This document shows positions 1-28,172 of a DNA stretch of 28,172 nt, piece after piece. Below the pieces are notes generated by a model that saw only the letters and a list, made by a program, of their open reading frames with translations, did not search any database and had not been told where the DNA came from. The stretch's first letter is position 1; every line of letters begins with the position of its first letter. The translations under genes were made by a program, and so were the position numbers. The DNA comes from a virus: positions 1-28,172 of the IMG/VR virus record IMGVR_UViG_3300025449_000729. One strand, 5' to 3'.

Positions 1-324
1 TTATTTCTTTTTTTCTAGTTTAGCGACGATAGCTTTTAGGCTAGCATGATCTTCTCTAATGTCTGCAAGAATTTCAACAAGATGGTCGTGGTCTTCTTGA
101 GCACGTTGTTCAGCAGCTTGACCAGCAAGATTTTGACCTACCATGATAAGAGGAAGTGCTACAAGCTGAATGATGCCACCAGATACGTAAAATACGAAAT
201 CTTGAAGTGATGGAAACATTGTAGGTAGCATTGACCAGACGAAAAAGAAATACACACACCAAATGCTTGACATCCATGCGACTGTTTTCAAAGCAATTGA
301 ATCATTAATTTTTGATATATTCAT
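1..324 (-). CDS. Small two-helix membrane protein
   Basis: Complete 107-residue ORF with its TAA stop at the window edge. Two hydrophobic stretches (about residues 14-34 and 41-63) read as membrane helices. A charged C-terminal tail (about 68-107), rich in Glu, Asp, Lys and Ala, is probably helical or coiled-coil. The start is supported by an AAGGAG ribosome site seven bases upstream and a perfect late promoter (360-367, minus strand). Its orientation is opposite to almost everything else here. No enzymatic motif is visible. It could be an inner-membrane phage accessory protein; I do not recognise a family with confidence. Confidence 0.75.
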   Translation of the reverse strand: MNISKINDSIALKTVAWMSSIWCVYFFFVWSMLPTMFPSLQDFVFYVSGGIIQLVALPLIMVGQNLAGQAAEQRAQEDHDHLVEILADIREDHASLKAIVAKLEKKK

Positions 325-359
325 AATTTTCTCCTTTACTTTATTATGAAAAGCATATA

Positions 360-367
360 TATTTATA
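360..367 (-). promoter_or_regulatory. T4-type late promoter
   Basis: Perfect TATAAATA on the minus strand, about 35 bp upstream of the minus-strand membrane-protein gene. In T4 this octamer at -13 to -6 is recognised by the gp55 late sigma factor with the sliding clamp. Confidence 0.75.
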
Positions 368-383
368 ATTATAAAGAGTTTAT

Positions 384-458
384 TGGGAAGTGGCGCAGCG
401 GTAGCGCAGGTGACTGTTAATCACTTGGTCGTAGGTTCGAATCCTACCTTTCCAGCCA
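384..458 (+). tRNA. tRNA-Asn (GTT)
   Basis: Complete cloverleaf. The acceptor stem TGGGAAG pairs with CTTTCCA, the anticodon loop is CTGTTAA, the T loop is TTCGAAT, the discriminator is G, and CCA is encoded. The first tRNA of a cluster reaching to 1601. Confidence 0.92.
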
Positions 459-463
459 ATCTA

Positions 464-481
464 TTGAACGATGTCGTTCAA
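464..481 (+). other. Perfect hairpin between tRNAs
   Basis: TTGAACGA (464-471) is an exact inverted repeat of TCGTTCAA (474-481) with two bases between. It sits six bases after the CCA of tRNA-Asn and has no T-run, so a processing signal in the tRNA precursor is more likely than a terminator. Confidence 0.5.
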
Positions 482-486
482 CTTAT

Positions 487-556
487 GCTGTTGTCAGAAC
501 TGATGGGAAGTACAGATAGTAAACACTAGGACACCGTTCGAATCGGAGCAACAGCA
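487..556 (+). ncRNA. Degenerate tRNA-like element A
   Basis: A seven-base-pair acceptor-like stem (GCTGTTG with CAACAGC) and a T-arm with loop TTCGAAT are present; one T-stem pair is mismatched. I cannot fold a D arm or a seven-base anticodon loop in the 38 bases between. No CCA is encoded. It lies between tRNA-Asn and tRNA-Thr, so it is probably co-transcribed with them. It may be a decayed tRNA or a stable tRNA-like RNA without decoding function. Confidence 0.5.
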
Positions 557-559
557 ACT

Positions 560-634
560 GCCCAAGTAGCACAGCGGTAGTGCAATCGCCTTGTAAGCGA
601 TAGGTCGGGAGTTCAATCCTCTCCTTGGGCACCA
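560..634 (+). tRNA. tRNA-Thr (TGT)
   Basis: Acceptor GCCCAAG/CTTGGGC, anticodon stem ATCGC/GCGAT with loop CTTGTAA, T loop TTCAATC, discriminator A and encoded CCA. Reads ACA and probably other ACN codons. Confidence 0.92.
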
Positions 635-639
635 TATAT

Positions 640-701
640 CGGGAGAGCTGTCTGGAAACAGTAGCTGCAGCTTGAAGGTTCGAGTCCTTCTCTCCCGCCC
701 A
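640..701 (+). ncRNA. Short tRNA-like element B, one arm missing
   Basis: Only 62 bases. It has a seven-pair acceptor stem (CGGGAGA/TCTCCCG), a perfect T-arm (GAAGG, TTCGAGT, CCTTC) and an encoded CCA. Between acceptor and T-arm are only 27 bases instead of about 40. They hold one hairpin (GCTG/CAGT around TCTGGAAA, which looks like a D arm with GG) and the palindrome AGCTGCAGCT where an anticodon arm should be. A standard anticodon loop is absent. Alternatively TCTGGAAA is a GGA (Ser) anticodon arm and the D arm is missing. Confidence 0.5.
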
Positions 702-706
702 GTTTT

Positions 707-780
707 GCTCTCTTAGTTAAATGGTATAACAGATGTTTAGTAATCATCTATTGGCAGTTCGATTCTGTCAGGGAGCACCA
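707..780 (+). tRNA. tRNA, probably Thr (AGT), odd anticodon arm
   Basis: Acceptor GCTCTCT/AGGGAGC, D stem GTTA/TAAC with GG in the loop, T-arm GGCAG/CTGTC, discriminator A and CCA are all present. Standard numbering gives anticodon AGT, but pair 31-39 is T-T, so the loop may open to nine bases. An A34 threonine anticodon is unusual in bacteria, so the amino-acid identity is uncertain. Confidence 0.7.
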
Positions 781-786
781 CAACGT

Positions 787-865
787 ACCGGCCACGCCTC
801 TCGACGTGTAAGAAGCGCAACAGGCATCTGGAATTAACCAGTGATGACTCTAACGGGTCAACGGT
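787..865 (+). ncRNA. Possible structured RNA between tRNA-Thr and first gene
   Basis: No ORF is present. Three hairpins lie in a row: CACG/CGTG (793-808), CTGG/CCAG (828-841) with extra pairs outside, and TGACTC/GGGTCA around TAAC (845-860). ACCG (787-790) can pair with CGGT (862-865) to close them into a cloverleaf-like shape. It follows a tRNA directly. No known family is recognised. Confidence 0.3.
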
Positions 866-896
866 CTCTATTTGGTTTGTGAGTATTTTGCATTTA

Positions 897-913
897 GATA
901 AATATTATAAATG
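897..913 (+). promoter_or_regulatory. Late promoter candidates for the 948 gene
   Basis: Two overlapping near-matches to TATAAATA: GATAAATA at 897-904 and TATAAATG at 906-913, 35-50 bp upstream of the start codon at 948. Each has one mismatch. Confidence 0.4.
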
Positions 914-947
914 TAAAAATAATATTTGAATCATATAGGAGTCGACC

Positions 948-1217
948 ATGCATGGATTCAAAGAATTTGTTGTAGAAAATGACGATGAAAAATATGATCG
1001 TGAAAAACATATCAAAAAATTAGACAAAACGGGAAAGTCATTAATTAATCATCTTAACAGAACTAATAGCCGTAAAAGTGGAAGAACATTTGAATTGATC
1101 CGTAGATATGATGATTTGAAGGATCATATGATTAACCAAGATCACGAAGGGTGGAAAAAATACTCTAAAGATAGAGATTTTGACCCTAGCCATCGTGGTA
1201 GAGATTTCTTAGCTTAA
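948..1217 (+). CDS. Hypothetical small charged protein
   Basis: 89 residues, starting after a TAGGAGT ribosome site. The protein is very hydrophilic with many Lys, Arg, Asp and His, no signal peptide and no membrane segment. The N-terminus (MHGFKEFV) resembles a start common among T4-like phage small proteins, but no function follows from that. It stands alone between tRNA-rich stretches with possible late promoters upstream. Confidence 0.65.
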   Translation: MHGFKEFVVENDDEKYDREKHIKKLDKTGKSLINHLNRTNSRKSGRTFELIRRYDDLKDHMINQDHEGWKKYSKDRDFDPSHRGRDFLA

Positions 1218-1267
1218 TTTTTAAAACTATATTAGTATAATTTCTGTTTGATCTAGGTACCTTTAGC

Positions 1268-1340
1268 CCACCCAGTGTCGACCATGTTTGGTGGAGCTCG
1301 TCGCAATCTTAGACGACATTCGAGCCAACACGTGAGGCTC
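1268..1340 (+). ncRNA. Three tandem hairpins before tRNA-Cys
   Basis: CCACC/GGTGG (1268-1294), TCGTC/GACGA (1298-1316) and GAGCC/GGCTC (1322-1340) can form one after another. GCTCG/CGAGC is an alternative to the second and third. An ORF crosses the region but runs through two tRNA genes and is spurious. It may be a tRNA-precursor leader or an unknown RNA. Confidence 0.3.
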
Positions 1341-1349
1341 AGCTTATTT

Positions 1350-1427
1350 GACGCAGTGTGCAAGGAATGGCTACTTCAAGGTCTGCAAAACCTCATTATG
1401 TGGGTTCGAATCCCACCTGCGTCTCCA
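1350..1427 (+). tRNA. tRNA-Cys (GCA)
   Basis: Acceptor GACGCAG/CTGCGTC, anticodon loop CTGCAAA, T-arm GTGGG/CCCAC with loop TTCGAAT, discriminator T as expected for Cys, and CCA encoded. The D arm is slightly irregular. Confidence 0.88.
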
Positions 1428-1435
1428 ACAATAAA

Positions 1436-1510
1436 GGCCCGTGAATCAGCTGGTGTAGATACTCGTCTGTCTAACGAGTTAGAGGGGTTCGAAACCCCTA
1501 CGGGTCGCCA
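1436..1510 (+). tRNA. tRNA-Asp (GTC)
   Basis: Acceptor GGCCCGT/ACGGGTC, anticodon stem CTCGT/ACGAG with loop CTGTCTA, T loop TTCGAAA, discriminator G as expected for Asp, CCA encoded. Confidence 0.92.
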
Positions 1511-1526
1511 ATAATAAATATACAAT

Positions 1527-1601
1527 ATCAGTCAGGGAAAGTGGTAATCCGCAGGTCTCCAAAACCTTGAGAATTCGGTTCGATTCCGAAGACTGGTGCC
1601 A
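1527..1601 (+). tRNA. tRNA-Trp (CCA)
   Basis: Acceptor ATCAGTC/GACTGGT, anticodon loop CTCCAAA, T-arm TTCGG/CCGAA with loop TTCGATT, discriminator G as in bacterial tRNA-Trp, CCA encoded. Last tRNA of the first cluster. Confidence 0.9.
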
Positions 1602-1637
1602 TTTATTTTCAGTTAATCTAGATTAAAAAAGCTTAAT

Positions 1638-1666
1638 TTGACTTAATCATAGGAATGTCCTATTAT
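1638..1666 (+). promoter_or_regulatory. Sigma70 promoter with internal palindrome
   Basis: TTGACT (1638-1643), exactly 17 bp, then TATTAT (1661-1666): five of six matches in each box. The perfect inverted repeat ATAGGA-ATG-TCCTAT (1649-1663) fills the spacer and enters the -10 box, so it could be an operator. This is a host-type promoter, unlike the late promoters nearby. Confidence 0.7.
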
Positions 1667-1671
1667 ATAAT

Positions 1672-1690
1672 AGTTCACAGAGAGTGAACT
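1672..1690 (+). promoter_or_regulatory. 5' UTR hairpin
   Basis: AGTTCAC and GTGAACT pair perfectly around AGAGA. The predicted start of transcription from the promoter at 1638-1666 falls at the base of this hairpin, so the mRNA would begin with a stable stem. Such stems often protect the 5' end from decay. Confidence 0.5.
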
Positions 1691-1712
1691 TAAAAACATT
1701 GGAGAATACACC

Positions 1713-1880
1713 ATGATTAAGACCCTTATTGTTGCTGCTTCTGTCCTTGCTTTTTCTGGTGCTGTAATGGCAACAGAAGTTCCTAAGACTGCTCCAAAAG
1801 CAAAGTGTGTTGCATCTGCTACTGTAAAGTGCCCAGTTGAAACTGCCAAGAAGCCAGAAGCAAAAAAGACTACTAACTAA
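1713..1880 (+). CDS. Small exported lysine/alanine-rich peptide
   Basis: 55 residues. An N-terminal signal peptide is clear: MIK, a hydrophobic core, then a cleavage motif ending AVMA at residue 20. The mature part is about 35 residues, rich in Lys, Ala, Thr and Pro, with two cysteines (about residues 31 and 39). The ribosome site is TTGGAG. The gene has its own sigma70 promoter, 5' hairpin and a terminator nine bases after the stop, so it is a complete monocistronic unit. Function unknown; an early periplasmic effector is one inference. Confidence 0.7.
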   Translation: MIKTLIVAASVLAFSGAVMATEVPKTAPKAKCVASATVKCPVETAKKPEAKKTTN

Positions 1881-1888
1881 AAAACTTT

Positions 1889-1918
1889 AGAGTCAACGGT
1901 GTAAAAGCCGTTGACTCT
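1889..1918 (+). terminator. Intrinsic terminator
   Basis: AGAGTCAACGG (1889-1899) and CCGTTGACTCT (1908-1918) form a perfect 11-bp stem with an 8-base loop, followed by TT. The stretch AAAAAACTTT before it could help termination in the opposite direction. It closes the exported-peptide unit. Confidence 0.75.
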
Positions 1919-1938
1919 TTACACGATGAGATAAACAC

Positions 1939-2598
1939 ATGGCTGTTATTGCAATATACAAGCATCATCCTTATTGTTCTGATGACTCAGCTTCTGGTTT
2001 TAAAATTGCAATGGGGGATTACCACTCATGTGTTTACATCGATGAGAAAGACATAGCCATAGATATTCTTAACCATTTTGATATGGTAGTGTTTCCAGGT
2101 GGTGTTGGCGACTCCGATATCTTTGATTCATTGCTTACTGACAAAATACAAATTATAACACAGTATGTAAAAGATGGTGGAAAGTACCTTGGAATATGCA
2201 TGGGTGCTTATTGGGCTGGTTCTAATTATTTTAATCTTTTTAATGGTGTAGATGCTGTGCAGTACATCAAGCAGCCTGAAGCTCAGAAGAGACGGAGCTA
2301 TGGTACTGTGGTCAACGTCGAGTGGAATGGTAATGAGGAAGAAATGTACTTTTACGATGGCTGCACGTTCAAGAGCACGCCAAACAATCCAAATGTATTT
2401 GACGGTGAGGTAATAGCTTGCTACAGTGGCAACGTGCTATATCCTGCAGCCATCATCCAAGGCAACGTAGGTGCTATTGGACCACACCCTGAGTCGTTAG
2501 ATTACTGGTACGACACTTGGTCATACATGCCAAGATGCTGGCACGAAGGCCGTCATCATAAGTTGTTAAGAGAGTTTGTTAAGAAATTGCTTGGGTAG
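1939..2598 (+). CDS. Class I glutamine amidotransferase-like protein (BPL_N type)
   Basis: 219 residues. The N-terminal half carries PGG (53-55) and the nucleophile-elbow motif GICMGAYW with Cys87. Near the C-terminus GPHPES supplies His183 and Glu185, so a Cys-His-Glu triad of the class I glutamine amidotransferase fold is visible. The pattern is closest to the biotin-protein-ligase N-terminal-like group, whose reactions are mostly unknown. No synthase domain is attached, so the acceptor of any ammonia is unknown. The last three codons and the TAG stop are supplied by the 5' end of tRNA-Phe. It follows the terminator at 1918 and has only a weak ribosome site (TGAGAT). Confidence 0.8.
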   Translation: MAVIAIYKHHPYCSDDSASGFKIAMGDYHSCVYIDEKDIAIDILNHFDMVVFPGGVGDSDIFDSLLTDKIQIITQYVKDGGKYLGICMGAYWAGSNYFNLFNGVDAVQYIKQPEAQKRRSYGTVVNVEWNGNEEEMYFYDGCTFKSTPNNPNVFDGEVIACYSGNVLYPAAIIQGNVGAIGPHPESLDYWYDTWSYMPRCWHEGRHHKLLREFVKKLLG

Positions 2599-2664
2599 CT
2601 CAGTTGGTAGAGCACTGGTCTGAAGTACCAGGTGTGGGCGGTTCGATTCCGTCTCCAAGCACCA
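2589..2664 (+). tRNA. tRNA-Phe (GAA)
   Basis: Acceptor GCTTGGG/TCCAAGC, D arm with GGTAGAGC, anticodon stem CTGGT/ACCAG with loop CTGAAGT, T loop TTCGATT, discriminator A, CCA encoded. It overlaps the preceding coding sequence by 10 bases. Confidence 0.93.
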
Positions 2665-2679
2665 CTATAAGAGGCTGAT

Positions 2680-2928
2680 ATGTTTACGTTAAAAGAAGTA
2701 TTGGAATGGGATGGTATATCTGTAATCGATAGCCTTATCCATACTGGTTTATGTAAGACAAAGTCAGAAGCTCGTCGTATGATTGAACAGGGTGCTATTA
2801 AAGTTGATGACATTAAGGTTGAAAGTCATACTGCATTAATAATGGTAAACCCTGTTACAAAACATCATTGCTTACTACAAAATTATAATTTAGATTGGTC
2901 CCGTAGCTCAAAAGATACGAAATTATAA
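2680..2928 (+). CDS. Stand-alone S4 RNA-binding domain protein
   Basis: 82 residues. Residues about 15-55, with the core KTKSEARRMIEQGAIKVDD, match the S4 RNA-binding fold and look most like the C-terminal tRNA-binding domain of bacterial tyrosyl-tRNA synthetase. No catalytic domain is present. It lies between tRNA-Phe and a tRNA-like element, so binding to tRNA or structured RNA is a reasonable inference. Its last codons (WSRSS) are encoded by a stretch resembling the 5' end of a tRNA. The end of the gene also forms the left arm of the hairpin that controls the HNH gene downstream. Confidence 0.75.
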   Translation: MFTLKEVLEWDGISVIDSLIHTGLCKTKSEARRMIEQGAIKVDDIKVESHTALIMVNPVTKHHCLLQNYNLDWSRSSKDTKL

Positions 2929-2942
2929 ATATATTTGTATCT
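2913..2942 (+). promoter_or_regulatory. Hairpin with late promoter in its loop
   Basis: AGATAC (2913-2918) pairs with GTATCT (2937-2942); four more A-T pairs follow across a one-base bulge. The perfect late promoter TATAAATA (2924-2931) is in the loop region and the GGAGG ribosome site (2943-2947) begins right after the stem. Late transcripts should start near 2937 and lack the left arm, while read-through transcripts from upstream contain the full hairpin. Confidence 0.65.
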
Positions 2943-2952
2943 GGAGGGTTCA

Positions 2953-3405
2953 ATGAAAACGTGCACTAAATGTAGACAACAAAAATTATTAGAAGATTTT
3001 GCGTGGAAACAAAAAAACAAAAATATAAAACACTCTATGTGCAATCCTTGTAGGAGAGAATATAGTAATGCATTATATAAAAATAATGAAGCTACAAGAA
3101 AAAAAACAATAGAAAGATCAAAACGAGTAACTTCCAATCATAGAATAAGATTTAATGAATATAAGAAAACATTAAATTGTTTTGTTTGTAAAGAAACAGA
3201 ACCTAGCTGTCTTGATTTCCATCATATAGATCCTTCTAAAAAAGATTTCACTATTTCAGAACATATTAGTAAGTCTGGTTGGAATAAATTAATGGAAGAA
3301 ATATCAAAGTGTATTGTTTTATGTGCTAACTGTCATAGAAAAGTACATGCAAATGTAATAGATTTAAATGCACTGGTATCCAGCTCCGCTACGAACGGAG
3401 ACTAA
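2953..3405 (+). CDS. HNH homing endonuclease
   Basis: 150 residues from the ATG six bases after GGAGGG; an earlier in-frame start at 2935 lacks a ribosome site. The N-terminus has a zinc-ribbon pattern (Cys4, Cys7, Cys30, Cys33). The C-terminal half is an HNH nuclease: LDFHHIDP with His90/His91, then CANCHRKVH with paired cysteines and His128/His132. Free-standing HNH enzymes of this layout cut DNA near their own locus and spread by repair. The final 12 codons and stop run 36 bases into the tRNA-like element at 3370-3452, so the gene probably entered next to a tRNA. Confidence 0.85.
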   Translation: MKTCTKCRQQKLLEDFAWKQKNKNIKHSMCNPCRREYSNALYKNNEATRKKTIERSKRVTSNHRIRFNEYKKTLNCFVCKETEPSCLDFHHIDPSKKDFTISEHISKSGWNKLMEEISKCIVLCANCHRKVHANVIDLNALVSSSATNGD

Positions 3406-3452
3406 GGTAACTGGAATGGAAGATGCAGGTTCGAATCCTGTCCAGTGCTCCA
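3370..3452 (+). ncRNA. tRNA-like element C with Arg (ACG) anticodon arm
   Basis: Acceptor GCACTGG/CCAGTGC, T-arm GCAGG/CCTGT with loop TTCGAAT, discriminator T and encoded CCA are intact. The anticodon stem CTCCG/CGGAG holds loop CTACGAA, identical to the loop of E. coli tRNA-Arg(ICG). But there is no D arm before it; only TATCCAG separates acceptor and anticodon arm. After it come 24 bases in which CTGGA can pair with TCCAG. The 5' 36 bases are also coding sequence of the HNH gene. It may be a tRNA damaged by the insertion or an altered functional tRNA. Confidence 0.55.
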
Positions 3453-3453
3453 T

Positions 3454-3528
3454 TGGGGATTGGTGAAACTGGTATCACGCCTGACTCTGACTCAGGTATT
3501 TGAGGTTCGAACCCTTAATCCCCAGCCA
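3454..3528 (+). tRNA. tRNA-Gln (CTG)
   Basis: Acceptor TGGGGAT/ATCCCCA, D stem GTGA/TCAC, anticodon stem CCTGA/TCAGG with loop CTCTGAC, T loop TTCGAAC, discriminator G as for Gln, CCA encoded. Only one base separates it from element C. Confidence 0.92.
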
Positions 3529-3552
3529 AAAAATATATATATATAGTATTAT

Positions 3553-3627
3553 GGCCCTATGGCAGATTGGTTATGCAGGCGCTTCTAAAACGCTGTGAAG
3601 CAGGTTCGATTCCTGTTAGGGTCACCA
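3553..3627 (+). tRNA. tRNA with CTA (amber) or expanded-loop TCT anticodon
   Basis: Acceptor GGCCCTA/TAGGGTC, D arm with GG, T-arm GCAGG/CCTGT, discriminator A and CCA are good. Standard numbering puts CTA at positions 34-36, which would read UAG. However pair 31-39 is C-A, so the loop can be the nine bases CTTCTAAAA, which begins with the exact loop of tRNA-Arg(TCT). Arg with an expanded loop is therefore an alternative. TAG is used as a stop by at least five genes here. Confidence 0.7.
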
Positions 3628-3648
3628 CTGATTGAGGGAGAAGTTAAA

Positions 3649-3669
3649 ATGAAGAATTTTATCGCCTAG
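3649..3669 (+). CDS. Six-codon mini-ORF, possible leader peptide
   Basis: A strong ribosome site (GAGGGAG) stands nine bases before ATG, followed by five codons (Lys-Asn-Phe-Ile-Ala) and TAG. It lies 22 bases after a tRNA and upstream of the promoter for the 3746 gene. It may be a leader peptide or the remains of a broken gene. Confidence 0.2.
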   Translation: MKNFIA

Positions 3670-3696
3670 ACTTACAGACCACCCTAAATTATTCCG

Positions 3697-3725
3697 TTGA
3701 CTTTGATTGAATACTATTTTAAATT
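3697..3725 (+). promoter_or_regulatory. Probable sigma70 promoter
   Basis: TTGACT (3697-3702), 17 bp, then TAAATT (3720-3725; four of six). It is 21 bases before the start codon at 3746, leaving a short leader with a CGGAG ribosome site. Confidence 0.45.
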
Positions 3726-3745
3726 AACAATAACGGAGTAACAAA

Positions 3746-4210
3746 ATGTCTGTACAATTAAAAATTAAATCAAAACATCTTGCACTTGAACCTGCTATTA
3801 TTCGTAAAGAAGAACATAAACTTCTTAAACAGATTAAACATTACAAACAGTATCATCAAATTGCTGATACCAGTATATGGATTTATTATAAAGGTCATCC
3901 AGATCTTTTTAAGCTGTATGGAAAACATGCTAATCTTAGCAACCATCGCAAGCAAGATGTTCGTAATGAGGCAAGAGCAACGTTTCTTGCAAGGGCCTAC
4001 ATTAAAGGCATTCCTTACAAGGTAGTTGAGAGTAAGACTAAAGAAGGTGGGCTGTGGAACGCTGTTTCATCCAGTCTTGTTAGAATGGTAATGAAATATG
4101 GTTCAACAAGATATTATCCTGATTATGATAAATCTGTTCATCCATACAAGACAATTAAGACTGCAGAAGCCAAGGCTTGGGAAGATATTGAAAAGTGGCT
4201 TAAGCAGTAA
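3746..4210 (+). CDS. Hypothetical protein, basic, soluble
   Basis: 154 residues after a CGGAG ribosome site. The N-terminal 45 residues are Lys/His-rich and helical in character; the middle has many aromatic residues; the end (about 137-154) is a Trp-rich amphipathic helix. There is no signal peptide or recognised catalytic motif. It is flanked by tRNA genes on both sides and has its own sigma70-like promoter, which suggests early expression. The basic character would fit nucleic-acid binding, but that is only inference. Confidence 0.7.
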   Translation: MSVQLKIKSKHLALEPAIIRKEEHKLLKQIKHYKQYHQIADTSIWIYYKGHPDLFKLYGKHANLSNHRKQDVRNEARATFLARAYIKGIPYKVVESKTKEGGLWNAVSSSLVRMVMKYGSTRYYPDYDKSVHPYKTIKTAEAKAWEDIEKWLKQ

Positions 4211-4217
4211 TGAGTTT

Positions 4218-4292
4218 GGGGGATTAGCTCAGCGGTAGAGCAGGACCTTTACACGGTCAAGGTCGGCAGTTCGAACCTGTCATCCCCTACCA
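4218..4292 (+). tRNA. tRNA-Val (TAC)
   Basis: Acceptor GGGGGAT/ATCCCCT (one G-T pair), D arm TAGCTCAGCGGTAGAGC, anticodon loop TTTACAC, T loop TTCGAAC, discriminator A, CCA encoded. Its terminal CA is part of the following late promoter. Confidence 0.92.
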
Positions 4293-4298
4293 TAAATA
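4291..4298 (+). promoter_or_regulatory. Late promoter overlapping a tRNA 3' end
   Basis: CATAAATA, one base off the T4 consensus. It shares its first two bases with the CCA of tRNA-Val and stands 33 bases before the glycosyltransferase start. Confidence 0.5.
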
Positions 4299-4331
4299 CA
4301 CTTGATTCTATTTTTTAATTATGAGGTTATC

Positions 4332-5393
4332 ATGTTATTCAAATCCAGAGTACTTTTTCTTCTTAAAAGACGTGAAGACTTTAACAAAGATGTTCACAAT
4401 ACTCATGGTTTGAGTACAGGTCTTTATAATTCTGCTAAATTTATTGACACGATGTTGAATTATTTTAACATCGTGTCTAACATCTCTGTTGTTGTTGATG
4501 GTAATGATATCGACAGAGAAGTTACTAGATATAAGCCTACCCACGCCATCATTGAAGCGTTATGGGTGACACCCACCAAATTAAAACAGCTAATTGATCT
4601 TCATCCAAATGTCACATGGATAGTTCGTCTTCATAGCGAGCTTGCTTTCCTTGCTGGTGAAGGTATTGCTATGGATTGGTTGGGTGACTATGCTCGATTA
4701 TCTAATGTTAAGATTGCATGCAACTCTGAAAAGATGTTGGATGATATTCGTACGTTCATTCAAATTAGAAATGATGGTTGGAATAAAAAGCAGCTTCATG
4801 ATAACGTAATATTCCTCCCTAACTATTACCCTCAGAAATATCTTAAGAGGCAAAAGGCTAAAAGCAAAGAGTTCTTGGACATTGGTTGCTTTGGTGCAGT
4901 CAGACCTTTAAAGAACCATCTTACACAAGCAATTGCTGCTCTTGAGTTTGCAGAAAAGAAAAAGAAGAAGCTTCGTTTTCATATTAATGCAGGTAGAGTC
5001 GAAGGTATGGGTGAACCTCACATTAAGAATTTGAAGGCTTTATTCCAACATGTTGCAGATCAGGGTCACAAGTTAATCCACCACGAATGGTCACCTAGAG
5101 AGGACTTCCTCGAACTTTGTTCAAGTATGGATATTGGTTTGCAGGTAAGCCTTTCAGAGTCATTTAATATTGTTGGTGCTGATTATATTAGTGTTGGTGT
5201 TCCATTAGTAGGTAGCCACGAGATACCTTGGGCTCATCATTTGTTCTGCTCTAAATCAACACACACTTCTGATATTGTTGAAAAGCTAGAATGGGCATAT
5301 GACTGGCCAAATCTAAATACATATCTCAATAGAAAGTCACTAACGCGTTATACAAGCAAAGTGAGAGCAGTGTGGCTAAAAAGTTTTCAATAA
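4332..5393 (+). CDS. GT-B fold glycosyltransferase
   Basis: 353 residues from ATG, preceded by GAGG; an upstream TTG at 4302 lies too close to the promoter. The C-terminal half shows the usual pattern of GT4/GT1-type enzymes: GCFGAVRPLKN (start of the nucleotide-sugar domain), then DFLELCSSMDIGLQVSLSESFN and DYISVGVPLVGS, where the acidic/Ser-Glu stretch holds the donor. The N-terminal half contains an acceptor-domain Rossmann pattern (TWIVRLHSE). No membrane helix, so it acts in the cytoplasm. Donor and acceptor are unknown. It is separated from the main glycan block and driven by its own late promoter. Confidence 0.8.
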   Translation: MLFKSRVLFLLKRREDFNKDVHNTHGLSTGLYNSAKFIDTMLNYFNIVSNISVVVDGNDIDREVTRYKPTHAIIEALWVTPTKLKQLIDLHPNVTWIVRLHSELAFLAGEGIAMDWLGDYARLSNVKIACNSEKMLDDIRTFIQIRNDGWNKKQLHDNVIFLPNYYPQKYLKRQKAKSKEFLDIGCFGAVRPLKNHLTQAIAALEFAEKKKKKLRFHINAGRVEGMGEPHIKNLKALFQHVADQGHKLIHHEWSPREDFLELCSSMDIGLQVSLSESFNIVGADYISVGVPLVGSHEIPWAHHLFCSKSTHTSDIVEKLEWAYDWPNLNTYLNRKSLTRYTSKVRAVWLKSFQ

Positions 5394-5440
5394 GAAATAT
5401 TTTTAATTTTTTAAAAAAAAGCAGGAAAGAAGATACTAAA

Positions 5441-5656
5441 ATGTCACATCATCATGGACGTCACAAGGTACACATTCACGCTTGGACTCCTCATGAATTA
5501 ATTTCACAAGAAGTTATTTTTGAGAGTTTTGAACTTGCATTTGAATTTGGTGCAAAGTTTAATTCTGATAATGCTGGAAGTGTTGTCAAAGTTTATGATG
5601 GATCTGGTCAGATTGTTCATGCATTTGATCAATCAGTATCTGACACCTATGCTTAA
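5441..5656 (+). CDS. Hypothetical small His-rich protein
   Basis: 71 residues from ATG 5441. The N-terminus has many histidines (MSHHHGRHKVHIH), which could bind a metal ion. The remainder is a compact alpha/beta pattern. An in-frame GTG at 5372 would add 23 basic residues and overlap the previous gene by 22 bases; I prefer the ATG although its AGGA site is rather distant. Function unknown. Confidence 0.6.
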   Translation: MSHHHGRHKVHIHAWTPHELISQEVIFESFELAFEFGAKFNSDNAGSVVKVYDGSGQIVHAFDQSVSDTYA

Positions 5657-5679
5657 TAACAATACTCTACTAATTTATT

Positions 5680-5754
5680 GCGGATGTAGCTCAGTGGTAG
5701 AGCATCTCGTTGCCAACGAGAATGTCGTGGGTTCGACCCCCATCGTCCGCTCCA
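5680..5754 (+). tRNA. tRNA-Gly (GCC)
   Basis: Acceptor GCGGATG/CGTCCGC, anticodon stem TCTCG/CGAGA with loop TTGCCAA, T-arm GTGGG/CCCAT-like, discriminator T as for Gly, CCA encoded. Confidence 0.93.
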
Positions 5755-5778
5755 ATTTTTAAAAACAAAGGATATCCT

Positions 5779-5940
5779 ATGCATTGGATACATAGAAAAG
5801 ATCAAACTGCCTATGAAGGACTGATGAAGAGTCGGGGTCATCATCCTGAAATTATGGAACAAAATGATAAAGAAATCTATGTAATGATGCCTGAAAGCGT
5901 TGTCCACACATGGGCAGCTGCAGGATACTGGTTCAGGTAA
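5779..5940 (+). CDS. Hypothetical 53-residue protein
   Basis: Starts after AAAGGAT. The product is short, soluble, and rich in His, Trp and Met. A longer version of the same frame (from 5710) would run through tRNA-Gly and is rejected. The next gene begins six bases after the stop, so the two are probably co-translated. No family recognised. Confidence 0.6.
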   Translation: MHWIHRKDQTAYEGLMKSRGHHPEIMEQNDKEIYVMMPESVVHTWAAAGYWFR

Positions 5941-5945
5941 CAGTT

Positions 5946-6566
5946 ATGCATCCAGATGAAAGCGATGTAGAAGTCTTAGCCTACTACAATGCAGACTCAG
6001 AGGACCTTTGGATCTTTGATAAGTTAATTGTGGCACGTAAGATGGGATATGTATGTGGTCCTGTAGGTACCATTGTACCTAAACCTGGTGAATATATTGT
6101 TCGTCCTTGCGTCAATATTCCTGGTATGGGACGTGGAGCTAAAGTTACACATCTTGAGTATGATACTCTTGATCATCCTGATTGCCATCCTGGTTTCTTC
6201 TGGTGTGAAGTGTTCAAAGGAAGACACATATCCGTTGATTATTATGATGGTATTCAAACATTGACTGTTGAGGGTACAAGAGATGCAAACGCACCTCTCT
6301 GGAGGTTCAACAAATGGCAAAAGGTTAATGACATTCTTCCTTTACCAGAGATATTTTTACCGTTGAAAACAAAATATAATTGCATTAATATAGAGTATAT
6401 TGATGGAAAGCCAATAGAAGTTCATTTAAGACACAATCCAGATTTTGTACACGGCAATTCAATAGCAATACCAGTATGGCAAGATCAAACTGATATAGTG
6501 GACATGCCTGGATTAAAATACATCGAAGCACTTGATTTTAATAGAAAGGGCTTTTGGATAGACTGA
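5946..6566 (+). CDS. Conserved-looking phage protein, unknown function
   Basis: 206 residues from ATG 5946; an alternative ATG at 5910 overlaps the previous gene. The region YNADSEDLWIFDKLIVARK (about 15-33) followed by the segment around PGEYIVRPCVNIPGMGRGA looks like a conserved nucleotide- or substrate-binding core, perhaps ATP-grasp-like, but I cannot confirm a family. The C-terminal part is rich in aromatic residues and beta-strand pattern. It lies in a short operon with the genes before and after it (spacing 5 and 10 bases). Confidence 0.65.
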   Translation: MHPDESDVEVLAYYNADSEDLWIFDKLIVARKMGYVCGPVGTIVPKPGEYIVRPCVNIPGMGRGAKVTHLEYDTLDHPDCHPGFFWCEVFKGRHISVDYYDGIQTLTVEGTRDANAPLWRFNKWQKVNDILPLPEIFLPLKTKYNCINIEYIDGKPIEVHLRHNPDFVHGNSIAIPVWQDQTDIVDMPGLKYIEALDFNRKGFWID

Positions 6567-6576
6567 GGAGGTCATT

Positions 6577-7053
6577 ATGACTAGACAGAAGATGAATATA
6601 GAAGAAGTAGCAGCATTTATTAACGCACAATCACCAGAAACAAAAGTATACATTGGTGGTGACTCAGAACGATTCTTAATCAATAACGTCTGGCATGCTG
6701 ATTATACTCTTGCTGTCGTTGTTCATTATAGTGGCAATCGTGGTTGTAAGATCTTTGGTGAAGTGATTCGTGAAAGAGATTTTGACCAGCAGAAAGACAA
6801 GCCTCGTATGCGTCTAATGAATGAAGTATATAAGATTGCAGAACTTTATATGCAATTAGCAGAAGTGTTGGAGGATCGTCTTGTCGAAGTACATCTTGAT
6901 ATTAACCCTGACGAGCATCATGGTTCAAGTTGTGTTATCAACGAAGCCACTGGGTATATTCGAGGTATGTGCAACGTTGTTCCTATGGTCAAACCTAATG
7001 CTTTTGCTGCTAGCTACGCTGCTGATAGATTGAAACAGGTGTTAGCAGCTTAA
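6577..7053 (+). CDS. RNase H-fold protein (YkuK/DUF458-like)
   Basis: 158 residues with an excellent GAGGAGG ribosome site. The early strand KVYIGGDSERF (about 23-33) with Asp29, and the later strand VEVHLDINPDEHHGSS (about 103-118) with Asp107 and acidic neighbours, fit the acidic active-site layout of the RNase H-like superfamily, as in the Bacillus YkuK family. Substrate unknown; members occur in T4-like phages and bacteria. The stop is followed 17 bases later by tRNA-Gly, so RNA processing is a possible but unproven role. Confidence 0.7.
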   Translation: MTRQKMNIEEVAAFINAQSPETKVYIGGDSERFLINNVWHADYTLAVVVHYSGNRGCKIFGEVIRERDFDQQKDKPRMRLMNEVYKIAELYMQLAEVLEDRLVEVHLDINPDEHHGSSCVINEATGYIRGMCNVVPMVKPNAFAASYAADRLKQVLAA

Positions 7054-7069
7054 TAAATATATTGTAATT

Positions 7070-7144
7070 GCGGGTGTAGCTCAGGGGTAGAGCTTCAGTT
7101 TTCCAAACTGACTGTCGTGGGTTCGATTCCCATCGCCCGCTCCA
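7070..7144 (+). tRNA. tRNA-Gly (TCC)
   Basis: Acceptor GCGGGTG/CGCCCGC, anticodon stem TCAGT/ACTGA with loop TTTCCAA, T loop TTCGATT, discriminator T, CCA encoded. Very similar to tRNA-Gly (GCC) at 5680, so the two may have arisen by duplication. Confidence 0.93.
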
Positions 7145-7146
7145 AA

Positions 7147-7270
7147 ATTCAACAGGCAGTGTAGTAATAACGGTCATGGGTCGCTCTCATGGCGAGGTCG
7201 GGGAGGCGGAGCCTCATAACCTTGGAAACCCGTGCACTGAAAAGAGGATGCATACTCGTTCCTGTTGAAT
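7147..7270 (+). ncRNA. Structured RNA with 10-bp closing stem
   Basis: ATTCAACAGG (7147-7156) pairs perfectly with CCTGTTGAAT (7261-7270). Inside, CAGTG (7157-7161) pairs with CACTG (7235-7239), and ACGG (7170-7173) with CCGT (7230-7233). The core then holds two hairpins: TCGC/GCGA (7181-7195) and GAGGC/GCCTC around GGA (7203-7215). A small GAG/CTC hairpin lies on the 3' side. No ORF crosses it. It begins two bases after tRNA-Gly and precedes the HNH gene. I recognise no known family; it is too short for GOLLD and lacks RNase P or tmRNA marks. Confidence 0.65.
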
Positions 7271-7313
7271 ACTTTCTATTGGGAGAGAGTTGTTATTGCA
7301 AAATAATGCAATT

Positions 7314-7321
7314 TATAAATA
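7314..7321 (+). promoter_or_regulatory. T4-type late promoter for HNH gene
   Basis: Perfect TATAAATA. Transcription should start near 7327. The CTCC directly after it (7322-7325) can pair with the GGAG ribosome site (7333-7336) but would be absent from late transcripts. Confidence 0.7.
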
Positions 7322-7342
7322 CTCCATAAACAGGAGCGTATA

Positions 7343-7885
7343 ATGTGGAATTGTAAACACTGCAATAACGACTTTAGTTTCACAAGAACTACTGAAAAAG
7401 CTAATCATTCTCGTCATTGTGATTCTAATCCTAACAAACGTATAAGTTATTCTCGCAACAAAGAAATACTTATGCAACGTTTAGATAACAAACTTGGTAA
7501 ATATGAAACCTATCATGTTAGTTGCCAAGGTTGTAGTAAGACTTATGAAGTTAAAGAAAGGTCAGGATCTTTTCCTTCTAAAAAATATTATTTTTGTTCT
7601 AGGAGTTGTGCCAATTCTGTAGGTGGCAAAGCAAAAGCTGAAAAATATCACTATGATGAGGTTGCTACATATACTACTGTAGCATGGAGATACCATGAGA
7701 AAAAATGCATAGCTTGTGGTGAAGATAAAATTGTTGCAGTTCATCATTTAAATGAAATACATTCAGATAATGATCCAAAAAATTTAATACCACTATGTCC
7801 TACTCATCATCAGTATGTACATAGTAGATATAAGTATCTTGTTGAAGATAAAATTAATTTATATTTGAAAGAAAAATGGGGCTAG
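7343..7885 (+). CDS. HNH homing endonuclease with zinc fingers
   Basis: 180 residues after an AGGAG ribosome site. The N-terminus is a C2HC zinc-finger pattern (Cys4, Cys7, His22, Cys26). A second cluster has Cys61, Cys64, Cys85 and Cys89. The HNH nuclease is at about 122-162: CIACGEDK, VHHLNEIH with His134/His135, Asn147, and CPTHHQYVH with His155/156 and His160. The stop codon lies 8 bases inside tRNA-Ala. The gene has a late promoter and a possible ribosome-site hairpin. Different in layout from the HNH protein at 2953, so this is an independent arrival. Confidence 0.85.
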   Translation: MWNCKHCNNDFSFTRTTEKANHSRHCDSNPNKRISYSRNKEILMQRLDNKLGKYETYHVSCQGCSKTYEVKERSGSFPSKKYYFCSRSCANSVGGKAKAEKYHYDEVATYTTVAWRYHEKKCIACGEDKIVAVHHLNEIHSDNDPKNLIPLCPTHHQYVHSRYKYLVEDKINLYLKEKWG

Positions 7886-7956
7886 GGACTGCTTGGGGTG
7901 GTCACCTCACTTGCAATGAGGATATCAGTAGAGTTCAAAACTCTATAGCTCCACCA
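7878..7956 (+). tRNA. tRNA-Ala (TGC)
   Basis: Acceptor GGGGCTA/TAGCTCC, anticodon stem CCTCA/TGAGG with loop CTTGCAA, T-arm TAGAG/CTCTA with loop TTCAAAA, discriminator A, CCA encoded. The D arm is enlarged. Overlaps the HNH coding end by 8 bases. Confidence 0.9.
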
Positions 7957-7969
7957 AAAGGTTTTAGTT

Positions 7970-8152
7970 ATGTCTGATATTGATAATGATCCAAGATTTG
8001 TTCAAGCATTTTGGGATTGGTTTGATAGTCTACCAATAGAACAAAAAGAGTTCTATTGGAACATGAAAGCTGACATGGCAAAGATATATTTTTATAATAA
8101 ATTCTATAAAGGTTCTAAAAAAAATGCAGATAGTAAGCGCAGCAGGAGTTAA
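7970..8152 (+). CDS. Hypothetical 60-residue protein
   Basis: Begins 13 bases after tRNA-Ala with a weak AAAGG site. The first 40 residues are acidic and aromatic; the last 15 are strongly basic. The end overlaps the acetyltransferase gene by 29 bases, which suggests translational coupling. No family recognised. Confidence 0.6.
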   Translation: MSDIDNDPRFVQAFWDWFDSLPIEQKEFYWNMKADMAKIYFYNKFYKGSKKNADSKRSRS

Positions 8153-8549
8153 GGTTGAATATGCACTATCATCTATAATGAATATTGAACAAGCATCTTT
8201 TGCTGGAGATTATATCACTATCGATGACTTCAACGAACATTATGAAAGAACATATCTTCTGTTAGATATAGATCAAAATATTTTAGGGTATTATATGTGG
8301 TACCCACAAAATGACAATCAAGCATATCTTTACAGCATTGCTATTGATAAATACCATCAGGGCAATGGTTACTCTAAATTGATGTTAGAACATTTCTTAA
8401 CTGTTAGTGGTTACAATACTCATTGTTTGCACGTCAATCCTAGTAATACAAAAGCTATGCACCTTTATTCTAAGTATGGGTTTGTTCAAACTCAATTTAT
8501 CGAAAACTTTTATGAAGATGGGGCATCTGCTGCGTTAATGTTTAAGTAA
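8124..8549 (+). CDS. GNAT-family N-acetyltransferase
   Basis: 141 residues. The central part has the GNAT acetyl-CoA site: strand YLYSIAIDKYHQGNGYSKLMLEHFL, where Q-G-N-G-Y matches the Q/R-x-x-G-x-G/A loop, followed by LHVNPSNTKAMHLYSKYGFVQ, the typical last motif of RimI-like enzymes. It is predicted to transfer an acetyl group to an amine on a protein or small molecule. The start at 8124 overlaps the preceding gene. A later in-frame ATG at 8178 would cut off the first strand, so I keep the early one. Confidence 0.8.
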   Translation: MQIVSAAGVKVEYALSSIMNIEQASFAGDYITIDDFNEHYERTYLLLDIDQNILGYYMWYPQNDNQAYLYSIAIDKYHQGNGYSKLMLEHFLTVSGYNTHCLHVNPSNTKAMHLYSKYGFVQTQFIENFYEDGASAALMFK

Positions 8550-8550
8550 G

Positions 8551-9237
8551 ATGAAATACAAAATAGTCCATTTGTTTGGAAACATAGATGATTATGACCT
8601 ACAAACTTATAGATTATTATTGGATCCAGAAGACACCAAAGAGAGTGAAATTCTCGATAACGGCTGGTACGTGTTTGATGGCCGTTGGCTAGCAAATCGT
8701 CTTGTAAGATTAAAACTTTCACAGTACACCAAAGAACCTAAACAAATTAAAGGTTATAGATTTGTCTTTAAAGAGCGTTTGGATGATTTGTCAGAAGTTG
8801 AAAGAGTATTTCAAACTTTCATTAAGCTAAAGGGCCTTAGCCCAATTTATAGCCTTGGTTGTGATCCAGAAAGAGCCTCGTGGCTATTGGTGTATAAAGA
8901 TGATACACTTGTTGCATTTACAAAATTTACAAACTATGATGGTGCTTTAGAAAGTCAATTTACAGCTTGGGATTATTCAGAACCAAAAATATCACTGGGT
9001 GTAAAGATTGTTGACTATGAAGTTAAACACGCAAAAGAAAAAGGATATCCTTATCTTTATATTGGTCCAGGATATGGCACGATTGCCACATATAAATCAA
9101 GGTTTCAGGGGTTTGAGTGGTGGACAGGATCAGAATGGTCTAATGATGTAGATAAATATGTCGAAGTTTGTAACAGAGACTCTTCTATCGAAACACTTGA
9201 GGATCTCAATAGATTGTTTAATGATTTAAATGCATAA
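8551..9237 (+). CDS. Ate/Bpt-like (aminoacyl-tRNA transferase fold) protein
   Basis: 228 residues. The segment from SLGVKIVDYE to YLYIGPGY, then YKSRFQGFEWW (about 148-192), closely follows the C-terminal GNAT-fold domain of arginyl/leucyl-tRNA-protein transferases (pattern SLG...AKE.G..Y.YLG...YK..F.P.E). Those enzymes move an amino acid from aminoacyl-tRNA to a protein N-terminus. The N-terminal Cys-rich part of real Ate enzymes is not visible, so the acceptor may differ. It sits directly after a GNAT gene and before a tRNA, with one base between the first two genes. Confidence 0.65.
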   Translation: MKYKIVHLFGNIDDYDLQTYRLLLDPEDTKESEILDNGWYVFDGRWLANRLVRLKLSQYTKEPKQIKGYRFVFKERLDDLSEVERVFQTFIKLKGLSPIYSLGCDPERASWLLVYKDDTLVAFTKFTNYDGALESQFTAWDYSEPKISLGVKIVDYEVKHAKEKGYPYLYIGPGYGTIATYKSRFQGFEWWTGSEWSNDVDKYVEVCNRDSSIETLEDLNRLFNDLNA

Positions 9238-9748
9238 AAGTAAAACACAGCTTATTAAGGTTCTTTCTTTCAAAGCACATAAGATGCTTTCTGACCCTAG
9301 AGTACAGAAAAGAGTGGACGAGAAAGTGACTATCAATAGAAAGTATGATGTTCCTTTTATTGCTGGTTATTCAAAAGATGGTAAAACAATTTACATAGAT
9401 CGCCATTTTAATCCTATGTTTGGTGATATCAATGTAATGCGTTTTTTGCTAATTCATGAGAAAACTGAAAAGGCTTTATTAGATTTTTATAATTTAGATT
9501 ATCAGCAGGCACATCACCTTGCTACACACTATGAACATCAGCAAGTAGATTTAGCAGGAATTAACTGGCGAGAGTATACGAAGCACTTTAGTGTATATGA
9601 GAAGAACCTTGAACATGAACACCTAACTAAAGTACCTCCTGATCTAGATCTTGAGCCATATAAAGACGAGCGTGATTCTAATTTTAAAAAATTAGAAGAT
9701 ATGCAGAAAAAAGAAATTAAGTTTGACAGAGTTAATAAGCGCGTGTAG
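9230..9748 (+). CDS. Conserved protein with HEKTE motif, possible metalloprotein
   Basis: 172 residues; the start overlaps the previous gene by 8 bases. The region FLLIHEKTEKALLD (73-86) followed by QQAHHLATHYEHQQVD (92-107) gives a His-Glu pair plus a later His, reminiscent of zinc metallopeptidase helices but not a true HExxH. The ordered C-terminal pattern EHEHL.KVPPDLDLEPYKDE (about 128-147) resembles a conserved protein of alphaproteobacteria and their phages, from memory. The TAG stop lies 10 bases inside tRNA-Leu. Confidence 0.6.
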   Translation: MHKSKTQLIKVLSFKAHKMLSDPRVQKRVDEKVTINRKYDVPFIAGYSKDGKTIYIDRHFNPMFGDINVMRFLLIHEKTEKALLDFYNLDYQQAHHLATHYEHQQVDLAGINWREYTKHFSVYEKNLEHEHLTKVPPDLDLEPYKDERDSNFKKLEDMQKKEIKFDRVNKRV

Positions 9749-9815
9749 TCCAATTGGTAGAGGCGCCAGTCTTAGAAACTGGATGTTGTGGGTTCGAGTC
9801 CCTCCACGCGCACCA
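9739..9815 (+). tRNA. tRNA-Leu (TAG) with short variable loop
   Basis: Acceptor GCGCGTG/CACGCGC, anticodon stem CCAGT/ACTGG with loop CTTAGAA, T loop TTCGAGT, discriminator A, CCA encoded. The variable loop is only about five bases, while bacterial tRNA-Leu normally has a long variable arm. Overlaps the preceding gene by 10 bases. Confidence 0.88.
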
Positions 9816-9821
9816 TAAATA
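9814..9821 (+). promoter_or_regulatory. Late promoter overlapping a tRNA 3' end
   Basis: CATAAATA sharing its first two bases with the CCA of tRNA-Leu, 34 bases before the adhesin start codon. Same arrangement as at tRNA-Val (4291). Confidence 0.5.
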
Positions 9822-9855
9822 AAAGAACAATTTCTTTTTATTTGGAGACGACCCT

Positions 9856-10926
9856 ATGTTCACTATATGTCCTGCCAGTGGTGCAATCAGTGAAAACGAT
9901 GTAAACCTTGCGTATGGCTTAGGAACAAACCTTGATGCTTATCATGGTGTGACATATTATGTTGGTTCATCAAGCAGTGTGTCTGGTGTCTTTCCTCCAG
10001 CAGGTCAACCACTCTCACTCAATATGTTCTACAATACATGGATAGTAGGACCTCCTCGCAAGATTACTTTTAATGCAGGTGAATCTGGTACATTCAAAAT
10101 ACCAGGCTTTCGTAACTTCATCGTAGTTCACGTATGGGGTGGCGGTGGTCGTAATCAAGGTGGTTCTGGTGGTGGTGGTGCTTTTAGACAATTTAACTAT
10201 TCGTTAGATGGAAGAACTAACTATCCTACGACTACCATTGGCACTCCTATGGCTTATTCTGTTGGTATAGCAAGTAACGGCCAAGCACAGAATGGTGTAA
10301 CAAATAGCTTTTGGAACGGTAAGCTGATTGGTGGTGGAGGAGATTGTAGCCCTGGTGATCAGTATGGTGGTGGAGGCGGTGGTTGGCTATCTCAAGGTGG
10401 TAAGATAGGATCTTCTGGTTGGTACCAAAATCCTGGAAAGCCTTATATTGCTAACACACACGTTAATCAAAATGTATACAACGGTGCCTCAAGAAGAGGC
10501 AGTGGGTATTACGATACACAAAACAAATATAGAACACACACAACAACCTATCATTTCTTTGGTGAAACTTTTACAATAACTAATTCATATCCATCAAATG
10601 ATGGCAACTGCAGCCCCTTTGGTGGTGGTGGCGGCGAGAATGGCAATCCAATTGGTTATGGTCCAGCAGGTGGATTTGCTGTATTTGGTGGTGCTGGTGG
10701 TGCATTGGATGATGGTGGCTACAGCATATACGGTGGTGCTACTAGTGGTGGATCTTCTAACGGCAAATCAATATATGGTGGCCAACCAGGAACTGTTCCA
10801 GGAGGATCTGGAGCAGGTGGAAGAATAGATGTGTACATTGATCTTGCTCCACCATTTGATGCAACAGCTGATATGATTTATTATGGTGCCCCTCCTAATC
10901 AAGATGCTCCAGCAACACCTTCGTGA
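9856..10926 (+). CDS. Glycine-rich tail-fibre adhesin
   Basis: 356 residues with a GGAGACGA ribosome site. The first 70 residues contain SGAISENDVN and PLSLNMFYNTW, a repeat-like pattern (I-S..D-V-N / L-S-L...F-Y) common at the start of tail-fibre and tail-tip proteins. From about residue 90 onward there are many poly-glycine runs (GGGG, GGGGGG, GGGGGENG) separated by variable Ser/Tyr/Asn-rich segments. This matches the polyglycine-helix design of T4-like distal adhesins (gp38 of T2 or S16 type), which bind the host receptor. It is expected at the fibre tip. A GalE-like epimerase follows. Confidence 0.8.
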   Translation: MFTICPASGAISENDVNLAYGLGTNLDAYHGVTYYVGSSSSVSGVFPPAGQPLSLNMFYNTWIVGPPRKITFNAGESGTFKIPGFRNFIVVHVWGGGGRNQGGSGGGGAFRQFNYSLDGRTNYPTTTIGTPMAYSVGIASNGQAQNGVTNSFWNGKLIGGGGDCSPGDQYGGGGGGWLSQGGKIGSSGWYQNPGKPYIANTHVNQNVYNGASRRGSGYYDTQNKYRTHTTTYHFFGETFTITNSYPSNDGNCSPFGGGGGENGNPIGYGPAGGFAVFGGAGGALDDGGYSIYGGATSGGSSNGKSIYGGQPGTVPGGSGAGGRIDVYIDLAPPFDATADMIYYGAPPNQDAPATPS

Positions 10927-10969
10927 ATACAATTTAAAACAATTACGTTTATTTTTAGAGTGAATGACA

Positions 10970-11842
10970 ATGAAAACTATTTTGGTTACTGGTGGATATG
11001 GATATATCGGTTCTCATACAATTAAAGCTCTCGCCGAGTCAGGATGTGTTGTTGACAGTATCGATGTTAAGCAATCTTCAAACGACATAGAGAAGTATCT
11101 CCGTAAGAACAGAATTAAGGATATATCAAGTCCACAGGATTGGAGTCAATCATGGGGTGAGTATGATGCTGTTGTTCATCTTGCAGGTTTGATCTCTGTA
11201 GAAGAATCCGTTCGTCAACCATGGTTATATTTTAAAAATAACGTGGTTGGAACTAAGAATGTGCTCGATTGTGTTAACACAGATCATGTAATATTTGCAT
11301 CCACGGCAGCTGCATTTAATCCATCTTCACCATACGCAACTTCTAAGATTGCTGGCGAGCAGTTGATTAAAGCAGACAAGAAGAACCACACAATCTTTAG
11401 GTTCTTTAATGTAGCAGGCAACAATGGTGATTTCCATCAAATTGGTGCAGCAACACATTTAATTCGTGTTGCAGCTCAAACAGCAGCTGGCAAAAGATCA
11501 TATATGAATGTCAACGGAACAGATTGGAATACACGTGATGGAACTTGTATTCGTGACTATGTTCATGTAATGGATCTCGTTGATTGCATTGTAAAGGCAG
11601 TAGAAGTTCCTGCCAATACCGACTATGAATGTATTGGTAGTGGTATTGGATATACGGTAAATGAAGTGATTGACATGATGAAGGATGTGTCAGGAAACAA
11701 CTTTAAAGTGTTTAATTCCGAACGCAGACAGGGCGACACTGCTGAAGTGTTAATGCCAGAGCAAAAGTCTAAGTACTTCTACGGTAATAGAACACTAGAG
11801 GATATGTGCCTCAGTGCATATAAAGCAGAACTATTACGATAG
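10970..11842 (+). CDS. galE: UDP-glucose 4-epimerase-like SDR enzyme
   Basis: 290 residues from ATG 10970 (AGAG nine bases upstream); ATG 10964 is in frame two codons earlier. The NAD-binding motif is TGGYGYIGS near the start. The catalytic set is ASTAAAF with Ser/Thr and YATSK with Tyr and Lys. RFFNVAG and DGTCIRDYVHVMDL are signature segments of GalE. It is about 45 residues shorter than E. coli GalE, with small gaps. Likely reaction: UDP-Glc to UDP-Gal interconversion or a related sugar, in the cytoplasm. It may supply the glycan block that starts at 14021. Confidence 0.85.
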   Translation: MKTILVTGGYGYIGSHTIKALAESGCVVDSIDVKQSSNDIEKYLRKNRIKDISSPQDWSQSWGEYDAVVHLAGLISVEESVRQPWLYFKNNVVGTKNVLDCVNTDHVIFASTAAAFNPSSPYATSKIAGEQLIKADKKNHTIFRFFNVAGNNGDFHQIGAATHLIRVAAQTAAGKRSYMNVNGTDWNTRDGTCIRDYVHVMDLVDCIVKAVEVPANTDYECIGSGIGYTVNEVIDMMKDVSGNNFKVFNSERRQGDTAEVLMPEQKSKYFYGNRTLEDMCLSAYKAELLR

Positions 11843-12589
11843 TTATTTGTTGAGGTCTATATTTTTAATCTTACTAGCATATAGATCTACACTGTGGTCA
11901 TCGATTGCATCAAACCACTTGCCGCTCAACCACGATCTCTTATGTGCACGCCACTTGTCTTTAATTGTCTGCCATGTAGTGAGTGGACGAATGTTTCCGT
12001 AAAAATTAATGTAGTGTAGGTTGCCATCATGTCTAAATCCTAACCACGTTGGTGGAACAGTTGTCACTACATCGTTACAATTGACATATCTATGATGTTC
12101 TGTTTTTATGCAATTGACATATGTTTGATTGCCCAAACGAGGGCATCCATATGTAAACAACATGGTTGGATTTAACCCTTCATACTCTAGCTCTTGTGTA
12201 ATATAAAGAGCCATTGCAGCACCAAGACTGTGACCTGTCAACCATATAGTACGATTGGGATATTGTCTTACATAGTTTATAATCATAGGAAGAAGTTTTC
12301 TCGCTTCTCTCCTAAAACCTTCGTGGACCCAACCCTCAGCATGTCTTTTTGGAATTGTATCCAGATCGGCATACAAATCATTTACTTGGGTTGGTTGCGT
12401 GCCGCGACAGGTTATTACAAGATCCTCATTATTACAAGCAGCATGACCTTGAGCACCATCATTGGTAAAAAACACATAGTTCTTTAGGTTATATTTCTTA
12501 AAGTCTAACGAGCAGTCATCTTTATAGGCTGCTGATGCAAATGTAGCAAACACGTATGACTTTTCTAAAAATGACCAATTCTGTATCAT
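11843..12589 (-). CDS. Class 3 lipase
   Basis: 248 residues from the ATG at 12589, six bases after GGAG; a TTG four codons upstream is less likely. The serine-hydrolase elbow is TGHSLGAA with Ser121. CNDVVTTVPP gives Asp173 and DDHSVDLY gives His232, completing the triad. ITCRGTQPT (about 59-67) is the oxyanion-hole region of the family. It should cleave acylglycerols or phospholipids. No signal peptide is seen, so it would act in the cytoplasm, at lysis, or as a virion part. It is the second minus-strand gene, convergent with the epimerase gene (stops adjacent), with its own late promoter. Confidence 0.87.
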   Translation of the reverse strand: MIQNWSFLEKSYVFATFASAAYKDDCSLDFKKYNLKNYVFFTNDGAQGHAACNNEDLVITCRGTQPTQVNDLYADLDTIPKRHAEGWVHEGFRREARKLLPMIINYVRQYPNRTIWLTGHSLGAAMALYITQELEYEGLNPTMLFTYGCPRLGNQTYVNCIKTEHHRYVNCNDVVTTVPPTWLGFRHDGNLHYINFYGNIRPLTTWQTIKDKWRAHKRSWLSGKWFDAIDDHSVDLYASKIKNIDLNK

Positions 12590-12628
12590 GTCATGCTCCA
12601 ATAAATATCCTATATAGTAATGTAATAT

Positions 12629-12636
12629 TATTTATG
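12629..12636 (-). promoter_or_regulatory. Late promoter for the lipase gene
   Basis: CATAAATA on the minus strand, about 40 bases upstream of the lipase start. It lies in the divergent gap between the lipase and the 12647 gene. Confidence 0.5.
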
Positions 12637-12646
12637 GGAGATTGGC

Positions 12647-12847
12647 ATGAAAGAGTTCGATCAATTTATTGGTAAAAGCTATGGCGATGTGAACAATCAA
12701 ATTACTGACCTTGCTAAAGCACATGGCTGGCAAGCTGTTCCTTGGCCAGTTGGTATTGGGATGGTAGCGCTCGATGAAACCACTTTAATTGTTGAAATTA
12801 AAAGTGATATCGATGATATTATTGTAAGCATCAAAAGAGACATTTAA
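12647..12847 (+). CDS. Hypothetical 66-residue protein
   Basis: Good GGGAGA ribosome site. The sequence reads as a short helix, the turn GWQAVPWPVGIGM, then two beta strands (LIVEIKS and IIVSIKRD). The layout resembles small inhibitors of the I78 type (IG..., then P-G, then paired strands), but the identity is too weak to name. It is divergent from the lipase. Confidence 0.6.
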   Translation: MKEFDQFIGKSYGDVNNQITDLAKAHGWQAVPWPVGIGMVALDETTLIVEIKSDIDDIIVSIKRDI

Positions 12848-12854
12848 AAAGTTT

Positions 12855-12946
12855 GGAGAGTTGGCTGAGTGGCCGAAAGCACTCGTTTGCTAAATGAGCG
12901 AAGGTAGCGATACCTTCCGTGGGTTCGACTCCCACACTCTCCGCCA
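12855..12946 (+). tRNA. tRNA-Ser (GCT)
   Basis: Class II tRNA, 92 bases. Acceptor GGAGAGT/ACTCTCC, anticodon loop TTGCTAA, long variable arm GAAGGTAGCGATACCTTC, T loop TTCGACT, discriminator G, CCA encoded. Confidence 0.94.
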
Positions 12947-12949
12947 TTA

Positions 12950-12957
12950 TATAAATA
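12950..12957 (+). promoter_or_regulatory. Late promoter very close to a start codon
   Basis: Perfect TATAAATA ending only four bases before ATG 12962. By T4 spacing the transcript would start at about 12963, so it would lack a leader; it may be used for this gene only if an internal start is used, or mainly for the genes downstream. Confidence 0.5.
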
Positions 12958-12961
12958 GAAA

Positions 12962-13690
12962 ATGATAAAATATAAATCAGTATTCATCTCAGATATTCAT
13001 TTAGGCACTAAAATGAGTCAGGCAGACAAACTGCTTGACTTCATGAAAACATTTGAGTGTGATAATCTATTTCTCGTTGGTGATATAATTGATGGTTGGG
13101 CATTGAACACAGGGTTCTACTGGCCTCAAACACATAACGATGTTATACAAAAGATTTTAAGAAAAGCACGCAAGGGTACCAAGGTAGTCTACATTCCTGG
13201 CAACCACGATGAATTTCTACGTTCATTTTGTGATACAGAATTTGGTAATTTAATTTTAACAAAACAATATATTCATACAGCGGCAGATGGAAAAAAGTAT
13301 CTTCTGATGCATGGCGATGAGTTTGATGCTGTTGTATCTAAAATGAAATGGTTGTCTCATCTAGGAAGTTGGGCATATGATTTCAGTATCTTTTTTAATA
13401 TATTTGTTGCTAAAATTAGAAACAAATTAGGTCTTCCATATTGGTCATTGAGTGCCTGGTTAAAGTATAAGGTGAAACGTGCAGTTAATTTCATTAGCGA
13501 TTACGAAGAGAATCTCTCCAATTATGCCTTATCTAAGGGTGTACAAGGGATTGTTTGTGGTCATATCCACCATCCTAATATGCGAGATATCCAGGGAATT
13601 ACATACCTTAATTGTGGGGATTGGGTCGAAACTTGCTCAGCAATTGTTGAACACCAAGACGGCACCATTGAAATAATTTATTGGAAATGA
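12962..13690 (+). CDS. LpxH-like metallophosphoesterase
   Basis: 242 residues. All metal-binding motifs of the calcineurin-like phosphoesterase family are present in order: SDIHLG (Asp11, His13), VGDIID (Asp41), PGNHDE (Asn81, His82), MHGDEFD (His117) and CGHIHHP (His201, His203). The pattern is close to UDP-2,3-diacylglucosamine diphosphatase, an enzyme of lipid A synthesis, and its bacterial homologues. In a phage it might alter envelope lipids or a nucleotide-linked precursor. No ribosome site is visible before the ATG. It leads into the glycan block. Confidence 0.82.
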   Translation: MIKYKSVFISDIHLGTKMSQADKLLDFMKTFECDNLFLVGDIIDGWALNTGFYWPQTHNDVIQKILRKARKGTKVVYIPGNHDEFLRSFCDTEFGNLILTKQYIHTAADGKKYLLMHGDEFDAVVSKMKWLSHLGSWAYDFSIFFNIFVAKIRNKLGLPYWSLSAWLKYKVKRAVNFISDYEENLSNYALSKGVQGIVCGHIHHPNMRDIQGITYLNCGDWVETCSAIVEHQDGTIEIIYWK

Positions 13691-13694
13691 ACTG

Positions 13695-13722
13695 TTGACA
13701 TTTATGTCAAACCGACTATAAT
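13695..13722 (+). promoter_or_regulatory. Consensus sigma70 promoter with palindromic -35
   Basis: Perfect TTGACA (13695-13700), 16 bp, perfect TATAAT (13717-13722). TTGACAT-TT-ATGTCAA (13695-13710) is a seven-base inverted repeat covering the -35 box and could be an operator. This is the strongest host-type promoter in the window. Confidence 0.8.
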
Positions 13723-13729
13723 AGTCTCT

Positions 13730-14014
13730 ATGGAAACAAAATTTGAAGAAATAACTAAACGACTGTGGTTGACATATAAGTTGTACCACAGTGTTGCTGT
13801 AACCAATGGTACGGATAGCACTCAGTATGCTAACGAATCAACAGATAGCTTCTTACAATATCTTGAAGCAACAACAACAGGTGATATGGCATACAATTGG
13901 GATATTCCCTGTGCCATTGAAAACCAGATACGTATCCTTAAAGGGTTTATCGAGTGTTATGATAAGCCTATTAAGAGAGATGCCATTACTAGCAAGACAA
14001 GATGGACTGTCTAA
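13730..14014 (+). CDS. Hypothetical early protein, probably leaderless mRNA
   Basis: 94 residues. The ATG starts eight bases after the TATAAT box, just where transcription should begin, and there is no ribosome site, so the mRNA is probably leaderless. The protein is soluble, with helical ends and an acidic Ser/Thr-rich middle; no motif recognised. The consensus promoter implies strong early expression by host RNA polymerase. The glycan genes start six bases after its stop with no terminator between, so this promoter could also feed them. Confidence 0.65.
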   Translation: METKFEEITKRLWLTYKLYHSVAVTNGTDSTQYANESTDSFLQYLEATTTGDMAYNWDIPCAIENQIRILKGFIECYDKPIKRDAITSKTRWTV

Positions 14015-14020
14015 TATATT

Positions 14021-14818
14021 ATGAAACACGTTCTCATCGTTGGCCAGAATAGCTTTATAGGATCAAAGCTATTTACCAGCTATTCTCATACACACATGGT
14101 TGATATGGTACCTCATTCTATTTTGGATGAGGTATCTTTCATTAAGTATGACGTTGTGATAAACTGTTCTATAAATCCTTTGTACAGAAATAGTCCTTAC
14201 TCTGAAGACATTGATATGGACTTAAAGGTGTCACGCAAATTTGACGGACACTATATCATGTTCAGTTCTCGTAAGGTTTACGGCAGCAATGATCAACTGT
14301 ATACATATACAGAACAGTCACCAATCAATCCAACCGATCATTATGGTTGGAACAAAGCAATGACAGAGCAAAAGATTGCTCAGGAGAAGTCAAGCTATAC
14401 AATTTTCAGAGCTTCCAATATATACGGATTAGAATACCAAAGAAATTCTATCATGGGATTTCTTATGACGCAGCTAAAAGACAAAGGCAACATCGAGATA
14501 GACATTAGCCCGTACACTCAGAAAGATTACATTTACTTAGAGGATGCAATCAATTTGATAGTAAAGGCTGTTGAAAAACAATCACAAGGGGTGTACAATT
14601 TAAGCTCTAGTGAAGGTCAATTGTTTGGCAATATTGCTAATTGGTTATTGGAAGGATATGGAAGTGGTTCACTTCTATGTAAATCCAAACAGGTAAAAGA
14701 TCAATTTATTCTAGACAACACTAAACTGCTTGACTTTCTCGATATAGACTACCAATTTAATAACCAACAAATTATTACACTGCTTGGTAAACACTTGTCT
14801 AACTTAATTAATATTTGA
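14021..14818 (+). CDS. NAD-dependent epimerase/dehydratase (extended SDR)
   Basis: 265 residues. The N-terminus VLIVGQNSFIGS is a Rossmann loop with the second Gly region altered (G-x-x-x-F-I-G). FSSRKVYG supplies the Ser, YGWNK the Tyr and Lys of the catalytic set. The segment FRASNIYG is typical for RmlD/GalE relatives. Likely substrate: a nucleotide-activated sugar. It starts the tightly packed glycan block; the next gene begins 11 bases later. Shorter than most family members (usual about 290-330). Confidence 0.8.
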   Translation: MKHVLIVGQNSFIGSKLFTSYSHTHMVDMVPHSILDEVSFIKYDVVINCSINPLYRNSPYSEDIDMDLKVSRKFDGHYIMFSSRKVYGSNDQLYTYTEQSPINPTDHYGWNKAMTEQKIAQEKSSYTIFRASNIYGLEYQRNSIMGFLMTQLKDKGNIEIDISPYTQKDYIYLEDAINLIVKAVEKQSQGVYNLSSSEGQLFGNIANWLLEGYGSGSLLCKSKQVKDQFILDNTKLLDFLDIDYQFNNQQIITLLGKHLSNLINI

Positions 14819-14829
14819 TAGGATTGAAA

Positions 14830-15273
14830 ATGAAAATAGGATTTGTTTGCTCTTCATTTGATTTGTTTCATGCTGGTCATGTTACCATGCTTAAGATTGA
14901 AAAAGAGCTGTGTGATCACTTGAAGGTAGCTTTGCAAGTTGATCCTTCAGTAGATCGTCCTGGAATTAAAAACAAACCTATTCAATCAATCTACGAACGA
15001 TATAGCCAGCTTGCTGCATGTAAATATGTCGATGAAATCTTGTTGTATGATACAGAAGAAGACTTACTTAATTTAATTAAGAGTCAGACCATGCACATTA
15101 GATTCCTCAGCGAGGAATACAAGAACCGTGACTTTACAGGTAAAGAATATTGCTTGAGCAATGGTATTGAGATACACTATCACCTTAGACAATACAACTA
15201 CAGCTCTTCAGAACTTAGAAATCGTATCTATAACTTTGAATTAGAAAAGCAAAAAGAAAAGGTTAAAAAATGA
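14830..15273 (+). CDS. Cytidylyltransferase (TagD / HldE C-domain type)
   Basis: 147 residues from the ATG after TAGGA. FDLFHAGH (10-17) is the HxGH nucleotide-binding motif near the N-terminus, and YSSSELRNRI (124-133) is the ISST-x-LR-like motif at the end, both typical of glycerol-3-phosphate cytidylyltransferase and ADP-heptose synthase relatives. It should join CTP (or ATP) to a small phosphorylated alcohol or sugar. An insertion with His, Tyr and Arg residues (about 88-120) differs from TagD, so the substrate may differ. Its stop overlaps the next start by four bases (ATGA). Confidence 0.82.
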   Translation: MKIGFVCSSFDLFHAGHVTMLKIEKELCDHLKVALQVDPSVDRPGIKNKPIQSIYERYSQLAACKYVDEILLYDTEEDLLNLIKSQTMHIRFLSEEYKNRDFTGKEYCLSNGIEIHYHLRQYNYSSSELRNRIYNFELEKQKEKVKK

Positions 15274-16022
15274 AGAGTTTAATCTTTTGCCCAGTTGGTA
15301 TTCCAGTTCATACCTACCCTGCTCTGTATGATGAAAATAATCATTGGAGATTTACTAAGCCTGAAAGATTGTATGACACAGTAGTCTATCAGTATAAGGA
15401 TGACTTTGTTCCAGAGCCAGGAACATACGACTTTATTGAAAAGGCAAAAGGATATAAGTGGGAGATTGCAAAGCATTTCCTTGATACGTTTGATTATAGT
15501 GGGTATGAATATATTGGGTTCTTTGATGATGATGTGATTACAGACATCGAAAGTGTTAACCATGCAATTACATTGGCAACAGAAAAAAACATTAAACTGT
15601 TTCAGCTATCACTAGCAGATGGTTCAGAGCGATCCCATCATATCCTATTTCAAGATAAATCTTTAAAGTACAGCATCACAAGTTTTAATGAAGGAATGGG
15701 ATGTTTTATTCATGTCTCTCTTATTCCTATATTCTTGGAGTTCTGCAAATTTCACCAACCTAAGTCTGGTTGTGGATTAGATTTAATCATGGCTCATATC
15801 ACCAAAGAACAAGCAATGGTCATCCATGAAAGATCTATGTTCCATCCACCTCGTGAATTTTATGGATATGTTTCCAAGTACTATGATCAATCTGCTGCAG
15901 ACTCAGAAATGTACCATATTCTTGGCAATGTATATCCTCAATTTATGAGACATAAATATGGTCAGGATACAGGTCCATTTAACATCCCGCATACTGTTCA
16001 TGCATTAGTTTTTAATAATTGA
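15270..16022 (+). CDS. Putative GT-A glycosyltransferase
   Basis: 250 residues, translationally coupled to the cytidylyltransferase by ATGA. The strand YIGFFDDDVITD (about 82-93) has the Asp triad expected for a metal- and nucleotide-sugar-binding DxD motif. GCGLDLIMAHI (about 168-178) resembles the C-terminal motif of DUF707-type transferases. There is no membrane segment. Donor and acceptor are unknown. Confidence 0.6.
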   Translation: MKSLIFCPVGIPVHTYPALYDENNHWRFTKPERLYDTVVYQYKDDFVPEPGTYDFIEKAKGYKWEIAKHFLDTFDYSGYEYIGFFDDDVITDIESVNHAITLATEKNIKLFQLSLADGSERSHHILFQDKSLKYSITSFNEGMGCFIHVSLIPIFLEFCKFHQPKSGCGLDLIMAHITKEQAMVIHERSMFHPPREFYGYVSKYYDQSAADSEMYHILGNVYPQFMRHKYGQDTGPFNIPHTVHALVFNN

Positions 16023-16038
16023 TATTGGAGTTTATATT

Positions 16039-16752
16039 ATGGGTATTGATGTCTCAGCAATGGCATTTCTAATGATGAATAAAAAGTATGTCAAGGGTGA
16101 CGTACTGCAGCTTGGTCGCCAAGGAATGCACCTTGGATGGAATCAAGTGGATGCAAACAATGGCAGAAAAGTATTTGAAGCCATGGATACGGAAAATAAA
16201 TTCCAAGATATCTTTTCAACCAATCCTCATGCAGATGGCTTCTTTACTTACCTTGGTGCCGATAAAGTTGATAGCATGGACTATTCAGACTTTGAGCAAG
16301 CATCGATTGTTCACGATCTAAACAATCCAGTTCCAAAAGAGCTAGAAAATAAGTTTGACTTTATCTATGATGGTGGTACAATAGAACACATATATGATGT
16401 TAAAACTGTTATGGAAAACATCAAAAAGATGTTGAAGCTTAATGGTGTATTTGCAGGTCTTGCTGTTGGTAACAATAGTCTAGGTCATGGATTCTATCAA
16501 TTTAGTCCAGAACTATATCGTACTGTGTTCTCAGAAGAAGCAGGATACCTGATACACTCGTTGCAGTTAATTGAGAATACAGACATTCCAAACTTTATTG
16601 ACCTTCCTACTCCTCCTAAAGGTGAGCGACAGGAAATGAGAACTAAGGATGTTCCAATCTACGTTTGTTTTATTATCGAAAAGATTAAAGAAGTGTCAGA
16701 CACGAAGAACTTCCAGCAAAGTGACTATCTGAAGAATTGGGGTGAACTATGA
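16039..16752 (+). CDS. SAM-dependent methyltransferase-like protein
   Basis: 237 residues, GGAG ribosome site. FDFIYDGGTIEHIYDVKTVMENI and MLKLNGVF (about 107-141) match motifs IV-V of class I methyltransferases. The N-terminal GDVLQLGRQG (about 20-29) would be motif I, with an unusual Q-L-G-R-Q-G in place of the usual D-x-G-x-G. Methyl-accepting substrate unknown. Coupled to the next gene by ATGA overlap. Confidence 0.65.
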   Translation: MGIDVSAMAFLMMNKKYVKGDVLQLGRQGMHLGWNQVDANNGRKVFEAMDTENKFQDIFSTNPHADGFFTYLGADKVDSMDYSDFEQASIVHDLNNPVPKELENKFDFIYDGGTIEHIYDVKTVMENIKKMLKLNGVFAGLAVGNNSLGHGFYQFSPELYRTVFSEEAGYLIHSLQLIENTDIPNFIDLPTPPKGERQEMRTKDVPIYVCFIIEKIKEVSDTKNFQQSDYLKNWGEL

Positions 16753-17573
16753 AAGATTTAGTTATTGGTGCCGTTACCAATCTTTCCTGGGATCAGTGTA
16801 AGTATTGGGTAAACTCGCTTAATCAATCTGGATTCAGTGGTGATAAAATCATTTGCATGTTTGGTTCACAACCTGATTTAATTTCAAAGTTTAAAGATAA
16901 TGGTTTTGAAGTATATGTGGCAGATAGCTTGCAACCTCATCAACACATATGCTCCTCTCGTTTTTATTTTTACTATAGCATTTTAAATGAATCGCATAGA
17001 CAGTATAACAATGTTATTGCTACGGATGTTTCTGATGTAGTCTTTCAAAAGAATCCTTCTGACTATTTTGATCCTGATCAATATCCTGCACTTTTTGCTT
17101 CATCTGAAAACATTAAGTATATTGATGAGCCATGGGGTGCTAATAATGTTCGACTAGCGTTTGGTGACTTGGCATATTTGAATGTCAGGCATAACATTAT
17201 TAACAACGCTGGTGTTATCGCAGGATCACATATTTACATTAAAGATTTATTCTTTGCTATTAGTATAATGTGTGATGGTAGACAACAATATGTTCCTGGT
17301 GGTGGTGCTCCAGATCAGGCTGCATACAATCTAATGTTGACACAAAAAGCCTATAGTGAAATTACCAACTTTGTTGGTCACGATCAAGGATGGGCTTGTC
17401 AAGTTGGTACTACTGCAGACCCACATAAACCTTTTGGTCAATTAAATATTGAACCTAATCCAATTATGGATAATGGTATTGTTAAGACATCTGATGGTGT
17501 TGAATATTATATTGTTCATCAGTATAATAGAAATCCACAATGGAAGCAAGTTATAGAAAACAAGTTTAAATAA
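16749..17573 (+). CDS. Putative glycosyltransferase (nucleotide-sugar type)
   Basis: 274 residues. VIATDVSDVVFQKNP (about 89-103) is a D-x-x-D motif like that of galactosyltransferase-type GT-A enzymes, after an N-terminal Rossmann-like region with variable loops. PGGGAPDQAAYNLML (about 184-198) and the late YIVHQYNRNP, with a His that often binds metal, complete the pattern. Soluble. It ends a run of four coupled genes; a 62-base gap follows. Confidence 0.65.
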   Translation: MKDLVIGAVTNLSWDQCKYWVNSLNQSGFSGDKIICMFGSQPDLISKFKDNGFEVYVADSLQPHQHICSSRFYFYYSILNESHRQYNNVIATDVSDVVFQKNPSDYFDPDQYPALFASSENIKYIDEPWGANNVRLAFGDLAYLNVRHNIINNAGVIAGSHIYIKDLFFAISIMCDGRQQYVPGGGAPDQAAYNLMLTQKAYSEITNFVGHDQGWACQVGTTADPHKPFGQLNIEPNPIMDNGIVKTSDGVEYYIVHQYNRNPQWKQVIENKFK

Positions 17574-17635
17574 TAACCTATATACAACATAGGCTGCAAC
17601 GTTTTTAATGTGGTATAGATTAATAGAGGATTAAA

Positions 17636-18721
17636 ATGGCTAATGTAGTTCTAGATTCAAATAATAAAGTACAAGGTCGCAGTTACACTAGCAACCATGT
17701 TAAACTCCTCAAGCACATGGATCGTCTTTCGATCATTCAAGAAGGTGGTCGGCCTAAGCCTATCATGTTCCACATGTCGCCCTGTAACCCATGCAACTTG
17801 ACTTGTTCCTTCTGTTGCTTTGCCAATCGTTCAATGAAGGAAATGCTTACAGTTGAACAGATGAAGTCTGCTGTTGACCAGTTTGCAGCTCTTGGTGTGC
17901 TTGGTATGGAATTTACTGGTGGTGGTGAACCTACTCTACATCCTAAGCTAGATGAAATGATTGAGTACATTCATGCAAAGGGAATTAAGATTGGTATTGT
18001 CACTAATGGTTCTCGTTTGAAAAAGATCAAGAATTGGCATTTAGTTTCTTGGGTTCGTCTAGGAATGTATGGCTTCGATGAAGGTTATGACTATGACCTT
18101 TCAGTATTTGATGGTCTTGATAACATCGAGATCTCTGCTGCATATGTTTGGGATGGTGCTCCAGAAACCTCAACCAATCCAAACGTCACAGGTAAGTGGA
18201 CAGATCCTACCAAGAAGATTCTTTCTAAGGCACACTACAAGGAAGAGAACTTCTTCCGCATGCTTGATTGGGTTCAGGAAAAGAAGATCCCTACTCGTAT
18301 TGCTTTTAATGCTATTAAGGATCCTACAGAGACTGCAAAAGACATCGAGAAGATTCGTGCTCTTCTTGCTACCTACGAAGAGAAGAATGGTGCATTGACT
18401 CATGCATTCCTTTCTGACTTCAACTTCAAAGGCACTCGTCGTAATGATCATTGCTACATGCACATGGTTAAGCCTTGCGTGTTCACTGATGGTAATGTCT
18501 ATGTGTGTCCTTCTGCAGAACTTGCTCCAGAAAATGAATACCATGTAAATGATAAGTTTAAGGTCTCAGACATTGCAGGTATTACTGACTTCTACAACTC
18601 ACAAGTTGGTGGTGCTGGTGTATCTCGTCGCCACCATGATTGCTCATTCTGTAAGTATGCCTACCAGAATGAATTGATCGATGATGTTGTTACTGAAACT
18701 CGCCACAACGAATTCGCGTAA
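17636..18721 (+). CDS. Radical SAM enzyme with C-terminal SPASM-like cluster
   Basis: 361 residues, AGAGGA ribosome site. CNLTCSFC (53-60) is the CxxxCxxC motif that holds the 4Fe-4S cluster and S-adenosylmethionine. FTGGGEPTLHPKL (about 98-110) is the GGE motif. The C-terminal cysteines in KPCVFTDGNVYVCPSA and HHDCSFCKYAYQ suggest an extra SPASM or Twitch cluster. Such enzymes carry out radical chemistry on peptides or sugars, for example dehydrogenation, epimerisation or C-C bond formation. Placement among glycan genes favours a sugar or small-molecule substrate. It is well expressed judging by the start signals. Confidence 0.88.
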   Translation: MANVVLDSNNKVQGRSYTSNHVKLLKHMDRLSIIQEGGRPKPIMFHMSPCNPCNLTCSFCCFANRSMKEMLTVEQMKSAVDQFAALGVLGMEFTGGGEPTLHPKLDEMIEYIHAKGIKIGIVTNGSRLKKIKNWHLVSWVRLGMYGFDEGYDYDLSVFDGLDNIEISAAYVWDGAPETSTNPNVTGKWTDPTKKILSKAHYKEENFFRMLDWVQEKKIPTRIAFNAIKDPTETAKDIEKIRALLATYEEKNGALTHAFLSDFNFKGTRRNDHCYMHMVKPCVFTDGNVYVCPSAELAPENEYHVNDKFKVSDIAGITDFYNSQVGGAGVSRRHHDCSFCKYAYQNELIDDVVTETRHNEFA

Positions 18722-18736
18722 AAGGAAAATTATATT

Positions 18737-19348
18737 ATGAACGTATTTGATGAAAAGTATTACGAAGACGGTATCAACAACCATGTTAGTGGTTATGAGA
18801 ATTACCGTTGGATGCCTGAACGTACAATTCGTGAAGCTACTTCTATTATCGATAAGATTGATTTTGAAACCGTGTTGGATTTTGGATGTGCAAAAGGATT
18901 CATGGTCTATGCAATGAGTCTCCTTGGTAAGAATGCATCAGGTGTAGATATCTCAGAGTATGCTATCAGTGCAGCTATGCCTCAGGTTAAAGATCAGCTC
19001 ACATTAATTAATACTGCAGAGGATATTGCTGGCCATTACAATTTGCTTATGGCTAAGGATGTTCTTGAGCATGTACCTTATAATATTCTTCCAAGCATGT
19101 TAAAGACATTCCGTCAGAAGTGTGATAAAATTCTTGTTGCTGTTCCTCTTGGAGAAAATGGTAAGTTCCGTATCCGTCAGTATGAGATGGATGTTACTCA
19201 TATCATTCGTGAACCTGAAGAGTTTTGGTTGAAGGCTCTTGGTGATGCAGGATTCAAGATTAAGTTCTTTGATTACCAGATGGGGCATCTAAAGAGTAAC
19301 TGGACCGAGTCACATGAATTTGGAAATGCCTTTATTGTTGGTGAGTGA
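18737..19348 (+). CDS. Class I SAM-dependent methyltransferase
   Basis: 203 residues with AAAGGA site. VLDFGCAKGFMVYAM (about 45-59) is motif I with the D-F-G-C-x-x-G loop, and SGVDISEYAISAA (67-79) is motif II. LLMAKDVLEHVPY follows as motif IV. The C-terminus has an insert rich in aromatic residues for substrate binding. Likely small-molecule or sugar O/N/C-methylation. It follows the radical SAM gene by 15 bases. Confidence 0.82.
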   Translation: MNVFDEKYYEDGINNHVSGYENYRWMPERTIREATSIIDKIDFETVLDFGCAKGFMVYAMSLLGKNASGVDISEYAISAAMPQVKDQLTLINTAEDIAGHYNLLMAKDVLEHVPYNILPSMLKTFRQKCDKILVAVPLGENGKFRIRQYEMDVTHIIREPEEFWLKALGDAGFKIKFFDYQMGHLKSNWTESHEFGNAFIVGE

Positions 19349-19367
19349 TGGATCATTTCTATAGAAA

Positions 19368-19375
19368 TATAAATA
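19368..19375 (+). promoter_or_regulatory. T4-type late promoter
   Basis: Perfect TATAAATA 27 bases before the methyltransferase start at 19403. It shows that the second half of the glycan block has independent late transcription. Confidence 0.7.
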
Positions 19376-19402
19376 AAAAATAGTTACAATAAGGAGTCTA
19401 TT

Positions 19403-19972
19403 ATGGATCATTTTGCCGGTCAATTGAATGGGTATTGCAATTACTCTTCAGTATATAACTTTGTTATTCCTCGTCTTCCTACCGATGGTAAGATGGTAGA
19501 GGTTGGTGTGTTGTTTGGACAAGGTGTCTGCTATGCAGCAGTAGAAATTATTAATCACGAAAAGAATGTCAATATTACCGCTGTAGATACTTGGACTGGT
19601 ACACCAGACAACTCTACAATTATGACACTCTACAATGATAATGATGTGTATAACCAATTTCTAACAAACATTACACCTGTTCAAGATCACATTACTGTTG
19701 TTAAATTAGATAGTGTATCAGCAGCTGCAACATTTGCGGATGGTAGCGTAGACTTTGTATACCTCGATGCAGATACAAGCCACGATGCTGTAAAAGCTAA
19801 CATTGATGCATGGCTTCCAAAGGTGAAGTCTGGTGGATTTATTGGTGGTCATAATTATGACCTCGATACAGTAAAGCAAGCTGTTACTGAAGCATTCCCA
19901 GAAGGCACACCTAACTTCCTTACCTACAATGGTACAGGCTGGGGCGATAGCTGGTTAGTCACAAAGGCATAA
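19403..19972 (+). CDS. SAM-dependent methyltransferase (Methyltransf_24-like)
   Basis: 189 residues, AAGGAGT site. MVEVGVLFGQGVCYAA (about 31-46) is motif I, ITAVDTWTG (58-66) motif II, and DFVYLDADTSHDAVKANIDAWLPKVKSGGFIGGHNYD (about 116-152) the conserved motif-IV block with Asp residues that can bind a metal. This pattern is that of class I metal-dependent O-methyltransferases or the related hydroxylase-like group. Substrate unknown. Confidence 0.8.
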   Translation: MDHFAGQLNGYCNYSSVYNFVIPRLPTDGKMVEVGVLFGQGVCYAAVEIINHEKNVNITAVDTWTGTPDNSTIMTLYNDNDVYNQFLTNITPVQDHITVVKLDSVSAAATFADGSVDFVYLDADTSHDAVKANIDAWLPKVKSGGFIGGHNYDLDTVKQAVTEAFPEGTPNFLTYNGTGWGDSWLVTKA

Positions 19973-19987
19973 TATTTAAAACATATT

Positions 19988-20734
19988 ATGATTAGTGAAA
20001 TAATAATTAAAAAACTCGATGGCTTTTCAGGCAGTCGAGTTTTTTTAATGAAGAATAAAGATCGGTTGTTTATCCGTAAGATTGGTAATGTTGAACGCAA
20101 TTACGAACAACTACCAGTCTTGTCGAAGCTTGACATAAATTGTCCTGCTGTGTTGTCAAAAAATGGTGATGTGTTGGATATGGAATATATCCATGGGCTC
20201 GATATGATTACATACCTCAAACACAACAGCGAGAAACCATTGATTGACTTCTTAATGAAGTCTCTGGATACTTTAAGCAAAGGATCACAAAGCAAGAATT
20301 ACTTTGATGATTATGTCAGCAAGATTACTAATGTAGATTTTAAACATTTTAAATTTACAAAGATTCAGTTATTGGATAGTCTTCCTGCTTGTACACAACA
20401 ATCAAACTATCACGGTGACATGACACTAGAGAACATTATATTCTCTGAAGGGAAGTTTTTCTTTATTGATCCAGTTTCAATTGAATATGATTCCTTTATT
20501 TTTGACATTGCAAAATTAAGACAAGATTTGGAATGCAAATGGTTCCTAAGAAAGTCAAAAGCAAGACTAGACACTAAGTTATATAATATACAGAATGCTT
20601 TGTTGGATAATTATCCAGAAGCAAGATGTGATAGTTTTTTAATTTTAATGTTATTGAGAGTATTCAACCATAGCATTGAAGATAGTTTTGAACAAAGATT
20701 TTTAATATCGGAGATTAATAAATTATGGAAGTGA
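19988..20734 (+). CDS. APH/LicA-type small-molecule kinase
   Basis: 248 residues. YHGDMTLENIIF (141-152) is the catalytic loop H-G-D-x-x-x-x-N of aminoglycoside/choline phosphotransferases, with Asp144 and Asn149, and FFIDP (158-162) supplies the metal-binding Asp161. The N-lobe is short and has the conserved Lys region (FIRKIG). It would phosphorylate a small hydroxyl compound. Beside a nucleotidyltransferase, this recalls the LicA-LicC choline pathway, which is inference only. No ribosome site is evident, and a terminator-like hairpin lies at codons 8-20. Its end overlaps the next gene by 10 bases. Confidence 0.72.
   Translation: MISEIIIKKLDGFSGSRVFLMKNKDRLFIRKIGNVERNYEQLPVLSKLDINCPAVLSKNGDVLDMEYIHGLDMITYLKHNSEKPLIDFLMKSLDTLSKGSQSKNYFDDYVSKITNVDFKHFKFTKIQLLDSLPACTQQSNYHGDMTLENIIFSEGKFFFIDPVSIEYDSFIFDIAKLRQDLECKWFLRKSKARLDTKLYNIQNALLDNYPEARCDSFLILMLLRVFNHSIEDSFEQRFLISEINKLWK
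20009..20046 (+). terminator. Terminator-like hairpin inside a coding region
   Basis: AAAAAACTCGA (20009-20019) pairs with TCGAGTTTTTT (20035-20045), an 11-bp stem flanked by runs of A and T, with a 15-base loop, followed by more T. It lies in the first 20 codons of the kinase gene. It could terminate transcription early unless ribosomes cover it. Confidence 0.5.
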
Positions 20735-21756
20735 TTGTACCTGCTGCTGGTCTTTCTACTAGATTTCCAAATATGAGACCAAAGTACACTCTTACAGGGT
20801 ATGATGGTAGAACAATGTTGTATAATGCATTGAGGCCGTTTATTGATAATACAGAACATCATATATCAATTGGTGTATTGGCTAATCACATTGATGAGTA
20901 TGACGTTGTCAAGTTTATTAGAAATGATTTGGGTTGGAATAACATCGACATTGCCGTAATAAAACAACCTACAAGAGGTCCTGCCGAAACAGTATTCAAT
21001 ATTATTAATAACATTGGAATTAATCCCAACAGTAGTATTCTTATTAAAGACTGCGATAGTTTCTTCGAACATGATGACACAGAAGGTAACTATGTATGTA
21101 CATCCAGCATTTCAGACCATAGTGTTTTGAGGAAGGTATACAATAAGAGCTTTGTTGTTGCCAACGATCAAGATATCATCGTTGATATTATAGAAAAAGA
21201 TATTGTGTCAGATAGCTTTTGTGTTGGTGGTTATAAGTTTGAGACGGCTAAGTTATTTTGTGATTCCTACACACAGATTAAGGATAGTGTTGAAGAGCCT
21301 TTTGTCTCTCATGTAATCCAGCATGCTCTTTCCAAAGGAAACATTTTTACCAAAAAAGCTGTAACTAACTATACTGATGTCGGTACACTAGAAGAGTGGA
21401 ATGCATACAACGATAGGCCTGTTATCTTCTGTGACATAGATGGAACAATTGTCAAAGCTAATCCTGCATTCATGGATCAATCGCCAGCTGTACCTTTGAG
21501 TAACAATATTAAAAGGTTAATCCAATTACAAACCAAAGGTGCTCAAATAATATTCACTACGGCAAGAAAGCAATCAAACTTTGATAGCACAAAGATGATG
21601 TTAGAAGATTTAGGGTTTATTAATTTCAGCTTGATATGTGGATTACAAAACTCTCGTAGGATCCTTATCAACGACTATAATAATGCTAATCCATTTCCAA
21701 GAGCCACAGCAATAAACCTTAAAAGAGATACGGATAATCTGGAAGACTTCCTATGA
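20725..21756 (+). CDS. Fused nucleotidyltransferase-HAD phosphatase
   Basis: 343 residues, GGAG ribosome site inside the kinase gene. Residues 1-225: sugar-phosphate nucleotidyltransferase fold, starting VIVPAAGLSTRFP and with Lys20 and an IKDCDSFF (107-114) metal-binding segment. Residues 231-343: HAD-like phosphatase with VIFCDIDGTIVKANP (Asp237, Asp239), IIFTTARKQ and ILINDYN. The first domain should attach CMP or another NMP to a phosphorylated substrate and the second remove a phosphate. Which compound is unknown. Coupled to the next gene by ATGA. Confidence 0.85.
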   Translation: MEVIVPAAGLSTRFPNMRPKYTLTGYDGRTMLYNALRPFIDNTEHHISIGVLANHIDEYDVVKFIRNDLGWNNIDIAVIKQPTRGPAETVFNIINNIGINPNSSILIKDCDSFFEHDDTEGNYVCTSSISDHSVLRKVYNKSFVVANDQDIIVDIIEKDIVSDSFCVGGYKFETAKLFCDSYTQIKDSVEEPFVSHVIQHALSKGNIFTKKAVTNYTDVGTLEEWNAYNDRPVIFCDIDGTIVKANPAFMDQSPAVPLSNNIKRLIQLQTKGAQIIFTTARKQSNFDSTKMMLEDLGFINFSLICGLQNSRRILINDYNNANPFPRATAINLKRDTDNLEDFL

Positions 21757-22439
21757 AAGTAGCTATTGTTATAACAGGTCACATGAGGTGTTGGAAACAG
21801 CTAGCACCACACTTCAAAGAGAAATACCTTGATGTATACAACCCTGACATTTACATCAGTACGTGGAATACAGAGGGTTGGTGGCAGTGGGGTGATTATT
21901 TTAAACAATCACCTTTGGTCAATGCAGATGAGTTGAGAGAGTTCTACAAACCTAAAAGATTGGTAGTCGAGCCATTTGATCCATTGTTTAACTATCTATT
22001 TACAGAAAAAGCTACCAAGTATACTAATGCAATTGGCCATCCTAAAAATATGATATCGATGTTTTATAAGTGGATGAGTGGAATTAATCTACTGGAAGAC
22101 CAATATGATCTTGTAATTCGTATGAGACCTGATGTACAATATTTAAATACTTTGCCTGACTTTGATCCTTCTAACTTCTATGTAGCAGAGATACCAGGAC
22201 TAAAGCAAGGTGGTTTGGGTGATATGTTCCACGCTGGCAACCAAACAGATATGTCTTCGTTTTGTTCTATCTTTGATCACTTGGATCCTCTATATCAACA
22301 AACAGATAGCTTTTGTACACATCTTTTATCTCAACAACATGCAAAGAATTTAAATTTAAAGTTGATTGAATTCTCAAACGAATATATACTACATAATACT
22401 CCTTTTGGTAGTCATCAGGACGTATTGAAATTCCTATAG
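21753..22439 (+). CDS. Putative glycosyltransferase-like protein
   Basis: 228 residues, coupled by ATGA to the fused enzyme. The order IVITGHMRCWKQL (4-16), PDIYISTWN (about 31-39), YDLVIRMRPDVQY (about 118-130) and GLGDMFHAGN (about 154-163) is a pattern I know from uncharacterised phage and algal-virus transferase-like proteins. No metal-binding DxD is certain; the M-R-P-D may serve. Last gene of the glycan block. Confidence 0.55.
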   Translation: MKVAIVITGHMRCWKQLAPHFKEKYLDVYNPDIYISTWNTEGWWQWGDYFKQSPLVNADELREFYKPKRLVVEPFDPLFNYLFTEKATKYTNAIGHPKNMISMFYKWMSGINLLEDQYDLVIRMRPDVQYLNTLPDFDPSNFYVAEIPGLKQGGLGDMFHAGNQTDMSSFCSIFDHLDPLYQQTDSFCTHLLSQQHAKNLNLKLIEFSNEYILHNTPFGSHQDVLKFL

Positions 22440-22450
22440 GAGAATTTAAT

Positions 22451-23254
22451 ATGAAGAAATTTGTTATGTTATTGTCGTTGCTATTTGTCTCTACTGTATC
22501 TTATGCAGCAGATCAAATTGCACCACAACCAAAGGCTTCTTGCTCTGCACAGATTCCTTTTGGAGAACCTTCTGAGAAGGCAGGCTTGCCTGTTGTATGT
22601 CGTAAGGCTTATATCCTTGAATCTGATGTCACTGCAAAGATTCCTGTATGGGTTGCATGGACTCTTACTCCAGATCATGCTATTGGTTGTGTAGCACGTA
22701 CTAATGCTTTTGCTACAGACCAGTCACTTCCTGCAACAGGTCGTGCAACACCACAAGACTATGCAGCTTCGGGTTATGATCAGGGACATCTTGCAAACGA
22801 TGCAGATATGTCGTGGGATGATCAAGTCGAACACGAATCTTTCTATATGTCTAACATGAGCCCTCAGCTTCCTGCTGTTAATCGTGGTACATGGAAGAAC
22901 TTAGAATCAGCTGCACGTGCATGGGTATATCAGACCAAACATCCTTTTACAGAGTATGCTGGTAATATCTGGTCTGCTTCAAGCAAGACAATTGGTGCAG
23001 ATAAAGTTGTTATTCCTGATGCATTATATAAAATTGTTGTTGATGATGTAAGCAAGAAATCATATGCTTTTATTATGAACAATACTCCTGGTTTGGATTC
23101 AGACTTTACCAAATATCAGGTTACAGTATCAGACGTTGAAAAGGCTACAGGCGTTACTTTTCCTGTTCCTGATTCAAAGACTGTAAAAAACCCTCTTATC
23201 GTAGCAGATCTCAAGACTCTTGCTGCTGATAAGAAGAAGCAATGTAAAGAATAA
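22451..23254 (+). CDS. Exported DNA/RNA non-specific endonuclease
   Basis: 267 residues, AGGAGA site. A signal peptide with hydrophobic core ends at SYA-AD (about residue 19). The nuclease region begins near residue 55. GYDQGHLAND (109-117) stands for the DRGH motif of the beta-beta-alpha-metal nucleases (NucA, Serratia type) with Gln for Arg; His113 is the general base. SNMSPQLPAVNRGTWKNLE (134-152) gives the metal-binding Asn144 and the Glu152. It should degrade DNA and RNA in the periplasm or outside the cell, perhaps to clear host DNA after lysis or to exclude other phages. Confidence 0.87.
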   Translation: MKKFVMLLSLLFVSTVSYAADQIAPQPKASCSAQIPFGEPSEKAGLPVVCRKAYILESDVTAKIPVWVAWTLTPDHAIGCVARTNAFATDQSLPATGRATPQDYAASGYDQGHLANDADMSWDDQVEHESFYMSNMSPQLPAVNRGTWKNLESAARAWVYQTKHPFTEYAGNIWSASSKTIGADKVVIPDALYKIVVDDVSKKSYAFIMNNTPGLDSDFTKYQVTVSDVEKATGVTFPVPDSKTVKNPLIVADLKTLAADKKKQCKE

Positions 23255-23290
23255 ATATAAAACCATTTGTCCTTTAAAATGGTATGGGAA

Positions 23291-23314
23291 GTGGAGGAGA
23301 CCAATCTCCTCCAC
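23291..23314 (+). other. Perfect 10-bp hairpin with CCA-like end
   Basis: GTGGAGGAGA and TCTCCTCCAC pair around CCAA with no mismatch. No T-run follows, so it is not an intrinsic terminator. The 3' strand continues CA, giving TCCACCA, like a tRNA acceptor minihelix. The stem contains Shine-Dalgarno-like and anti-Shine-Dalgarno-like strands, 8-10 bases before the AAGGAG of the next gene. A weaker hairpin (ACCATTT/AAATGGT) lies at 23262-23284. Confidence 0.55.
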
Positions 23315-23332
23315 CAACACTAAGGAGTATAA

Positions 23333-23773
23333 ATGAAGAAACTAATATTAGCATTGGCAACAATGCTTAGTATGGTTGTTTCTGCATCCTACGCTAAAGA
23401 TCTAAACTTAGATAATTACATCTATGATATGGTGACGATACAAGCAGAAAAACATAATGTTCCAATCAAGCTTGCGCATGCGGTGATACAATTGGAATCG
23501 AAATACGACCCTAATGTCAGGGGCAAAAGAGGCGAGTACGGATTAGGTCAAATCCTTTGTTCTACAGCAAAGCAACAAGGATTGAATGGTAAATGCGATC
23601 AGCTTAAGGATCCTTATACCAATCTAGAATACACTATGACCTATCTAAGATATGCTATGGATTTAACTGACAATGATATATGTCAAGCGGCTTCCTTCTA
23701 TTCAAGTGGAGTCATTGTTAAATCTAAAAAGAAATCTGCATATTGCAGAAAAATGCTTGACAGCATAAATTGA
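23333..23773 (+). CDS. Exported lytic transglycosylase
   Basis: 146 residues, TAAGGAG site. Signal peptide to about residue 21 (SASYA-KD). The SLT fold is clear: AHAVIQLESKYDPN with catalytic Glu55, then GEYGLGQILCSTA (68-80), the G-L-x-Q motif, and a later YLRYAMDL helix. Two C-terminal cysteine-containing segments may form a disulfide. It would cut peptidoglycan strands from the periplasm. It could help lysis or serve in weakening the wall together with the nuclease upstream. A strong terminator follows. Confidence 0.86.
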   Translation: MKKLILALATMLSMVVSASYAKDLNLDNYIYDMVTIQAEKHNVPIKLAHAVIQLESKYDPNVRGKRGEYGLGQILCSTAKQQGLNGKCDQLKDPYTNLEYTMTYLRYAMDLTDNDICQAASFYSSGVIVKSKKKSAYCRKMLDSIN

Positions 23774-23793
23774 TTATAGTAATATAATAATAG

Positions 23794-23828
23794 GTGGCAA
23801 CTTGTAAGAGTTTGTTACAAGTTGCCAC
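23794..23828 (+). terminator. Strong intrinsic terminator
   Basis: GTGGCAACTTGTAA pairs perfectly with TTACAAGTTGCCAC: a 14-bp stem with a seven-base loop (GAGTTTG), followed by TTTT. It ends the nuclease-transglycosylase region just before tRNA-Gln. Confidence 0.85.
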
Positions 23829-23834
23829 TTTTAT

Positions 23835-23909
23835 TGGGGGATCGTCTAATCGGTAGGACTACAGACTTTGAATCTGTCTATCGGGGTTCGAGTCCCTGTC
23901 CCCCAGCCA
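23835..23909 (+). tRNA. tRNA-Gln (TTG)
   Basis: Acceptor TGGGGGA/TCCCCCA, anticodon stem ACAGA/TCTGT with loop CTTTGAA, T loop TTCGAGT, discriminator G, CCA encoded. Starts six bases after a terminator stem, so it must be transcribed from within or by read-through. Confidence 0.92.
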
Positions 23910-23935
23910 ATAATTTTTAAAGTATGGAGTTGCCA

Positions 23936-24349
23936 ATGGCTCTGCAATGGGTTAAATGTTCTTATGGTGATAAGGAAAGCGAGTTTGAAAAAACAGCTAA
24001 GAAATATTCAGATGACCAGCATTTGAAGGTTAACATTGCCCTTATTAAGAAACAATATAGCATTTCAAAGCAAATTAGTCTAACTAATGCCATATGGTCT
24101 AAAATGAAGAATACTAATAGTTACAATACTAAGACAATAGAAGATATGCAAGCAGCTATAAAAATTGCAAAAGAATCTAAAGATATAACATCAATATTAA
24201 AAGAATTTTTTTCGGGTAAAGTTGAATCACCTATTGCCATGAGGTTAGGTGATGGCTCGTATGAATTGATATCTGGTAGTTCAAGACTAATGGCAGCTAG
24301 AGTATTGGGTATAACACCCAAAATTCAAATTGTTGATATTAATTGGTAA
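23936..24349 (+). CDS. ParB-like domain protein
   Basis: 137 residues from ATG 23936 (GGAG six bases before); ATG 23924 contains that ribosome site and is rejected. The C-terminal part, SPIAMRLGDGSYELISGSSRLMAARVLG (about 99-126), is the ParB/Srx N-terminal-domain motif: G-x-Y-x-L-x-S-G-x-x-R. The N-terminal 85 residues are helical and Lys-rich. There is no DNA-binding helix-turn-helix of a true partition protein. Phage ParB-like proteins have been described as CTP/ATP hydrolases or nucleases; the role here is unknown. Confidence 0.72.
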   Translation: MALQWVKCSYGDKESEFEKTAKKYSDDQHLKVNIALIKKQYSISKQISLTNAIWSKMKNTNSYNTKTIEDMQAAIKIAKESKDITSILKEFFSGKVESPIAMRLGDGSYELISGSSRLMAARVLGITPKIQIVDINW

Positions 24350-24357
24350 TCAACTAG

Positions 24358-24365
24358 TATAAATA
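24358..24365 (+). promoter_or_regulatory. T4-type late promoter
   Basis: Perfect TATAAATA 33 bases upstream of the SpeD-like gene. An imperfect repeat GTTGAT/ATCAAC is just before it. Confidence 0.7.
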
Positions 24366-24398
24366 ATCTTTTATAAACCGTGTGAGAGGATATGTGAA

Positions 24399-24764
24399 AT
24401 GACTACATCTACTTGGGGCTACCATCTTTTGATCGACGCTACTGCAGGTCAGAAAGACCTTATTGGTTCAAAGGAAAACATTAACGCTTTTATTAAGGAA
24501 TTGGTAGTTGCCATTGACATGGTAGCTTTTGGTGAACCTTGGATTGAAACTTTTGCAACTCATGATATTTCAAAGTCTGGATACAGCATGTGCCAGATGA
24601 TTGAAACATCAAACATTACTGGTCACTTTGTTGACAAGAATGGCAACTTCTACATCGATATTTTTAGTTGTAAACCATTTGATAATGAAGTAGTATTTAA
24701 TGTAGTAGACAAATACTTCAAGCCAGAAAAGATGCGTCATCACTTTATCTCTCGTGATGCCTAA
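24399..24764 (+). CDS. SpeD-like pyruvoyl-dependent decarboxylase
   Basis: 121 residues, GAGAGGA site. TWGYHLLIDATAG (5-17) at the N-terminus and MIETSNITGHFVDKNGNFYIDIFSC (67-91) match prokaryotic S-adenosylmethionine decarboxylase, in which self-cleavage before a Ser forms a pyruvoyl group. Ser71 is the likely residue and Cys91 the catalytic cysteine. The enzyme could make decarboxylated AdoMet for spermidine, but some phage-type SpeD homologues have been reported to decarboxylate ornithine or arginine instead. Found as an auxiliary gene in aquatic T4-like phages. Late expression by its promoter. Confidence 0.78.
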   Translation: MTTSTWGYHLLIDATAGQKDLIGSKENINAFIKELVVAIDMVAFGEPWIETFATHDISKSGYSMCQMIETSNITGHFVDKNGNFYIDIFSCKPFDNEVVFNVVDKYFKPEKMRHHFISRDA

Positions 24765-24770
24765 TATTGA

Positions 24771-24841
24771 CGCGCGGTAGTGAAACAGTATCACAGCGGT
24801 CTCATAATCCTCAATTCTAGGTGCAACTCCTAGCTGCGCAA
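24771..24841 (+). tRNA. tRNA-Met (CAT), initiator-like, no CCA
   Basis: D stem GTGA/TCAC, anticodon loop CTCATAA, T stem CTAGG/CCTAG. The acceptor CGCGCGG/CTGCGCA has a C1-A72 mismatch, the hallmark of initiator tRNA. The anticodon stem has G29-C41 and G30-C40 but T-T at 31-39. The D loop lacks GG and the T loop is TGCAACT, both unusual. CCA is not encoded. Confidence 0.65.
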
Positions 24842-24847
24842 CATGAG

Positions 24848-24898
24848 GACCCTGTTATTATAAATAGCTATTAGTAAGTCTATTATAATAACAGGGTC
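24848..24898 (+). promoter_or_regulatory. 16-bp hairpin enclosing late promoter and ribosome site
   Basis: GACCCTGTTATTATAA (24848-24863) pairs perfectly with TTATAATAACAGGGTC (24883-24898). TATAAATA (24859-24866) starts in the left arm and reaches the loop. The AGGG ribosome site for the GIY-YIG gene is in the right arm. Late transcripts starting near 24872 would lack the left arm. Confidence 0.85.
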
Positions 24899-24902
24899 GG
24901 TT

Positions 24903-25532
24903 ATGTACTATACAATTTATAAAATTACTAATAAAATAAACAATAAATTTTATATAGGTAAGCATCAAACTAAAAATCTAGACGATGGTTATATGGGTTC
25001 TGGTAAATTAATCAAAGCTGCAATTAAAAAATACGGTATAGAGAATTTTACCAAAGAAATATTATTTGTGTTTGATAATGAAAAAACAATGAATGATAAA
25101 GAAAAAGAACTGGTTGTATTGTCTGAGAATTCTTATAACTTGTGCGAAGGTGGACAAGGTGGGTTTAGCTATATAAATTCCAACCTCCTTCAAAATACAG
25201 AAAAAGCTATCGAAGTTAGAAAACAAAATGGTGCAAATACTCTAAGGTTACTATCAGAACGAAATAGATCTGATCCAGATTTTTATGATAAGTGGTATAG
25301 TAGAATAATAGAAACACGTAAGGATAAACCCGGCACATTTACAGGCAAAAAACACTCTCAACATTCTAAAAATATCATGAGTGAAAAAGCATCATTGAAT
25401 ATGAAGGGTGCAAAAAATCATAGGTATGGTACAATGTGGATAACTGATGGTAATAATAACAAACAGATTAAAAAAGATATTGATATTATTCCTTCAGGGT
25501 GGTATAGTGGTAGGGTTATAAAAAATAGGTGA
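24903..25532 (+). CDS. GIY-YIG homing endonuclease with NUMOD3
   Basis: 209 residues. YTIYKITNKINNKFYIGKHQT (residues 3-23) is the GIY-YIG nuclease motif; FTKEILFVFD continues the fold. GTFTGKKHSQHSKNIMSEKASL (about 138-160) is a NUMOD3 DNA-binding element, and MWITDGNNNKQIKKD...IPSGWYSGR the C-terminal segment common to Seg-type enzymes. It cleaves a specific DNA site to spread the gene. Expression should be late and held back in read-through mRNA by the hairpin at 24848-24898. The next gene begins three bases later. Confidence 0.9.
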   Translation: MYYTIYKITNKINNKFYIGKHQTKNLDDGYMGSGKLIKAAIKKYGIENFTKEILFVFDNEKTMNDKEKELVVLSENSYNLCEGGQGGFSYINSNLLQNTEKAIEVRKQNGANTLRLLSERNRSDPDFYDKWYSRIIETRKDKPGTFTGKKHSQHSKNIMSEKASLNMKGAKNHRYGTMWITDGNNNKQIKKDIDIIPSGWYSGRVIKNR

Positions 25533-25535
25533 CAT

Positions 25536-26300
25536 ATGAACATACAGCATGCCTACATTCTTTATATTGATAAACCAGATCCAATTCAATACATGGAAGA
25601 ATGTAAGGCTTCCTGTGACCAATATGGAATCCCTGTTACTCCTTTTCTTGGAATGAAACTTCCCACTACTACAGCAGAAGTTAAAGAGAAGTGGGGATTC
25701 CGTGTTGATCCTAAGGTTGATCAATTCTATGATGAACCAGTTCACAATGTGTGGTTTAGAGAACAACTTTGTACAACAGGGCATCTTGCAATGTGGAAAG
25801 ATGCTGTGGAGAAATATCCAAATGCAGCAATTGCTTTCATGGAACACGATGCTCTTGTCAAGCGTAATTTTCTTGATATTGATGTCCAAGATAACGAAAT
25901 AGTATTTCTTGGCTATCGCGTAGACGATAGGGATGATTATGAATGTATTGATGATCCCTTTATAAAATACCCAGTGACAAAATTTGAAGGGACTCATGGC
26001 TATGCAATCACAACTAACACCGCGAGAGCTATTTTACATGGAATTGATCAACAATGGCCATTGCTTCCTCTTGGAGTTTCTATTGATTTCTACCTTGGCG
26101 TGCAGAATATTTTCAAGCTGAATATGACTGTTGCTGATCCAGCTCCACTGGTTGCTGTGATGGAACAAAAGGCTTCCGAGACACAACCTGAAGGTAAGGT
26201 TGCTCGCTACAATATGGCACCTCATAATGGATTCATTAAGGGCCTAAAGAATACAGATAAGTACACATATGATCCTGAAAATAATTGGTTGATATTCTGA
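25536..26300 (+). CDS. GT25-like glycosyltransferase
   Basis: 254 residues with AGGTGA site. The first half has HAYILYIDKPD (strand 1), CTTGHLAMWKDAVEKYPNAAIAFMEHDALV (about 79-108), resembling the G-C-x-x-S-H...W motif and the E-H-D acidic motif of family 25 LPS glycosyltransferases. FEGTHGYAITTNTARAIL follows, a typical later motif. It would transfer a sugar to an envelope or virion glycan. It is apart from the main block and starts only three bases after the GIY-YIG gene. Confidence 0.75.
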   Translation: MNIQHAYILYIDKPDPIQYMEECKASCDQYGIPVTPFLGMKLPTTTAEVKEKWGFRVDPKVDQFYDEPVHNVWFREQLCTTGHLAMWKDAVEKYPNAAIAFMEHDALVKRNFLDIDVQDNEIVFLGYRVDDRDDYECIDDPFIKYPVTKFEGTHGYAITTNTARAILHGIDQQWPLLPLGVSIDFYLGVQNIFKLNMTVADPAPLVAVMEQKASETQPEGKVARYNMAPHNGFIKGLKNTDKYTYDPENNWLIF

Positions 26301-26812
26301 TGAAAGTAACACTTGGTAAGTTTCCTAAGAGTACAAGCAAAACAGAGCGTAAGATATCTGTAAAGATTGATTATTGGGACACATGGTCAATGGACCATTC
26401 GTTAAGTCTCATCATTCATCCTATGCTTATTCAACTTCAACAAACAAAGCATGGTGCTCCATTTACTGATGATGAGGATGTTCCAGAAGAACTACGTTCA
26501 ACATCAGCACCTCCCAAAGAGTATGAATATGACGTCGATGATAACCACCACAAAAGATGGGAATGGATTCTCGATGAAATGATTTGGGCTTTTGCACAAA
26601 AGCTCGATGACAATGCAGAAAGCCAATTTCACACTGGCGATCATGATATTAAATGGGTCGACATTACCGTAGATGGTGAGGAAATGTTTGAGATGGTCCG
26701 TGGACCCAATGATACTCATGTTTTTGATAAAGAAGGATGGGAGGCTTGGAATGCTAGAAAGACTAACGGTTTCAAATTATTCGGAAAGTACTTCGAAGGT
26801 CTCTGGGATTGA
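26300..26812 (+). CDS. Conserved-looking phage protein, unknown
   Basis: 170 residues; start overlaps the previous stop by one base (TGATG). The order HPMLIQLQQTKHGAP, DDEDVPEELRS and RWEWILDEMIWAF is a pattern I recall from many T4-like and other phages, where it is annotated hypothetical. The C-terminal half is acidic and Trp-rich. It has no known catalytic motif. Likely part of the late set with the GT25-like gene. Confidence 0.7.
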   Translation: MKVTLGKFPKSTSKTERKISVKIDYWDTWSMDHSLSLIIHPMLIQLQQTKHGAPFTDDEDVPEELRSTSAPPKEYEYDVDDNHHKRWEWILDEMIWAFAQKLDDNAESQFHTGDHDIKWVDITVDGEEMFEMVRGPNDTHVFDKEGWEAWNARKTNGFKLFGKYFEGLWD

Positions 26813-26963
26813 TACTCACAACTACTCTGTAGATGCTTTGAGGAAAGCAGCATTTGTGGATGAGATTAATAATGTACTTAATGTTCACAATCCCGTTGAC
26901 AAAGATATCATAGTAGGCTATCTTAAAAATAGAATTGCTGAGATAGACAAAAGGTACAAATAA
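26751..26963 (+). CDS. Hypothetical 70-residue protein in overlapping frame
   Basis: Starts at ATG 26751 with an excellent GGGAGG site six bases upstream, inside the end of the previous gene in a different frame (62-base overlap). The second half (VDALRKAAFVDEINNVL...KNRIAEIDKRYK) is helical, possibly coiled-coil. The ORF extends further upstream but has no better start. Confidence 0.55.
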   Translation: MLERLTVSNYSESTSKVSGIDTHNYSVDALRKAAFVDEINNVLNVHNPVDKDIIVGYLKNRIAEIDKRYK

Positions 26964-26968
26964 GTTAT

Positions 26969-27060
26969 GGGCGTGGGTGTTGGTACACAGGGAGTCCTTA
27001 TAAGGCTTTCAGCGGCAGATTACCGTTCTCGACAGGGTTCAAATCCTTGCACGCCTACCA
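26969..27060 (+). tRNA. tRNA-like element D, class II shape, putative Ile (TAT)
   Basis: Acceptor GGGCGTG/CACGCCT, T-arm CAGGG/CCTTG with loop TTCAAAT, discriminator A, CCA encoded. D stem GTGT/ACAC has a four-base loop. The anticodon arm folds as GAGTC/GGCTT with loop CTTATAA (anticodon TAT) or as GGGAG/CTTTC with an 11-base loop. A long variable arm AGCGG/CCGTT is present, as in Leu, Ser or Tyr tRNAs, so an Ile anticodon would be out of place. Identity uncertain. Confidence 0.6.
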
Positions 27061-27077
27061 AATTCTAGGAGATTAAA

Positions 27078-27311
27078 ATGCCATATGTAAATGTCTGGGT
27101 AGATGATGATGAGTTTGACATTAGCGAGTGTGATGACGAAGATTTGATCAAAGAACTTCAGAAGCGTGGGTACTTTATTGGTGGTAAATTGTACGATGAG
27201 GTACGTGGTCTCTCTGGGTTATATTCAACATATATGACAATGTCTCCTGAATTTTTTCAGAAGGAATTGAAGAGATTCTTTCGTGAAAATCTAGATGTGA
27301 GTATTTACTGA
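27078..27311 (+). CDS. Hypothetical acidic 77-residue protein
   Basis: TAGGAGA site. The N-terminal half is acidic, with VDDDEFDISECDDEDLIKELQKRG, a pattern seen in small T4-like phage proteins. The C-terminal half is helical and basic. Its stop overlaps the next start by one base. Confidence 0.65.
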   Translation: MPYVNVWVDDDEFDISECDDEDLIKELQKRGYFIGGKLYDEVRGLSGLYSTYMTMSPEFFQKELKRFFRENLDVSIY

Positions 27312-27442
27312 TGAAAGTAAAGAAGTTAGTTGCCAAGCTCTACGAGAAGATTCTTCTTGGTGATAAGCAAGGCGAAAAGAAAGTATGGCTTAAGATTATG
27401 AAAAAGAGTCTTAAAGGCAAACATACGGAAGCCGTTAAATAA
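27311..27442 (+). CDS. Hypothetical 43-residue basic protein
   Basis: Starts in the TGATG overlap with the previous stop and ends TAA at 27440-27442. The product has 14 Lys and few acidic residues, predicted as two basic helices; translational coupling gives its start. It may bind nucleic acid. The stop overlaps AATAAATA, a weak late-promoter-like sequence before tRNA-Arg. Confidence 0.5.
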   Translation: MKVKKLVAKLYEKILLGDKQGEKKVWLKIMKKSLKGKHTEAVK

Positions 27443-27453
27443 ATATAACAATT

Positions 27454-27530
27454 GGTTCCATAGTTCAACTGGATAGAGCACCCGCCTTCTAAGCGGATTG
27501 TTGCAGGTTCGAGTCCTGCTGGGACCGCCA
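27454..27530 (+). tRNA. tRNA-Arg (TCT)
   Basis: Acceptor GGTTCCA/TGGGACC, anticodon stem CCGC/GCGG with loop CTTCTAA, T loop TTCGAGT, discriminator G as for Arg, CCA encoded. A regular Arg tRNA reading AGA/AGG. Confidence 0.93.
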
Positions 27531-27536
27531 AATTTA

Positions 27537-27612
27537 GCCCACGTAACCCAATGGCAGAGGTAGGAGACTTAAAATCTCCAAAGTGTCAGTTCGAGTCTGA
27601 CCGTGGGCACCA
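27537..27612 (+). tRNA. tRNA-Leu (TAA) with short variable loop
   Basis: Acceptor GCCCACG/CGTGGGC, anticodon stem GGAGA/TCTCC with loop CTTAAAA, T-arm GTCAG/CTGAC, discriminator A, CCA encoded. The variable loop is about five bases, as in the tRNA-Leu at 9739. Confidence 0.88.
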
Positions 27613-27630
27613 AATATATAGGATGGAAAC

Positions 27631-27852
27631 GTGACCAGATTAATTAAACTTACCAACGATCATGATGCCCATAAGGGCAGTCCAATCTACATTAATGTAG
27701 ATCATATTTGTGCTGTATATGAAGCACCAGGACAGTCGGGTGGAATGAAGACGTTTATTTTTGGTGGGTACACAGGAGTCCAGTGGGAAGTGGAAGAATC
27801 CCCAAAAAGAATCTTAGAATTAATTACCCCTGTAACGATGCTAGTTGAATGA
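27631..27852 (+). CDS. Small FlbD-like hypothetical protein
   Basis: 73 residues from GTG, after AGGA. LTNDHDAHKGSPIYINVDHICAVYEAP then TGVQWEVEESPKRILELI: one short beta domain of the type T...(I)N-x-D-x-I-x-x-V, as in FlbD-like proteins and many phage orphans. Function unknown. Confidence 0.6.
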   Translation: MTRLIKLTNDHDAHKGSPIYINVDHICAVYEAPGQSGGMKTFIFGGYTGVQWEVEESPKRILELITPVTMLVE

Positions 27853-27868
27853 GAGTTAAGGATATAAA

Positions 27869-28147
27869 ATGATTAGAGAATGTTTAGTTAAAAAGAAACC
27901 ATTTCAACAAAAAGCAATTCAATTTACTCCAGAATTAACCAATGAAGAATTGAAGCGTTGGACTAACGATCGAGCATTCATTGCACACCTAGACCGCGAT
28001 GATCATCCTTGTGCAATGATAATTACAATTGAAGGTGCAATGAAGGCATACTATGGTGATTATATCATGCAGGGTGTTAATGGTGACGACTTTTATCCCG
28101 TTAAAGAATCAATCATGATGAAATCTTATGATTTTTTGAGGGATTGA
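27869..28147 (+). CDS. Conserved-looking small phage protein
   Basis: 92 residues with AAGGA site. The C-terminal half, YYGDYIMQGVNGDDFYPVKESIMMKSYD, follows the pattern G-D-x-I-x-x-G-x-x-G-x-x-Y-P...F/M...Y found in a widespread family of small phage proteins. The role is unknown. Confidence 0.65.
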   Translation: MIRECLVKKKPFQQKAIQFTPELTNEELKRWTNDRAFIAHLDRDDHPCAMIITIEGAMKAYYGDYIMQGVNGDDFYPVKESIMMKSYDFLRD

Positions 28148-28149
28148 AT

Positions 28150-28172
28150 ATGAGTGTAAATCTTATTGCTGT
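28150..28172 (+). CDS. Start of a gene cut by the window end
   Basis: ATG two bases after the previous stop, then Ser-Val-Asn-Leu-Ile-Ala. Only seven full codons are visible, so nothing can be said about its product. Confidence 0.4.

Follow-up and report, generated by a model that had tools for sequence, protein, structure and literature searches.

The window analysed here is a 28,172-nt stretch of viral DNA, positions 1 to 28,172 of the IMG/VR record IMGVR_UViG_3300025449_000729. On its plus strand, ARAGORN places a tRNA-Gly (TCC) gene at 7070-7144, and an HNH endonuclease gene, recognised by matches to PHROG HNH families, lies at 7343-7885. Between these two genes there is an intergenic element of 124 nt (7147-7270, plus strand), whose closing stem begins 2 nt past the CCA encoded by the tRNA-Gly gene; the ORFs overlapping it are all short chance occurrences. 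Elsewhere in the window, a tRNA with a CTA anticodon (3553-3627), called Pyl by ARAGORN and probably an amber suppressor, adjoins a tRNA-Gln(CTG), and positions 8551-9234 encode a protein with a match to the C-terminal domain of arginyl-tRNA-protein transferase (ATE_C), which is odd in a phage.

The RNA strand of the element has a minimum free energy of -44.8 kcal/mol, against -34.1 ± 3.6 kcal/mol in dinucleotide shuffles (z = -2.9; none of 200 shuffles was as stable), and all six of its stems have high pairing probability. All of them are formed by the plus strand. A perfect 10-bp closing stem, P1, joins 7147-7156 (AUUCAACAGG) to 7261-7270 (CCUGUUGAAU), and stacked on it is the 7-bp stem P2 (7157-7163, CAGUGUA, with 7233-7239, UGCACUG). 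Enclosed by P2 are the P3 hairpin (7173-7193, GUCAUGGG-UCGCU-CUCAUGGC) and an inner hairpin at 7194-7223, which holds P4 at its base (7194-7198, GAGGU, with 7219-7223, ACCUU) as well as the P5 hairpin (7203-7215, GAGGC-GGA-GCCUC). An H-type pseudoknot pairs 7199-7202 (CGGG) with 7229-7232 (CCCG). Finally, an AAAA linker (7240-7243) leads from P2 to the P6 hairpin (7244-7257, GAG-G[AUGCAU]A-CUC), whose loop carries the palindrome AUGCAU at 7248-7253. The initial annotation had described a non-coding structured stretch of 124 bases with a perfect 10-bp closing stem, nested stems and at least two inner hairpins; its coordinates proved to be base-exact and the fold was as described (P1, P2 and the hairpins at 7173-7193 and 7194-7223), while the pseudoknot and the third small hairpin with its palindromic loop had been missed.

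An exact 25-mer of the element led to two IMG/VR contigs carrying the same element behind tRNA-Gly, without the HNH gene; in the first pair, AAC/GUU of the closing stem is replaced by GGU/ACC, a fully compensated change. A search with an 18-mer added a third sequence. The model R1, built from three sequences, together with a scan with a neighbouring RNase H-like protein, then yielded further diverged members. An 18-mer from the 3' part matched 45 contigs, a second pattern, avoiding the 3' hairpin, matched 81 contigs, and a third one, with the loop left open, contributed a few extra members. The resulting family comprises 81 distinct members, all of them in IMG/VR contigs of uncultured phages, with lengths from 113 to 241 nt (median 147). 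R1 recovers all 81 (the whole window element scores 155.7 bits), two of them weakly (E of 0.09 and 0.19), both being backed by pattern and by the model R2; R2, in turn, finds 29 members outside its training set, each at E <= 5e-11. Since members were gathered by sequence patterns, the family is at least as widespread as shown here, and its conserved letters partly reflect how the members were selected.

Outside this set, the RNA was not encountered. With Rfam 15, at gathering and at permissive thresholds, only tRNAs match in the window and only chance hits fall on the element itself, in agreement with the earlier claim that it fits no known RNA family; by ARAGORN or Rfam, the element is neither a tRNA nor a tmRNA. 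When the element and seven diverged members were compared by BLAST with 50,697 phage records, no credible match came up, nor did the window element yield one among plasmids. Of the two patterns scanned against 84,980 prokaryote genomes, one had no hits and the other only two, both by chance within coding DNA, and R2 finds nothing in cultured relatives (DLP6, X1, RcXuper and others), in T4, or in 26 IMG/VR relatives. Nor did we find the motif described in the literature searched, where the RNAs GOLLD and ROOL surfaced.

The proposed structure is strongly supported by covariation, the absence of which in the stems of homologous loci had been one part of what would refute the initial annotation. 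Across 40 aligned members and 35 proposed pairs, 97.8% of cells are paired, compared with 76.3% in shuffles and no more than 41% in slid controls; a pair list with P3 shifted by one column still gave 91.8%. Changes on both sides occur in 27 of the 35 pairs, amounting to 284 cells against 72 in shuffles, and the covariation score of 0.580 compares with 0.161 ± 0.010 for shuffles and no more than 0.125 for slid controls. The sequences of P1 and P2 are free to change, with compensation (both-side changes in 8/9 aligned pairs of P1 and 5/7 pairs of P2), G-U pairs being tolerated in P2. P4 is 100% paired, with both-side changes in 3/5 pairs and covarying variants GAGGU/ACCUU, GUGGU/ACCAU and GAACU/AGUUU. 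Similarly, the pseudoknot is 100% paired and changes on both sides in 2/4 pairs, with the compensatory variants CGGG/CCCG, GGGG/CCCC, UGGG/CCCA and GAGG/CCUC. Both-side changes were also seen in 3/4 basal pairs of P3, the apical part of which varies in length, and in all three stem pairs of P6. P5 rests on the fold, its sequence and length varying among members; the lengths of P3 and P5 differ by tens of bases. The last three A residues of the linker are invariant (40/40). It should be kept in mind that the model to which the alignment was fitted had itself been built from members; it comprised nested stems, but neither the pseudoknot nor the palindrome. Overall, at the sequence level, the element represents a structured phage RNA family, absent from Rfam 15 and previously undescribed in the literature searched; its expression was not observed.

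Turning to genomic context, 31 of the 81 members begin 0-9 nt behind a tRNA, whose identity varies widely (Gly, Ala, Met, Asn, Ile, Ser, Val and others), while in 16 a tRNA follows downstream at 4-11 nt. A tRNA is found within 100 nt in 41 members, and 28 loci have no tRNA. All 48 tRNAs located within 50 nt lie on the same strand as the RNA, and none on the opposite one. The idea that the RNA is made from the tRNA-Gly transcript thus receives indirect support only, from strand and from the 0-9 nt spacing in 31 loci, and transcription itself remains inferred. The HNH gene, before whose promoter the RNA had been proposed to end, turned out to be an unlinked neighbour outside the RNA system: next to the RNA, L001 has tRNA-Leu and L004 another ORF instead, and L044 has the HNH gene without the RNA. 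No recurrent neighbouring protein was found over the 81 loci, the best family being common to at most nine of them.

L044 and L029 barely differ in the region of tRNA-Gly and HNH, yet the RNA is missing from L044 as a single clean unit. In L030, a tRNA-Ala sits directly behind tRNA-Gly. No R2 match was obtained in several large contigs of 159-174 kb that contain the neighbouring RNase H-like gene. The clean empty site in L044, along with absence from related large contigs, indicates that phages gain and lose the RNA as an accessory gene. The model found one copy in each of 27 of the 28 records searched, the missed record holding a low-scoring member. We conclude that this accessory gene stands alone, is present in a single copy, and is acquired or lost as one unit. 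In L022 (2600-2690), only the initial 16 bases (P1-P2; AUUCAACAGGCAGUGU) of the RNA are left, joined to a sequence that resembles a tRNA and has CAT as its anticodon; this remnant is a decayed copy, which apparently arose by recombination at the common AGGC(A)GTGT. A direct repeat, CCCAACCATACACACCAAGCGAGAGCATGCGCGGCT, occurs on both sides of the RNA in L186 (7900-8060). One 182-kb RNA-bearing phage contig (L151) also carries a tmRNA as well as a match to the abiF RNA (RF03085); the two stretches concerned are 1516-1552 and 8054-8488 (minus strand).

One might suppose that the element acts in cis, as a riboswitch, a translation element or a signal for processing, either governing the next gene or keeping tRNAs apart. 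In favour of this, an ORF starts 7 nt past P1 in the tRNA-free loci L111 and L113 and 18 nt past it in L004, and a terminator-like run of at least five T follows P1 in 12 of 77 members. However, the downstream item differs from locus to locus, being a tRNA (16 loci, within 11 nt), an unrelated ORF, or a terminase-like gene on the opposite strand. The last arrangement is found in six tRNA-free phages (L099, L110, L114, L120, L130 and L156), where some 30 nt separate the RNA from the 3' end of the convergent terminase-like gene, whose leader it hence cannot be. Moreover, no downstream gene family recurs, the constant leader position expected of a riboswitch is missing, and the palindromic loop would have no role in cis, so we regard a cis-acting element as unlikely. 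Even less probable, in our opinion, is a small ribozyme, self-cleaving or other, aiding the cutting of tRNA transcripts. The compact pseudoknotted fold, the conserved unpaired core and the tight packing against tRNAs speak for it; against it, no Rfam ribozyme family matches, P1 closes the entire molecule, and tRNAs are missing from the vicinity of many members.

The most peculiar feature of the family is the P6 loop, whose hexamer is self-complementary in all 81 members, in nine sequence forms: AUGCAU (52), GUCGAC (8), AGCGCU (7), CUGCAG (7), UGCGCA (2), CGGCCG (2), and UGGCCA, GUGCAC and UCGCGA (one each). A 6-mer is palindromic by chance with a probability of 1/64, and elsewhere in the alignment 6-mer windows are palindromic in 36% of cases at most. 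For members collected with the second pattern, the palindrome cannot be an effect of selection, because that pattern leaves the loop untouched; the members from loop-independent collection have eight loop sequences, all palindromic. When similar RNAs are clustered into 53 groups, palindromes other than AUGCAU represent 24 of them.

It might be argued that the palindrome is a site at the DNA level, serving protein binding or replication, instead of an RNA contact. Six-base palindromes are indeed common protein targets on DNA, and longer dyads exist in some members (8 nt in 10/81). Yet the palindrome sits precisely within a hairpin loop borne by a covarying stem (3/3 pairs), the bases on either side of it mostly do not complement each other (G and A in 59/81), P2 tolerates G-U pairs, and the strand is fixed relative to tRNAs, all of which makes this explanation hard to defend. 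As the loop palindrome is unable to pair inside one molecule, a second molecule must impose the constraint, i.e., it is a covariation between molecules, and the single copy per record leads us to infer that this partner is another copy of the same RNA. Homodimerisation through a P6 kissing loop is thus very likely, being inferred from sequence with no dimer observed. The plain AUGCAU duplex is the weakest (-4.7 kcal/mol, against -7.5 to -10.7 kcal/mol for the other palindromes), so that dimerisation in the cell is not certain.

Taken together, we favour, with a probability of roughly 0.72, a reading in which the element is a stand-alone phage RNA gene co-transcribed with tRNAs, whose trimmed product acts in trans as a homodimer; transcription, trimming, dimerisation, trans action and a host target are all inferred. 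In this scenario, the RNA would be co-transcribed with tRNA (or other early-gene) transcripts and then trimmed out. The mature molecule, about 115-240 nt long (124 here), would be closed by P1 and would consist of a P1/P2/P6 junction and a P3/P4 core, the latter being held by the H-type pseudoknot, and two identical molecules would pair via the six-base palindrome of the P6 loop into a symmetric homodimer. Most likely, the dimer would be a trans-acting accessory factor which, in the infected cell, displays the conserved core in two copies to a component of the host. The trans role and the host target are deduced by exclusion and rest on no positive result. It is tempting to go further and imagine a self-recognising homodimer working in trans, e.g., by countering host defences or hijacking a host complex, which spreads among unrelated phages and lodges in tRNA operons; to this bolder version we would give about an even chance.

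Several known RNAs invite comparison. GOLLD and ROOL are phage and prophage RNAs, often found near tRNA islands, that form homo-oligomers via conserved intermolecular contacts including kissing loops (PMC12286853). Like them, the new family is phage-encoded and often tRNA-adjacent, self-assembly here being only predicted from the loop palindrome. Unlike GOLLD and ROOL, which reach ~660 and >800 nt, its members are short, falling outside the 600-900 nt or so of that class, and differ in sequence; the Rfam covariance models of the two do not match the family, and its one palindromic contact would give a dimer, not a cage. By analogy, the family may work as a compact counterpart of GOLLD and ROOL, belonging to neither, its function being inferred. 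What is new, then, is a compact tRNA-island phage RNA with putative dimerisation by a palindromic kissing loop; the setting and self-assembly as such were already known from GOLLD and ROOL.

The HIV-1 DIS makes RNA homodimers through a palindrome of six bases, which sits in a hairpin loop between mostly unpaired purines; dimer motifs of RNA have been reviewed (PMC7357161). The DIS hairpin lies within a viral RNA genome, whereas the new loop is an arm of a stand-alone RNA of DNA phages. Another phage RNA of similar size, the phi29 pRNA, oligomerises through loops; it forms a ring by two different complementary loops and has no such pseudoknot. Apart from tRNA, no Rfam family matched in the window, and no direct homology comparison with pRNA was made. 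The T4 RNAs rnaC (139 nt) and rnaD (119 nt) are likewise small stable phage RNAs adjoining tRNA genes, a parallel already drawn in the initial annotation. It holds as a positional analogy only: the T4 record yields no hit to the family model, the rnaC and rnaD sequences carry tRNA-like ends, and homology was rejected.

Natural homo-oligomeric RNAs are rare, GOLLD, ROOL and OLE being recent examples. With the family described here, the link between tRNA islands and self-assembling RNAs would appear in a second size class, if the inferred self-assembly is correct. The RNA is small enough for easy synthesis and crystallisation, and its nine natural palindromes are ready-made swap variants. The family offers a direct test of the benefit that such RNAs may bring to phages.
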